Shown: one piece after another, positions 1-64,000 of the stretch
How positions within the stretch are numbered: the first letter of the stretch is position 1
Layout of the letters: each line of letters opens with the position of its first letter
Origin: an uncultured Granulosicoccaceae bacterium
GTDB taxonomy: Bacteria; Pseudomonadota; Gammaproteobacteria; Granulosicoccales; Granulosicoccaceae
DNA: 64,000 bases
Direction of reading: 5' to 3'
NCBI GenBank assembly: GCA_937927895.1
Contig: CALGKA010000018.1
Span: 62,001-126,000, forward strand
Made by a program: the position numbers and the translations under genes
Notes under the pieces: generated by a model
The model's input: the letters and a program-made list of their open reading frames with translations, nothing else
Told to the model about the DNA's origin: nothing
Database searches by the model: none

Positions 1-292
1 AAGGCCATCGAATCCTGTTGATGCCCCCGAAGGATGGACAATACCCGAGGTGAAGCCTAGTAAAAAAGAACGCGATCAACTGACCAAGATAAAAGGTGTG
101 GGTCCGGTATTAGAGAAATTGCTGCATAAATCCGGGATATATTTTTATCGCCAGGTTGCAAGCTTAAATAAAAATGGAATCGATGAATTACAGGCGAAAA
201 TACCGCAATTTCCGGGGCGCATTGAACGAGACAATTGGGTCGATCAGGCGAAGAAGCTGCATAAAGATAAATATGGTGTAGCAGCTAGTTAG
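1..292 (+). CDS. Helix-hairpin-helix domain protein, C-terminal part; 5' end lies outside the window
   Basis: Frame 2 is open to the left edge (…RPSNPVDAPEGWTIPEVKPSKKERDQLTKIKGVGPVLEKLL…); HhH-like motif LTKIKGVGPVLEKLLHKSGI. The GTG at 50 is probably not the true start. Confidence 0.7.
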   Translation, partial: RPSNPVDAPEGWTIPEVKPSKKERDQLTKIKGVGPVLEKLLHKSGIYFYRQVASLNKNGIDELQAKIPQFPGRIERDNWVDQAKKLHKDKYGVAAS

Positions 293-308
293 CTTGGGCT
301 AATCTAAC

Positions 309-1205
309 CTAACCACCGGCGTTTGCGAGATCGATAACATCTTGCATTGTGGGGATTGCTGCCTGCGCACCAGGTTTAGTACAGGCGAGTGCAGCAGCTG
401 CGTTGGCTACTTTGCAGGCGTTTTGTAATGAGTTGCCTTTTGCGAGCATAGTGCCCAAAAAGCCCGCGAATGTATCCCCTGCGCCCACAGTATCTATTGC
501 TTCCACTTTAATGCCGGGCAATGAAAATGTTCTTAATTCGTGATCTATGGCTTCAATGCCTTTCGCCCCAAGTGTTTTTATAACAGCACAGCCTGTTTTG
601 CTGGCTATATTTTCAACTGTTGCTGAAGTGAGGCCTAACTCTTGACGTAAGCTTTCGGCTTCAGTTTCGTTGATTAGTAGGTAGTCAACGCAGTCTAATA
701 AATCGGATTCGATAGACTGATAAGGTGCAAGATTGGCGATGACTTTGCCACCGGCTTGCTTTGTGTGTTTTGCAGCAGCCACTACCGCCGGTAGCGGGCA
801 TTCCAATTGTAATAACAGGAAGTCATCCGGTTTTATATTCATTGCCAGCGCGTGTTCTTCACCGACCTCACCGTTTGCACCAGCTATGATCACTATTTGG
901 TTTTCACTGTTGTGATCGACAAAAACAAATGCGCAACCCGTTGGGCCTGATATCGTTTTAACACCTGTTAGATCTACACCGCTCGAGGTTAATAAATCAA
1001 GCGCTGCTTCTGCGACTGAATCGTCGCCCACGGCACCGGTCATTTTTACTTCAGTGCCAGCGCGTTTAGCAGCCAATGCTTGATTAGCGCCTTTACCTCC
1101 AGGTGTAAGAGAAAGTTTGCTACCAGCGATTGTTTCACCCGGGGTGGGTAGGTTCACTACGTTGACTGAGTAGTCTATGTTAATAGATCCGAGAACATGA
1201 ATCAT
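309..1205 (-). CDS. rbsK: Ribokinase, PfkB family carbohydrate kinase
   Basis: MIHVLGSINIDYSVNV…GGKGANQALAAKRAG…DTVGAGDTFAGFLG are PfkB/ribokinase signatures. Start reassigned from 1268 to the internal ATG at 1205. Confidence 0.9.
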   Translation of the reverse strand: MIHVLGSINIDYSVNVVNLPTPGETIAGSKLSLTPGGKGANQALAAKRAGTEVKMTGAVGDDSVAEAALDLLTSSGVDLTGVKTISGPTGCAFVFVDHNSENQIVIIAGANGEVGEEHALAMNIKPDDFLLLQLECPLPAVVAAAKHTKQAGGKVIANLAPYQSIESDLLDCVDYLLINETEAESLRQELGLTSATVENIASKTGCAVIKTLGAKGIEAIDHELRTFSLPGIKVEAIDTVGAGDTFAGFLGTMLAKGNSLQNACKVANAAAALACTKPGAQAAIPTMQDVIDLANAGG

Positions 1206-1352
1206 TGGGTGATTGTCCGTGCTTGTAGCGGTGGTTAAAGTGTTGTGACAGCAGTGCTGGGCGTGCAATCATTGTGTATATTATTGTACCTGTCTTCCTT
1301 TCAATTAATCACAGTTTGCTGAGATAGTTCAAAATGAATTTGCAGATTAATT

Positions 1353-2606
1353 TTGCCCGCCTCTGTGCCTGCGATAACTAAAGAAACTATTGTGCACAAG
1401 CCCTCCGTGAGTCCAAATATTCCGGTAGTAACATTACCAAAACTGCGAAAAATCGCTTTGGCACAGCAAGGATTGATAAAGACCAATCCGTATGGCACAG
1501 GATTAACGGCTGTAGAGAGTTGCATAGCGCAAATAGGTTATGTGCAGATAGATACAATTTCGGTGGTAGAGCGTGCGCATCATCATGTTTTGTGGAGCCG
1601 TGTAAATGACTACTCAGCAGAGCATTTGGCAACGCTTGTTGCGAGCAAAAAAGTGTTTGAATACTGGTTTCATGCTGCAGCATTTTTGCCGATACAAGAT
1701 TTTCGTTTTGCACTTCCCAGAATGAATGCCATCAAAGCCGGTGAAAAGCACTGGTTTGAAAATATTGATAAGAAGCTCGTTCGGAATGTATATAAACGAA
1801 TAGAAACAGAAGGGCCGTTGCGCGCCAGAGACTTTGCCGATACTCGAAAACAAAATACCGGTTGGTGGGACTGGAAGCCTGCTAAGCAGGCGCTTGAAAA
1901 GCTATTTATGCAAGGTGATCTAATGGTAGTTGCGCGTGAAGGGTTTCAAAAGCGCTACGATCTAACGACACGGGTACTACCTTCGAGCGTAGATACTCGA
2001 ACCCCGAATATAAGTGAACAAGCAAAGTATTTGGTAGACACAACCATAAGGGCACATGGTTTTGCAGGTGTTAGATCGTTTTCTTACTTGCGCAAAGGCA
2101 AAGAATTACGGGTAGCCATTAAGCAGTACTTAGATCAGTCTGTAGAAGATGGTCTGCACACGATTATTCAAACACCTGCATGCGATCAATTCTATATTGA
2201 AGCCAAGTTGCTTGATAAGAAACTTAGAGCGAGTAGGCGCGTACGATTTTTATCGCCATTTGATAATCTTGTTATTCAGCGTGAGCGTGGTCGACAGGTA
2301 TTTAATTTCGACTATCAAATAGAATGCTATGTACCTGCACCCAAACGACTGTACGGGTATTTTTGTTTGCCAATTCTATACGCTGATAATTTAGTTGGGC
2401 GAATTGACTGTAAGGCCCACCGAAAGACCAATGTGTTACAAGTGCTATTTTTGCAGCATGAAATAGAAAGCGATGAATTTATCAAAGCGCTGGTAAAAGA
2501 ACTAACAGCTTTTATGAAATTTAATCAGTGTGAATCTATAGCGATTGAACGCACATCAAGCGCCAAACTTAGGGGGCGACTGAAAAAGTTACTAAATGCT
2601 GCATAG
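1353..2606 (+). CDS. Winged-helix DNA glycosylase-like protein, YcaQ/AlkZ family
   Basis: ESCIAQIGYVQIDTISVVERAHHHVLWSRV…FEYWFHAAAFLP…YLRKGKELR…LSPFDNLVIQRER is the YcaQ family pattern. Start codon uncertain. Confidence 0.85.
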   Translation: MPASVPAITKETIVHKPSVSPNIPVVTLPKLRKIALAQQGLIKTNPYGTGLTAVESCIAQIGYVQIDTISVVERAHHHVLWSRVNDYSAEHLATLVASKKVFEYWFHAAAFLPIQDFRFALPRMNAIKAGEKHWFENIDKKLVRNVYKRIETEGPLRARDFADTRKQNTGWWDWKPAKQALEKLFMQGDLMVVAREGFQKRYDLTTRVLPSSVDTRTPNISEQAKYLVDTTIRAHGFAGVRSFSYLRKGKELRVAIKQYLDQSVEDGLHTIIQTPACDQFYIEAKLLDKKLRASRRVRFLSPFDNLVIQRERGRQVFNFDYQIECYVPAPKRLYGYFCLPILYADNLVGRIDCKAHRKTNVLQVLFLQHEIESDEFIKALVKELTAFMKFNQCESIAIERTSSAKLRGRLKKLLNAA

Positions 2607-2621
2607 TACCAATAACTTATT

Positions 2622-2645
2622 CGCCGGCAACTTATGTTGCCGGCG
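2622..2645. terminator. Perfect 10-bp stem hairpin between convergent genes
   Basis: cgccggcaac-ttat-gttgccggcg between the stops of the convergent ycaQ-like and ald genes; no clear U-tract. Confidence 0.5.
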
Positions 2646-2668
2646 CTAGTGTCGTCAGTAATTAAAAA

Positions 2669-3799
2669 TTACGCAGCGTTTTTGGTATTCAATGCAGTGC
2701 TTGGCTCAACAAAATCCCTGCCTAGTGCTTCAGCCACAGGCCCATTGGTTAGTACGCCACGATGCACGTTTAAACCTTCAAGTAAGTGTGGATTAGCCAG
2801 CAAAGCATCACTGTATCCATGATTGGCTAGTGCCAGTGTAAAGGGTAGCGTAGCGTGGTTAAGTGCATGTGCTGAAGTACTGGCTACAGCCCCCGGCATG
2901 TTGGCTACGCAGTAGTGAACAATATCATCAACAATGTAAGTTGGATCTTGATGGGTTGTAGCCTTAGAGGTTTCAAAGCACCCGCCTTGATCAATTGCCA
3001 CATCTACCAGCACTGATCCTTTACGCATTGTTTTAAGCATTGCCTTGCTGACAAGCTTAGGTGCTGCAGCGCCCGGTATTAGCACAGCACCAATGATTAA
3101 ATCACTATCGGCTACATGGCTTTCTAGTGCCGCCTGACTTGAATAAACAGTGGAAAGTTTACCACCAAATTGTGCGTCTAGTTCGCGCAGTCTTTTTATT
3201 GAGCGATCAAGTACAGTTACGTTGGCTTGCATACCAACAGCCATTTGTATTGCGTTTGTGCCTACAACACCACCACCAATGACCAATACGTTGGCTGGTG
3301 CTACACCTGGAACACCGCCAAGCAACTTGCCGGAACCACCATGTGATTTTTCCAGACACATGGCCCCAGCTTGTATTGACATGCGTCCTGCCACTTCTGA
3401 CATTGGTGCGAGTAACGGTAGCCCGCCGTTGTCATCGGTTACTGTTTCATACGCGATTGCGATTGCATCAGACTCGAGCAAAAGATCGGTTTGTTGTGGG
3501 TCCGGCGCTAAGTGAAGGTAGGTAAATAACACCTGACCCGATTGCAGCATTTTGCACTCGTTCGGCTGAGGTTCTTTTACTTTGACAATCATCTCAGCTT
3601 CTTTAAACACTTGCTCGGCGCTATTAGCGATTTTTGCACCAGCGCTTACATATGCTTCATCTGATTCGCCGATGCCTTCGCCTGCTGTACTTTGCACGAG
3701 TACAGAATGACCATGGGCAATCAGCTCGCGAACACTGACCGGAGTGAGGCCGACTCGGTACTCGTGGTTTTTTATTTCTTTAGGTAATCCAATCAACAT
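2669..3799 (-). CDS. ald: Alanine dehydrogenase
   Basis: MLIGLPKEIKNHEYRVGLTPVSVRELIAHGHSVLVQ…VLVIGGGVVGTNAIQMAVGMQANVTVLDRS…VDVAIDQGGCFETS. Confidence 0.95.
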   Translation of the reverse strand: MLIGLPKEIKNHEYRVGLTPVSVRELIAHGHSVLVQSTAGEGIGESDEAYVSAGAKIANSAEQVFKEAEMIVKVKEPQPNECKMLQSGQVLFTYLHLAPDPQQTDLLLESDAIAIAYETVTDDNGGLPLLAPMSEVAGRMSIQAGAMCLEKSHGGSGKLLGGVPGVAPANVLVIGGGVVGTNAIQMAVGMQANVTVLDRSIKRLRELDAQFGGKLSTVYSSQAALESHVADSDLIIGAVLIPGAAAPKLVSKAMLKTMRKGSVLVDVAIDQGGCFETSKATTHQDPTYIVDDIVHYCVANMPGAVASTSAHALNHATLPFTLALANHGYSDALLANPHLLEGLNVHRGVLTNGPVAEALGRDFVEPSTALNTKNAA

Positions 3800-3958
3800 A
3801 ATGCATTCTCCAGTGTGATCTGACCATAAGTTGAGCCGCGCGGCAGAGGACAGATTGATTAAAATTTTGAATTTAGCGGCAATAGTAGAGTTCGCCGAAC
3901 ATTATGCGAGTTTAGGTCAAGATAGCCGGAAAAATGTTTGGTATATTTTCAAAATGCG

Positions 3959-3968
3959 GAATATATTC
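3959..3968. promoter_or_regulatory. Candidate operator in the ald/Lrp divergent intergenic region
   Basis: Perfect palindrome gaatatattc in AT-rich sequence between divergent ald and the Lrp-family gene. Confidence 0.35.
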
Positions 3969-3995
3969 TGGTATAAATTAGATCTTTGATAATTA

Positions 3996-4472
3996 ATGCT
4001 GAATTTCATGAAAGCCTTAGATCGAATCGACCGAAGCATTCTGCAAGAGCTGCAAAACAATGCGCGAATATCGTATGTTGAGCTAGGTGAGCGAGTGGGT
4101 CTGAGTACATCGCCGTGCTTAGAGCGCGTGAAACGGCTAGAGAATGATGGTTTCATTACGGGCTACACCGCCATTTTGAACCCTGAACTCATGAATGCCG
4201 GGCTCATGGTGTACGTAGAGATCAAACTTGAGTATGACAGCAAGCGTATTTTTGAAAAATTCAAACGCGCTGCATTGTTGATTCCGCATCTGCTGGAATG
4301 CCATTTATTGTCGGGTGATTTTGATTATTTAATGAAAATACGCGTCGCCGACATGGCCGAATACAGGCAATTGCTTGGTGATATTCTGCGCGATCTTCCC
4401 GGAGTGCGAGACACACGATCTTATATAGTGATGGAGGTTATAAAAGAGACCACACAAATTTCAATCGATTAA
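3996..4472 (+). CDS. Lrp/AsnC family transcriptional regulator
   Basis: LDRIDRSILQELQNNARISYVELGERVGLSTSPCLERVKRLENDGFITGYTAILNPELM; divergent from ald. The start may be 4008. Confidence 0.95.
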   Translation: MLNFMKALDRIDRSILQELQNNARISYVELGERVGLSTSPCLERVKRLENDGFITGYTAILNPELMNAGLMVYVEIKLEYDSKRIFEKFKRAALLIPHLLECHLLSGDFDYLMKIRVADMAEYRQLLGDILRDLPGVRDTRSYIVMEVIKETTQISID

Positions 4473-4705
4473 CTTGTTGCTAATTTGAAACTATTTGTAA
4501 GCTTTGTGAATCGCAAAAGGTCGGGTCGTTCATTTATCTACTCATGATACTAAAAAGCTTTCAGAGCTGTGGTGTGTGTATAAGTAGAAAGAATGATTGC
4601 TGGTATCGTCGTCTTTACAGCGGTTATACAGGCTGGAGATTTATCACTATTTTGTTAAATGTAGCGGTATATTGCGTACAAATTAACAAGCGTTGAACGA
4701 AATCT

Positions 4706-6070
4706 ATGACATCTGACGACTCAAAAAATGAAGCCTCGCGTCGAACAGCGCGAAGTAAAGCGTTACCCGGTGGCGGGTCGCTCACACTTGTGCGCGCACC
4801 GGATGCACACGATCATTTTTTAAAAGCTATGGATTTGCGCCGCGGCGCTGTCGGGAAGCCGATGGATGAGCCTGCAGCAATAGAGCTATTTGAGATTGCA
4901 GCAGACCAAGGTCACCTTGGAGCAAGTGCTGCACTATCGCTTTTAAGTGAAGACAAAGTATCAATAGAAGACCGAGATAAACATTTCGAAAAAGCTAATG
5001 CCTGGATATTAAAAAGTGCTAAGGCTAATGATCAGTGGGGTTTGCTATTTTTAGGCATTATGTACTTTGATGGTCATCGTGTAGAGCAAAATTACGAACA
5101 GGCTGCTCAGTACTTTCAACAGGCTGCAGATAAAAATAATGCCTGTGCGCAAGGTTTTCTTGGCTACATGTATTCGGTCGGTCATGGGGTGTTGCAAAGC
5201 CGACAAGCCGCGGTAGGTTATTATCGCGCCGCTGCTGATCAAGGCCATGTGGTAGCGCAGTTTGATTTAGGTGTTTGTTACGCTCAAGGGCGTGGTGTAC
5301 CAAAAGATAAAAGAGCCGCTCTTGGTTGGTTCAAACTAGCGGCTGGGCGTGGTGATCTTCAAGCACGTGCATTGCTCGCGAAAATGTATGCCACCGGCAA
5401 TATGGTGGAACAAGACAATGAAACTGCAATGAAATGGTTCCACCGCGCATCTGAAGGTGGTCATACAGCATCCCAATTTGATTTAGGTATCTGTTACATC
5501 AATGGCGTGGCAGGCGAGCAAAACCACAAAGAGGCAATGAAGTGGTTTAGATCTGCAGCCCAGTCTGGTCACCCGCAAGCACAACTCAATTACGGAATTG
5601 GCTGTGCTTTGGGGCTTGGTGTTCCCAAAGATGTTTATCAAGCAGTTTACTGGTTCAGTATGGCAGCAGATCAAGATAGTGCCGCTGCACAATATAATCT
5701 CGGGCGCATGTATGAACATGGCTTAGGTATAGAGAAAGATGAACAGACTGCTATTTCTTGGTATAGAAAAGCGGCTGATCGCGGCAATGTACGCGCCCAG
5801 GTTAATTTAGGTTTACGTTATGGCAACGGACGTGGTTTAGACAAAAACTATACGCGCTCCGTGCGCTGGTTGCGCCGTGCAGCAAAGCAAGGTGATGCAA
5901 GAGCCAATTACAACATGGGGGTGTTAACTCAAAATGGTTGGGGAGTGCCTAAAAATAAAGTGCGTGCCATGCAATATTTTGAAACTGCTGCAGCGCACGG
6001 AAATGCCAAAGCTAAGAGATCTTTGCGAGCATTGCAGCGGGCGGTACAAAGAGATGCTGCAGAGGTTTAG
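4706..6070 (+). CDS. Sel1-like repeat (tetratricopeptide-like) protein
   Basis: Many repeats of the type A…YNLGRMYEHGLGIEKDEQTAISWYRKAADRGN; no obvious signal peptide. Confidence 0.9.
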   Translation: MTSDDSKNEASRRTARSKALPGGGSLTLVRAPDAHDHFLKAMDLRRGAVGKPMDEPAAIELFEIAADQGHLGASAALSLLSEDKVSIEDRDKHFEKANAWILKSAKANDQWGLLFLGIMYFDGHRVEQNYEQAAQYFQQAADKNNACAQGFLGYMYSVGHGVLQSRQAAVGYYRAAADQGHVVAQFDLGVCYAQGRGVPKDKRAALGWFKLAAGRGDLQARALLAKMYATGNMVEQDNETAMKWFHRASEGGHTASQFDLGICYINGVAGEQNHKEAMKWFRSAAQSGHPQAQLNYGIGCALGLGVPKDVYQAVYWFSMAADQDSAAAQYNLGRMYEHGLGIEKDEQTAISWYRKAADRGNVRAQVNLGLRYGNGRGLDKNYTRSVRWLRRAAKQGDARANYNMGVLTQNGWGVPKNKVRAMQYFETAAAHGNAKAKRSLRALQRAVQRDAAEV

Positions 6071-6137
6071 TGGCGCGCAATATTCCGAAAAAAATCGTTT
6101 TGCAGGCCGCCAACTCAGGCTCTTTAATTAAGTTACA

Positions 6138-6164
6138 AGCGCCACTCTATTGAGTGGCGCTTTT
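6138..6164. terminator. Rho-independent terminator after the Sel1-repeat gene
   Basis: agcgccactc-tatt-gagtggcgctttt. Confidence 0.7.
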
Positions 6165-6183
6165 GGTTTGCTGTTGGATGTTT

Positions 6184-8841
6184 TTAGAAGTTAAGCGAAA
6201 TATCGCGGTGCCCAGCATCACAGGCTGCAACGTATAGGGCTTGCTCTTTTGCAAGCTTAGATTGCTGCCTGATGCCAATTGTGTTGCGAATAGTTTCTTC
6301 ATAACTTGCGACTTGCGAACCTATGGCAGTTTGCGCTTGTTCACGCCACTTCATTTCCGATTGATATTCGTTTTCAGCTTTTTCTAGCGCCAGTATCGCC
6401 TTTGCCGGGTCAGGTTTTTTTGCTCTTAACGCTTTGCGCGCTTTTGAAATCTCAGACCTGATAGCGGAAGCGCCTTCCACCTTGCCAAATCGTTTTGCCG
6501 ATGCAGCGAGTTCATCAATGGTGAGATCTTCCTGGCCACCAGTGGCTATCATGTCTCTGAGCATCTGAAACTCACCAGACAGGTTTCCTAGATCGTCGGT
6601 GGCGGCAAGCGTTGTCTGTAACTTAACGATAGGTAGATAACCTTTATCAGCTGTTTTTCTATATTCAGTTCGCAGTTTGCGCTCTGCCTGTTGTAACTCA
6701 GTGAAGTCACCCCGAACCTGATCCCACTCAGCAGGTGTGGTAGCAGAGATTTCAGCATGCTCGGCATGCAGGGCTTCAATTTGTGCCGTTAGTGATTCTC
6801 TTTGTGTAACTTCGTCGTCAGGAAGTCGCGCAATTACGGACTCTAGCTCTTCAATTTCATTGTCGATACCAGCAGTAGCAATTCGAATGTCTCTGACTTG
6901 TTCATGCACAGGTCTGAATGCAGCTGATCCCTGTTCGACAATCTCCGCACTTTTGTTGGCTTCAGCTAAGAGTCCGATGCTTTTTTCAGCTGACTCAAAG
7001 CTGTCTGTTACGGATTTTGAAAGTTTATCTGGCAGCATGCTGAAGTCGAGTGCTTTGGTTGCTCCAATTGAGGCTTTTATGGTGCCACCGTCTTGATTGA
7101 ACTGTTCAGTTACGTACTGTTCAACGCAGTGACTAAGTTTGGGGTTTCTGGGTGGTGGAGCAGTGTCTGCTGTTAGTTGCATGCGCTTTGGTAAGTAGTT
7201 AACCAGCTGAGGGTAGTAGCCAACAATTCCAAGGGCTGCAATTTGCAATGCAATAAAGGCAATAACGCCTTTATACATTTGTACCGTTTTAACAGTGGCT
7301 GGTGCCACGCCTCGCATATAGAAAAGCGCAAAACCAAAAGGCGGGGTTAAAAAGGATGTTTGGATATTTAAGCCGATCATTACACCTAGCCAAACAGCCG
7401 TAATATTGGCTGAAGGGTCTGCTAACAAAATAGGCGCGACAATCGGAACTACCACTACTGCAATTTCTATAAAGTCTAAAAAGAAGCCTAAAATAAAAAT
7501 GACCGCCATTACAATAATAAACTTGGTCCAAAAACCGCCAGGCAGTGCATTTAAATAGTCTCGAACAAGTTCTTCTCCACCGAAGGCTCTAAATGCTGCA
7601 GTTAAAAGGGCAGCGCCCAATAGAATGATAAAAACGAGTGAGGTGGTTTTGGCGGTTTCGATCATTACTTCATAGAGCGTGTTGTTTATGCGCATTACTC
7701 TAATGCCGCTCCAAAGCAATGCGAATAGTAGTACCGCAACAGCAATAATGGCGAGATTTATACCGAGGCGATCTTGTTCAGTTTTTATGTCTTTAATATT
7801 GTTATCGAATAGAAACAGAATAATTCCAATCGATATCAGGGCTAATACTGCAAGCAATGCCGGTAGGTAGCGGGTGGCGCCATCATCTTTTAATCGATAA
7901 CCTGCCATTAACAATGCACCAGCGGCACCAATAGCACCTGCCTGATTCACGGTGGCGATTCCGGAAATAATCGAGCCCAGTACTAAAAATATTAGTGCAA
8001 GTGGTGGAACTAATGTCGCTAACACTTGAGTGATAAAGGTTCTGTTAAAGCCTGCTTCACTAGCAACAGACGGTGCGGATTTAGGGCGAATCAAGGCATA
8101 GACTAAGATGTATGCCATGTATAGCAACACTAGAACAATACCCGGTACAAAGGCCCCTAGAAACATCTCTCCAGCGCTTGTCGAGCCAACATCAAACTCC
8201 GACGGCATTGATATTTCACCGGTAGAAGCTTTGTATAAAAATTTTCTCGCTGTACTGGCTTGGTCAGTGGCACTAGCGAGTTGATCAGCCAGAATTATCA
8301 GTACAATTGAAGGTGGAACAATTTGCCCGAGCGTGCCTGATGCTGCAATGGTTCCGGTAGCAAGCGATGGTGAATAATTATTGCGCAGCATTACGGGTAG
8401 TGAGATTAAGCCCATTGCCACTACCGTGGCACCGACAATACCGGTGGTCGCCGCCAATAAGGCACCAACAAAAACCACAGAGATGCCCAAGCCACCTGGT
8501 ACAGGCCCGAACAACTGCGCCATTGTCATGAGTAGATCTTCAGCAATCTTTGAGCGCTGAAGCATGATGCCCATAAAGATAAAGAGTGGAATCGCGATTA
8601 GCGTATCGCGCTCTACTTCCCAATAGATACCGCGTAAGTTGGTGACACCTGCAGATAGCCATTGGCTGGGCCCATCTTGTGCAAAGTAGGCGTCTACGCT
8701 GCCTGCAAAGAAATAACCACTGACAGCGGCAAGTGTAATGGTGACAATTGCAGCACCGGGAAGCGCGAACGCCACTGGATAGCCGGAGCCTAAGGCAATA
8801 GCCAGAATAATCAGTAGTAACGCGAGAAATAATAGTTCCAT
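6184..8841 (-). CDS. TRAP transporter large permease (DctM-like) with long C-terminal coiled-coil extension
   Basis: MELLFLALLLIILAIALGSGYPVAFALPG…IPLFIFMGIMLQRS…GIVGATVVAMGLISLPVMLRNNYSPSLATGTIAASGTLGQIVPPSIVLIILAD… followed by about 330 aa of Glu/Lys/Ala/Gln-rich helical sequence after the last TM. Confidence 0.93.
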   Translation of the reverse strand: MELLFLALLLIILAIALGSGYPVAFALPGAAIVTITLAAVSGYFFAGSVDAYFAQDGPSQWLSAGVTNLRGIYWEVERDTLIAIPLFIFMGIMLQRSKIAEDLLMTMAQLFGPVPGGLGISVVFVGALLAATTGIVGATVVAMGLISLPVMLRNNYSPSLATGTIAASGTLGQIVPPSIVLIILADQLASATDQASTARKFLYKASTGEISMPSEFDVGSTSAGEMFLGAFVPGIVLVLLYMAYILVYALIRPKSAPSVASEAGFNRTFITQVLATLVPPLALIFLVLGSIISGIATVNQAGAIGAAGALLMAGYRLKDDGATRYLPALLAVLALISIGIILFLFDNNIKDIKTEQDRLGINLAIIAVAVLLFALLWSGIRVMRINNTLYEVMIETAKTTSLVFIILLGAALLTAAFRAFGGEELVRDYLNALPGGFWTKFIIVMAVIFILGFFLDFIEIAVVVVPIVAPILLADPSANITAVWLGVMIGLNIQTSFLTPPFGFALFYMRGVAPATVKTVQMYKGVIAFIALQIAALGIVGYYPQLVNYLPKRMQLTADTAPPPRNPKLSHCVEQYVTEQFNQDGGTIKASIGATKALDFSMLPDKLSKSVTDSFESAEKSIGLLAEANKSAEIVEQGSAAFRPVHEQVRDIRIATAGIDNEIEELESVIARLPDDEVTQRESLTAQIEALHAEHAEISATTPAEWDQVRGDFTELQQAERKLRTEYRKTADKGYLPIVKLQTTLAATDDLGNLSGEFQMLRDMIATGGQEDLTIDELAASAKRFGKVEGASAIRSEISKARKALRAKKPDPAKAILALEKAENEYQSEMKWREQAQTAIGSQVASYEETIRNTIGIRQQSKLAKEQALYVAACDAGHRDISLNF

Positions 8842-8850
8842 GATGCGCTC

Positions 8851-9867
8851 CTAGTGTGCGATTTCTGTAGCGACAGTTCTAGCACCGGGGTGACGTCTAA
8901 CGTCCGCCACCGACTCAAGAAACTGTGAGACAAATTGCAATAACATGGTGACTGCAAACACACCAAGAAAACCTGCCATCCAATACTTTGTGTACATGCC
9001 AAAGCCCGATTGTGATACTTCAAAGTTAGCCATCGGCCCGTAAATGATTGCTGATTTGCCACCGAGGCCAATTACAATAATGGTCCAGCAAAGTGCCATT
9101 CCAAAAAATACAGCACCAAAAGAGTTAACCATTCCCTTGCGGCTGCGACGCATGCTTGAATAAAAAATATCTACCCTTACATGCCCCTCGTGTAAAAGTG
9201 TATAGGCACTTGCAAAGAGAAAAAGCGCCGCGTACCAGAAGCGTACCAGGTCACCCATGAATGCCTGCTCGTATGAAAAAATAAAGCGTGTGATAACAAT
9301 CGCAAGCTCTGCAATAACAATGAGAAGTGCAAGCCAATGAAAGCCAAGGGTTCGAGTAACTGCTCCTACCAAAAAGCCTAACGCGAGTAATGGTAAGTGA
9401 ACCATTGAGCCACGGAACTGTGGTCGTGCTAAGTCTTTGGCGAGTTGTTCATCGATAATAAGTGGAAGTAGGTTCTCTACTCGCAAGAATGAAATTGCCA
9501 TATCGACAATCCCAATAAAGAACACTGCCCAGAATAAAGAGCGCATTAAATACGTGTTAATAGCTGTGATAGTCGCAGCATCAGCGCGTAAGGTATTTTT
9601 TTTGGCTTTAACAAATAGCCAGGCAATTAGTAGCGCCGCAGCGTAAGTTGCGATTTGCAGCCATGCACGCCAATCGAAATCTGTTGAAAATGCAGCCCTT
9701 ATGCCAGGCCAGCCCTTTGAGAGTACAAGTACATTGTTTATTAAGTAGGCAAGCAAAAACGTAAGCATTGACCAACTAAAAAAACGGCTGAGTTGGTCTT
9801 TTCCGTCTGCTGTGTAGGCAATGTCAGGTTCAGCCCTTGAGTATGTCTGCTGATTTGCAGATTCCAT
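8851..9867 (-). CDS. TRAP transporter small permease (DctQ-like)
   Basis: Multi-TM protein with RFWYAALFLFASAYTLLHEGHVRVDIFYSSMRRSRKGMVNSFGAVFFGMALCW; sits between the P and M subunit genes. Confidence 0.9.
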   Translation of the reverse strand: MESANQQTYSRAEPDIAYTADGKDQLSRFFSWSMLTFLLAYLINNVLVLSKGWPGIRAAFSTDFDWRAWLQIATYAAALLIAWLFVKAKKNTLRADAATITAINTYLMRSLFWAVFFIGIVDMAISFLRVENLLPLIIDEQLAKDLARPQFRGSMVHLPLLALGFLVGAVTRTLGFHWLALLIVIAELAIVITRFIFSYEQAFMGDLVRFWYAALFLFASAYTLLHEGHVRVDIFYSSMRRSRKGMVNSFGAVFFGMALCWTIIVIGLGGKSAIIYGPMANFEVSQSGFGMYTKYWMAGFLGVFAVTMLLQFVSQFLESVADVRRHPGARTVATEIAH

Positions 9868-10042
9868 CGCTATATCTCGGTTAGGAGTGAATGGAAGGCT
9901 CTTGTAGCGAGTTGTGCCGAATGGCCACTAACTGATATTCAATTTTAAGTAACGCTACTGCATGGCAACTTAAGTGTACCGGTTACCTGGAAGATTGTTG
10001 GCAAAACAATTGAATCGCGATAAAGAACCAAGGTGTAAAAGC

Positions 10043-10064
10043 GAGGCGGCAAAAAAGCCGCCTC
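10043..10064 (-). promoter_or_regulatory. Intercistronic hairpin between the DctP-like and DctQ-like genes
   Basis: gaggcggc-aaaaaa-gccgcctc, just downstream of the binding-protein stop codon in transcript sense. Confidence 0.6.
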
Positions 10065-10077
10065 ACCAAAGGTAACT

Positions 10078-11169
10078 CTAAATATCTAGAACGCGATTGC
10101 GTTGATTAGAGAATCCGATCTCGGCAATTTTCAGGTAGCTGCCCATCTCACGAAGGGCGTCCTGATAGTTGTCGTTGATCTCTTTTGCCAGTGGGCTATG
10201 GTCGCGAGTTTCCTCGAAGACTTCAGCTGCTGCTTCGCCGAAGCTGTCATAGATTTCATCGCTGAAAGAACGAAGTTCAACACCGTTTTCGTCAACCATT
10301 TTGGCCAGATATAGACCGTTGTTGGCAATGGCTTCTTCTGGCTGTGCTGCGTTTTCTTCGTTGCAAGCAGCTTCAATAATGGCTTTTTCCCAGCTAGAAC
10401 GTTTGCTCCACCACTCGGCATTCATGCCAAACGCAAGACCACCGCCTGGCTCATGCATACCTGGTGAGTAGTAGTATTTAGCCGCTTCATAGAACTTCAT
10501 GAAGTAGTCATTGTATGGGCCAACCCATTCAGTAGCATCAATGGCACCTGATACAAGGTTCTCGTAAATCTGGCCACCCGGAAGTGATACAGGTGAAGCA
10601 CCGAGCTTAGCCATAACATCGCCACCAAGGCCCGGGATACGCATTTTCAGACCTTTGAGGTCATCTGCTGTTTCAATCTCTTTGTTGAACCAGCCGCCCA
10701 TCTGTGTGCCGGTACCACCACAAGTAAGAGCCTTAAGGCCATACTCGCCTGATAGTTTATCCCATAATTTTTGGCCGTCTTTGAATTTGATCCAGGCGTT
10801 CCATTCGGGGGATGTCATGCCAAAGGGTACTGAAGTGAAGTATGCAAAACCCGGGTGCTTACCTTTCCAGTAGTAGTCGGCACCGATGTAGGCGTCACTG
10901 TTGCCACCGGCAACTTCGTCAAATACATCAAAGGCACCAACACGTTCGCCAGCAGCGAAGTATTTGGTTACGATTTTTCCGTCTGAAAGCTCACCGATGC
11001 GCTCTACAAGGCGCTGCGCACTAACACCTAGCCCGGGAAAATCTCGCGGCCAGGTTGAGACGACTGTTAGCTCAGTTTTGGATTGGCCAATTGCCGGTGC
11101 AGCAGTGATTGTGGCGCCAGCAGCTGCGGTTGCAGCGGCACCTGTTTTAATGAAATCTCTTCTTTTCAT
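10078..11169 (-). CDS. TRAP transporter substrate-binding protein (DctP/TakP-like) with twin-arginine-type leader
   Basis: MKRRDFIKTGAAATAAAGATITAAPAIGQSK leader; STWPRDFPGLGVSAQRLVERIGELSDGKI…KMRIPGLGGDVMAKLGASPVSLPGGQIYENLVSGAIDATEWVGPYND. Confidence 0.93.
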   Translation of the reverse strand: MKRRDFIKTGAAATAAAGATITAAPAIGQSKTELTVVSTWPRDFPGLGVSAQRLVERIGELSDGKIVTKYFAAGERVGAFDVFDEVAGGNSDAYIGADYYWKGKHPGFAYFTSVPFGMTSPEWNAWIKFKDGQKLWDKLSGEYGLKALTCGGTGTQMGGWFNKEIETADDLKGLKMRIPGLGGDVMAKLGASPVSLPGGQIYENLVSGAIDATEWVGPYNDYFMKFYEAAKYYYSPGMHEPGGGLAFGMNAEWWSKRSSWEKAIIEAACNEENAAQPEEAIANNGLYLAKMVDENGVELRSFSDEIYDSFGEAAAEVFEETRDHSPLAKEINDNYQDALREMGSYLKIAEIGFSNQRNRVLDI

Positions 11170-11322
11170 TGAGTTCCCCAGATTTGTTAGTTTAAAGTCA
11201 TCACCTGTGTAGCGTCGGTGATGGCATTCGGACCTAAATTGTCAGTTAAGTGTGCCGAATTGTGTCTGAGAGTATCACTTTTGCTATATCAGGTGGAGCC
11301 CGATTCGAATATTTGAGCACCG

Positions 11323-12285
11323 CTATGTTGTGAAGTTTGAATAGTTGGCTGCTGGTTGTAAGAGTATCTTTTGATACGGTAATGGGTCTTTGGTGTAGGT
11401 CATTTGCCCCACCGGCGGGAAGTGCAGATCTTCGAGGCGAGACAGCCAAAAGCGTAGCGCTGCACATCGCACAGCATCGGCAAAAGCGCTGTGTTCTGAT
11501 TGCTCTAACGGCCTGATACTTTCATAGCCGGCTAAAAGTGCTGTTGCTTTGTTGTGATCAATGGTGGTGCTCTCCGTGCGGCACCAATCGTTGAATGTGA
11601 TAGCGAGGTCATACAGCATGCAACCGCTGCAGGCATAGTAGAAATCAATAATGCCGCTAATGCGATTAGCGCCTTGATGGCTGCCGTCATCGTGGAACAA
11701 GACATTGTCTCTAAATAGATCAGCGTGGATTACACTTGCCGGCAGTGCTTCTAGCGAAGAAGCGTCGTTTGTTCGCATTACGTGATCAAGAAGTTGTTGG
11801 TCTTGATCGGTCAGTTTTGTTCTTACCTTTGACGCTGTTGCCGCACGCCAAATGGTGCCGCGTGAGTCTTGTCTTTGTGACGGGTAATTACGGCAGCTAA
11901 CGTGAAACTGTGCCATTACCTGACCGATTGCATGGCAGTCTTCTGCGTCGACATCAATTTTATCGCGCCCCGATAAACACTCTACTAGTGTCGCAGGCTT
12001 GTTGGCCAAAGTGGTGGTGTATATATTTGATTTCGCTTTTACCGGTTGTGCACACGGTATGTTTTCGCTGTTTAAAAAGGCCAGCAACTGCATAAACCAT
12101 TCGACATCATCTGGGTGTTCATGCTCGACAATGGTCAGAACATAGCGGCCAGTGTCGGTATCCACAAAAAAATTGCTATTAGTAATTCCAGCTTCAATGC
12201 CTGTGAATCCGGTGGGTATTCCTACCGGATAACCATTGATGAATTCTTCGAGTTGTTGCGAATTTATGTTGGTGAAAACTGACAT
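11323..12285 (-). CDS. thrB: Homoserine kinase (ThrB1 / APH-fold type)
   Basis: MSVFTNINSQQLEEFINGYPVGIPTGFTGIEAGITNSNFFVDTDTGRYVLTIVE…VIHADLFRDNVLFHDD…GIIDFYYAC. Confidence 0.88.
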   Translation of the reverse strand: MSVFTNINSQQLEEFINGYPVGIPTGFTGIEAGITNSNFFVDTDTGRYVLTIVEHEHPDDVEWFMQLLAFLNSENIPCAQPVKAKSNIYTTTLANKPATLVECLSGRDKIDVDAEDCHAIGQVMAQFHVSCRNYPSQRQDSRGTIWRAATASKVRTKLTDQDQQLLDHVMRTNDASSLEALPASVIHADLFRDNVLFHDDGSHQGANRISGIIDFYYACSGCMLYDLAITFNDWCRTESTTIDHNKATALLAGYESIRPLEQSEHSAFADAVRCAALRFWLSRLEDLHFPPVGQMTYTKDPLPYQKILLQPAANYSNFTT

Positions 12286-12351
12286 GGGCCTGCCGAATTA
12301 AAAGCGGCCTTTGCAAAAGCAGCTTATAGAAAAGCGGGTTACAACCGCTGC

Positions 12352-13074
12352 TTATATATCCAATGATACGTCGTCGTTGGCAAATACGGCATCCATGTCT
12401 ACGCCTTCATAGAAGTCGAAGATGGTTTCAATGACTTTTTGCGGGTCATCTTCGATGGTGAATAGATCTAGATCTTTCTCACTAATGGTGCCCATCATTA
12501 GCATTGAGTCTCGCAGCCATTGCACAAAGCCACTCCAAAATTCAGTACCAACCAGAATCACAGGGATTTTACGCGATTTGCCGGTTTGAATCAGGGTAAG
12601 AATTTCTGCCATCTCATCGAGCGTACCAAAACCACCCGGCATCACTACATAGGCAGATGCGTATTTTGCAAACATAACCTTGCGTGCGAAAAAATATTTA
12701 AAAGTAATGCCGATATCTTGATACGGATTTCCAGACTGCTCGAATGGCAGTTGGATATTCAGCCCGACGCTGGCAGATTTACCTGCATATGCACCCTTAT
12801 TAGACGCCTCCATAATGCCAGGACCACCACCACTGACCACTGCAAAACCTGCATCAGACAATTTGCGAGAGATATCTTCGGTCAGCAAACTGTATTTGTG
12901 GTCTGGGGCAAATCGGGCTGAGCCAAAGACACTGACCGATGGGCTGATAGCGGCGAGCTTTTGAAAGCCCTCGACGAACTCTGCCATGATCTGGAAAATC
13001 TTCCAGGATTCGCGGCTCAGAGCGTGATCAATGTTCGCGCCTTTTTGAAGCTGTGGTTTTTTTCTTGTGCTCAT
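12352..13074 (-). CDS. TIGR00730-type Rossmann-fold / LOG family protein
   Basis: VSVFGSARFAPDHKYSLLTEDISRKLSDAGFAVVSGGGPGIMEASNKGAYAGKSASVGLNIQLPFEQ…VVMPGGFGTLDEMAEILTLIQTGK. Confidence 0.92.
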   Translation of the reverse strand: MSTRKKPQLQKGANIDHALSRESWKIFQIMAEFVEGFQKLAAISPSVSVFGSARFAPDHKYSLLTEDISRKLSDAGFAVVSGGGPGIMEASNKGAYAGKSASVGLNIQLPFEQSGNPYQDIGITFKYFFARKVMFAKYASAYVVMPGGFGTLDEMAEILTLIQTGKSRKIPVILVGTEFWSGFVQWLRDSMLMMGTISEKDLDLFTIEDDPQKVIETIFDFYEGVDMDAVFANDDVSLDI

Positions 13075-13283
13075 TGTTCCGTGTACAGTATCGATTGGAT
13101 ACCGTTCTCGTGGCGTTTATGGTGACCCGGATTTCAGGTTGTCTGTAACAGCCGGGCAGTATAACTGATTGTCTTGCTCAGTCCCCGTTAGCGTTTGTGT
13201 AGTTTGGCGCACGCGGATTCGATAAAACGCCAGCATGTAGGTATTCTCTCGCCAACCACACGCAAAATAAAAGAGTCTAAACA

Positions 13284-16004
13284 ATGTCAGATACGCCACC
13301 TCTGATACTCGTCGATGGGTCTTCCTATCTGTTCCGAGCTTTCCACGCTCTGCCGCCGCTAACAAACAAAGCCGGCGAGCCGACTGGCGCCATGCTGGGT
13401 GTCGTAAATATGTTGCGGCGCTTGCTCGATACCTATAAACCGACCGATATCGGCGTTGTGTTCGATGCTAAAGGGCCGACATTTCGCAATGAGATGTACT
13501 CAGAGTACAAAGCCACGCGGCCGCCTATGCCTGATGATCTGCGATCACAGATTGCACCGCTGCACGAGATTATTCGCGCCATGGGCCTACCACTTATAAG
13601 TGTATCGGGAGTTGAGGCGGATGATGTGATCGGTACACTCGCGCGACAAGCGACTGAAGCTAAGCGCAAGGTTGTGATTTCTACCAGCGATAAAGATCTT
13701 GCACAACTGGTCAACGAGCACGTAACGCTGATCGACACAATGAGCAATAAAACGTATGACATAGAAAGTGTGATCGAAAAATTTGGTGTGCCACCGAGTC
13801 GAATAATCGACTACTTAGCGCTGGTAGGTGATAAGTCAGACAACATTCCAGGGGTCGTGAAATGCGGGCCAAAAACAGCGGTCAAGTGGTTGGGACTTTA
13901 TGATGATGTAAAAGGCGTGATGGCGGCGGCCGATGAAGTAAAAGGCAAAATCGGTGAATACCTGCGCGAAGCATTGCCAACATTGCCATTATCGTATGAT
14001 CTAGCCACCATCAAGCTAGATGTTGAGCTTGAAGAATCCATTAATAGCTTGGCGATAAAAGAACCCGATATGGACACTCTCAGGCCAATGCTTGAGCGCT
14101 ATCAGTTTAGAGCCTGGTTGAATGAGTTAGATGGTAAGACTGCAGCACCAACAGGTGGCACTGCGCCTGTTGTTCCAAAAGCTGAAAAAATCACTAAGCG
14201 TGACTATCAAATAGTGAGCTCCAAGGCGGTGTTTAACAAATGGCTTAAAAGAATTGAAGAAGCCAAAGTTTTTGCCTTTGATACTGAAACCACCAGCATT
14301 AACTATATGGATGCGCAAGTAGTAGGGTTGTCTTTTGCGGTTGCAGTAGGGGAGGCTGCGTACTTGCCATTAGCACACGACTACGAAGGCGCACCAAGCC
14401 AGCTTGACAGAGATGAGGTGTTAGAGAAATTTAGGCCGATCCTTGAAAGCGATGAAATCAAAAAAATTGGCCAAAACTTAAAATACGATCGCAATGTATT
14501 GCTTAATCATGGAATAGATTTACGCGGTATCGAGCACGATACCATGCTGCAATCGTATGTTTGTGATGCCTCCGCTAATCGCCACGATCTCGATGTGCTG
14601 GCTGATAAGTATCTTGATATTAAAACCACGCACTTTGAAGATATTGCCGGTAAAGGTGCAAAGCAGCTGACGTTTAATGAAATTGAGTTGGAATCGGCGG
14701 CCGATTATGCGGCGGAAGATGCTGATGTTGCACTGCAGCTGCACAATCAGTTAAACAAAATAGTATCGGCTGAGCCTGCGCTCGATAAGGTTTATAAAGA
14801 AATAGAAATTCCACTTTTAAGTGTGCTTTCTAATATTGAACGTACTGGTGTGTTGGTAGATGCAGAGCTACTGCAGGTGCAAGGTGAAGAGATTGCAAAA
14901 AAGATTGCAGTGATTGAAAAGCTCGCGCATGAAGATGCCGGGCGAGAGTTTAATCTTGGATCATCGAAACAAATTGGTGAATTACTCTATGAAGTGAAGG
15001 GTATGCCAGTAATTCGAAAAACCCCGAAGGGCCAGCCATCTACTGCAGAAGACGTGCTTGAGCAATTGGCGGTAGATTTTCCATTACCGAAAATGATTCT
15101 TGACTATCGGAGTTTAAGCAAACTTAAATCGACTTATACCGATAAATTACCGCAGCAAATTAATAAAAAGACTGGGCGCGTGCATACCTCTTATCATCAG
15201 GCGGTGGCGGCTACTGGTCGGTTAAGTTCTTCAGACCCTAATCTGCAAAATATTCCGATTCGAACAGAGGAGGGTAGACGCATTCGTGAAGCCTTTATAG
15301 CGCCCAAAGGCTATCAGATCTTAGCTGCCGATTATTCTCAGATTGAATTGCGGATTATGGCGCATCTGTCTGAAGATAAAAGTTTGTTGTCGGCGTTTGA
15401 AAACGGTGTTGATGTGCATAGTGCGACAGCGGCCGAAGTCTTTAGTGTGCCACTTGACGATGTGAATGCAGATCACAGACGCGCTGCTAAGGCCATTAAC
15501 TTTGGTTTGATCTACGGCATGTCGGCTTTTGGTCTAGCCAAGCAGCTTGATATATCGCGCACTGATGCGCAGCAGTACATCAATTTATATTTTGAACGAT
15601 TTGTTGGCGTCAAGCGCTTTATGGATTCGACTAAGCTAAACGCCAAGCATCAGGGCTATGTTGAGACTGTATTTGGTCGTCGTTTGTATTTGCCTGATAT
15701 TAATTCCAGTCGCTTTCAAATGCGATCCTACGCTGAACGCACGGCCATCAACGCGCCAATGCAGGGTACTGCCGCCGACATAATTAAGCGCGCTATGATC
15801 AACGTTGATCAGTGGTTGCGTGAAGATAACGTTGATGCACGGGTGATCATGCAAGTGCACGATGAGCTAGTGTTGGAAGTAAAAAAGAGTGCTGTTAAAA
15901 AAGTATCAGAAGAGCTTACTAACTTGATGGTGGCAGCGGGAGCACTCGCTGTGCCATTAGAAGTTGAAATTGGTGTGGGCAACAACTGGCAGGAAGCCCA
16001 CTAA
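13284..16004 (+). CDS. polA: DNA polymerase I
   Basis: 5'-nuclease domain (LILVDGSSYLFRAFHALPPL), 3'-5' exonuclease domain, and polymerase motifs (DPNLQNIPIRTEEGRRIREAF, AADYSQIELRIMAHLS, VMQVHDELVLEV). Confidence 0.98.
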   Translation: MSDTPPLILVDGSSYLFRAFHALPPLTNKAGEPTGAMLGVVNMLRRLLDTYKPTDIGVVFDAKGPTFRNEMYSEYKATRPPMPDDLRSQIAPLHEIIRAMGLPLISVSGVEADDVIGTLARQATEAKRKVVISTSDKDLAQLVNEHVTLIDTMSNKTYDIESVIEKFGVPPSRIIDYLALVGDKSDNIPGVVKCGPKTAVKWLGLYDDVKGVMAAADEVKGKIGEYLREALPTLPLSYDLATIKLDVELEESINSLAIKEPDMDTLRPMLERYQFRAWLNELDGKTAAPTGGTAPVVPKAEKITKRDYQIVSSKAVFNKWLKRIEEAKVFAFDTETTSINYMDAQVVGLSFAVAVGEAAYLPLAHDYEGAPSQLDRDEVLEKFRPILESDEIKKIGQNLKYDRNVLLNHGIDLRGIEHDTMLQSYVCDASANRHDLDVLADKYLDIKTTHFEDIAGKGAKQLTFNEIELESAADYAAEDADVALQLHNQLNKIVSAEPALDKVYKEIEIPLLSVLSNIERTGVLVDAELLQVQGEEIAKKIAVIEKLAHEDAGREFNLGSSKQIGELLYEVKGMPVIRKTPKGQPSTAEDVLEQLAVDFPLPKMILDYRSLSKLKSTYTDKLPQQINKKTGRVHTSYHQAVAATGRLSSSDPNLQNIPIRTEEGRRIREAFIAPKGYQILAADYSQIELRIMAHLSEDKSLLSAFENGVDVHSATAAEVFSVPLDDVNADHRRAAKAINFGLIYGMSAFGLAKQLDISRTDAQQYINLYFERFVGVKRFMDSTKLNAKHQGYVETVFGRRLYLPDINSSRFQMRSYAERTAINAPMQGTAADIIKRAMINVDQWLREDNVDARVIMQVHDELVLEVKKSAVKKVSEELTNLMVAAGALAVPLEVEIGVGNNWQEAH

Positions 16005-17158
16005 TGAATAACCCGAATGATCGCCATGGTGAGACTCTAGCGGCTAAAGCTTCCCACTACTTAGATGTACACAGCGGTGCGGTGGTGCCAGAGATCCAGC
16101 TCTCAACCACGTTCGCCCGTGATGATCGCTATGCTCCTATTAACCCCGCCAATCTTTATGCGCGAGATGACTGCCCCACCTATGTTCATGCAGAGCGAAC
16201 CTTAGCTGATCTTGAGAATGGTGAAGAATGCCGCTTATTTCCCTCGGGTATGGCGGCTATTGCAGCCATTTTCTATTGTTTAAGTCCCGGGTCACATGTG
16301 GTACTGCCAGAGGCCATGTACTGGGGCGCTAAGCTATGGATTCACGATCATTGTGAACGCCATGATATTTTTGTTAGTGAGTATGATCCAGCAGATGCTG
16401 AAACGATCAGAGCAGCCGTTGAAGATAAAAATAAAACGGATCTTGTATGGGTGGAAACCCCTTCTAATCCGATGATGCACGTGACTGATATTGCGCTGGC
16501 GGCAGAGATTGCCCACGAATACGATGCAATGCTTTGTGTTGATAGCACGGCGGCCACCCCGGTGTTTACCAAACCTCTTGATCATGGCGCAGATTTAGTC
16601 ATGCACTCGGCAACCAAGTATTTAAACGGCCATAGTGATGTGCTTGCGGGTGCGATCGTCACGCGTGATGAACACCCGCTGTGGGAGCTATTAAGCAATG
16701 AGCGAAAGATGGCGGGCTCTGTAGTCGGTGCGTTCGAGTCGTGGTTATTGTTGCGCGGCATGCGCACTTTATACGTACGGGTTCAAAGAGCTGCCGACAA
16801 TGCAATGAAGATTGCTGAGTTTTTAGAGCAACACCCGGCTATTGAGTCTGTCAGTTACCCGGGGCTTGCAAGTCACCCAGGCCATGCGATTGCCAAGCGT
16901 CAGATGAATGGAGGCTTTGGAGGGTTGTTATCGTTTACCGTTCATGGTGATGCATCTGCAGCGATAAAGCTTGCCGGTGGTTTGCAAATAATTACCAGCG
17001 CTACATCGCTTGGCGGCGTTGAAACGTTGATTGAGCACCGTCACACACTAGAGCCTGCTGAGAATATGATTCCGGAAAATCAGCTACGGCTAGCGGTGGG
17101 AATTGAAAACGTTGATGATCTAATTGCCGATCTTAGTGAATCATTGAAGGCGCTATAA
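16004..17158 (+). CDS. Cys/Met metabolism PLP-dependent enzyme (cystathionine gamma-synthase/beta-lyase-like)
   Basis: EIQLSTTFARDD…FPSGMAAIAAIFYCLSPGSHVVLPE…VETPSNPMMHVTDI…CVDSTAATPVFTKPLDHGADLVMHSATKYLNGHSDVLAGAIV; TAATG overlap with the polA stop. Confidence 0.9.
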   Translation: MNNPNDRHGETLAAKASHYLDVHSGAVVPEIQLSTTFARDDRYAPINPANLYARDDCPTYVHAERTLADLENGEECRLFPSGMAAIAAIFYCLSPGSHVVLPEAMYWGAKLWIHDHCERHDIFVSEYDPADAETIRAAVEDKNKTDLVWVETPSNPMMHVTDIALAAEIAHEYDAMLCVDSTAATPVFTKPLDHGADLVMHSATKYLNGHSDVLAGAIVTRDEHPLWELLSNERKMAGSVVGAFESWLLLRGMRTLYVRVQRAADNAMKIAEFLEQHPAIESVSYPGLASHPGHAIAKRQMNGGFGGLLSFTVHGDASAAIKLAGGLQIITSATSLGGVETLIEHRHTLEPAENMIPENQLRLAVGIENVDDLIADLSESLKAL

Positions 17159-17219
17159 CAGCGCCTGGTAAAGATTAGAACTTTGCAAAGCGCCAATGAG
17201 GGTGGCGCTTGAATCGACC

Positions 17220-18656
17220 TTAAAAACCGATGACGTGATCCATTTCTGAGTATTCTCTCGCATGTGTTTCAACTACTGTTGGTCGTGCTGCCGGGCGGAG
17301 CTGGCGCTCAATTGATTGAATCATCGCCCCAGCCACGTCTTGTCCGGTAGCGTCTTCAATCCCCTGCAAGCCTGGGGAAGAATTAATTTCCAGCAATAAC
17401 GGTCCTCTGTTACTGCGTACGATATCGACACCGGCGACGCTGAGATTCATGGTTCTCGCGGCTTTGACAGCCAGAGACTCTTCTTCAGGGGAGATATCAA
17501 CCAAGGTGGCGCTACCACCACGGTGTAAGTTTGCTCGAAACTCTCCGGGGGCGGCTTCACGTTGAATGGCTGCCGCCACTTTGCCATCTATCATGAAACA
17601 GCGTAGATCCTTACCAGCTGCCTCTTGGATATATTCCTGGACTAATAAATTAGCGCGTAAAGATTTCATTGCGTTTATTACGCTCTCGGCGGCTTTGGTA
17701 GTTTCTGCTAGAACCACTCCACGGCCTTGTGTGCCTTCCAGTAGCTTGACTATTAAAGGTGCGCCGCCGACCATTTCGATCAAGTTGTCGGTATCGTTGG
17801 GTGAATTTGCATAGCCTGTGATTGGAATATCAAGCCCTTGTTCCTGCAACATTTGTAGCGAGTAGAGCTTGTCTCGTGATTGAGTAATCGCCGCTGAGTT
17901 ATTCAATGCATAAACTCCAAGGCTCTCAAAGTGGCGTGTGATAGCACAGCCGTAAAATGTTAAGGATGGGCGAATCCTGGGTACAACAGCATCAAAGTCA
18001 TTCAGTATGCGCCCGTCACGGTAGTGCACTGCCGGGCTATCAGCGTCTAGTTTCATGTAGCACTGTTTTATATCGAGAAACACCATCTCATGACCGCGCT
18101 TCTCACCTGCCTCCATGATGCGGCGATTGCTGTGTAGGTCTGGGTTGCTAGCTAGCAACCCAATCTTTAAGCCCGCGCCCGGTACCGGGATCGCTTTGCC
18201 GTAGATCAGGTCAATTTGTTCTGGTGTGACATCGCCATGTAGATAACTTTCTTCGCTATCAACAAGCATTCGTCCGTTCATAGCCTCGCGGCCAAGTAAC
18301 ATTCGATAACCCATTGAATCTCTGTTGGTTAGAGTGAGTTCTATCTCCCAGGTTTGGTTGTTAAGGGTCATGGGTGTTCTGATCACGAAGCGCTTTTCGG
18401 TAGTACCGTTGGAGCTTCTTATTGTTCTACGATCTATTACAGGTGCTTCACATCTTATCGTGGCACGTCTGCTCTTTTGCAAAGGATGCAGATCAAAACG
18501 AACCCATTGATTTGAGTTATGCGTGAACGGTTCGATGTTAAAGGCGTGAATGGATGATGTCTTTGCGCCAGAGTCGATACGTGCTTTCACGGCTGCTATA
18601 TCAAGCTTCGGTAAAGCACACCATTCTTTGGAACCAGATATAAATTTGTTATGCAT
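17220..18656 (-). CDS. Fusion of RimB-like aspartic/'zinc' protease domain (N-terminal) with RimK-type ATP-grasp ligase (C-terminal)
   Basis: N-terminal LDIAAVKARIDSGAKTSSIHAF…DRRTIRSSNGTTEKRFVIRTPM…MLLGREAM; C-terminal KIGLLASNPDLHSNRRIMEAGEKRGHEM…PLIVKLLEGTQGRGVVLAE…AGVDIVRSNRGPLLLEINSSPGLQGIE. Confidence 0.92.
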   Translation of the reverse strand: MHNKFISGSKEWCALPKLDIAAVKARIDSGAKTSSIHAFNIEPFTHNSNQWVRFDLHPLQKSRRATIRCEAPVIDRRTIRSSNGTTEKRFVIRTPMTLNNQTWEIELTLTNRDSMGYRMLLGREAMNGRMLVDSEESYLHGDVTPEQIDLIYGKAIPVPGAGLKIGLLASNPDLHSNRRIMEAGEKRGHEMVFLDIKQCYMKLDADSPAVHYRDGRILNDFDAVVPRIRPSLTFYGCAITRHFESLGVYALNNSAAITQSRDKLYSLQMLQEQGLDIPITGYANSPNDTDNLIEMVGGAPLIVKLLEGTQGRGVVLAETTKAAESVINAMKSLRANLLVQEYIQEAAGKDLRCFMIDGKVAAAIQREAAPGEFRANLHRGGSATLVDISPEEESLAVKAARTMNLSVAGVDIVRSNRGPLLLEINSSPGLQGIEDATGQDVAGAMIQSIERQLRPAARPTVVETHAREYSEMDHVIGF

Positions 18657-18681
18657 AAGCTAATTCGGAAACGTTGGAATT

Positions 18682-18774
18682 GATGGTTATAGACGTGAAA
18701 AAAAGGTTGGTTTGAATTAATTTAGAATTAAATGTGAAGTGGCGCAAATTTCTGGCCAACCTTTGATAACCATC
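18682..18774. repeat. Nested inverted repeats (two 9-bp perfect arms) upstream of the rimB-rimK fusion
   Basis: gatggttat (18682-18690)/ataaccatc (18766-18774) enclosing aaaggttgg (18702-18710)/ccaaccttt (18756-18764). Confidence 0.7.
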
Positions 18775-19156
18775 CGTCAATGTTTCATCACTTAGTATTA
18801 CAAGATGTGGGGGTAACTTTCATTCGTGTGCGTATTAGCTAACACTTGTCTGGTTTTTAGATACGTTGAAAATGTTGTTGGCAATTTTTTGACGTCACAC
18901 AACTGACTCAAAAGTGACTAAAGATGAACTCATGTGTTACACGCTTAGAATACTGTCTTTGTGCTGCTTCACAAATTGAGCCTTGCTGCATTACCAAGCC
19001 TGTAAAGCTTGTGGCAAGTCCGCTTTGTGTCTTAGATAACTAGTATTCTCGGTACCACTGCTTAACGACCAAAATGCGGCACAGCATAGGTGATAAGCAG
19101 CCTTCCAGTTAGCGTAGATGCTGGCGGTTGGAGAATGATATTCACTCGGAAAATAA

Positions 19157-20122
19157 TTGATGCGAACCAAAATTAAAATTGGTGGTGAAACGCGGGGTGG
19201 TGCTGGCAGTTTGCTTGTGGACAATAACGAGCCTACATTGCTAGACAATGTTGCCCGTTATTTTAGAAGTAAGTATAAGTCAGTGAGAGAACTGAGCGAT
19301 GCTGAGTTTCTTTCAATGTTCGATATACCCGCAGTAAGCTCTTCGTTGAATAACGGCTACAACCTCAGGTCAACAAAAGCGTTTGTGGCTCACTTTCAAG
19401 ATCGAGTAGATAGCGAGTGGTTGCAAGCACCTGCGTATTTAGCAGATCTTGGGTTTAATACGGATCATTGTAGTGAAGAAGAATTAATAGCCCGTGCAGA
19501 TCAAGTGCTGAACTATGATCTAGATTGGAGTGGGGTTCCTCCAGAGCTGAGCTGCGGTGGTGAAATTGACTGGCAAAAGAATATTCTTGAGAACAAAGAA
19601 TGGTTAGCGCGTTTAAATCGCCATAGCTGGTGGCCGTTACTAGGGCGTGCCTATCAACTCACCGGTGATGAGCGTTATGCCATGGCTTTTTCACGCCAGC
19701 TCTCAACCTGGGTGGCTAATCTTCAACATCTGGAGTCTACTGATGAGACGGTGTGGTCTTGCAAGCAAGTAGCTCTTCGGCTTCGTGTCAGCTGGATTCC
19801 AGCATTTGGAATGTTTTATAGCTCACCGTACTTTAATACTTCAAGAAAGCTTGAGATGTTAAGAGCAATATTTGATCAGGCGCGTTTTTTAAAGCAACAA
19901 AAAACCAGTGACAACTTATTGTTTAACGGCGGCTTAGTCTGTGCGGGAATGTCATTCCCGGAACTGCGTGAATCTAAAGGATGGCGCAAAGCTGCGATTG
20001 ATCGCTGTTGGGCGAGTTTGCGAACGGCTAATAAGCATAATGCAGAAGTTGAAAACATTGATTTTAAACATTCAAGCAATCTTCTCGCTTTCAGTGATCG
20101 AGAGTTGGCCACTGCCTGCTAG
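19157..20122 (+). pseudogene. Truncated heparinase II/III-like (alginate lyase-like N-terminal domain) gene remnant
   Basis: N-terminal alpha-toroid-like sequence (IDWQKNILENKEWLARLNRHSWWPLLGRAYQLTGDERYAMAFSRQLSTWV…LRLRVSWIPAFGMFY…NLLFNGGLVCAGMSFPE) stops just after VENIDFKHSSNLLAFSDRELATAC*; no C-terminal domain in any frame before the next gene end at 20311. Confidence 0.7.
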
Positions 20123-20284
20123 CTAGTGCCCATCCATAAACAGCGCGTAGCGAGGTTGTCTCAAGCGCGTGAGATTTGCCTACCATACATAGGCGTTTAG
20201 TCATTCTAAATAACTATATATGGTCGGCGAAAGATCACGCATCCTGGGTGGTCCGCAGTAGTGTTGTTTATGGATGGGCACTAG
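20123..20284. mobile_element. MITE-like non-autonomous element, 162 bp, 22-bp terminal inverted repeats with one mismatch
   Basis: Left ctagtgcccatccataaacagc (20123-20144); right gttgtttatggatgggcactag (20263-20284) = reverse complement of ctagtgcccatccataaacaac. Outermost CTAG is palindromic and could be a target duplication. Confidence 0.75.
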
Positions 20285-20310
20285 TTATTGCCACAACTAA
20301 TATGCGGTTG

Positions 20311-22392
20311 TTAGTTTAGGCGTTTAATTTCATTAAACGCCAATTTCATTTGCCCCGCCATTTGTTGATGATGGCGTGGGTCACTTCCCTCTGAAGCGTA
20401 CATTCCACGCTGGTAGCTGTGTACTATGGCGCGCAGTTGTTGTGAATAGTTCGGCCATTTTTTGCATGCTCGTTCAATATAGTTTGAATGAGTCTCGGCT
20501 GGGTTTTTGTTAAGGCCGAAGCGCGCCAATTTATTACACAACACATTCCATTGTTTTTCGCATGGCTTTAGCTTTTGTCGCTGTAGCTCTGAAAGTGGCT
20601 TGAGAATGATAAGAGCCCATACAACAGCTGCTAAAATAAACGCAATAACTATCATTAAGGCGCTGGGCTTTTCAATGCCAAGCTTTTTCCATATGGCCTG
20701 TTGCTTTGACGAATCAAAATCAATGATCATTTTTTGCCAGGCAAAGTTGATTTTGTCCCACTGTAAGCTCGCAGCACTTAACATGGGCAGTTCTAGTCTT
20801 TCCAAATAACTTTGTGATAGATCATTACCTAGTACATCACTTAACCCTTGTTCAACGCGCTGAGGCGCTACAGCAGATGTTGGGTCATAGCGTATCCAGT
20901 GGCCACCGATGTATGCTTCAGCCCATGCGTGTGCATCGGATTGTCGCACTATCATATAGCCTGCATTCATTTTGCCACCCTGGTAGCCGGTTACGACTCT
21001 TGCTGGAATGCCTGCCGCTCGTAACATAAAAACAAAACTGCCAGCGTAGTGTTCACAAAAGCCACTGCGTGTATTGAAAATAAATTCATCTATAGAATGG
21101 TTGCCTAGTTGCGGTGGATTCAACGTGTAGTGAAACGCCTCTTGGTTAAACCATTGCAAAATAGCCTCGGCTACGTCTGCGTTATCGTTGTATTTGGCTC
21201 GTAACTTACGGGCGAATGATTGGGCTTTCGGATTCGTTGTGGTAGTCAGTAGGTTTGTGCTGTCAGGTGCACGGCTTGGTTTGAAGCGGTCACTGATTGT
21301 TGATTTGGCCGTGTAGCGCAGCGGTTGATCAATAATATTTGCAGTGTTTATTTGCAGTTCATCGTTAACGCTTATCAGTAGCTTGGGGTTGTTGATGGCT
21401 ACCGGTGTTTCTGATGGTGTGTCGAGCGCTAACAACCATGGCTGATAGCTTGCTGGTTGGGTGATGGTGTATTCAATTTTGCGACCACTAACCGATACGC
21501 TGCCAGGGTTGTTGTGCCTTGGCAGTGCAAACCAATCGTGCCCGTCAAAGCCGGTTAAAACCGGTCCCCGCCAGTAGCGCTGATGGGGAAGTGGTGGTGT
21601 ATTTTTAAACTCAACACGAAAAGCGACTTCATTAGATTTTGATAAAGAGGCAATGCTACCTGGTGACATTCGTGAAGATAAACCAGTCTGTGCTTGTCCG
21701 TCGTTATTGCCATTGCCGAATCCGTTCATTGGTGCTTGTGAGATCCTGGGTACCACGACGAATAATAGTGCGGCAATTGGCATGGCCTGCAGGAATAGTG
21801 TTGATGTCATATGTACCATGGTGCGGGTATCAGTTTTTATAGCACCACGTTGCAAAGCAAAAAGTGATAAACCAATAAAGTACATTGCTGGTATAGATAA
21901 AATTGCGGCAAACAGTGATTGTTTAAAGAAAAACTGAGTGAGCAGTAGGAACGCGCAAAGAATAATCAGCAGGCTTGCATCATAAGCGCGCTTTGTTTCA
22001 ACGAACTTAAACCCTAGTAGCAAATATAAAAACGCTACACAGGGATCACGCCCGAAAATATGGCCATAGTGGAAGAACACTGCAATGACTGCCACTAACA
22101 CAAAAATAATAGTAAGGGCAGGGGGTAGGCTGAATTGGTGCCTGGGGTGTAGAAAAGTTTTTGCAAGAACTAATGCAATACCTGGAATAGTCAGCCACAA
22201 CGGAAAATGTATTAACAAGGGCAACTGTGAAAGAAACACAGTGATACCCAAAATGCGCAGCGTCTGGCTAGTGAGTGGCGGGCTCGCTTTGCTGGCGCGC
22301 TTGTCCTTATTGGCCGCCTTTGCAGTGGTTCTTATAAACACTATTCTGCAGCTGGTTTGGGTGATGTAAAAGCGGCCAATGCGCGCAGACAC
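20311..22392 (-). CDS. TgpA-like transglutaminase with N-terminal DUF3488-type membrane region and C-terminal DUF4129-like region
   Basis: Multi-TM N-terminus; catalytic SGFCEHYAGSFVFMLRAAGIPARVVTGYQGGK…SDAHAWAEAYIGGHWIRYDPTS. Confidence 0.93.
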   Translation of the reverse strand: MSARIGRFYITQTSCRIVFIRTTAKAANKDKRASKASPPLTSQTLRILGITVFLSQLPLLIHFPLWLTIPGIALVLAKTFLHPRHQFSLPPALTIIFVLVAVIAVFFHYGHIFGRDPCVAFLYLLLGFKFVETKRAYDASLLIILCAFLLLTQFFFKQSLFAAILSIPAMYFIGLSLFALQRGAIKTDTRTMVHMTSTLFLQAMPIAALLFVVVPRISQAPMNGFGNGNNDGQAQTGLSSRMSPGSIASLSKSNEVAFRVEFKNTPPLPHQRYWRGPVLTGFDGHDWFALPRHNNPGSVSVSGRKIEYTITQPASYQPWLLALDTPSETPVAINNPKLLISVNDELQINTANIIDQPLRYTAKSTISDRFKPSRAPDSTNLLTTTTNPKAQSFARKLRAKYNDNADVAEAILQWFNQEAFHYTLNPPQLGNHSIDEFIFNTRSGFCEHYAGSFVFMLRAAGIPARVVTGYQGGKMNAGYMIVRQSDAHAWAEAYIGGHWIRYDPTSAVAPQRVEQGLSDVLGNDLSQSYLERLELPMLSAASLQWDKINFAWQKMIIDFDSSKQQAIWKKLGIEKPSALMIVIAFILAAVVWALIILKPLSELQRQKLKPCEKQWNVLCNKLARFGLNKNPAETHSNYIERACKKWPNYSQQLRAIVHSYQRGMYASEGSDPRHHQQMAGQMKLAFNEIKRLN

Positions 22393-23360
22393 GATTTTCC
22401 ATACGCCGCACCGCTGCGGCTTTTTTGAGAGTTTGAAAAATCACCGCCGGGCAGTTCAAAGGTATAAATACTGTTTTCACTTATCGCTTTGTTAACCCAG
22501 CTTGCCATGCGTGAAAGTCGTTGTTCAATGGCAAGGTTTGAAGGGGTGTCTTGCCAACGAATAGAGACTTGCTGTTGTTCTGTTTCAGCTTCAAACTTTT
22601 TGCTGTACATTCCGCGGCCACTGGCAGCTTGTTTCCATGCTACGTGTGCAGGTGAGTCGGTATTCTCGTACGTTTTAAGACCTTGGTATTCTTGTTCTCC
22701 AACACGTGGTTTTGATTTTCCGCCGGATTCAGAGGTTTGATTATTAAGCGCCACTGTCGGGTGCTCTGGTTTTGGATACACGTGGGCTGTGACCGGCGTA
22801 TGAACATAACCCCAGGCGCGCCACAAGCCGAGTGGAAAATCACTTGATATTGTGAGCCGTCCCAGTGAGTGAATACCACGCTTAGGTTCTTTTATGAGTA
22901 GGTTGGCTTCTGCTGTGCCGTTAGCCTTTATATCAAATGTATCGTCGGATTGTTCACAACAGATGCGTATTGAACATCTAGCTCGTTTGCGTTCATCGCT
23001 GAGTATTATTTTATACACTAACGGTGTGTCTTCGAAGGTATCGTTAGCTGCGGCGTGAACAAACTTCACTTGCACAAGATTTCTATAGGTTGAAAGCAGG
23101 CAAGAGCAAAACAGACCGATCAATATAAAGCATAACGCGTAGCCAAGGTTAAGGCTGTAGTTGATCGAGGCCATCAGCATAATCGCTAGCACGCCAATAA
23201 AGGCAATGCCGCGAGTGGAGGGTAAAATATAGACACGCTCATGATGAATAGTAAGCGGCAGTGTGTCGGCTGCGCGCGATCGAAAAACGCGTTGCTTAAT
23301 ACGGCTCTTGGTGTTATCGCCTGGTGCGTTAACGTGGCCCTCAGTAGCGTGATTACGCAT
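22341..23360 (-). CDS. DUF58 domain-containing protein
   Basis: Two N-terminal TMs; GEQEYQGLKTYENTDSPAHVAWKQAASGRGMYSKKFE; between moxR-like and transglutaminase genes. Confidence 0.9.
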   Translation of the reverse strand: MRNHATEGHVNAPGDNTKSRIKQRVFRSRAADTLPLTIHHERVYILPSTRGIAFIGVLAIMLMASINYSLNLGYALCFILIGLFCSCLLSTYRNLVQVKFVHAAANDTFEDTPLVYKIILSDERKRARCSIRICCEQSDDTFDIKANGTAEANLLIKEPKRGIHSLGRLTISSDFPLGLWRAWGYVHTPVTAHVYPKPEHPTVALNNQTSESGGKSKPRVGEQEYQGLKTYENTDSPAHVAWKQAASGRGMYSKKFEAETEQQQVSIRWQDTPSNLAIEQRLSRMASWVNKAISENSIYTFELPGGDFSNSQKSRSGAAYGKSCLRALAAFTSPKPAAE

Positions 23361-23362
23361 CG

Positions 23363-24319
23363 TTAGCTAACGTTGATAGTGCTGATCAGTTGTTTACTAA
23401 GTGGCAGACCGCGGCGTAGTGAGCCCGCTAGGCGATGTGATGCCACACTTGGAAAAACCGCTTGTACATCTTCTGGTAACACCATATCTCTACCGTGCAA
23501 CAGTGCCCATGCTTTACACATGGCTAAAAGGCTCAAACCTGCGCGTGGGCTCAAGCCGCTGCCGCACTCGCCATCAAGCGCCATTTGTCTACTCGCATCT
23601 AATAGCGCCTGTACATAATCCAATACTGGCGCTGCGGTATGAATTTGTTTCGCAAGTGCTTGCCAATAAAGCAGGCTTTCAGCTGTCATCACAGGTTCTG
23701 TGGTATCCAGCATTTCGCGTCGATCGATACCTGCCAGTATTTCTCTTTCTGATTGGCGGTCCGGGTAACCCAATTCTATGCTGACCATAAAACGGTCGAG
23801 CTGAGATTCTGGTAGTGGGTATACGCCCAGCTGCTCTTGCGGGTTCTGAGTCGCCACTACAAAAAAAGGTTTGCCCAACTGATAGGTGATTCCATCGGCC
23901 GTTACTTGATGCTCTTCCATGGCTTCAAGAAGTGCGCTTTGTGTCTTTGGTGGCGCACGGTTAAGTTCATCTGCAAGTAACAAAGAGGTGAATACTGGGC
24001 CTTCATGAAAACGAAACGTTTGTTTGGCGACATCAAAGATTGAAATGCCTATGACATCTGCGGGGAGTAAGTCACTAGTGAATTGAACTCGATTCCAATG
24101 CAGCCCAAGGGTGGCGGCCAACGCTCTAGCAAGAGTAGTCTTGCCAACGCCCGGGATATCTTCAACTAATAAGTGACCCGCTGCGAGCATGGTGGCGAAC
24201 GCCAATTTGAGTTCGTCTTGCTTGCCAATCACTATTGATTCTAGCTGCGCTACAACAGAATCAATTTGGCGGTATTCGTCTGCGGTGGCTCTAGTTGGCA
24301 TCACTTTGTCTAAGTTCAC
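23363..24319 (-). CDS. MoxR family AAA+ ATPase
   Basis: GHLLVEDIPGVGKTTLARALAATLGLHWNRVQFTSDLLPADVIGISIFD…LLADELNRAPPKTQSALLEAMEEHQVT…VVATQNPQEQLGVYPLPESQLDRFM. Confidence 0.96.
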   Translation of the reverse strand: MNLDKVMPTRATADEYRQIDSVVAQLESIVIGKQDELKLAFATMLAAGHLLVEDIPGVGKTTLARALAATLGLHWNRVQFTSDLLPADVIGISIFDVAKQTFRFHEGPVFTSLLLADELNRAPPKTQSALLEAMEEHQVTADGITYQLGKPFFVVATQNPQEQLGVYPLPESQLDRFMVSIELGYPDRQSEREILAGIDRREMLDTTEPVMTAESLLYWQALAKQIHTAAPVLDYVQALLDASRQMALDGECGSGLSPRAGLSLLAMCKAWALLHGRDMVLPEDVQAVFPSVASHRLAGSLRRGLPLSKQLISTINVS

Positions 24320-24748
24320 GGTACGTTAACGTTGGATCGGCAAAAATGGCGGCTCCTTGAAATAAGCGGTCGAGCTTGGGAAGAGGTTCATGGTGTTGTA
24401 CTTTAGTTAGACACTATTATTCTTAACTTTGCCAAGTCTGCGGTGTATTTGAGCCTTAAGAACCTGATTTTTTGAGATTTTGCGTTCATTTACGTTAAAA
24501 ACTTGTTTTAACAACGGTAAAATAGCAACAATACAGTCGTCGCCAACACATCCGGTGATGCGATGACTCAAAGTGCAAACTAGTAAAAAAACAATAAAGT
24601 AAGACCGACTGGTTTCAGTAATTTTGGTTGTGGGCCGATATAATGGTCCGTGGTTGAGAAACCGGTAAGACACAGAAAATGGAAGTCCGCAAAAGTGGTG
24701 CACCAAGCCCTTTTAAATACCGTGTCATTTGTCCCTGGAGCTATATGA

Positions 24749-25384
24749 ATGCTTGGAATAGTTAATAACAATTCAAATAAGATACACACCGTGAGCATTC
24801 CCGGCCGTAGAGGTGTGATCGGCATGGCCGCCTGTCCAGGTATTCGAATTGAATCTGCGCGGCGAGGTAATGTGCAAAAAAATCTCCGCAGAGATCTAGC
24901 GGCCTGCCAAGAGTGGGGTGCAAGCGGAATAGTCACCTTCAATGAGCCGGACGAGTTGCACGGGCTGGGCTTGGGTGATTTAGGCAATCACATCATGGAT
25001 TCCGGTTTTTGGTGGCGCCATCTACCGATCGTTGATATGAATGTCCCGGATGCGGCCTTTGAAGATGCCTGGGCAGTAGAGGGTAAGCAGTTGGTAGCCT
25101 CCTTAATAGCAGGTGAAAGAATTGTATTGCACTGTCTTGCAGGGCTTGGCCGCACCGGAATGATCGCTGCTAGACTGCTTGTAGATATGGGCATGAGTCC
25201 GGCAATAGCCGTGGCTGAAGTACGTAAAGTGCGGCCAAGAGCCATTCAAACCGACGATCAAGAAAAGTACGTGCATAAGTTTGGCCGTCAGAAACGACAG
25301 CAAAACTGGACACCACCAGCATCCCCGCGCAGTGGCCAGTACGCGACCACACCTCGCGGACCTATCAAGGGTTTTGGTACCTAA
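24749..25384 (+). CDS. Dual-specificity / CDKN3-like protein phosphatase
   Basis: CX5R active site VLHCLAGLGRTGMIAARLLVDMG and upstream Asp loop; KVRPRAIQTDDQEKYV. Confidence 0.85.
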   Translation: MLGIVNNNSNKIHTVSIPGRRGVIGMAACPGIRIESARRGNVQKNLRRDLAACQEWGASGIVTFNEPDELHGLGLGDLGNHIMDSGFWWRHLPIVDMNVPDAAFEDAWAVEGKQLVASLIAGERIVLHCLAGLGRTGMIAARLLVDMGMSPAIAVAEVRKVRPRAIQTDDQEKYVHKFGRQKRQQNWTPPASPRSGQYATTPRGPIKGFGT

Positions 25385-25445
25385 CACCAAACCTGCTTTG
25401 TAGGTCAGGGTCCTCCTGACCTACTGTAATAAACTCCTCCAAATC

Positions 25446-25512
25446 AGTGCTAAGTTACAGTTAAGCACTAGGCCGTTTTCTGTGATATGTTCGAAGCAGG
25501 CGGATGGCTTCG
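25446..25512 (+). promoter_or_regulatory. Structured 5' leader upstream of the AOR ferredoxin gene (candidate)
   Basis: Hairpins agtgct…agcact (25446-25469) and cgaagc…gcttcg (25492-25512) before the CDS at 25568. Confidence 0.4.
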
Positions 25513-25567
25513 CGCTTTCGCCAACCGAAATTGCAAAAGAAAACCAAAGCCTTCGGAGGAAAAATAA

Positions 25568-26041
25568 ATGCAGAAGTCCCTGAATATTGACCCAGCTAAG
25601 TGTACTGGCTGTCTACAGTGTGAAATGGCCTGTTCTCTAGAGAATGAAGGTATATTCAACACTTCTAAATCCAGAATCAAAGTCTTTACCTTTCACGAAG
25701 AAGGTAAATTCGTACCCTATACCTGCACCCAATGCGATGAAGCGTGGTGCATGCATGCCTGCCCAGTTGATGCCATTGTGGTGAACGCGGCTACGGGCTC
25801 CAAAGATGTTGTCGCTGATTTATGTGTTGGGTGTAAAGTCTGCACCATCGCGTGCCCGTTTGGCACCGTCAACTACAATGCAGATTCTGGTAAAGTAGTG
25901 AAATGTGATCTTTGTGGTGGTGATCCCCAGTGTGTTGCCGCATGCCCAACGGACGCCATTACTTACGTAGATGCAAATGCAACCGGCTTAGATAAAATGC
26001 GTCAATGGGCCGGTAAAACAGACACAACGGTAGGAGGTTAA
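25568..26041 (+). CDS. 4Fe-4S ferredoxin-type electron transfer subunit of aldehyde oxidoreductase
   Basis: Cys motifs CTGCLQCEMAC, CTQCDEAWCMHACP, CVGCKVCTIACP, CDLCGGDPQCVAACP; gggag-type RBS; 2 nt before the AOR gene. Confidence 0.93.
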   Translation: MQKSLNIDPAKCTGCLQCEMACSLENEGIFNTSKSRIKVFTFHEEGKFVPYTCTQCDEAWCMHACPVDAIVVNAATGSKDVVADLCVGCKVCTIACPFGTVNYNADSGKVVKCDLCGGDPQCVAACPTDAITYVDANATGLDKMRQWAGKTDTTVGG

Positions 26042-26043
26042 TC

Positions 26044-27900
26044 ATGGCTTGGACTCGACAAATACTGCGTGTAAATCTGACTGACGGGACCTGCATAGCT
26101 GAGCCCTTAAACATGGACTGGGCCAACCAATACCTAGGCCAACGCGGGCTCGCGACCCGGTACCTGGTAGATGAAATTGATCCCAAGTGTGATGCGCTAG
26201 GGCCGCACAATAAGATGATTATGGCTACCGGACCATTAACCGGCACCATGGCGTCAACGGGTGGTAGGTATTCAGTTATCACAAAAAGCCCACTCACCGG
26301 TGGTGTTGCTTGTTCTAACTCGGGTGGTTTTTTTGGTGCAGAACTTAAGAGCGCCGGCTGGGACATGATCATCTTCGAAGGTGTTTCACCACGCCCGGTT
26401 TATTTGAATATTGTTAATGAAGTGGCCACCCTCGAAGATGCTTCAGAAATTTGGGGTAAAACGTGTTGGGAGACAGAAGAACTTCTACATGTGGCTCATC
26501 AAGAACCACAAATGCGTATAGCAAGTGTTGGCCGGTCAGCTGAAGCGGGTTGCTTATTCTCAGCGATCGTAAATGACCTGCACAGAGCGGCAGGGCGTTC
26601 AGGGGTCGGTACTGTAATGGCTTCTAAAAACCTTAAGGCTGTATCGGTTCGCGGAACGCTGGGTGTCGGAAATATCAAAGATCCTGTGCGCTTTATGGAG
26701 TCTGTAACTGCGGGTAAAAAAGTACTCGCTGAAAATGCCGTAACGGGTGAAGGCTTACCGGCACTTGGTACGCAAGTACTGATGAATGTAATTAATGAAG
26801 TTGGCGCGATGCCGACTCGAAACATGCAGGAAGTACAGTTCGAAGGTGCACATAAAATATCAGGTGAAGCGATGCTTGAACCACGTGCGAGTGATGGCAA
26901 GCCTAACTTAACCCGCAATGGTGGCTGCTTTGCTTGTACTATTTCTTGTGGTCGTATATCAACCGTTGATCGACAGCACTTTTCAGTGAAAGACAAGCCA
27001 CAATATTGGGGCAATTCCGGTGGCCTTGAATATGAAGCGGCATGGGCACTAGGTTCTGACACGGGTGTTGATGATCTAGACGCACTGACTTACGTGAACT
27101 TCATATGCAACGAAGATGGCATGGATCCAATAACCTTCGGTGCGACCGTTGCAGCAGCAATGGAGCTATACGAAGCCGGCTCAATCACTAAGCAACAAAC
27201 TGATGGTGTTGAACTTAAGTTTGGCAGTGCTGAGGCACTGTGTTGGGCGGTTGAACAATCAGCGGTCAGTGCCGGGTTTGGCGCTGATTTAAACCTTGGA
27301 TCAAAAAGATTGTGTGAAAAGTACGGTCGACCTGAGATGTCTATGACGGTTAAAGGTCAGGAATTTCCAGCTTACGATCCACGTGGTATTCAGGGTATGG
27401 GCTTAGCTTACGCAACGTCTAACCGTGGCGCTTGCCACCTACGCGGATACACAGTTTCTGCGGAGGTTCTAGGTGTTCCTGAAAAAATGGACCCGTTGGC
27501 AACTGAAGGAAAAGCGGGTTTAGTTAAAGCTTTTCAAGATGCAACAGCTGCTGTTGATTCAGCCGGGCTTTGTGTGTTCACTACTTTTGCATGGACACTT
27601 GACGATATCTCGCCACAAATTGATTCTGCATGCGATGGTGATTGGTCGCCAGAGCGTCTAGTTGAAGTAGGTGAGAGAATTTGGCAGCTTGAGCGTGACT
27701 TCAACATGAAGGCGGGTCTTACAGGTGCTGACGATACGCTCCCAGATAGATTGCTTAAGGATGCCGCTAAAAGCGGGCCTGCAAAAGGTAAGGTCTGTGA
27801 GCTTGGTAATATGTTGCCTGAATACTATCAGCTTCGTGGTTGGACTCCCGATGGTAGCTTAACACCTGAAACTCGTAGCAAGTTCGGGTTGCCTGCTTAG
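26044..27900 (+). CDS. Aldehyde:ferredoxin oxidoreductase, tungsten-type
   Basis: RQILRVNLTDGTCIAEPL…YLGQRGLATRYLVDEIDP…GPLTGTMASTGGRYSVITKSPLTGGVACSNSGGFFGAELKSAGWDMIIFEG…PAYDPRGIQGMGLAYATSNRGACHLRGYT. Confidence 0.96.
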   Translation: MAWTRQILRVNLTDGTCIAEPLNMDWANQYLGQRGLATRYLVDEIDPKCDALGPHNKMIMATGPLTGTMASTGGRYSVITKSPLTGGVACSNSGGFFGAELKSAGWDMIIFEGVSPRPVYLNIVNEVATLEDASEIWGKTCWETEELLHVAHQEPQMRIASVGRSAEAGCLFSAIVNDLHRAAGRSGVGTVMASKNLKAVSVRGTLGVGNIKDPVRFMESVTAGKKVLAENAVTGEGLPALGTQVLMNVINEVGAMPTRNMQEVQFEGAHKISGEAMLEPRASDGKPNLTRNGGCFACTISCGRISTVDRQHFSVKDKPQYWGNSGGLEYEAAWALGSDTGVDDLDALTYVNFICNEDGMDPITFGATVAAAMELYEAGSITKQQTDGVELKFGSAEALCWAVEQSAVSAGFGADLNLGSKRLCEKYGRPEMSMTVKGQEFPAYDPRGIQGMGLAYATSNRGACHLRGYTVSAEVLGVPEKMDPLATEGKAGLVKAFQDATAAVDSAGLCVFTTFAWTLDDISPQIDSACDGDWSPERLVEVGERIWQLERDFNMKAGLTGADDTLPDRLLKDAAKSGPAKGKVCELGNMLPEYYQLRGWTPDGSLTPETRSKFGLPA

Positions 27901-27951
27901 GTTGATGAGTTGCAAACTACATTGCAGTGAGTATCTATATTTATAAAGTAG

Positions 27952-27985
27952 AAAGAGCGGCAAGCCATTTGCCGCTCTTTTTTTT
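27952..27985 (+). terminator. Rho-independent terminator after the AOR gene
   Basis: aaagagcggcaa-gccat-ttgccgctctttttttt. Confidence 0.85.
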
Positions 27986-28081
27986 CGATTAAGTTTTGTT
28001 TGAGTTTGAGTTGATTACCGCTTTTACAAGCATTGTGTAATACACCTTCGGGAATTCAACTTTCAGCTAGGGAGAACGCAA

Positions 28082-29341
28082 ATGATTTATGTAGTAGTAG
28101 GGTCAGGGCCTGCGGGTGTTGTGGCTACTGAACAATTAAGAAAGCTAGATCCATTGGCTAATATTACTTTGATTGGTGCCGAACCTGAGCCACCTTACTC
28201 GCGCATGGCCATTCCTTATTATCTGACCAGTAAAATTGATGAAAGCGGAACTTATTTACGTAAGCAAGCAAGTCATTTTGAAAATTATAAAGTCGATGTT
28301 GTTCGTCAGCGCGTTACATCCATAGATACAGAGCTAAATCGTTTGATCACAGATGATGGTCAAGTCAGACGCTACGATAAATTACTGATTGCCACCGGTG
28401 CAAGCCCGGTAGTGCCGCCGGTACCTGGTATCGATTCCCCTGGTGTACACAATTGTTGGACACTTGCAGATGCCAGAGAGATTGTTAAGTTGGCAAAGCC
28501 CGGTGCAAGTGTTGTGTTAATGGGAGCTGGATTCATTGGTTGCATTATTCTTGAATCATTGGCACTGCGTGAGGTGAACCTTACAGTTGTTGAAATGGAA
28601 AATCGCATGGTGCCACGCATGATGAACGATGTATCTGGCAACATGATTAAAAGCTGGTGTGAGCAAAAAGGTGTAGATGTACATACTTCTACACGTGCTG
28701 ATTCAATAGAGCAGCTCAGTGGTGGCAAATTACGTGTCAGTCTAAGTACCGGACAATCTATTGATGCAGACCTTGTGATCAGTGCCACTGGGGTAGCACC
28801 GAATATGGATTTCGCCGCCGATAGCGGGCTTCAAATTGATCAGGGTATCGTTGTAAATGATTACCTACAAACCAGTGATGCCGATATCTATGCCGCTGGT
28901 GATGTTTGCCAGGGTAAAGATTTTAATACCGGTGAGTACGCTGTTCAGGCAATCCAGCCAACAGCCGTTGAGCATGCCAAAGTAGCGGCTACCAATATGG
29001 TTAGGGGGCATCGTACTGAACACGTCGGCAATGTAAACATGAATGTATTAGATACCTTAGGATTGGTTTCTGCATCATTTGGTATGTGGATGGGTGTGCC
29101 CGGTGGTGATTCTACGGAGCTGGTTAATGAGGACGAACATAAGTATCTGAGCTTGCAATTCCAGGACGATATCTTAGTCGGTGCGAGCAGCCTGGGGTTA
29201 ACTCAGCATGTGGGAGTGTTGCGTGGTTTGATTCAATCTAAGACACGGCTTGGCGCTTGGAAAGAAAAACTTATGAAAGACCCTATGCGTATCATGGAAG
29301 CGTATTTGGCATGTTCGCAGTCTCAGGTGGGTGTTGCCTAA
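28082..29341 (+). CDS. NAD(P)/FAD-dependent pyridine nucleotide-disulfide oxidoreductase, probably the AOR-associated electron transfer subunit
   Basis: MIYVVVGSGPAGVVATEQLRKLDP…LLIATGASPVVPPVPGID…SVVLMGAGFIGCIILESL…DIYAAGDVCQ. Confidence 0.93.
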   Translation: MIYVVVGSGPAGVVATEQLRKLDPLANITLIGAEPEPPYSRMAIPYYLTSKIDESGTYLRKQASHFENYKVDVVRQRVTSIDTELNRLITDDGQVRRYDKLLIATGASPVVPPVPGIDSPGVHNCWTLADAREIVKLAKPGASVVLMGAGFIGCIILESLALREVNLTVVEMENRMVPRMMNDVSGNMIKSWCEQKGVDVHTSTRADSIEQLSGGKLRVSLSTGQSIDADLVISATGVAPNMDFAADSGLQIDQGIVVNDYLQTSDADIYAAGDVCQGKDFNTGEYAVQAIQPTAVEHAKVAATNMVRGHRTEHVGNVNMNVLDTLGLVSASFGMWMGVPGGDSTELVNEDEHKYLSLQFQDDILVGASSLGLTQHVGVLRGLIQSKTRLGAWKEKLMKDPMRIMEAYLACSQSQVGVA

Positions 29342-29467
29342 ATACAAAAACAATAACGTGTTTAACCGATGTAAATACTGTTTGCTTTAACGAGGCGTGC
29401 TGCCTCTCTTTAAGAAAAAATACCGTACGCAAATAGTTTGTGATACGCGTGCTTAGCTAGGGCTTGA

Positions 29468-29722
29468 ATGAAGATTACTTTCAAACTATACGCGACGCTT
29501 CAGCATCTTTTGCCGAGCGATGCGGTAAATAATGCAATAGAAATAGAGGTGCCAGATGATGTAACACTGCATCAGGTTATTGATCGATTTAACGTGCAAC
29601 ATAAAGATGCCCACTTGGTGCTTGTAAATGGCCGATACTATGACGAGGAAGCACGAGATCAGCCGGGTATTCTAAAAGAGACTGATGTCATAGCAGTTTG
29701 GCCGCCTGTTGCCGGTGGATAG
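29468..29722 (+). CDS. MoaD/ThiS family sulfur-carrier protein
   Basis: 84 aa beta-grasp-like with VNGRYYDEEARDQPGILKETDVIAVWPPVAGG and C-terminal Gly-Gly. Confidence 0.88.
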   Translation: MKITFKLYATLQHLLPSDAVNNAIEIEVPDDVTLHQVIDRFNVQHKDAHLVLVNGRYYDEEARDQPGILKETDVIAVWPPVAGG

Positions 29723-29743
29723 TCTGATTGAAACTGGTACTAA

Positions 29744-30034
29744 GTGATGGACAATAAATTTAGCCGTGAAATGGGCTATACCCGCGAAGAGTTTTTTCGT
29801 CTTTTACCTTCTGCAATTAATGATCGGCCGCACACGCAAGACGCTGTTGGTATAACAGTAGATGCGGCGCCTGGGACCGTTAGAATTGATGTTGGCGAAG
29901 AGCAAGTGCGAAAGATTGCATCTTTTTCTTTACCTTATGTCAAAGTTGACTTCGCATTTGAGAATTTTCATCCTGACGAGCAAGCCCTATTTATGCGATA
30001 TTTTGACCTACGTTACCAGCGCGGTGGTGGTTAG
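29744..30034 (+). CDS. 96-aa conserved-looking protein of unknown function in the AOR locus, ending in GGG
   Basis: ORF tightly placed (21 nt) after the MoaD-like gene and before moaA; MMDNKFSREMGYTREEFFRLLPSAIND…RYFDLRYQRGGG. Confidence 0.75.
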   Translation: MMDNKFSREMGYTREEFFRLLPSAINDRPHTQDAVGITVDAAPGTVRIDVGEEQVRKIASFSLPYVKVDFAFENFHPDEQALFMRYFDLRYQRGGG

Positions 30035-30175
30035 ATTGTGGTGGTTAGGTTATTGAAAATTGCAGTGAGTTGTGAATAACAGTGCAATAATGGATAGCGT
30101 ATTCGGTCAAACTGACACACACAGCAAACCATCATTTAAGATCATAAGTAAATTTAAGGAACCTAATTAAATTCA

Positions 30176-31207
30176 ATGGACACGCCAAGTACTACAGCCG
30201 CTATCACTGATGGGTTAAATCGCCCGATCCACGATTTGCGCGTGTCTGTTACAGATCGCTGTAACTTCCGCTGTGTTTATTGCATGCCAAAAGAGAAATT
30301 TGGCAAGGGCTATCAATTCTTAGCTAAAAAAGAATTACTTTCATTTGAAGAAATCATTCGTATTGTAAAAGCCTTCTCAGCTATAGGCGTTCGCAAAATA
30401 CGTTTAACCGGTGGTGAACCTCTGGTGCGTAGTGAGCTTGAGAAACTCGTTGAGCAAATAGCGTCTATTGATTTAATAGACGATATCAGCCTGACCACTA
30501 ACGGCGTGTTACTCACAGAGAAGCGTGCCCGTAGTTTACGAGATGCAGGCCTCGGTCGTGTAAACATAAGCCTGGATGCACTGGACGATAAAACATTCAT
30601 GGCGGTCAATGATGTCGGAGTTCCAGTGCAAAAAGTACTAGATGGTATTTCGGTGGCGGCCGCTGCAGGTTTTGACTCAGTGAAGGTTAATATGGTCGTT
30701 AAGCGTGGCCTTAATGAGCACAGTATTCTGCCAATGGCTGAGTATTTCCATGGTTCCGGCCAGATACTTCGGTTTATAGAGTTTATGGATGTTGGCAATA
30801 CCAATAGCTGGAAAAACAGTGAGGTCATTACTGCTGCTGAAATAGCTGAACAGATTAATAGGCAAAACCCGATCGAAAAAGTCCCGCCTAACTACCGTGG
30901 TGAGGTAGCTAATCGCTGGCGTTATGTTGATGGCGGCGGAGAAATAGGAATCATTGCCTCTGTTAGTGAGCCCTTCTGTGGCGATTGTAGTCGTGCGCGT
31001 CTTTCAGCGGTGGGCAAGCTCTACACGTGTCTGTTTGCAGCGGATGGTCATGATCTTATGAGCTTAATTCGTGGTGGAGCAAGTGATGCTGATCTGAACG
31101 AAAAGCTCAGTGCTCTATGGCAGCGCCGCCGCGACCGATATTCTGAGACCCGTACGGTAGAGTCGGTTTTACGACCAAAAGTAGAAATGTCCCATATTGG
31201 TGGCTAG
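30176..31207 (+). CDS. moaA: GTP 3',8-cyclase (radical SAM)
   Basis: DLRVSVTDRCNFRCVYCMPKE…IRKIRLTGGEPLVRSELE…PFCGDCSRARLSAVGKLYTCLFA…SHIGG* with terminal Gly-Gly. Confidence 0.97.
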   Translation: MDTPSTTAAITDGLNRPIHDLRVSVTDRCNFRCVYCMPKEKFGKGYQFLAKKELLSFEEIIRIVKAFSAIGVRKIRLTGGEPLVRSELEKLVEQIASIDLIDDISLTTNGVLLTEKRARSLRDAGLGRVNISLDALDDKTFMAVNDVGVPVQKVLDGISVAAAAGFDSVKVNMVVKRGLNEHSILPMAEYFHGSGQILRFIEFMDVGNTNSWKNSEVITAAEIAEQINRQNPIEKVPPNYRGEVANRWRYVDGGGEIGIIASVSEPFCGDCSRARLSAVGKLYTCLFAADGHDLMSLIRGGASDADLNEKLSALWQRRRDRYSETRTVESVLRPKVEMSHIGG

Positions 31208-31238
31208 TTGGTGGCTAGTTGGTGGCTAGTTGGTGGCT
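31197..31238 (+). repeat. Tandem 11-bp repeat TTGGTGGCTAG, about 3.8 copies, spanning the moaA stop codon
   Basis: ttggtggctag at 31197-31207, 31208-31218, 31219-31229, partial ttggtggct 31230-31238. Confidence 0.97.
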
Positions 31239-31294
31239 TGGTACATTGGTCAGAGATAATCAGCATGCAGCGTTTAAAGATAGGTAAATATTAA

Positions 31295-31621
31295 GTGTTC
31301 GCATTATTAGACACCAATATCCGTGAAGTTACCGCAGACGCGCTGGGCGCTTATAATGCGATGGAGACCACCAAGCGGCGGCATTTTGACTACATGAATC
31401 TACTGGAGGCAAAACAAAAGAAGTTTAATCTAAGCGCAACCCAGGATGAGTCAGATTTGTTGGCAAGCTTGCTTCTTGATCATAATCAGGCCGTGGCTCA
31501 CTTTAAGAAGCAATCGAAAAGCTTGCAGCAAGCCCACCCGGAAGCGCATCACGCCTTATTTGCTTATATATCGGTGCTCAATGAGGCGATAAGTGAGGTT
31601 GTTCAACATCCCAGCCACTGA
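31295..31621 (+). CDS. Hypothetical 108-aa helical protein
   Basis: Intact ORF with GTG start; MFALLDTNIREVTADALGAYNAMETTKRRHFDYMNLLEAKQ…; no family recognised. Confidence 0.55.
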   Translation: MFALLDTNIREVTADALGAYNAMETTKRRHFDYMNLLEAKQKKFNLSATQDESDLLASLLLDHNQAVAHFKKQSKSLQQAHPEAHHALFAYISVLNEAISEVVQHPSH

Positions 31622-31997
31622 TTTTTGGTTTTTGCAGTAGCGCTTGTAACTCGCGGATAACACAGTATCAACTTTATGTAACAATGAAGTAGGTTCGCCA
31701 GCGGTTGATTTGAAGTATCATTCTCTCAAAAGGGAGAGTATGCCTACTTTCCGTTTCGTTTTTTTACGAATTCAGGGTAAGTAAGCTGGTTACTCAGCCG
31801 ACATAAACACTATTAGGAACCCGCCGCATTCTGGTTCGTATGTTATACGGCATGCCCGTCTAGGGTGCGTTTGTGATGTGGTTGGCGTTCTTTTTACTAT
31901 AATTTGTCGAAGGCAGATTCAAATTTCCGCGGATTTCAGTTTCTAGACAGTGACACAGACGTAAGCTGCGCGAAATCACCGCGATAGGGTAAATTCT

Positions 31998-32756
31998 ATG
32001 AAAACATTAGTCCGCAACATATTCGGGTTTGTAGCGCTATTGACTGCCACATTCAGCGCTAACCTATATGCTCAAGAAGCATATAAGTTAAGCCCTGGCG
32101 ATGAGGTCTCGGTGACTGTCTTTGGGCAGGCCGATCTGTCGATAACTGGCAAGCTCGATGAAAACGGAACGTTGAACTATCCGTTGCTAGGTGCTGTGAG
32201 TGCAGGTGGTCTTACCGTGTCGCAGTTAGAGCGCACTATTACCCGTGAGCTTTCTGGCAGCTACTTAGTAAGCCCGGACGTACGAGTCTCAGTGGCTGAG
32301 TATCGACAAGTTTATATTAACGGTGAGGTAAATAGCCCAGGCGGTTTTGATTACAAGCCAGGGTTAACGCTGGATAAAGCTATTGCGCTTGCAGGTGGCT
32401 TTGCAGAGAAAGCCTCTAAAGAACGTATCACTTTGACCCGGGTTATTAACGGCGAATCACAGCTTTTTAGCATGCGCCCAACAGATGCCGTGCTGCCTGG
32501 TGACATCATCGATGTTGCAGAATACCTGCAGATCTTTGTCAACGGCGAAGTTCAGCGCCCTGGTAACTACCCTTACCAACCCGGCTTAACACTTGAGAAA
32601 ACCATTGCCCTAGCAGGCGGTTTTACAGGTAGAGCATCGAAAAAACGCATCAAGGTATCGCGTGAAGTCGATGGTCAGCAGCAGCAGGGTAAAATCAGAA
32701 TGCGAGATCCGGTTTATCCGGGAGATATAGTTTCCGTGCCAGAAGGCTTCTTCTAG
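31998..32756 (+). CDS. Polysaccharide export protein (Wza-like N-terminal domain plus two SLBB repeats)
   Basis: Signal peptide ending in ANLYAQ; YKLSPGDEVSVTVFGQADLSITGKLDENGTLNYPLLGAV…; two SLBB-type repeats VYINGEVNSPGGFDYKPGLTLDKAIALAGGF and IFVNGEVQRPGNYPYQPGLTLEKTIALAGGF. Confidence 0.95.
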   Translation: MKTLVRNIFGFVALLTATFSANLYAQEAYKLSPGDEVSVTVFGQADLSITGKLDENGTLNYPLLGAVSAGGLTVSQLERTITRELSGSYLVSPDVRVSVAEYRQVYINGEVNSPGGFDYKPGLTLDKAIALAGGFAEKASKERITLTRVINGESQLFSMRPTDAVLPGDIIDVAEYLQIFVNGEVQRPGNYPYQPGLTLEKTIALAGGFTGRASKKRIKVSREVDGQQQQGKIRMRDPVYPGDIVSVPEGFF

Positions 32757-32770
32757 TTGAGCTTGTTTAC

Positions 32771-34978
32771 ATGAAATCACTCCATCCGATGGATAACAAT
32801 TTGGCTGAATTTAATAAAGACGAATTCAGCTTTAATTTTGAAAGATATTGGCAAACCTTATTAGATAACAAATGGCGCATTGCGCTATTTGTTTTTATGG
32901 TGCTACTCGCATCGTATTTCATTATTAATAGTCTGACGCCGCAGTACCGGGCGACTGCCACCCTACTGATCGAAAGAAAGGAATCACAGGTAGTCCCAGT
33001 AGATGCGTTGTATGGATTAAATGCTGAAAGTGATGAGTATCTTGCGACTGAGTTCGAGGTGCTTAAATCCAGGCCGCTTGCCGAGAAAGTCGTCAGAAAA
33101 CTCGATCTTGCAACGGAAGAGGCCTTTGTTGGTGAGCAAGGATCTCTCTCTTCGCTGCAGAGCATGGGTGGTATAAAAGAAACCATTCTTGGTTGGGTTG
33201 GCATGGGCAAATCTAATGAAGAAATGACCCGTGTTGCTGAAGTTGAAAGAGAAATTGCTCGACGTGAACTACTCAAAGACTACGTAGAAAGACTAAGTAT
33301 TTTTCCTTTGCGTAAAACGCAATTGGTAGAAGTCAGTTTTGAAGCACCTACGCCTATGTTGGCCCGTGATATCGCTAACGCACACGCTGAGGCTTACATT
33401 GAATCAGATCTTGAAGCGCGTTTGGAGCGAACAAGAACTGCAGCTTCCTGGTTAGCCGGTCAGGTGCAAGGCTTACGAGCTGATTTGAATTCATCTAAGC
33501 AAGAGCTAGCCGATTACATCGAAGCACAGGGTATCGTCGATATTGGTGGTGAAGGTGTACAGGAAAGAATCTCGCAAGAACTTAAAGATTTGCAGGTAGA
33601 ACTTGTTGGTGTACAGGCCAAGTTAGCCGATGCAAAAATTACCCGTGATCAAGTTCGTAGTGCCGGTAGAAACAAAGAATCTCTGCCAGTGGTTCAGAGA
33701 GACCCCATCATTCAAAAGCTTAAGCTAGATGTAGTAGTCGCCAAGCAAGAAGTGGCTGCGGCGGGCAAAACGTATGGACCGCAGCACCCGAAAATGGTCG
33801 CTGCTAATTCCGATTTAAGTCGTGCACGTGCGGAGCTTTCAGCACAAATTAACAAGATACTTGAGACCGTTGAATTTCAATACAATGCAGCCCTTGCAGA
33901 AGAAGCCAGCACGCAGCAGCGTATAAGTCTTGCTGAAGAAAAGTTCTACGAAGGCAATCGTAAGGGTGATAAGTACTTTGAGCTAAAAGGCAAAGTAGAA
34001 TCCAGCCAGCGTTTGTTTGATCTTTTCTTCCAACGTACGGAAGAGACTACAGAAACGATTGATCTTCAAAGTGCACACGCGCGTATTTTGTCCCAGGCAG
34101 AAGATCCGCTAGAGCCTTCTAAGCCGAAAAAGGCAATGCTATTTTTACTGGCAGGCCTGGGCAGTTTGATGCTTTCAATTCTTTATTACATCTTGCGTGA
34201 ACTGTTTAATACAGGCATCCGTGACGGAGAAGATGTACACCAGCGCATCGGTTTGCCACTGCTTGGTTCGCTGCCAATCATTAAGAAAAACTTTATTCGT
34301 CCTGTGGTGTTGAATTCCATGGAAGAAGGGGAGCGCTCGAAAGAGGGGGCTATCTTTAAAGAGGCTGTGAATACAGTTCGCACCGGCATGATGTTAGATC
34401 GTGTTGATAGACCGCATAAAATAATCATGGTGACATCAACCATCGCGGGTGAAGGTAAATCAACCATCGCCGGTCACTTAGCTTACAGCTACTCAAATGT
34501 TGGTCGCACATTGCTTATTGATTGTGATTTGCGTACTCGCGGTGTCAGTAGCATGTTCGGTGTGAATAAATCAGACATGGGTCTGCGTGAAGTCTTATCG
34601 GCTGAAGCCTTACTAGAGCAATGTGTGATTGGGATTGATAACAACCTTGATCTGCTATGCGCTAACTTCACGCCGCTTAATCCACTTAAGCTAATTAGCT
34701 CTCCACGCTTTCAATCACATATTCAAGAAGCTGCTAAAAAGTATGCATATGTAATCCTTGATGCTCCACCGGTATTACCGGTGAGTGATCCATTAGTGTT
34801 GTCAGGGTATGCAGATGCTGTGATCTATGCCATACGTGCTAGATCTACACCGTATCAACACATCAGTCGTTGCATGCAGTCATTGCAAAGAGTGGAAGCA
34901 CCGGTTGTAGGTGTTGTATTAAATCAGCTTGAAATGGGTGGTACGTACTACTCTTACTACAGCTATGGCAATGCCTAA
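32771..34978 (+). CDS. Polysaccharide chain-length determinant / BY-type tyrosine autokinase (Wzc-like)
   Basis: Wzz-like N-terminus, coiled coil, IIMVTSTIAGEGKSTIAGHLAYSYSNVGRTLLIDCDLR Walker A/A', C-terminal Tyr cluster GGTYYSYYSYGNA. Confidence 0.95.
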   Translation: MKSLHPMDNNLAEFNKDEFSFNFERYWQTLLDNKWRIALFVFMVLLASYFIINSLTPQYRATATLLIERKESQVVPVDALYGLNAESDEYLATEFEVLKSRPLAEKVVRKLDLATEEAFVGEQGSLSSLQSMGGIKETILGWVGMGKSNEEMTRVAEVEREIARRELLKDYVERLSIFPLRKTQLVEVSFEAPTPMLARDIANAHAEAYIESDLEARLERTRTAASWLAGQVQGLRADLNSSKQELADYIEAQGIVDIGGEGVQERISQELKDLQVELVGVQAKLADAKITRDQVRSAGRNKESLPVVQRDPIIQKLKLDVVVAKQEVAAAGKTYGPQHPKMVAANSDLSRARAELSAQINKILETVEFQYNAALAEEASTQQRISLAEEKFYEGNRKGDKYFELKGKVESSQRLFDLFFQRTEETTETIDLQSAHARILSQAEDPLEPSKPKKAMLFLLAGLGSLMLSILYYILRELFNTGIRDGEDVHQRIGLPLLGSLPIIKKNFIRPVVLNSMEEGERSKEGAIFKEAVNTVRTGMMLDRVDRPHKIIMVTSTIAGEGKSTIAGHLAYSYSNVGRTLLIDCDLRTRGVSSMFGVNKSDMGLREVLSAEALLEQCVIGIDNNLDLLCANFTPLNPLKLISSPRFQSHIQEAAKKYAYVILDAPPVLPVSDPLVLSGYADAVIYAIRARSTPYQHISRCMQSLQRVEAPVVGVVLNQLEMGGTYYSYYSYGNA

Positions 34979-35077
34979 AGCACTTCAAGTTGAGCAGGCA
35001 ATGACTGTCTGCTCGACTGTGGCTGCTAATTCAGTGTCATTTGTTATGAACATCCCGCATCAGTTGGAGGCACGAGA

Positions 35078-36445
35078 ATGAACCATGTACGTAGTCATGG
35101 TCCGTTGCGTGTTTCGTCTCGCAAGCTCAGTCTTGTGTTGCAGGGTTTACCGCTGTTCCTAATGCTTGCTTGGGTAACCAAAGCATTTACCCCTGATCTG
35201 CGCGCAAAGTCTGCGTTGATGGCGCGTGATTTAGAACTGCGTTTAGAGATTGTTAGTGGCAGTGCGGCGCTGTGGAAGCAACTGCTGTTGCCGATGTTTA
35301 CCTGCGCTTGTCTGTTGTGGATTATTCGATCACGAAAAGTCTTTAGCACCTACATAAGCGTGCTGGTGCCATTGTTGATCTTTGGTGCTTTTTTATTGTT
35401 TTCAGTGTTGTGGTCAGATTCCCCTGATGACACCCTGCGTAGAGCCATTCGGCAAGTTCTGCTTTTCACCTCGGTTGCGGGTGCTGTGGTGATTAGTCGC
35501 CACCAAAATAAATTTGTCAGTCACTTACAGTTTTTCTCGGTATGCCTGTTGGTGTTTGAGATGTTGTTTCTATTGGTGCCGCATATTTCCTTTGATGTTT
35601 ATGGCAATTTTACGGGTCTGCATCCGGCTAAAAACGAGTTTGGTGGTATCGCTGGTGCTTTCTTTTTGATCGCCGTATGTATTTACCGCTATTACGCCGA
35701 AACAATAATGGAAAAGAGAATGTCAATCTTTTGCATTTTTGGCTGGGGATTTTTGTTGGTGATCAGTGCCTCTAAAACACCAATTGGTTTTGTATTGCTA
35801 CTGGCGCCTATCGCACTATTTTCAGTTCATGCACTGCGATTTTTTTCAATTATGGTGATTTGTATTTGGCTCTTTATTTTGGTGTTCTTTCCCATGTTGC
35901 TGGTGGGACTTGGTGAATCACCTATAGAGTTTTACCGCAGTATCTTGCCTGAAGAAGCACTTACCGGTAGAACCGGAATTTGGTTTCATCTGCTTACTGA
36001 TATTAAAAAGAATTGGATGTTTGGCACCGCCTACGGTGCGTATTGGGGTGTTGGAGCAGTCCCTGAAGCGCTTGATATAAAATGGTCTTACTATCAGCTG
36101 TTGCATACGGCTCATAGTGGTTATGTAGACCTGGTATTAGAGATGGGTGTATTGGCTACCGTTTTCTGGTTGCTCGGCTTATGGGTTTTCTTAACAACCA
36201 CCAGGAACTCTGCTGATCCTTTGTCGTCAGTTGTGATCGCTTACGCGATGCTGCACAACTGCTTAGAAACTTCGTTTGCACACGGGCTGCATTTCGTTTG
36301 GGTTCTGATGCTGATGGGAATCATGAATATTCTGTACTCCCATGCTCACAGGCCTAATTTTAAAGCAAGATTTGGCGCGAATCATGTACCGAATGCTGAT
36401 GGACCTAGAGCACTGCCGCCGAACGCATTTGTCAGACATAAATAG
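35078..36445 (+). CDS. O-antigen ligase/polymerase (Wzy-like) membrane protein
   Basis: Multi-TM; FTGLHPAKNEFGGIAGAFFLIA…EEALTGRTGIWFHLLTDIKKNWMFGTAYGAYW…AHSGYVDLVLEMGV. Confidence 0.9.
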   Translation: MNHVRSHGPLRVSSRKLSLVLQGLPLFLMLAWVTKAFTPDLRAKSALMARDLELRLEIVSGSAALWKQLLLPMFTCACLLWIIRSRKVFSTYISVLVPLLIFGAFLLFSVLWSDSPDDTLRRAIRQVLLFTSVAGAVVISRHQNKFVSHLQFFSVCLLVFEMLFLLVPHISFDVYGNFTGLHPAKNEFGGIAGAFFLIAVCIYRYYAETIMEKRMSIFCIFGWGFLLVISASKTPIGFVLLLAPIALFSVHALRFFSIMVICIWLFILVFFPMLLVGLGESPIEFYRSILPEEALTGRTGIWFHLLTDIKKNWMFGTAYGAYWGVGAVPEALDIKWSYYQLLHTAHSGYVDLVLEMGVLATVFWLLGLWVFLTTTRNSADPLSSVVIAYAMLHNCLETSFAHGLHFVWVLMLMGIMNILYSHAHRPNFKARFGANHVPNADGPRALPPNAFVRHK

Positions 36446-36505
36446 CGTAGGGTTGTAGTTATTCAGTGAGCTGTGTGTTTGCGCCGGTCGCTATCGAGTT
36501 GAAGT

Positions 36506-36985
36506 ATGAAACGCAATCCAATCATTTTAGTGATTGCCTCGTCGGGAGGCCATCTTACTCAAGCAATGTGTGCTACCAGCACAGTGGAGCTTGATCTGGT
36601 ACTAGTGACTAATAAAAACATGCTTGAAGGCAGTCGATTCAAGCGTATCCATACCATTCGAGACACGCAAAGCAATGCGTTGATTCACGCGATGAATGTA
36701 TTCACGGCTGCGCGAATTCTCAGGAAAGAGAAACCGCAAGCGTTGTTCAGTACCGGTGGACCTATCTGTTTGCCGTTTGCGTTATTGGCCAAATTGACGG
36801 GAACCCGATTTGTCTTTCTAGACACAATGTCGCGAGTGACGGAGTTATCTAACTCTGGCAAATTGATCAATAAATTCGGCCTGGCCGATTCATTTCTCTG
36901 CCAATGGCAAGAGACAGCCAACAAGTACAGTGGAGCTGAATACCATGGTCAAGCCTTTGATCTTGGTGACAATGGGTACCAATGA
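36506..36985 (+). CDS. PssD/Alg14-like glycosyltransferase subunit
   Basis: IILVIASSGGHLTQA…RKEKPQALFSTGGPICLPFALLAKLTGTRFVFLDTMSRVTELSNSGKL. Confidence 0.88.
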   Translation: MKRNPIILVIASSGGHLTQAMCATSTVELDLVLVTNKNMLEGSRFKRIHTIRDTQSNALIHAMNVFTAARILRKEKPQALFSTGGPICLPFALLAKLTGTRFVFLDTMSRVTELSNSGKLINKFGLADSFLCQWQETANKYSGAEYHGQAFDLGDNGYQ

Positions 36986-37445
36986 TTACCCCTTCACCCG
37001 ACTATACGAATACATCAAAAACGATCCACTATATTACGATTCACGCTGTGAATGGTTTGTACAAACGGGGTCATGCCAAGTTGATCAAGCGCCAGCTTCC
37101 GGGGTGGTAGAGACTCTCATACCACGGGCAGATATGGAAGATTTAGTTAAGCGTAGCGCGCTTGTGATAAGCCACTGCGGTATCGGTAGCTTAAATCTAA
37201 TGCTTCAATATCGTAAGCGTGTAATTTTTGTACCACGAGTAGCTAAACACAAAGAGTTTTCAGATGATCATCAACTGCAAATAGCGGCTGAGCTCAAAAG
37301 CCCCAGAATGAAGGTGGTTTTTCCCGATGATGTTTTCCCGGTACTCAACTATGAGCAAATAATTTCAGACAATGTGTTGTCTGAAGCTCACGATATCACT
37401 AACTATGATCTCGCCCGAATTGTTAACTTAAAGCTAACTGGATAA
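36945..37445 (+). CDS. PssE/Alg13-like glycosyltransferase subunit
   Basis: MVKPLILVTMGTNDYPFTRLYEYI…PRADMEDLVKRSALVISHCGIGSLNLMLQYRKRVIFVPRVAKHKEFSDDHQ; start reassigned to 36945, overlapping the Alg14-like gene by 41 nt. Confidence 0.88.
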   Translation: MVKPLILVTMGTNDYPFTRLYEYIKNDPLYYDSRCEWFVQTGSCQVDQAPASGVVETLIPRADMEDLVKRSALVISHCGIGSLNLMLQYRKRVIFVPRVAKHKEFSDDHQLQIAAELKSPRMKVVFPDDVFPVLNYEQIISDNVLSEAHDITNYDLARIVNLKLTG

Positions 37446-37449
37446 AGCA

Positions 37450-38358
37450 ATGCTTGTCAGTATTTGCATGTGTACCTATAAAAGAGACACATTAATAAAA
37501 ACGCTCCAGAGTATTGTTACTCAGAAACTACCTGAGGGTTACTCCTTGGAAGTGGTGGTGGTTGATAATGATGTTGAAGAGTCAGGGCGTGGTGTCTGTG
37601 AAAACTTTAAGTCTGCCACTGTTCCAATAAGATACTTTACTAACAGCATAAGAAATTTATCTGAGGTGCGTAACAGCACTATGGAAAACGCCAAAGGTGA
37701 TCTGCTGGCATTTATTGATGACGATGAATGGGCTGGAGACGATCAATGGCTTGGTCGTTTAATAGAGACGCTTGATCAGCATCAGGCAGATGTTGTATTC
37801 GGTAGGGTTATTGTGCACTACCCGGAATCTGCACCTGGCTGGATAGTAGCAGGTGATCTATTCGGCAAAGATTCTCATCCGCATGGCTCTCGCCAAAAAA
37901 AAGGTGCAACATCAAATGCTCTGTTGAAAGCCCATTGGTTTAAAGAGAAAGGCTTTAAGTTTGATCCTTTTTTCGGTAAATCGGGCGGTGAAGATACAGA
38001 CCTTTTTCATCGTATTTACAAGGCTGGCGGCAAGCTCATCTATGATGCTCACGCAGTTGTGGAAGAGACTGTAGAAGAAGATCGTTTGAACCTTGAGTAC
38101 ATCAAGAAACAGAACAAGCGTATAGGCCAAACGCACTACAGCTATTTATGGTCAAAGCAAAGCGGCTTCGCGTATTTAAAGACCGGGCTGTTTGTGCTGG
38201 CACAAATAGCGGGCTACGGTGTTTTAACATTGCTAAGTCTACCGCTCGGCAAGAAAAAGTATTTACGATGGTATGTTTTGTTTATACGCAATATTGAAAA
38301 GATCAAAACAGCAATGCTTGGTAACAAAAATACCGTAGAGCTATACGGTAATAAGTAG
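37450..38358 (+). CDS. Glycosyltransferase family 2
   Basis: MLVSICMCTYKRDTLIKTLQSIVTQ…VVVVDNDVEESG…GDLLAFIDDDEWAGDDQWL. Confidence 0.93.
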   Translation: MLVSICMCTYKRDTLIKTLQSIVTQKLPEGYSLEVVVVDNDVEESGRGVCENFKSATVPIRYFTNSIRNLSEVRNSTMENAKGDLLAFIDDDEWAGDDQWLGRLIETLDQHQADVVFGRVIVHYPESAPGWIVAGDLFGKDSHPHGSRQKKGATSNALLKAHWFKEKGFKFDPFFGKSGGEDTDLFHRIYKAGGKLIYDAHAVVEETVEEDRLNLEYIKKQNKRIGQTHYSYLWSKQSGFAYLKTGLFVLAQIAGYGVLTLLSLPLGKKKYLRWYVLFIRNIEKIKTAMLGNKNTVELYGNK

Positions 38359-38404
38359 TCGCGCGTTTAGTAAAGCTATTAAAGCTATCCAAAAGACAGC
38401 TTGT

Positions 38405-39604
38405 TTATTTGATTGCCGCCTCATATACGTCAGATAACTTCGCGCTTAGTGCTTGCCAATCGTATTTGGCTTCTACCAATGTACGGCCACCCGTTTCAAG
38501 CGCCCGTCGTTGGTCGTTATCTTTCATTACCGCTACAACTGCATTGCTGAAATCTTCTGGGGTGTCACGCAACAAAATATCTTTACCGTCGGTGTGATCT
38601 ATGCCTTCTGCCCCGATTGATGTTGATACGATTGCCTTAGACATTGACATGCCTTCAAGGATTTTTAAGCGCGTGCCACCGCCGACTCTAAGTGGCACTA
38701 CCACTACAGCTGCTTTGTTGTAGTAATCTCGCATATCATCCACCATTCCCGTGACAGTAATCGACGGATCATTCTCTGCCAGTTTTTGAATTTCAGGCGG
38801 AGGTGCTTTTCCAGCAATGCAAAAAGTCGCGTTTGGATTTTTAGTTTTAATTAGCGGCCAGATCTCTTTATAGAACCAAAGCACGCCTTCAGTGTTGGGG
38901 TAGTAGCTTATGGTGCCAGTGAATAGCACCATGTTGGGGTCAATATCGGAATTGTTTGTTTGAAAAAATTCACTGTCGACGCCGTTGGGAATAACATGGC
39001 ATTGCATGTTTGGTGAACGCTCTTGGAGAATGTCAGCGTCTCTTTGTGAGGTGGTTAGGCAGCCTGTGAACTTGTTGCAGTTTTCAATCTCTTGTGTGTA
39101 GTATTTCTTCCATTCTGAGTAGGCAAGTAATTTTCGTAACGGATTTTTCTCTGTTTGAAAAGTACGATGCATGATTTCATATTCAACATTGTGTTGATCA
39201 ACAAAACTTGGAATATCAGTGTTAAGAGAGTAGTACCCCATCTGGGAGAACTCGACCATTAGAAGGTCATAGTCCCCCTCAGCAAGGTGTTTATCAATTG
39301 CCTGCTGCATTGCCTTGGAGTGATACTGCTTATACTGGTATGGCTTTGAGGAAACCAGAGATAAAAGTTGGTAAAATCTTTTAAGCTCTTTCTTTTGGTT
39401 ATTAGCAACCGCTACCGTCTCGATTCGAGCGCCACGTTGCTCTATTACGTCAATACCCTGGGCTTGGGCGTCGTTATCAGGCTCCATGCAAAGTGCAGTC
39501 ACTTGATGTTTAGCTGCAAGGTTGACCAATAAATGGTGGACTCTAATGAGTCCTCCATTGTTTAACGGGTATGGTAGATATGGTGTTAAAAATAATATCT
39601 TCAT
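38405..39604 (-). CDS. Glycosyltransferase family 4 (GT-B)
   Basis: MKILFLTPYLPYPLNNGGLIRVHHLL…VDQHNVEYEI…NPNATFCIAGKAPPPEIQKLAENDPSITVTGMVDDMRDYYNKAAVVVVPLRVGGGTRLKILEGMSMSKAIVSTSIGAEGI. Confidence 0.94.
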   Translation of the reverse strand: MKILFLTPYLPYPLNNGGLIRVHHLLVNLAAKHQVTALCMEPDNDAQAQGIDVIEQRGARIETVAVANNQKKELKRFYQLLSLVSSKPYQYKQYHSKAMQQAIDKHLAEGDYDLLMVEFSQMGYYSLNTDIPSFVDQHNVEYEIMHRTFQTEKNPLRKLLAYSEWKKYYTQEIENCNKFTGCLTTSQRDADILQERSPNMQCHVIPNGVDSEFFQTNNSDIDPNMVLFTGTISYYPNTEGVLWFYKEIWPLIKTKNPNATFCIAGKAPPPEIQKLAENDPSITVTGMVDDMRDYYNKAAVVVVPLRVGGGTRLKILEGMSMSKAIVSTSIGAEGIDHTDGKDILLRDTPEDFSNAVVAVMKDNDQRRALETGGRTLVEAKYDWQALSAKLSDVYEAAIK

Positions 39605-39621
39605 TGAATTATAGTTAGCCG

Positions 39622-41025
39622 TTAGGCTTTTGTGGTTTGAGTGCCAGAGAATTTGTTTTGTACAGCAACAATAGCTTTGCCAGAAAATTCAAAAAGATCA
39701 TTTCGAAGGATTGGTAAAGCTGACAAACAAGCCACAAAAAAGAGTGGAAAAACAAACAAGCTAATAAAGAAATGATCTTCTAAGAAATAGGTGAGTGCTA
39801 TGGCTATTGCTGTAATGCTGCATAGCGTTATTACTGGCTCAACATTTATATGAAATCCTGCTTTTTTAAGCCAATAGTGATAAAGAAAATTCATTAACAA
39901 TTGCGTTAGTAATAAGGTGGCAATTGCGCCTTGATAGCCGTACATTTTAAACATAATAAAACACAGGCTCACGTTTACAACGCTTGAGACTGTGCTGACC
40001 CTTACCGGTAGAAACTTTAGACCGGCAGCCACGCCAAAATACCCCATAAGAGTTTGGGTTGAACGAAATAACAGCACGCCAAAAAACAAAACGGCAGCAT
40101 TGGCCACTGAAATGTACTTTGAGCTAAAAAATAGTTTAATCACAGGTTCGCGTAGAATCGCGAAACCAACAATCGCGCACGTGATTACAAACGTTACCCA
40201 CATCATTGAGCGCATTGCCATATTGAGAGCGAGTTGCTGTTGGTTGTTAGCGAAATGATTGGTTTGTGAGGGGTAATATACGTTTGCAAATGCTTCAAAT
40301 ATGCGAGTGCCGGCATCAGATAATCGCTCAGCCATGCCAAAGTAGGCCATGGTTAACGGGCCACCAAATCCCGCAACGATGTACTGTGAGACTTTTTCAT
40401 TACCAAGGTTGAGAATCGCGTTTAGATAAAGCGGGTAGCCGAATTTTATAAGCTGTACACCGCCAACAAATTTGGCTTTGAGAGCTGCGACTAACTTGCT
40501 TTTTAACTTAATCGCGGCGTAAATAATAGAGGCGGCAAATGCAATTGCTTCGCACACGAGTACCATGCCAACCGTCACGTCTTGAAATACAAACAAAGCA
40601 AAGACGCAAAATACTTTTATGACGGCCGCAAGTACTTGCACAATAGCGTAAATGGTAAACAGTTGTTCTGCTTGCAGTAGTCTGAGCATTAACTCTCTAA
40701 AACTGTGCATCCAATACATCAGTAGAGTCAGGGCTGTGACATGAGCAATGTCATTGATGAAAGAGACTTTACCTGAACGCTCTACCAGCAAGTATATAAG
40801 CGTGAAAAAAATACATGAGGCTGTTCTAATGGCAAATGAACTGCGTAGTAAGCTGCTTTTTTCCTGTTCATTTGCTTCTGGGTATTGTTTTACAAATGCG
40901 AGGTCAACACCCATGTCACTGACGATCTTAAGCAGAAACACCACCATTAAGGCGATGATATACAGACCCATAGTTTCTTCTTCTAGTTTCCGCGCTAGAA
41001 ACATAAGAGTGAAAAAGTGGCACAC
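39622..41025 (-). CDS. Polysaccharide flippase (Wzx / MOP superfamily)
   Basis: 12-14 TM protein; GLYIIALMVVFLLKIVSDMGVDLAFVKQYPE…; start uncertain because the frame stays open upstream of the GTG at 41025. Confidence 0.88.
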   Translation of the reverse strand: MCHFFTLMFLARKLEEETMGLYIIALMVVFLLKIVSDMGVDLAFVKQYPEANEQEKSSLLRSSFAIRTASCIFFTLIYLLVERSGKVSFINDIAHVTALTLLMYWMHSFRELMLRLLQAEQLFTIYAIVQVLAAVIKVFCVFALFVFQDVTVGMVLVCEAIAFAASIIYAAIKLKSKLVAALKAKFVGGVQLIKFGYPLYLNAILNLGNEKVSQYIVAGFGGPLTMAYFGMAERLSDAGTRIFEAFANVYYPSQTNHFANNQQQLALNMAMRSMMWVTFVITCAIVGFAILREPVIKLFFSSKYISVANAAVLFFGVLLFRSTQTLMGYFGVAAGLKFLPVRVSTVSSVVNVSLCFIMFKMYGYQGAIATLLLTQLLMNFLYHYWLKKAGFHINVEPVITLCSITAIAIALTYFLEDHFFISLFVFPLFFVACLSALPILRNDLFEFSGKAIVAVQNKFSGTQTTKA

Positions 41026-41156
41026 CAGTGTAACCAGTGAACCAGAAACGGTTGCGCCGAGTGCCTTAAGGATGGTCGTGATCTCGCTAGTGTGTTAAAT
41101 CGGGTGGGGGTTAAGTTTACTAATCTGTGCTAAGTCTTGCAGACTTAAATTGTGTA

Positions 41157-42371
41157 TTACCTGGGTTGATTGGGAATGTTTTCAACTCCATCCAATGCTT
41201 TCGGTCGAAATTTAGTGCGCTCTCGCTCATTCAGCTGATAATCGATATGGTGTTTAATGTCTGCGCGGAATCTATCGTTTGAAAAACTCATAGCGTGTCG
41301 GCGAATATCACTGGAATTGAATTTTTCTTGCAGGCGTTCAAACCTTTCTATCGCACTGAGTAACGAGGGAACCGTTTGTTCGTCAAACAGTAACCCCGTT
41401 CGCTTATCGAGAACAGTTTCTCTAGCGCCGCCGCGGCCATACGCTATTACTGGTGTACCGCAAGCTTGTGCTTCGACAGGCAAGATTCCAAAGTCTTCTT
41501 GAGCTGCAAAAATAAATGCTTTTGCTCGACGCATATAGTCAACCATCACAGCATCGGGTTGGTAGCCCAGAATTTGAACATTGGGACTTGCCAATGCCTT
41601 AATCTTTTTGTGTTCAGGTCCGTCACCGAGCACAATCAGCTTCTTATCGGGCATATGCTTGAAAGCCTCAACAATAAGATCAATGCGCTTATACGGAACT
41701 TGCCGTGAAGCAGCAAAGTAGAATTCTTCTTTTTCCGTTTGCAACTGGAACCGTGAAATATTAACCGGTGGGTTAATAACGGTTGATTCGCGGCGATAGG
41801 TCTTTTTGATTCGTTCAGCAATGTAGTGAGAATTGGCGATGAAAGAGTCAACTCTATTTGATGAGACTACATCCCAGATGCGCAATTTGTGCAACACATA
41901 ACGAATAAAGACAGAACGCACACCAGAGCTTAGTCCGGTATGTTTAAGATAGTGTGCTTGAAGATCCCAAGCATAACGCATCGGTGAATGGCAGTAGCAC
42001 ACGTGTAATTGATCAGGGGATGTAATAACACCATTGGCCACGGCTGAACTGGAAGACAAAATCAGATCGTAATGACGAAGATCAAACTGTTCAATCGCGT
42101 AGGGAAATAGCGGCAACAAATTACGGTAGTATTTTTTTACTTTGGGAAATTTCTGCAGGAAGCTTGTGGTGACGTTTTTGTTTGCCAGAAAAGGTGCATC
42201 GTTGCGTGATACGAAATCAAACAACGTAAAGATATCCGCTTGCGGGTAAATTTCTAAAAGCTGCTCAAGCACTCGCTCGGCACCACCTACCAGTGGCAGC
42301 CAATCGTGGACGATCGCTACTTTGAGCTGGCTGTCCCTGCGCTTTGTGTCAAATCGTCTTGTGTTATTCAT
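41157..42371 (-). CDS. Glycosyltransferase family 4
   Basis: LKVAIVHDWLPLVGGAERVLEQLLEIYPQADIFTLFDF…YFAASRQVPYKRIDLIVEAFKHMPDKKLIVLGDGPE…GILPVEAQACGTPVIAYGRGGARETV. Confidence 0.94.
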   Translation of the reverse strand: MNNTRRFDTKRRDSQLKVAIVHDWLPLVGGAERVLEQLLEIYPQADIFTLFDFVSRNDAPFLANKNVTTSFLQKFPKVKKYYRNLLPLFPYAIEQFDLRHYDLILSSSSAVANGVITSPDQLHVCYCHSPMRYAWDLQAHYLKHTGLSSGVRSVFIRYVLHKLRIWDVVSSNRVDSFIANSHYIAERIKKTYRRESTVINPPVNISRFQLQTEKEEFYFAASRQVPYKRIDLIVEAFKHMPDKKLIVLGDGPEHKKIKALASPNVQILGYQPDAVMVDYMRRAKAFIFAAQEDFGILPVEAQACGTPVIAYGRGGARETVLDKRTGLLFDEQTVPSLLSAIERFERLQEKFNSSDIRRHAMSFSNDRFRADIKHHIDYQLNERERTKFRPKALDGVENIPNQPR

Positions 42372-42434
42372 TTACGGACAGTCCGGAGTACAAAGTCGGG
42401 CAATTGACAAACATCTTTGGTGCGTTTGCCGCTT

Positions 42435-42480
42435 CTGTCGTTAGGTTGTATTAATGTCACTCTAACCGAAATAACGACAG
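42435..42480. repeat. Stem-loop between the GT4 gene and trpS
   Basis: ctgtcgtta-ggtt (42435-42447) pairs with aacc (42464-42467) and taacgacag (42472-42480), with a 4-nt gaaa bulge. Confidence 0.65.
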
Positions 42481-42837
42481 TCCAACGTGAACAAACCTCT
42501 ATGTAAGTCTAGTTGGGAATTAGCGAACTGCACAGCATGGCCGCATAGTTGCAACTCGATGGATCGATTAATAAAAGCAACTACTTACTAAGCCTAACCG
42601 TTCAGGTCTATATCGGCACATTTGTCCAAGACAAGAATGAAATATACGGTTTTTATGGAAATTGTTTGATCCACACTGTAGATGAGCGGTATCAAGCAGA
42701 TTTTCGCCTCTGAGTGAAGTGTAGAATTCGTAATAATAATCGGCGCTATGATGTTGTCTTTTAACATTTTTTCTGTGGACAGCTGGTAACATAGTGCACC
42801 GGTAATTCGGCCGGAAATAGAAGAGATTTTTGCCTGG

Positions 42838-43848
42838 ATGAATCAGGTTTACCTAACAGGAATTACCACCACAGGCACACCACACCTGGGGAACTACGCG
42901 GGTGCGATACGCCCGGCGATTGCTGCCAGTCAACAACCTGGCACTGAGCATTTTTATTTTCTCGCTGATCTGCACTCTCTAATAAAAGGCATTTCACCTG
43001 AGGAAGTAAGGCAATCACGGATGGAAATAGCGGCAACCTGGTTGGCGCTAGGCCTGGATACCGACAAAGCTGTTTTTTACTGCCAATCAGATATTCCGGA
43101 AATACCGGCCCTGGCGTGGCTGTTGTCTTGTCAAGCAGCTAAGGGGCTGTTGAATCGCGCACACGCCTATAAAGCCGTGGTTCAAGATAACGAACAGTCC
43201 GGCTCCAAAGATCCAGACAAGGGCATCAGCATGGGCTTATTCAGTTACCCGGTGTTGATGGCAGCAGATATCTTAATGTTTAAGGCGCACAAAGTGCCGG
43301 TGGGCAAAGATCAGGTGCAGCATATTGAAATGGCCCGCGATATGGCACAACGATTTAACCATCACTACGGTGAGCACTTTGTATTGCCAGAGGCCCAAGT
43401 AGATACATCGACGGCACTTTTGGCGGGTCTTGATGGTAGAAAGATGAGCAAGAGCTATAACAATACAGTGCCGTTGTTTGCGCCTGAGAAAAAATTTCGC
43501 AAACTACTTATGAAAATCAAAACCAATTCATTGGAGCCAGGTGAGCCGAAAGATACAGAAGGAAGTGCGCTATTTGATATATACAGTGCATTTGCTTCAG
43601 AGGCAGAAATAGAAGCCGTGCGTGTGCAGTATGCCGAGGGAATAGCGTGGGGCGAAATGAAGCAGTTTTTATTTGAGCACTTAAATACCTTACTCGCAGA
43701 GCCGCGAGCGAAGTATGACGAACTAATGAATCAGCCAAAGTTAATTGGAGAAGTACTAGAACATGGTGCCACACGAGCGCGATCGTTAAGTCAGCCGTTT
43801 ATGGCTGAACTCTATGACGCTGTTGGAATTAAACCGATGTGGCAATAG
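42838..43848 (+). CDS. trpS: Tryptophanyl-tRNA synthetase
   Basis: MNQVYLTGITTTGTPHLGNYAGAIRP…YPVLMAADILMFKAHKVPVGKDQVQHIEMARDMAQRFN…GLDGRKMSKSYNNT. Confidence 0.97.
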   Translation: MNQVYLTGITTTGTPHLGNYAGAIRPAIAASQQPGTEHFYFLADLHSLIKGISPEEVRQSRMEIAATWLALGLDTDKAVFYCQSDIPEIPALAWLLSCQAAKGLLNRAHAYKAVVQDNEQSGSKDPDKGISMGLFSYPVLMAADILMFKAHKVPVGKDQVQHIEMARDMAQRFNHHYGEHFVLPEAQVDTSTALLAGLDGRKMSKSYNNTVPLFAPEKKFRKLLMKIKTNSLEPGEPKDTEGSALFDIYSAFASEAEIEAVRVQYAEGIAWGEMKQFLFEHLNTLLAEPRAKYDELMNQPKLIGEVLEHGATRARSLSQPFMAELYDAVGIKPMWQ

Positions 43849-43937
43849 TTGCAAGAAGGATAAAAACGCGCTGCATGATCATGGCGCGCAGATGTATCGC
43901 TATATAAATATTTACCAGTACAACGCAAGAGATCACT

Positions 43938-45464
43938 ATGAGTTCAGACAGCCGCTCCACAACGGCTACGAAGCCACGCCCTAAATGGCGTGATAAGCAT
44001 CTTAGTCAATTGAACAGCGAACAGCTTGAAGAGGTTCAAGCGCATCGTGGTAGCGATATCGCTGCAATGGTGAACATCGACAGCAATACAGATTCAACTT
44101 CTGAAACTGATATTGATGCCACTCAAAAATTGCCAAAGCGCCAAGCCGGACCTGATCGTGTTAAGCGCTCAAAATCGGTTGATCGGCGCGTCGATGACCA
44201 CAACCGCCAGCAGCGTCAAACAGACAATAGCAACCGCAATAGGCAAGTGGCTCGCCATGATGGGCGACAGGATGATCGTGGTTATAGCCGTCGCAGAGAA
44301 AATGAGTATCGAGCCGCTGAGCAACGTGACTCTAGAACAGCAAGAGACAACACTAGATCTGAACAGCGTCGTTCTTCTCAGCATGAGACTAGACGATCAC
44401 CCAGAAACGAAACAGCCCGAAGAGATGAAGTCGCCAGACAGGAAACTTACAGAGCTGATCAAGTAGAGTCGCGTGGTTACCGCGATAATCGTCGCGATTC
44501 AGCAGACAGTCGTCATGCTAGTGCGCGGCATGCAGAAATGTCACCACCGCAAAATAAGCCAGCTCAGCAAGACACCGCAACCGCTGAGAAAAAAGGCGTC
44601 TTTGCAAAGCTTAAAGCTTTTAAGCTTGAAGGGCCTGTGAAGTGGGGTCTGCTTGCACTAGCAATGGTGGCCATGGTGACGGTCTCAATTTTGAAGCCGA
44701 TCGATCACTCAAGCCAGTCACAGCTGGATAGTGCTTTAACAAGAGCCATGATTGGCTTTGGTTTAGCCCGAACGCTTAATGGTGTTATCTCTGTGGCTCA
44801 AGGAACAGAGTTCGCAGTACAACCTGCAGGTGTAGGGGTTAACTTTTCTCCGGGTGAAATTCTTGATCCCATTAACGATCTAGTTGAAAGATTTTCATTT
44901 GTAATGTTGCTTGCTACCAGCTCACTAGGCGTGCAAAAGATACTGCTTGAGGTTAGCAGTTGGGCGGGTATCAGCATGTTGCTTGCTGGTGCAGCGTTAT
45001 TTTTTCTGTTAACAAGAATTCGCAATAGTGCGGTTTCGTCAATGGCGGATGTGGCAGGTAAAATACTTCTGCTCATGCTACTCGTGCGATTTTTAATTCC
45101 ATTGGGTTCACTCGCTAACGATTGGGTTTATAAGCAATTCTTAGAACCACGCTTTGAAGAGTCATCTCAGCAGCTTGAGATTGCCAGTGAACGGATCAGG
45201 GAAATAAGCACTCGACAATCGGAACCGGTGCCAAGTGATTCGTTTGCAGACCGTGCAAAAAATCTTTATAACTCCATGACATCTAAGTTCGATTTCGACG
45301 GTATGTTAGATGATTACAAAAATTCTGCAGAAAACGTAAGCGAGCACGCCGTTAATTTGATCGTTGTATTTATACTGCAAACGGTTGTGTTTCCGTTATT
45401 GTTTTTGTATCTGATCTACCGGCTGTTTAGATCGGTATTAATGCCCAGCAGGCAAAGGGCGTAA
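43938..45464 (+). CDS. Hypothetical membrane protein with about 200-aa Arg/Asp/Gln/Ser-rich disordered N-terminus
   Basis: N-terminal …RRVDDHNRQQRQTDNSNRNRQVARHDGRQDDRGYSRRRENEYRAAEQRDSRTARDNTRSEQRR… then TM segments WGLLALAMVAMVTVSIL, GISMLLAGAALFFLLTRI and IVVFILQTVVFPLLFLYLIYRLF. Confidence 0.85.
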   Translation: MSSDSRSTTATKPRPKWRDKHLSQLNSEQLEEVQAHRGSDIAAMVNIDSNTDSTSETDIDATQKLPKRQAGPDRVKRSKSVDRRVDDHNRQQRQTDNSNRNRQVARHDGRQDDRGYSRRRENEYRAAEQRDSRTARDNTRSEQRRSSQHETRRSPRNETARRDEVARQETYRADQVESRGYRDNRRDSADSRHASARHAEMSPPQNKPAQQDTATAEKKGVFAKLKAFKLEGPVKWGLLALAMVAMVTVSILKPIDHSSQSQLDSALTRAMIGFGLARTLNGVISVAQGTEFAVQPAGVGVNFSPGEILDPINDLVERFSFVMLLATSSLGVQKILLEVSSWAGISMLLAGAALFFLLTRIRNSAVSSMADVAGKILLLMLLVRFLIPLGSLANDWVYKQFLEPRFEESSQQLEIASERIREISTRQSEPVPSDSFADRAKNLYNSMTSKFDFDGMLDDYKNSAENVSEHAVNLIVVFILQTVVFPLLFLYLIYRLFRSVLMPSRQRA

Positions 45465-45499
45465 ACTTTATATCAGTTGCTCAACTTTCGAGCGTATTA

Positions 45500-46180
45500 T
45501 TAGCTCGAAGGTTTATCGCTGCTAGACTTTGGGCTGCTGGCTTTTTGTGCAAACTTCGCATCTGTTAAGTACATATCCAGCAGCTCGTGAGCTTCTTCGA
45601 CTCCGGTTTTCTTCAGCGCTGAAAATAGCTGCAGGGTGCATTCGATGCCTTGGTCTTCCAGCGCCTTGCCGGTTTTCATCAACGCCTGTTTCGCCGCACT
45701 ATTGCTGAGCTTATCGCTTTTGGTTAGCAGGCAGTGCAGGGCGGCATCTCCCTCCATCACAGAATCGATCAGCTTCCAGTCGTAGTCTGCCAAAGCATGG
45801 CGAATATCCATAACGATTACCAGGCAGCGTAGAGAATCCCGCGTGCGAAGGTAGTCCCCCAGGGTGGCCTTCCAGTGTTTTATTTGTGATTTCGATACTT
45901 TGGCGTAGCCGTAACCAGGTAAATCGACCAAATAGTTGCCAGGCATAACTTCAAAGTGATTGATCAGCTGGGTTCGCCCCGGGGTTTTACTGGTACGTGC
46001 GAGCTTTTTATTGCGAGTTATTGTATTGATGGCACTGGACTTGCCCGCATTGGAGCGACCAGCAAAGGCGACTTCTGCAACGCTGTCCTTAGGCAATTGG
46101 CCAATGGTGTGGGCGCTGGTTGTGAATTCTGTATTGAAATATATTGTGTTAATCATGAGTAGTTGGCCATAGCAGTGCAT
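45500..46180 (-). CDS. engB: Ribosome biogenesis GTPase YihA/YsxC/EngB
   Basis: EVAFAGRSNAGKSSAINTITRNKKLARTSKTPGRTQLINHFEV…LVDLPGYGYAKVSK…LLTKSDKL. Confidence 0.97.
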   Translation of the reverse strand: MHCYGQLLMINTIYFNTEFTTSAHTIGQLPKDSVAEVAFAGRSNAGKSSAINTITRNKKLARTSKTPGRTQLINHFEVMPGNYLVDLPGYGYAKVSKSQIKHWKATLGDYLRTRDSLRCLVIVMDIRHALADYDWKLIDSVMEGDAALHCLLTKSDKLSNSAAKQALMKTGKALEDQGIECTLQLFSALKKTGVEEAHELLDMYLTDAKFAQKASSPKSSSDKPSS

Positions 46181-46289
46181 AGAGCCTATAGAGGCTCGGA
46201 ATCATTGACCAGTATTTGTTACAATTACGTCCAGATTTTAAGCTAGCGTTTCACTGTGAAACGCATTTTCCGATTGCAATTATTCAGGT

Positions 46290-46970
46290 GTGATGATGCG
46301 TAAATCATTATTCGTTTTTTCTTTGTGTGCCGCGATGGCGAGCACATTTGTATCCCATTCAGTTTTTGCCAGTGATGACTCCGCTAGTAAGCCGATTGAA
46401 CCCGTTGAACTTAAGGCGACAATTGCCACCGGCGATGCAGCGGCTGGTAAAGCAGCTTCTGCGGTTTGCGCAGGTTGTCACGGTGCTAATGGTGTGGCCG
46501 CGGTGCCTAATTACCCTAGTCTGGCAGGTCAGGGCGCGCCTTACATCGTGAAGCAGCTAATGGAATTTAAATCCGGCGCTCGAAAAAACGCAGTGATGGC
46601 CGGTATGGTGGCAAACCTCACCCCTGACAGCATGCAAAACCTGGCGGCGTTTTATGCTGAAATGCCACCTGCAGAAGGCAAGTCGTCTGCTGAGAACTTA
46701 GACGCGGGCCGTCAAATCTATCAGGGTGGTATCACCACTATTAAAGTCCCGGCATGCATGGGGTGCCACGCACCTGATGGTGCTGGTAATGATAGCGCTA
46801 AGTTTCCGCGCCTCAGCGGGCAGAATGCTGGCTACATTGTGGAAGCGTTGCAGAACTTTCGCGCCGGTACACGCTCCAATGACCCAGGCAAGATGATGCA
46901 AATGGTTGCTGAGCGCCTTTCAGATGCTGAGATTGCTGCGGTTGCGAATTACATTCAGGGCTTACATTAA
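46290..46970 (+). CDS. Cytochrome c4-type diheme protein
   Basis: Signal peptide plus two CxxCH motifs (CAGCHGANG, CMGCHAPDG). Confidence 0.95.
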   Translation: MMMRKSLFVFSLCAAMASTFVSHSVFASDDSASKPIEPVELKATIATGDAAAGKAASAVCAGCHGANGVAAVPNYPSLAGQGAPYIVKQLMEFKSGARKNAVMAGMVANLTPDSMQNLAAFYAEMPPAEGKSSAENLDAGRQIYQGGITTIKVPACMGCHAPDGAGNDSAKFPRLSGQNAGYIVEALQNFRAGTRSNDPGKMMQMVAERLSDAEIAAVANYIQGLH

Positions 46971-47107
46971 TAAACGTGACCTGATTGGCACTCGTAATCT
47001 TCTGTAGTTGGCTTGCGCACACGTGCAGGCCAACCAGCCATATAGAGTAAGTGCTGGTTCAGCGCTTGCTTGAGATACTCCAACAATTTAACTGACATGG
47101 ATTACAA

Positions 47108-47719
47108 ATGAAAACATTAACCGGACTATTGTTTGCGGGTCTAATGACCTGCTTTTCAATGGCTGCTAATGCCCAAACGGGTTATGAGCTTCTGAAGACA
47201 CCGCAGGCAACTGCAAACCCAGATAAAGTCGAAGTGCTCGAGTTTTTTTGGTACGGCTGCCCTCACTGTTTTCAATTCGAACCGCATATCAGTGAGTGGA
47301 ACAAAACCAAACCTGACAACGTTGAGTTTATAACGGTAGCACCGCCACTTAACCCGGCATGGAAGGTTCACTCCCAGGCTTTTTATGCAGCCCAGGTGTT
47401 GGGTGTTTTAGATCAGTTTCATGAGCCCATGTTCAACGCGATCCACGTTGATAAAAAACCAATGCGGAAGCCAAAAGATGTAATGAAGTTGGTTGACTCA
47501 CTGGGGCTTGATGGCGAAAAGTTTGGTAAAACAATGAAGTCTTTTAACGTTGATGCAAAGATCCGACAATCTCTACAACAAGCACGGGACGCTGGTATCT
47601 CAGCGGTGCCCACAGTGATTATTAACGGTAAGTATCGAACCAGTGGTTCAGTGGCAGGCTCTTATCCGAATTTGATTAAGATCCTGAATGAGCTTATAGA
47701 GAAAGAAACTGCCGGATAA
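47108..47719 (+). CDS. dsbA: Thiol:disulfide interchange protein DsbA
   Basis: Signal peptide; VLEFFWYGCPHCFQFEPHISEW; AGISAVPTVIINGKYRTSG. Confidence 0.95.
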   Translation: MKTLTGLLFAGLMTCFSMAANAQTGYELLKTPQATANPDKVEVLEFFWYGCPHCFQFEPHISEWNKTKPDNVEFITVAPPLNPAWKVHSQAFYAAQVLGVLDQFHEPMFNAIHVDKKPMRKPKDVMKLVDSLGLDGEKFGKTMKSFNVDAKIRQSLQQARDAGISAVPTVIINGKYRTSGSVAGSYPNLIKILNELIEKETAG

Positions 47720-47781
47720 GCTTTTTTTTGCTTTGTAGAATAAAACCACCGGGTTTGTTAACCCGGTGTGTGCAGATAAAA

Positions 47782-47818
47782 GACCTGACTGTAGCTAACG
47801 CTTAGTCAGGTTTTTTTA
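47782..47818 (+). terminator. Rho-independent terminator between convergent dsbA and coiled-coil gene
   Basis: acctgact-gtagctaacgctt-agtcaggttttttta; a second U-poor hairpin accgggttt…aacccggt lies at about 47750-47769. Confidence 0.75.
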
Positions 47819-49009
47819 TACTCCTAGTTTCCCCTGCAACTCGTCGATGGTCGCACTCATTATTCCTTTCTCGGCGGACAAGTTGGCAATTTCACGTCTT
47901 AGGCTAGCGATATCGGGCGGGTTAACCGTGCTTGTCAATTGTGTATTTAACGCCGCTGTTTGTCTTTGTTGGTCAGCTAAGCGTGTACGAAGCTGATCGC
48001 GTTCATAGCTCAGCTTGTCAACAGCGGCCTGCAGCTCTTGTATGTGTTCTGATGAGCCTGCGCCCGTAGCACTTAGCTTACTGGTTTTTTGCTCTGTCAG
48101 AATACGCCTGTTTTCATCTTCTAGCTGGTCAAGTTCTGCACGCATTTTTACGACCATTGGCCGTAGGCGTTGTACTTCAAGCTCCAGCTCATTGGCCTCA
48201 GTGCCTTCTTTGCTGCGCGCTTCAGATACCGCCTGTTTCACGCGCTGATCAAAGCCCGCTTGTTCTTGCTCAAGTCTTACAGACCATTGGCGATAGTCTT
48301 CACGCTCACGTTCTAAGCTATCTAGTTTGAGTTTAAGTGTATGAAGCTCTGCTTGAGCATCTTCACGTTCACGCGCCTCTATTGAGATGCGTTTTCTTAA
48401 GTCTGCATTTTCGCGATCTGCAACGCGAAGCTCAGTGACTTCATGTTGCAGTGCCGCATATTCTTCAGTGTTCTCAGCTGATTGCAGGTTTTGAATCAGA
48501 TTCTGATTATCTGACAATTGCATTGAGAGCTGATGAGCAATTCGTTCTTTTTCGTCAGAGGAAGATTTAAGCGCTTTAGTGAGATTTTGCAGCTTATGGT
48601 TTTTTGCACGCTCTTCGTTGAGTTGCTGAGCAATGCTATCCATTTCGGAGCGAGATTGATTAACCTGGCCGCTCAATTGGCGATGCTGCGACTTATTGCG
48701 CTCAACCTCTTCACGGTTTTGATCAATCTTTGCGTTGAGTGCTGCAATTTTTGTTTTTAAGTTATTGGTTTCATCGTCTAATGATTGGTTTGACTTTTTG
48801 AATCGAGCAATAACGCGTGAGTGTTCTTCTTCGGTATCCATAAGAGTTCGACGCCATTCGCGTTCGAGCTTTTTAGATCCGTTTTGCTGGCCTAATTTGC
48901 CGATGGCCCAGCCAATAAGCAACCCAATTAGCGCTGCCAATGCGAGGAAGACCAGCATCTTGCTAATGAGATACATCACAGACGGACTCATTGATGAAAA
49001 GAATGACAT
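47816..49009 (-). CDS. Membrane-anchored coiled-coil protein of unknown function
   Basis: N-terminal TM (MLVFLALAALIGLLIGWAIGKLG) then long heptad-rich Glu/Arg/Gln/Leu sequence. Confidence 0.85.
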   Translation of the reverse strand: MSFFSSMSPSVMYLISKMLVFLALAALIGLLIGWAIGKLGQQNGSKKLEREWRRTLMDTEEEHSRVIARFKKSNQSLDDETNNLKTKIAALNAKIDQNREEVERNKSQHRQLSGQVNQSRSEMDSIAQQLNEERAKNHKLQNLTKALKSSSDEKERIAHQLSMQLSDNQNLIQNLQSAENTEEYAALQHEVTELRVADRENADLRKRISIEAREREDAQAELHTLKLKLDSLEREREDYRQWSVRLEQEQAGFDQRVKQAVSEARSKEGTEANELELEVQRLRPMVVKMRAELDQLEDENRRILTEQKTSKLSATGAGSSEHIQELQAAVDKLSYERDQLRTRLADQQRQTAALNTQLTSTVNPPDIASLRREIANLSAEKGIMSATIDELQGKLGV

Positions 49010-49024
49010 GTGACCGGGACTCCG

Positions 49025-50632
49025 TTAGAGATTAAATTCAATTCGTCGATTTGCGGCACGACCAGCACTTGTTTCGTTATCGCTTATCGGTGTGGTTTCG
49101 CCGTAACCAATCGGACTAAGACGACTGGCTGGAACATTTTTTTCAACCAGATAATCGCGAACAGCTGTTGCACGCTCTTTACTTAGTTTTAAATTAGTGA
49201 CTGCGTCACCTGAACTGTCGGTGTGGCCTGCGATCTCAACGACTAAATCATCATAGCCAAGAATGGCTGCAGCGACATCATCTAATACCTCACGAGCACT
49301 TGGGGCAAGTGTCGTGCTGTTTTTATTAAAAATTATATTGCTGGTACGCAGAGCATTTAGTTCCTGCATCAGTGATTGTGCAAGGAGATCCTCTTCACCA
49401 GACGCTATAGGGTTGCTGATAGAGAAATTGTCGAGTATGTCTAGCTTGCTACCGGCTATCTCGGTGGCAGTGATTGAAAGATTGCGACCGGCATCTCTGT
49501 CGCTTACGCTTCCCGTTAGAAGCATTTGGCCGGTACTTACATTAACGCCGAAGTTGTTAACATCGCGCAGCTCTGAAGTGACCGATAACGCTTCATCGAT
49601 CCAGTTGGCGGTGGCGACAGAATCATCAACGGTTAGCTTATCGGTATATTCCTGACCAAAGAGATCATTAAGACCATTGCGAACCGAGTCTGCTTGATCG
49701 TTATTGGCGACAAATCCATTCAGGGTAATGTTGCCGCTCGTAGAGAATATTTCGATGGAGGCAGGTCTTTTATTAACTTTGCTAACAACCGTAGCAGAAG
49801 TATTGTCGGCGGGTTGATCTGCTACTGCTGCTTCCTCTTTAATTGAGAGATTATCAATGATATTCAGATCGTCACCAAGCAGGCGAGTGGCAGCCGATAT
49901 TTTTGCACGACGTATTTCTTCAGCATTGACAGTGCCTGCAACTACTAAATCTTTGCCTGTTACTTTGAGTATCGGGTTTCGAATACCATCTAGCTGATCG
50001 ATCATTGACAACATGCCATCGATCCACGCTGGTGCTTCGCTACCTTGAAAGCTAGACATTCCGTCTTTTACGTTGCCTGCACCAAATTTACCTACTAGCG
50101 CTTTGTTTATGCGACTAATGGTTTCATCGTCAGAGACAATGCCTTGAACGTTAATGATGCCAGCGTTTGACGCGATAGTAAGTGTCGAAGGTGCGACGGT
50201 GCCGGGTGTAATGTTATTCAGTACTAGTTCTGCGGCTGGTACAGCTTTAGTCTCTTTGTCGCTTTCCTCAGCCATAGCGATTTCAGCAACCGGGTTGTTG
50301 CCATTAACAGATTCGCCATTGACGGTGAGATTGTTGACCACGCGGCTAACGCCATATACTGATGCTGCGGCTTGCATTGCATTGTTACTGACGGCTTCCG
50401 AGCCGACATCACCAGACAGAAAGACATCTTGGCCTACGACCGTGACACCGGTGACACCGGTGCTGTGCAGCGCTGTGGTTACGCCGGTTGTAAGATCTTG
50501 CTCGATCGTTGGCTTTAGCTGTTGATAGCAGAACATTGCGGCTGCAGCTGTAAGCAAAGTGCCAAGCAGCAGTAGTGACAATGTAGTGCCAACGCCTCCC
50601 GCGCGCGGCGATCTGGAATTCTTAGTATGCAT
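49025..50632 (-). CDS. OmpA-family protein with repeated BON/ArfA-like domains
   Basis: N-terminal TM; repeated modules GNITLNGFVANNDQADSVRNGLNDLFG…MLLTGSVSDRDAGR; C-terminal OmpA motif VVEIAGHTDSSGDAVTNLKLSKERATAVRDYLVEKNVPASRLSPIGYGETTPISDNETSAGRAANRRIEF. Confidence 0.92.
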   Translation of the reverse strand: MHTKNSRSPRAGGVGTTLSLLLLGTLLTAAAAMFCYQQLKPTIEQDLTTGVTTALHSTGVTGVTVVGQDVFLSGDVGSEAVSNNAMQAAASVYGVSRVVNNLTVNGESVNGNNPVAEIAMAEESDKETKAVPAAELVLNNITPGTVAPSTLTIASNAGIINVQGIVSDDETISRINKALVGKFGAGNVKDGMSSFQGSEAPAWIDGMLSMIDQLDGIRNPILKVTGKDLVVAGTVNAEEIRRAKISAATRLLGDDLNIIDNLSIKEEAAVADQPADNTSATVVSKVNKRPASIEIFSTSGNITLNGFVANNDQADSVRNGLNDLFGQEYTDKLTVDDSVATANWIDEALSVTSELRDVNNFGVNVSTGQMLLTGSVSDRDAGRNLSITATEIAGSKLDILDNFSISNPIASGEEDLLAQSLMQELNALRTSNIIFNKNSTTLAPSAREVLDDVAAAILGYDDLVVEIAGHTDSSGDAVTNLKLSKERATAVRDYLVEKNVPASRLSPIGYGETTPISDNETSAGRAANRRIEFNL

Positions 50633-50982
50633 GTATTTCTCTTTTTCTTTTTCTTATAACGGTAGCTAACCAAGCGCCGCTCGCGGTTGCGGCACTGCCG
50701 GACGGGTCGTCTAGCAGCTGATGCGAATTTCCAATTGAGGTTTTTGTTATTGTGTTACTCAATTGTAGTCTAAACACATCAAACCTCCATGAGACTAGCA
50801 AAACTGTGGAAAATTGATCCTGACCACAATGAAAGTATTGTTGTTTTTACTATTTTGCTTACTGCGGTACTACGCAATAACCAGTATGGTGAATTACGTA
50901 AACCAACGAAAGAACTTATCCTTTGTCTGAAGCAGCCTACAGTCGGCATAGTGCCAAACTATTGACTTCAAAACCTTTCTCG

Positions 50983-52446
50983 ATGTCCATGTTAGCAGGC
51001 TTGATTGGTCTGTTCATGCTTTGCCCGCAAACCTCGCGCGCTGATGCCGAGCAAGTGCTGATGCAGTGCAGCCAAACGTCGACCGATGAAAATGAAATAG
51101 TAGAGTGTCTCGCTGTATCGCTCGCACAGGTGGAGCTTGCACTGGTCAATATAGAAGCAAGCTGGCAGCGTTTGCTAGCGCTTGATGTTGAGAATGCTGG
51201 CATTGGATCTGTTTTTAGCGACTCAGACAGCTCGGGTGCGAATGATTCGAATAACAGTATCAAAGAGAGTAGATCTGACGAATCCGGCTCTACTGTAATA
51301 GATATTGTTAATGACACGGCTATACAGTCAGGTTTATCGTCGCAGGCAGGAATCACATTTAATGTCGATAGCGACGGTGATACCGCAGATCAGCGTACTG
51401 GATCGACCAGGCTCGGCAAGGTTGAGATCCAAGATCGGTTTAGTTTTCTGCCAGCACTTTTTCGAAGTTATCGTGATCAGCACTGTAAGGTGGAGGCGGG
51501 CCTATTCGCCACCGACAGGGTAGAGGTCTATCGTCAAGCCTGCCTGATTGATCAAACCCAAATGCGGGCTCAACAGCTCAATACCTGGCTTGCTAAGCGT
51601 CGAGCGCTAGCCAACGGTGGGCGTAGTTATAGAGGTTATTACGTTAAAACCAATAATGGTGCTCTGTTTCAATCTTGTGATCGTAAAGTGGATTGGTGGG
51701 TGACTGGACGTGACGCCGTGATGGCCTCTTTGGACCGACGCTACACAGATATCAGTAACCGAGGAGCAAGCAGTTCAGACGTAGCGTTGCTTTACGCCGA
51801 ACTAAGAGGCACTGTAAAAAATGCCCCACAAGTGGGGGCGGGTGCTGACTATAGCGCCATGTTAGAAGTTGAAAACATAAATCTGTTACGACCCGTACTA
51901 AAAACAGACTGTGTTAATTCGAAAGTTATCGCTGGTGCGCAGCTGGTTGCCCCGGAACAAGCGCTTGAATCCTATGAATCAACTGCTGCAACAGTAGATG
52001 ACTATGCCTCAGCCGGATTCCAGTATGGCTATTTCAATTTTTGGGTGTCTGCATGTTCGGTCACAGAGTCTACTGTGTGTAGCACTGAAACCGATGCGCA
52101 ATTTGCCAGTGATGGTGATTGGCAGCTCCGTCTAGATCGCTCGCTTGAAAGTGATTGGAGAATCCAGTTAATTTCAACCACAGATAATCAAGTGATCGAA
52201 AGAAAACTTAAAATGCAGATTGATGGCAGTGCAGTTTTTTTAGGTAATAGCATGCAGGAACCGTTAATTCTTCCCATGCGACAAGGTGTTGATATTACCA
52301 CCGGAGAACTTGCGCGCGAGCTGATAGTTAAATTGCGTGCAGGTACAGAGGTTAGGTTTGAATGGCTTGATGAATCAGAGGTTATGTCTGAGTTAAAGTT
52401 TTCATTGCTAGGTGTTACGCGTGCGCTAGAGTTTTTTGATCAATAG
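50983..52446 (+). CDS. Secreted protein with DUF1311/LprI-like region
   Basis: Signal peptide MSMLAGLIGLFMLCPQTSRA; Cys-containing LprI-like segments VLMQCSQTSTDENEIVECLAVSLAQVE and FRSYRDQHCKVEAGLF…VYRQACLIDQTQMRAQQL. A TTG start at 50923 is the alternative. Confidence 0.65.
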   Translation: MSMLAGLIGLFMLCPQTSRADAEQVLMQCSQTSTDENEIVECLAVSLAQVELALVNIEASWQRLLALDVENAGIGSVFSDSDSSGANDSNNSIKESRSDESGSTVIDIVNDTAIQSGLSSQAGITFNVDSDGDTADQRTGSTRLGKVEIQDRFSFLPALFRSYRDQHCKVEAGLFATDRVEVYRQACLIDQTQMRAQQLNTWLAKRRALANGGRSYRGYYVKTNNGALFQSCDRKVDWWVTGRDAVMASLDRRYTDISNRGASSSDVALLYAELRGTVKNAPQVGAGADYSAMLEVENINLLRPVLKTDCVNSKVIAGAQLVAPEQALESYESTAATVDDYASAGFQYGYFNFWVSACSVTESTVCSTETDAQFASDGDWQLRLDRSLESDWRIQLISTTDNQVIERKLKMQIDGSAVFLGNSMQEPLILPMRQGVDITTGELARELIVKLRAGTEVRFEWLDESEVMSELKFSLLGVTRALEFFDQ

Positions 52447-52460
52447 TTTTTTATATGCAG

Positions 52461-53414
52461 TTACCACGGATGTAGTGACAACAGTTGCGCTACCACGCTT
52501 GCTGCCACTATTGCGGTTTGTTTGCCGCTAATCTGCGACAGGCCAATTGGCATGGTCAGACGATTGGCCTGTTCAGTTGATGCGCCTTGTTGTTTCAGTT
52601 GGCTTTTGAAAAGTCGAGCTTTTTTTGCAGAGCCAATACACCCCAAAAACGTAATCGCCGGGTGGTGTAGTGCTGCCTGGCAGTAGCGATAATCAAGGTT
52701 GTGATCACCTGTCATGATAACGACATGAGTTGGCCTGGCCAAATTGCCAAGGCAATTTTCTTCAATTGAATCTACATGAGTAAAAATTATAGGAAGGCCC
52801 GATAGTTGTCTTTTGATTTCATGCGCTACCGGGTGATGGCCTACCAGAAGTAATGAGACAGTCGTGTTCAGCGTAGCGCGAAGGAACATTGTGCAATCTT
52901 TACGTTGAATCAACTGGCAGCTTGATAGATTCTCATTGAATGATAAACCAAGCGCTTCGAGTTCGCGCTTACTGGTTTGGGCTGTGATGAGTTGATTGTG
53001 GACTTCACTTTTTGTCGGATCGAATATTCGTAGCCATTGTGTGTTTATCCGTTGTTCCAGATTGTTGCGTAGCTCGCTTAACCATGTAGGAATGTCAGCG
53101 GCTGTAAACGTTTCATAAATAATAATGCACTGACCGTTATCTGTTCCTGCCACGGTACCGAGCGCTTGTTCTTCTAGTTGGAATGTAAGCCCTGAATTCA
53201 ATAGCGACTTGCAGTTTGCCAGCATGTGATCGCGACGGCTTTGTGAGTTCACGAAGCTTGCAGATTGCCGCTCAGAATAGAATACACAAGCGCCGTGTCG
53301 TTCAGGTGAGCTGCCACTGAAAGAGACGACCGTCGCGACAACAAATGGTGAGCCTTGGGTGTGAAACTCATGCAGTTTTGAAAGCCAATCTGACAAAGGA
53401 ATACCCAGGTTCAT
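52461..53414 (-). CDS. XdhC/CoxI family protein
   Basis: GSPFVVATVVSFSGSSPERHGACVFY…LLLVGHHPVAHEIKRQL…VVIMTGDHNLDYRYCQAALHHPAITFLGCIGSAKKARLFKSQLKQQGA…MPIGLSQISGKQTAIVAASVVAQLL. Confidence 0.9.
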   Translation of the reverse strand: MNLGIPLSDWLSKLHEFHTQGSPFVVATVVSFSGSSPERHGACVFYSERQSASFVNSQSRRDHMLANCKSLLNSGLTFQLEEQALGTVAGTDNGQCIIIYETFTAADIPTWLSELRNNLEQRINTQWLRIFDPTKSEVHNQLITAQTSKRELEALGLSFNENLSSCQLIQRKDCTMFLRATLNTTVSLLLVGHHPVAHEIKRQLSGLPIIFTHVDSIEENCLGNLARPTHVVIMTGDHNLDYRYCQAALHHPAITFLGCIGSAKKARLFKSQLKQQGASTEQANRLTMPIGLSQISGKQTAIVAASVVAQLLSLHPW

Positions 53415-53825
53415 ATAATTGAGTCATCAATTAAGAAGACTGTATAACTGATAATGTTGATTTTAGAAGATACAGCAAACCGCATAACAATAATTTGACG
53501 TGAAACGACAATGAGCGCCGATATTTTGATCACTCTGCGAGAGATATTGACGCAATCCGGATGCTAAACGGAGGAAAGGACTAGCGGTGTTTAATCGGGG
53601 TCTGGAAAGGCTTGAACTTCACGAGTGAATAATTTCGCCAATGCGCCTGCCAAATTCTGACACCCGTCTATACTCAAAAAGATTATACAAGCATAACAGC
53701 CAGTTATTGGCGCCGCGATTGGCATATATTTGCTTTGACGCGCTAAAAATGGCACGAAGCTTGGCAGTCAATTGGCTAGCTTTTTAAACGCCAACGATAC
53801 TTTTCTTGGGACGTGTAGACACAGA

Positions 53826-55010
53826 ATGAATATAAAATTAATAGCCCCTCTGCTGGTTGCTGGTGCATCAGTGATAAGCGGCAACGCTTTTTCTCAAATC
53901 TCTGGTTCTTGGGACAGTTCTTTTAGTAAGCGAGTTTATTTGGGTGTTGGCGCTGGAAGCTCAACGTTAAAGCCCGATACCAGTGGCGTACCGAACGTTG
54001 ATCTTATCGAAGACGGCGACACGGCGGCTACCATTACACTTGGATTTGATTTCAGTAAGCGAATGACTGCTGAATTGCAATACGCAGATCTAGGTACTGC
54101 AGGCCTTACTGATGATGGCATCGAGTACTCAGAAGTATCACTGAGTGGCCTGTATTACTTGTGGAATGGCTTAGGGTCAAGCGAGTATCTTGATTACGAT
54201 GGTTTAGACCAGCGCACGGGTTTATCGCTTTATGGTCGTTTGGGTATTGGCAAAATGGAAAATGCTGCCGTAGACGATGTTGTTTTTGAACGTAAAAACG
54301 ATGCACAGTTAATGGCCGGTTTAGGCCTTGAGTATGCGTTGAATTCTGGATTAGGCTTTCGCGCCGAATACATTAATTTCGACACCGATGCTAAATATGC
54401 AGGCTTAAGTGTTTTATATCGATTGGGCGGTCGCAAGGTTCGAGCGCCTGCTCCAGAGCCTGAAGAAGATTTGCCAGTGTTACCGGCGCCTGAGCCACTA
54501 GAAACGCTTCCGCCACCGCCACCCCCTCCGCCTGAGTTATTACCAGAAGGGCAAAGTTCGCTTCCAACAGCATCACTAGAAGATAGCGACGGCGATGGTG
54601 TCGAAAATTCACTTGATTCATGTTCACAGACACTGCCTGGCACACCAGTAAGTGCAGATGGTTGTGCGATGTTTAATGGCGCCCTTGAAGGTGTGAATTT
54701 CTTAACTGGCTCTGACACGTTGACAGATGCTTCACGAAGTATTCTCGATGATGTAGTGAATACTCTAATGGCGTTCCCGGAAATACGAGTATCTGTTGAG
54801 TCACACACTGATAGTCAAGGCCTCGAGGCGAACAACTTCGAGCTCTCGCGTAAACGTGCATTGTCAGTGGTGCGTTACCTTACAGCGCAGGGAATTCCTT
54901 TGGAACGTCTTGAAGCACGTGCTTATGGCGAGAGTCGCCCGATAGCAGATAACGATACTCGTGAAGGCCGGTTGATGAATCGCCGAGTAGAGTTTCGCAC
55001 TATCCAATAG
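53826..55010 (+). CDS. OmpA/OprF-like outer-membrane protein with TSP3 repeat and C-terminal OmpA domain
   Basis: Signal peptide MNIKLIAPLLVAGASVISGNAFSQ; beta-barrel; Pro/Glu linker; DSDGDGVENSLDSC TSP3; VSVESHTDSQGLEANNFELSRKRALSVVRYLTAQGIPLERLEARAYGESRPIADNDTREGRLMNRRVEF. Start reassigned from 53772. Confidence 0.92.
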   Translation: MNIKLIAPLLVAGASVISGNAFSQISGSWDSSFSKRVYLGVGAGSSTLKPDTSGVPNVDLIEDGDTAATITLGFDFSKRMTAELQYADLGTAGLTDDGIEYSEVSLSGLYYLWNGLGSSEYLDYDGLDQRTGLSLYGRLGIGKMENAAVDDVVFERKNDAQLMAGLGLEYALNSGLGFRAEYINFDTDAKYAGLSVLYRLGGRKVRAPAPEPEEDLPVLPAPEPLETLPPPPPPPPELLPEGQSSLPTASLEDSDGDGVENSLDSCSQTLPGTPVSADGCAMFNGALEGVNFLTGSDTLTDASRSILDDVVNTLMAFPEIRVSVESHTDSQGLEANNFELSRKRALSVVRYLTAQGIPLERLEARAYGESRPIADNDTREGRLMNRRVEFRTIQ

Positions 55011-55052
55011 AGACTACGTACAAGTAATTGACTAGCGGATTCAGAAAACTAG

Positions 55053-55072
55053 CCCTCACAAAATAGTGAGGG
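55053..55072 (+). terminator. Hairpin between the OmpA/TSP3 and TSP3-repeat genes
   Basis: ccctcac-aaaata-gtgaggg; no U-tract, so termination is uncertain. Confidence 0.45.
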
Positions 55073-55167
55073 TGCATTCAAAACTACCAAACCGAAAAAA
55101 ATATTTTCACGGCAACATTACTGATAGCCGCAGCGTAATTAAAGATATAGAAGTAACAAGGAACACC

Positions 55168-56961
55168 ATGAATTCACATCAGTATAAAAAGACACAGATT
55201 TCAAGCCTTATGTCTGAAGTGCTAGCCGTTGGACAACTCCGCATTGGTGCCAAGTTGATTGGTGGCGCAATTTTCCTGTCAGCTGCGAGTGCAACATTTG
55301 CTATGGACACCGACACCGACGGTGATCAGGTACCTGACAACGTTGAGATTGCAGAGCTTACTAATCCTAATGATGCTGCCAATTTTCTTGATAGCGACGG
55401 TGATGGTGTCGCTGATTATGTTGATAATGATTCAGATGGTGATCACGTTTTGGATGCAAACGAGTTTGGTGGTAACCCGTACCTTGATAAAGACCAAGAT
55501 GGTGTGCCGGTTTATCTTGATGATAACGATGCCGATGCGGCAGTGGGTAATGACGATGGCAAGGTCAATCACTTGTTTGATCCGGATGGAAACAGTATTG
55601 CTGCATTTCAAGACAACACACATGATCATCGCACCGATACAGATGGTGATAGTGTTCCCGATGCTATGGAAATCGTAGAGGGCAGTGATCCGTCAAATGT
55701 TGCATCGTTTGTAGACACAGATGGCGATAGCATTCCAGATGTTATAGATGCCGATGGTGACAACGATGCTGTATGGAACCAGCTAGAGAGCGGTGCGCTG
55801 CCGTATTACGACCGTGATTGCGATGGTGTACCAGCCTACCTTGATGATGATGATTTTATTTGGTCAATAGGTAATTCAGATGGTCGTGTGCAAGGGTTAT
55901 TCGATCCTAACGGAGATGGTGTCGCCTCTTTTCAAGATTCTAGCGATGCTACTGTTGATACTGATGCAGACGGTGTTCCTGATGCGGTGGAACACGCTGA
56001 TCTTACTGATCCAGCGGATCCTGCGAGTTTTATTGATACAGATAATGATTTGATTCCAGACTACCTGGATGACGACGATGACAACGATACTATTCTTGAT
56101 GTTATTGAAGGTAATGGAGATATTGATGGTGATAACATCCCAAACAGTCAAGACACAGATAGTGACGGTGATGGTGTATCTGATCAAATAGAAGGTATTA
56201 ACGACGCTGATGGTGATTCAGTACCAAACTTTCTAGATGCAGATACACAGGATCAATCAAGCGGTACCATAGACCAAGATGCTGATGGTTTGCCTGATGA
56301 ACTAGAAGGTAATGGTGATACAGATTTAGATGGTGTGCCTGATCTACTGGACACTGATAGTGATAACGATCAAATTCCGGATTCCATAGAAAATAATAGT
56401 GATCTGGATGGTGACGGTATTCCTAACTATATCGACGATGATAGCGACGGCGATACCATCCTCGATGTCGATGAAGGTCAGACTGATGGCGATGACGATC
56501 AGCGTGGCAATTTCATTGACTTAGACAGTGACGCTGACGGCATTCCAGATAGCATTGAATTAACAACTGATTCTGATGCTGATGGTATTCCCAATTTTCT
56601 TGATGGTGATAGCGACAACGATGGTATCTCTGACCTGATTGAAACCGGTGTTGATACAGATGGTGATGGCATAGCTAACTTTTTGGATGACGATAGCGAC
56701 GGTGATGGTCTACTTGATTCTGTAGAGTTACTCGTTGATGCAGACGCCGATAATACTCCTGCTTTCCTGGATATTGACGATACTGATCCAACTGTTAGTG
56801 CTCCGAGTGGATCTGTTGGAGTTGGTTTGGGTGGTGGCTGTACTATAGGTGGTTCAGGTGCAAGAGATCCGCTTTTGAGCATGACTATACTTGCAAGTGT
56901 TGTGGGTCTAATGCGTCGTCGAAGCCGCGTGCAATCTAAAAATAAACAATATAGCGCTTAA
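55168..56961 (+). CDS. Secreted thrombospondin type-3 repeat protein with C-terminal Cys-containing CTERM sorting signal
   Basis: Signal peptide; many DxDxDGxPD / DxDSDGDG repeats; C-terminus GVGLGGGCTIGGSGARDPLLSMTILASVVGLMRRRSRVQ (GGGC + TM + Arg cluster). ATG at 55168 preceded by aagga, preferred to the 55066 start. Confidence 0.88.
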   Translation: MNSHQYKKTQISSLMSEVLAVGQLRIGAKLIGGAIFLSAASATFAMDTDTDGDQVPDNVEIAELTNPNDAANFLDSDGDGVADYVDNDSDGDHVLDANEFGGNPYLDKDQDGVPVYLDDNDADAAVGNDDGKVNHLFDPDGNSIAAFQDNTHDHRTDTDGDSVPDAMEIVEGSDPSNVASFVDTDGDSIPDVIDADGDNDAVWNQLESGALPYYDRDCDGVPAYLDDDDFIWSIGNSDGRVQGLFDPNGDGVASFQDSSDATVDTDADGVPDAVEHADLTDPADPASFIDTDNDLIPDYLDDDDDNDTILDVIEGNGDIDGDNIPNSQDTDSDGDGVSDQIEGINDADGDSVPNFLDADTQDQSSGTIDQDADGLPDELEGNGDTDLDGVPDLLDTDSDNDQIPDSIENNSDLDGDGIPNYIDDDSDGDTILDVDEGQTDGDDDQRGNFIDLDSDADGIPDSIELTTDSDADGIPNFLDGDSDNDGISDLIETGVDTDGDGIANFLDDDSDGDGLLDSVELLVDADADNTPAFLDIDDTDPTVSAPSGSVGVGLGGGCTIGGSGARDPLLSMTILASVVGLMRRRSRVQSKNKQYSA

Positions 56962-57722
56962 GCGCATTCTAAATATTGCCAGTCGCTGTGTGCTAAGACA
57001 TGGCGAAATTGATCATCTAGCTTACTTGCTTCGATGTCGCATTGCTTGAGTGTCACTGGGTGTATAAAGTTTAAGCGCTGAGCATGCAGCAATAATCTAG
57101 TGCATTCAAAGTGGCTTTTAAAAAACTTATTGTGAATTGATTTCCCGTAACTGGTATCACCTATCAACGGGTGGCTAATGTGTTTCATGTGCTGGCGTAT
57201 CTGATGTCGGCGACCGCTCAGAGGCTGCACTTCCAGTAAGCTATAGCGCGCACTTGCATAGCGATCTACAGCGATGCCTAATTCCAGATGTGCGAGTGCT
57301 CGATAAGATGTACTAGCGTCTTTTCTTGGTTTTTGCGGTGCGTCTTTATCACGTACTGGATTATCTACAGTGCCTTGTAGGTCCGCATGGCCACGCACGA
57401 CCGCTAGGTAATGCTTGGTAATCTGATGGTTCCTAAACAACTCAGACATTAAGCCCGCACTTTGTTTGTCGAGTGCAAACAGCAAAACCCCTGATGTAGG
57501 TTTATCGAGTCGATGCACCGGATATACTGGTTGCTGGATTTGCGCTTGTAGAAGATCAACAGCATTGCTTGTTTCGTGAAAGTCTATATAGCTTCGATGA
57601 ACCAGTAGACCAGCGGATTTATTTATCGCAATAAAATTTTGATCGTGATAGATAATGTCTAGCTTCGGGTGCGCTGTGGGTGCAAGCCCGGTAGTGTGCT
57701 GGAGCTGATTATCCACAAGCAA
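56958..57722 (-). CDS. truC: RluA-family pseudouridine synthase (TruC-like)
   Basis: LDIIYHDQNFIAINKSAGLLVHRS…PVYPVHRLDKPTSGVLLFALDK…LEVQPLSGRRHQIRQHMKHISHPLIGDTSYG. Confidence 0.9.
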   Translation of the reverse strand: MLVDNQLQHTTGLAPTAHPKLDIIYHDQNFIAINKSAGLLVHRSYIDFHETSNAVDLLQAQIQQPVYPVHRLDKPTSGVLLFALDKQSAGLMSELFRNHQITKHYLAVVRGHADLQGTVDNPVRDKDAPQKPRKDASTSYRALAHLELGIAVDRYASARYSLLEVQPLSGRRHQIRQHMKHISHPLIGDTSYGKSIHNKFFKSHFECTRLLLHAQRLNFIHPVTLKQCDIEASKLDDQFRHVLAHSDWQYLECA

Positions 57723-57730
57723 GACGAATA

Positions 57731-58612
57731 TTAACTATGGGTTTTATCGCCAGTAACGGTTGCATCAATTTCTTCTTTTTCTAATCGATTCCATAGATCT
57801 TCAATCCAACCTTTCATAACCAATGATTCTTCCCAGCGGTTGGACATTTCCATGCCGTCTGGTCCGGTCATCGCGTATTCAGGTGGTGCGAGTTCGGTTT
57901 GAAAAATAAGTGTGTCATCTGCCGCAGCGCGTTTTCTCCAGTGACGAAAACCCGCTTCCCACCAATCAAGAAATTGCACCACCCACTGTTGATGCTGCGG
58001 GAATTCCAGTTGTAACTGAATTTGTTGGGCTGAAGACACCCGCCCTTGAAAAGCATCAGCGCGACGTAAGATCTTGTCTATTAACTCACTTTCTTCATCC
58101 CGTAGCGGCAAGCTAATTTCTCGGTCTACAACATAATGAGATAGATCGACGCTGAGTTTCATTTCTGGAACGGCTTCAAGCAGTTTGACGGTATAGCCGA
58201 GATCATTGGTGACAGAGTTGCGATGGGTTTCAAACTCAATATTAACGTTTTCTTTTTCAGCTTCCTCCATCCAGTCTTGAACCATCAGTGTGGCCTCTTC
58301 GAGGCTGCTGGGGATCACTTGGGCGATAATATTCACTACTACCGCATTAAACTCGCGTGCCATCTCTAGCACCGGTAAGACATCTTCCATGCTGGCGGGG
58401 AACGCATTGATCACGCAGCCAAGTTCGTGCTGCCTAAACAATGGCATGGTCGTATAGGCGGTCTCTCGGTCAGCAGCGCCCAGGTTGATGGCAACGCCTG
58501 CGTAGCCTGCGTTCTTGACCATCGCGAAGTATTCTTCAGTGGTGCCCGTGTCGTGGCTGCCATGGCCCGGGTCCATAGCCCAAAGGGATTGGTATACGTC
58601 AAGTCTGGGCAC
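57731..58612 (-). CDS. Sugar phosphate isomerase/epimerase-like TIM-barrel protein
   Basis: YFAMVKNAGYAGVAINLGAADRET…VLPVLEMAREFNAVVVNIIAQV…VNIEFETHRNSVTNDLGYTVKLLEAVPEMKLSVDLSHYVV. Confidence 0.82.
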   Translation of the reverse strand: MPRLDVYQSLWAMDPGHGSHDTGTTEEYFAMVKNAGYAGVAINLGAADRETAYTTMPLFRQHELGCVINAFPASMEDVLPVLEMAREFNAVVVNIIAQVIPSSLEEATLMVQDWMEEAEKENVNIEFETHRNSVTNDLGYTVKLLEAVPEMKLSVDLSHYVVDREISLPLRDEESELIDKILRRADAFQGRVSSAQQIQLQLEFPQHQQWVVQFLDWWEAGFRHWRKRAAADDTLIFQTELAPPEYAMTGPDGMEMSNRWEESLVMKGWIEDLWNRLEKEEIDATVTGDKTHS

Positions 58613-58794
58613 AAGCCCTCCTGCAATTTACGAGATAACAGCGAGTATGTACTAATGGCTGCGCTGATGCTAAGCGGAAGTTTAGTTTTACCTTGATCTG
58701 AGCTATCTATTTAGCGTCTAAAGTTGTAGCAGTGAAACGAACCCGGGGCGGTAATTAGGCCTATGAAACACTGTTACATATTGTATACTCCGAG

Positions 58795-58823
58795 AAAGTT
58801 AGAGGGGTGCAAAAGCTAACTTT
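58795..58823. repeat. Hairpin in the aquaporin 5' region
   Basis: aaagttag (58795-58802) … ctaacttt (58816-58823). Confidence 0.55.
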
Positions 58824-59020
58824 ACAAAGGTTTACTGAACAGTACTGTGTTCATTTGTTGTCAGTGGCTAGAATTGGCGCGTGTGACAATCCGGGGCGGT
58901 GCTTCTCGCTGCCTCAATCTATTATGCATCAGGGGGTTGGTGCTGAGTGTGTCAGTTGTCCCTCAAAAATTTACTAACTAAAACAAAAACTTACACAATC
59001 TGAGCTAAAGGAAATAAGTT

Positions 59021-59932
59021 ATGCACTTTCATAATAAGTATCTGGCCGAATTTTTCGGTACATTCTGGCTGGTGCTAGGGGGTTGCGGCTCTGCGATCTT
59101 CGCAGCAGTATTCGCAAAAGACCTGGGTATCAACATTGGTCTAGTAGGCGTGTCATTGGCATTCGGTCTAACTGTATTAACAATGGCCTATGCTGTTGGT
59201 CACGTATCTGGTGGACACTTCAACCCAGCAGTTTCTATCGGCCTTTGGGTTGGCGGTCGTTTTGGTTTCGGTCACCTGATTCCTTACATTCTTTTCCAAG
59301 TTGCTGGTGCAATCGCTGCTGCTTTCGTTCTACAGTGGTTTGTGACTGATGCCGGTGGTGCTGCCACTGATGCGAACGGCCTGAACGGTGGTGCAATCGC
59401 CACACTAGCCTCAAACGGCTACGCAGAAGCATCTCCAGGTGGTTTCAGCATGAACGCGGTAATCTTGATGGAAGTCATCATGACTGCATTCTTCCTTATC
59501 ATCATCATGGGTTCTACTGATGATCGCGCTCCGGCAGGTTTTGCTCCGATCGCAATTGGTCTTGGTCTTACACTAATCCACTTGATCTCTATTCCGGTTT
59601 CAAACACTTCTGTTAACCCGGCTCGAAGCACAGGTCCAGCATTGGTATCTAGTTTCTTCGGTGAAGGTGGTGAACTTCCATTGACTCAACTTCCAGTATT
59701 CTGGGCAGCACCAATTGTTGGTGGTGTATTGGGTGCAATCATCTACCGTCTGATCGTTTCAGGCGCAGCACCTGCTGAAGATCCAACTCCAGCACGCGCT
59801 GAGTACCGTGAGCCTGAGTATCGTGGTCCAGCAGTTGAGCGTGACTATGCTGATCGTGGCGGTGAGTACCGTGGTCCTGATCGTGGTGAGTACCGTGACT
59901 ACCGCGATGACTATCGTGATGAGCGTTACTAG
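59021..59932 (+). CDS. aqpZ: Aquaporin Z-type channel with repetitive charged/Tyr-rich C-terminal tail
   Basis: [22 protein letters not shown]…[22 protein letters not shown]…[13 protein letters not shown] (two NPA motifs); tail [44 protein letters not shown]. Confidence 0.96.
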
Positions 59933-59960
59933 TCAGCTTAGCTGAATAAGTAACTATTAA

Positions 59961-59994
59961 GAACGTGGCGCAGCAATGCGCCACGTTTTTTTTT
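59961..59994 (+). terminator. Rho-independent terminator after aqpZ
   Basis: gaacgtggcgca-gcaa-tgcgccacgttttttttt. Confidence 0.9.
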
Positions 59995-60124
59995 GGCCTG
60001 AAAAAACTGGCTTTTTACCAACCCAAAACGTTTATAGAGTAAATTGTGTAGCACAGTGGTTGATCAATGTGACAGCCAATACAGTGCGCCTACATCTACC
60101 GGCGTGCTAATAATGGATCAATGA

Positions 60125-61927
60125 ATGCGTAGCTACGCCCGTGAGGAAGAGCCTCACTCCAATCGTGATGATTTTGCCAACTTAAAAAGGCTGTCGCCGT
60201 ATGTTTGGCGTTACAGCAAAAGAGTGGCGCTCGCGGTTGCCTGTCTGTTACTTGCCAAGCTTGCCACTGTTTGTATTCCGTTGGTGCTGAAAGGCATTAT
60301 CGATAGCTTGGATGCTGCAGCCCTTACTGAGAATATAGTGCTTGTAGCGCCCATGGCGTTGCTTTTGGCCTATGGAGCGTTAAGGCTTGCAGGCGGCATA
60401 TTCAACGAGCTTCGCGATATTCTGTTTGCGCGAGTGCGTTATAGCGCTATGCATCAAATGTCGGTGGATGTATTAGAGCATCTGCATCGCTTGTCTCTGA
60501 GGTTTCACTTAGAGAGAAATACGGGAGGGATTTCCAGAGATTTAGAACGAGGTACTCGCAGTCTGGCCTCTGTGTTGAACTTACTGGTGTTTAGTATTCT
60601 GCCAACTTTTGCAGAGTTTATACTGGTTGCAGCCATACTGCTGGCGCGCTACGACTGGGAGCTGATGGCAGTCATAATAATTACCGTCGCGGTTTATGTG
60701 ATCTTCACACTACTTATCAGTAAATGGCGCATGGGCTTTCGCCATGCCATGAATAAGTACGATAGTGCCGCTAATGGCCGGGCGGTTGATAGTTTATTGA
60801 ACTATGAAACAGTCAAATATTTTAATAATGAAGAAATGGAACGCGACTACTACCATGCGAAATTAGATGAGTGGCGTGAGGCCGGGTTAAAAACGCAAAT
60901 CAGTTTGTCGGCGCTTAATTTTGGTCAGGGTGCGATTGTGACCACTGGCGTTACTGTGATTATGATTTTATCGGCTAAAGAAGTTGCAGCCGGAAATATC
61001 ACTATTGGAGATTTGGTGTTAATCAATGCTCTGATGCTGCAATTGTTTATTCCGTTGAGTATTCTAGGTTCAGTGTATAGACAACTTCAGTATTCACTGG
61101 CTGATATGGATCTAGTAATTAAGTTGCTAGACAAGCCCCCTGAGATAATAGATGTTGAAAATGCACCACCGCTAGAGCTTAAAAAGGGGAAAGTGCGTTT
61201 TCGCAATGTAAGTTTTCACTACAACGACAACAGAAAAATACTTGAACAGGTAGATTTTGAAATACCGGCTGGACAAAAACTGGCGGTGGTTGGACCGTCG
61301 GGTTCCGGTAAATCTACTTTGGTGCGGCTGTTGTTTCGCTTCTATGAAGTGACAGATGGCAGTATCGAAATTGATGATCAATCTATTGCTGAATGTACTC
61401 AGCAAAGCTTGCGCCGCATGATTGGGATCGTGCCGCAAGATACCGTGTTGTTTAACGATACCATTCGATATAACATCGCCTACGCAAAAACTGATGCTAC
61501 CGATGAAGAAGTAATAGATGCCGCGCACAGTGCTGATTTAAGTGAGCTACTATCACGCTTGCCTGAAGGCCTCGATACCGTAGTGGGTGAGCGTGGTTTA
61601 AAACTTTCAGGTGGTGAAAAACAACGTCTTGCTATCTCGAGAGTCATTTTAAAAGCACCGGGTATTATTGTTTTTGATGAAGCGACATCAAGCCTTGATA
61701 GTCAGTCAGAACGCGCGATACTAGGGGCGCTTAATAAGGCCAGTAGTAATGCTACTTCAATGGTGATAGCGCATCGGTTGTCAACTGTGGTTGATGCAGA
61801 CAATATCGTTGTGATGGACGATGGCAAAATCGTGGAGTCTGGCAACCATGCTGAGTTACTGAAAAAGCAGGGTCTGTATCATCGGCTTTGGGAGATGCAG
61901 CAAAGCGATGAACAAGATCTAGGCTAA
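60125..61927 (+). CDS. ABC transporter, Atm1/ABCB7-type permease-ATPase fusion
   Basis: NYETVKYFNNEEMERDYYHAKLDEWREAGLKTQISLSALNFGQ (Atm1-type); GPSGSGKSTLVRLLFRFYE; LKLSGGEKQRLAISRVILKAPGIIVFDEATSSLD. Confidence 0.94.
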   Translation: MRSYAREEEPHSNRDDFANLKRLSPYVWRYSKRVALAVACLLLAKLATVCIPLVLKGIIDSLDAAALTENIVLVAPMALLLAYGALRLAGGIFNELRDILFARVRYSAMHQMSVDVLEHLHRLSLRFHLERNTGGISRDLERGTRSLASVLNLLVFSILPTFAEFILVAAILLARYDWELMAVIIITVAVYVIFTLLISKWRMGFRHAMNKYDSAANGRAVDSLLNYETVKYFNNEEMERDYYHAKLDEWREAGLKTQISLSALNFGQGAIVTTGVTVIMILSAKEVAAGNITIGDLVLINALMLQLFIPLSILGSVYRQLQYSLADMDLVIKLLDKPPEIIDVENAPPLELKKGKVRFRNVSFHYNDNRKILEQVDFEIPAGQKLAVVGPSGSGKSTLVRLLFRFYEVTDGSIEIDDQSIAECTQQSLRRMIGIVPQDTVLFNDTIRYNIAYAKTDATDEEVIDAAHSADLSELLSRLPEGLDTVVGERGLKLSGGEKQRLAISRVILKAPGIIVFDEATSSLDSQSERAILGALNKASSNATSMVIAHRLSTVVDADNIVVMDDGKIVESGNHAELLKKQGLYHRLWEMQQSDEQDLG

Positions 61928-61973
61928 GCGATGATCACAAGCTACGCTATTTCAATGTTTGGTGTTAAGCCTT

Positions 61974-63332
61974 TCAGGAATTTAGAAAGCCTAGATCTCT
62001 GGTATCAAAGTTTGCGAGCGTAGGCAGAAGTTGGTCAATCTCAGAGGGTGCTAACCCTAGCCAGTTAAGCATGGTGGCGGCGTACTGGCTGACAGCCGTT
62101 GTGGGTACGATACGACCGTTTCTTGAATCGTCAGGGCCGTCTACCAGGATTCTTGGAATAGCGCCGTAGATATCACCGCCGGCAACAGGATTTCCCATCA
62201 CAATATGGTGATTGCCCCAGCCGTGATCCGTGCCATCACCGTTGCTGGTGACGGAGCGCCCGAAGTCTGACGTAGTAAAACTCACTACGTTTTCTTGATG
62301 GCCTATCTCAATCAATGCGTTATTAAAAAACTCTAGCGCTGCAGCTATCTGTGAAAACAATACAGGTTGTTTACTTAGTTGGTAGTCGTGGGTATCAAAG
62401 CCACCGAGCTCAACATAAAATAATTGTCGATTAAGGCGAAACTCATCTTTAATTGAAATAAGTTTTGCCACCATTGCCAATTGCGCGGCCAGTGGGTTAT
62501 CAACTGGTACTTGGGTTTGCAACTCTCCGCGTTTGCTAAGTGCTGCACCCACATTGGTAGACAATACCAACGCTCTGGATTGCAACTCGGCGTAAGATTT
62601 CTCAAACATATTATTGTATTGAGCGTGTAACAGTTGAATAAAAGCTTCGCGGCGTGGCATTTGCCAATTTGCCTGGTAATCATCCATACCCGCATAACTT
62701 CTGACACCATCACTATCGATGTTAAAAGCGGCGTGCTCACCACCGGTTTGCCAATCGTTGCTGCCACTTAAGCTGATGGCTGCAAGGTTTGGGTTAATTT
62801 GGCCTTTAGCAATAATGTTTGCAGCACTTGCGCCCCAACCGGCATCTGAATGATGATAATGATTTAGTTTTTGCCATTGGCGGGTTTGATCATTGTGAGA
62901 AAAAAGCTGTTCCGGTAGGCGGATGGATTTATTGCGAACATCTTCTGCTGTACCCGGCTCAAGTAAAGTGCCGACATTAGATTGAAACGCTATCTGACCA
63001 CTTTGAAACAGAGGCTTAAGTGCCGCCATATAAGGGTTAAGCCCGACCGCTGTAGTATTGGCGGTAGCAGGGTTAAGTGGCAATAAGTCATTGGCGGCAA
63101 CAGCTAAATGCCCGCGTCCCCGGGCGTACTCTGTATAAGCTGCTCCGGCTGCTGGTGCAATCATGTTGAATCCATCGTTGCCACCGTTTAGGTGTATGCA
63201 TACCAGCGCTCGATAGTCTGAACCTGTTGCTTGTGCATGAGCCACATTAGTGACCGAACCACCTGCGAGCCCGGCACCTAATATGGTGCGACAGCCCAGT
63301 TCTAAAAATCTTCTGCGAGTATATTGATTCAT
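61974..63332 (-). CDS. DUF1501 domain-containing protein with Tat-like leader
   Basis: MNQYTRRRFLELGCRTILGAGLAGGSV; VCIHLNGGNDGFNMIAP; FTTSDFGRSVTSNGDGTDHGWGNHHIVMG. Start reassigned from 63488 to 63332. Confidence 0.92.
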   Translation of the reverse strand: MNQYTRRRFLELGCRTILGAGLAGGSVTNVAHAQATGSDYRALVCIHLNGGNDGFNMIAPAAGAAYTEYARGRGHLAVAANDLLPLNPATANTTAVGLNPYMAALKPLFQSGQIAFQSNVGTLLEPGTAEDVRNKSIRLPEQLFSHNDQTRQWQKLNHYHHSDAGWGASAANIIAKGQINPNLAAISLSGSNDWQTGGEHAAFNIDSDGVRSYAGMDDYQANWQMPRREAFIQLLHAQYNNMFEKSYAELQSRALVLSTNVGAALSKRGELQTQVPVDNPLAAQLAMVAKLISIKDEFRLNRQLFYVELGGFDTHDYQLSKQPVLFSQIAAALEFFNNALIEIGHQENVVSFTTSDFGRSVTSNGDGTDHGWGNHHIVMGNPVAGGDIYGAIPRILVDGPDDSRNGRIVPTTAVSQYAATMLNWLGLAPSEIDQLLPTLANFDTRDLGFLNS

Positions 63333-63342
63333 AGTATTTGGC

Positions 63343-64000
63343 TTATTTTTGTACAGCGGCTTCGGGGGAGGATACAAACAGAAAAAGTAGATCTGCCGCG
63401 CGCACCTCTGATGAAGCGTTCTTGCGTGTATCCAGTAGTAAGTTAGCTTGCTCGCGCAGTGCGTCACTAACGGGCTTGGCCAGTACAAGTTTGCTAAGCA
63501 TTTCTAATTGTGCTTCACGGTTGTTATCGAGCAGCATCAAGTTGTTAATGTTTATGGGTGCTAGCCTGCCCTCTGATGTTGATACCGTATTGTTCCAAAT
63601 AGTATGAGCAAGTATGGCGCTAGTGATATTGATAATGCTGCTCTCATTGTGTATCTGGAACTCAGGAGATACTAAATTCATGTCTCGTATGTCACCGGCT
63701 TGACTGTAAAATGGTGAGAAAAAATTAAACACTGAAGGTGACTGCAAAGGCGCTTGTCCGATTCGACCTTTCAGCCAGCCGTATTCAAACTCGGGGTTGG
63801 CTGGGTTGCCATTAAATGCACGCCACAAAGAAACTAACCGCACCACTGGTTCGCGAAGCTTGCCATAGGTTTGCGGGTCATCAATATGGCCAGTCATTGC
63901 TTCTTCATCAAGCAGGGCTGCAGTGACTACTGCTGCAATGCTTCCGCGTACGCCATTGCCATCATTGTTAAAGGCATTAGCAACACGCTTGACATACTCA
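63343..64000 (-). CDS. DUF1800 domain-containing protein, C-terminal part; 5' end lies outside the window
   Basis: Minus frame is open to the right edge (EYVKRVANAFNNDGNGVRGSIAAVVTAALLDEEAMTGHID…KLREPVVRLVSLWRAFN…QAPLQSPSVFNFFSPFYSQAGDI). Confidence 0.9.
   Translation of the reverse strand, partial: EYVKRVANAFNNDGNGVRGSIAAVVTAALLDEEAMTGHIDDPQTYGKLREPVVRLVSLWRAFNGNPANPEFEYGWLKGRIGQAPLQSPSVFNFFSPFYSQAGDIRDMNLVSPEFQIHNESSIINITSAILAHTIWNNTVSTSEGRLAPININNLMLLDNNREAQLEMLSKLVLAKPVSDALREQANLLLDTRKNASSEVRAADLLFLFVSSPEAAVQK

Follow-up and report, generated by a model that had tools for sequence, protein, structure and literature searches.

Long-hairpin MITEs of bacteria, such as Correia, ERIC, RUP and MITEAba12, are short, non-coding, intergenic and dispersed elements that are bounded by terminal inverted repeats (TIRs) and mobilised in trans. 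Among insertion sequences (IS), ISDol1 creates a target duplication of 6-7 bp. ISDol1 and IS1202 are both named subfamilies of ISNCY (PMC8147514), and the IS1202 family has a TnsB-like transposase and duplications of either 3-5 bp or more than 15 bp, some members lying near dif sites (PMC10132070). In the literature on the ends reported here, on ISDol1 and on ISNCY MITEs we found no description of the present element, and the AB1 genome paper (PMC5041132) mentions neither MITEs nor transposases.

We propose that an element in the window, the whole 64,000-nucleotide stretch of DNA analysed here, is a MITE, a non-autonomous DNA transposon belonging to the ISNCY-family IS defined by NF033593, which are known although few studies deal with them; to this reading we give a probability of roughly 0.93. 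The MITE family is new and of a kind already known. The original prediction had placed at 20123-20284 a 162-bp MITE-like element with near-perfect 22-bp inverted ends and no internal ORF. An inverted-end search confirmed these ends as CTAGTGCCCATCCATAAACAGC (20123-20144, + strand) and CTAGTGCCCATCCATAAACAAC (20263-20284, - strand) with 1 mismatch in 22, and no further copy of them occurs within the window, where 100 shuffles expect none even at 3 mismatches. The absence of an internal ORF was likewise borne out, the only frames within or across the element being spurious ones of 24-47 aa. Furthermore, the original prediction had proposed a search for copies elsewhere in the genome, for an IS with matching ends and for empty sites in relatives, and all three were found, which supports its reading of the element as a MITE.

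The genome is that of an uncultured marine bacterium, a 4.55-Mb draft of 168 contigs that is 92.6% complete. Within it the 17-bp end has 168 matches at up to 2 mismatches, and the reversed control pattern has none. The draft yielded at least 57 distinct complete copies, the majority 156-158 bp long and some shortened to 62-69 bp, and a DNA search in which 40 of 117 candidates were scored listed 44 or more that are near-full-length, with identities of 79-100%. Mean identity among the copies is 88%, so the family has not undergone a very recent burst and recent activity is not evident. Matches to the MITE were present in 15 of the 57 genomes in the search of relatives, chiefly in the same genus, and a plasmid search returned nothing.

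Identical 6-mers stand on both sides of 32 of the 57 copies (TAGCTA in 20, TAATTA in 10 and TAGTTA in 2), a number that none of 10,000 shuffles of the flank pairings reached (expected 16.1 +/- 2.7), and a 7-base flank match occurs in none of the 57. TARYTA is the 6-bp target duplication of the MITE, replacing the YTAR-type 4-bp duplication first suggested. As the flanks outside GTGCCC...GGGCAC agree over 6 bases at most, the element itself is 20126-20281; the inverted ends of the predicted 162-bp stretch therefore stand and its boundary does not, the outer CTA/TAG belonging to the target duplication. The locus is composed as follows:

20126..20281, no strand: MITE proper, 156 bp, GTGCCC...GGGCAC, beginning GTGCCCATCCATAAAC; defined by the 6-bp direct repeats flanking 57 copies
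20126..20144, + strand: left terminal inverted repeat GTGCCCATCCATAAACAGC, from the inverted-end search; an end common to ISNCY-family IS elements
20263..20281, - strand: right terminal inverted repeat GTGCCCATCCATAAACAAC, from the inverted-end search
20120..20125, no strand: left target duplication copy TAGCTA, in which TAG (20120-20122) serves the upstream gene as stop codon
20282..20287, no strand: right target duplication copy TAGTTA, with 1 mismatch to the left copy (5/6 matching)
19157..20122, + strand: intact gene for a heparinase II/III N-terminal domain protein (PF16889), 321 aa, with the same length and C-terminus in relatives G007 and G008
20311..22392, - strand: convergent neighbour, TgpA / transglutaminase-core protein (PF11992, PF01841)

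The CTAG or TTAA-like motifs at the ends and the palindromic form of many targets would also suit a MITE whose parent IS makes a shorter duplication (IS630-like TA or IS5-like YTAR), the longer match then being target preference only. We regard this as scarcely tenable, given that the repeats are identical across 6 bases even where they are non-palindromic, as for TAGTTA (L024, L087 and the IS of G012) and for CAATTA, CAGCTA and GAGCTA in full-length IS, and that the parent transposase is NF033593, the IS5_1 model scoring just 107 against a cut-off of 275.

Abutting copies have a single TAGCTA or TAATTA in common, which fits a copy using the edge of an earlier insertion as its target. Arrays of 2-3 abutting MITE copies sharing one TARYTA lie at L082 1831-2190, L081 2425-2909 and L086 7455-7774, and the tandem joint in C92 has the 10-bp TAGCTTGCTA in place of TARYTA. 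Solo ends preceded by TAGCTA, with the partner end missing and ordinary genes adjoining, occur in this genome (G000) at L103 4145, L108 3700, L113 3812 and L093 7555; these are half-elements whose other side has been lost. Near one MITE copy, a stretch of ~290 bp (L085 1316-1604, G000:C78) has matches at dozens of positions across G003, G006 and G007 and is apparently another dispersed repeat family.

Empty orthologous sites were seen at three loci, those of the window copy (G007 and G008), the C44 copy (G008) and the C78 copy (G007). At the window locus both relatives align at 75-76% identity with the element absent, the left match reaching query position 1521/1522 and the right resuming at 1724/1731 with 23-29 bases between, a divergence too large for the pre-insertion hexamer to be read directly. 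In these relatives the convergent genes are just 8-9 bp apart. The heparinase-domain gene had been called truncated in the original prediction; its orthologues in G007 and G008 also have 321 aa, ending ...FSDRELATAC* without the element, and the gene is therefore whole, with the TAG of the target as its stop codon. By this comparison the element landed on the stop codon and left the gene undamaged. TARYTA opens with a stop triplet on either strand, so that insertion at a gene end can leave the gene whole, as at this locus.

The sequence from 20126 to 20281 is an imperfect palindrome along its full length, and in folding all 162 bp are spanned by a single imperfect hairpin (-85 kcal/mol, z = -11, equalled by 0 of 200 shuffles). 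Across 32 non-redundant copies, 93.9% of cells at the 47 consensus pairs can pair, against 88.2% when shuffled and 34-48% when slid, and compensatory changes in 19 of the 47 pairs exceed all 500 shuffles, the hairpin sequences forming a few subtypes, so that independent compensatory events are fewer than these counts imply. This pattern, drawn from aligned copies, supports a real hairpin and does not distinguish an RNA from a DNA function. The long hairpin, its compensatory pairs and its position between convergent genes could also describe a conserved structural RNA or bidirectional terminator held there by selection, an explanation we consider highly improbable, since the element is dispersed in many copies with target duplications, the orthologous sites in relatives are unoccupied and an Rfam search with the element gave no match. 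Nor is there a T-run at the element end, the sole terminator-like hairpin (20319-20341) lying outside it, and the copies occupy tandem (23), convergent (14) and divergent (8) gene contexts, the excess of convergent over divergent being not significant (14 vs 8, p = 0.29). As the origin of the element, an RNA or terminator is refuted.

The source of the ends was sought by scanning GTDB genomes for TARYTAGTGCCCATCCAKAAAC. Vreelandella rituensis (L159) carries a 1682-bp element whose ends match exactly, with TAGCTA on either side and a single 464-aa ORF, which is the ISNCY transposase NF033593 (E 1.2e-128; 430 (429.6) bits against a cut-off of 325) and contains a PF01609 DDE_Tnp_1 domain. Full-length IS of 1664-1684 bp with the ends of the MITE are present in the same genus (G012, duplication TAGTTA; G010, ends matching and flanks differing), in the same family (G057, with CAGCTA, TAGCTA and GAGCTA; G068, with CAATTA) and in Vreelandella, NF033593 being above its cut-off in 4 genomes of the family; in the full-length IS of G010 and L169 TARYTA differs between the two sides. 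The G012 IS and a MITE copy are immediate neighbours, with a single TAGTTA between them that both share. The parent, which the original prediction left unassigned, can now be given as the NF033593 IS because the ends and 6-bp duplications are equal, and it possibly belongs to the ISDol1 group of ISfinder. Resemblance between MITE and IS is confined to the ends, the interior of the MITE being unrelated and no obvious deletion product of the IS.

A full-length ISNCY element at L174 1-1700 (DFBZ01000075.1) is followed by one common TAACTA, after which a further element with the same end begins, indicating that full-length IS make tandems of the MITE type. On an IMG/VR viral contig (L262 13936, + strand) the IS left end is followed by the opening of an ISNCY-like transposase frame (MRQERTVQGSIFDLFAEHEIG), and this contig is a possible vehicle for spread.

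No NF033593 transposase scored above the cut-off in the MITE's own genome (G000), an absence that is provisional in a draft 92.6% complete, and the two weak matches there are other transposases, one of 483 aa and one a short fragment, without these ends. No full-length parent lies between paired ends in this genome, and the solo ends adjoin ordinary host genes and no transposases. The mobiliser is thus non-resident in the assembled part of the genome, which bears on present mobility and not on ancestry, a cognate transposase being no defining feature of a MITE.

The full-length hairpin and the two full-length PF01797 Y1 genes of the genome, one ~1 kb from a copy, might instead suggest a REP/BIME-type palindrome moved on single-stranded DNA by a Y1 (RAYT) transposase. 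Such a reading is barely credible in view of the 6-bp target duplications and of the DDE-transposase IS that carry the same ends; moreover, the REP-like palindrome flanking the Y1 gene close to the C13 copy is a different one. An association with Y1, considered from a decayed Y1-like stretch beside the C112 solo end and the two Y1 genes, was dropped, these ends being missing. The second, unrelated palindrome, GGAAACCCACAAGCGT-AGCGTGGGACT, recurs at several places (L100 712-733 and 834-855 (G000:C13), L113 and L085), and at L100 two copies in opposite orientation adjoin the gene for a 321-aa Y1 transposase (907-1872), in an arrangement resembling a REP/RAYT pair.

Copy number, ends, duplications, empty sites and matching parents are, at the level of sequence, established for the MITE, and we infer that an ISNCY transposase mobilises it in trans. 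In this model a full-length IS would supply the DDE transposase, which would bind the inverted ends of ~16-20 bp, GTGCCCATCCAKAAAC, and excise or copy the element. A palindromic target centred on ARYT would be cut with a stagger, and joining of the element there would yield the 6-bp duplication, which is TARYTA in this genome and NARYTA in some full-length IS. An intact target left at the edge of the insertion would allow a second copy to insert, producing a tandem with one common TARYTA.

Of the 45 copies flanked by enough sequence, none falls within a predicted gene, whereas 94 of 168 unoccupied TARYTA sites in the sampled sequence do (p = 5e-14). The target overlaps a stop codon in 15 of the 45, and among unoccupied sites outside genes in 10 of 74 (p = 0.019); these counts are suggestive only, as the genes are ORF-based predictions. 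Selection against intragenic copies is the likeliest explanation of the first result, and the stop-codon excess may in part be target preference. A search for copies that split genes gave three short, non-credible joined frames only. We consider it conceivable, and on balance unlikely, that the ARYT-centred target steers insertions to stop codons, such that the gene is kept and its mRNA gains a long conserved hairpin as its 3' end, the compensatory changes then reflecting selection on the RNA or on a hairpin DNA intermediate; this would account for the many lineages in which these ends have captured unrelated hairpins. Should the stop-codon bias and repeated hairpin capture be upheld, the family provides a natural test of the reason for which so many bacterial MITEs are palindromes over their whole length.

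In Desulfobacterales, Spongiibacteraceae, Algicola, Cellvibrionales, Sulfidibacter and others, these ends and flanking TARYTA enclose elements of 100-209 bp with interiors unlike that of the window element, and unrelated interiors within the same ends suggest repeated MITE birth. The interior of the window element is also found in Alteromonadaceae DT_4, including GGCGTTTAGTCATTC at the hairpin tip, and weakly in Oceanospirillaceae DT_75. The simplest reading of these sequences would be several independent MITE origins with some spread between orders.

A previously unassigned dispersed repeat is now linked with one particular transposase, one target and one length of duplication, and ends and a target are defined for an ISNCY lineage hitherto 'not characterised yet'. 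It would also account for the draft genomes of the genus breaking at MITE repeats. Compared with known systems, the element has the terminal inverted repeats and 6-bp duplication of ISNCY-family IS of the NF033593 (transpos_ISNCY_1) type, whereas it lacks a transposase gene and has an unrelated interior. The IS1202 family, once under the ISNCY heading too, has a DDE transposase of ~440-460 aa, and differs from the present system with its 6 bp at TARYTA and a PF01609 parent transposase. REP/BIME elements with RAYT are likewise multi-copy intergenic hairpins, but have no target duplications and depend on Y1, not DDE, chemistry. Finally, Correia, ERIC, RUP and MITEAba12 share the general features of the element, and are set apart, on present knowledge, in their ends, target and parent family.
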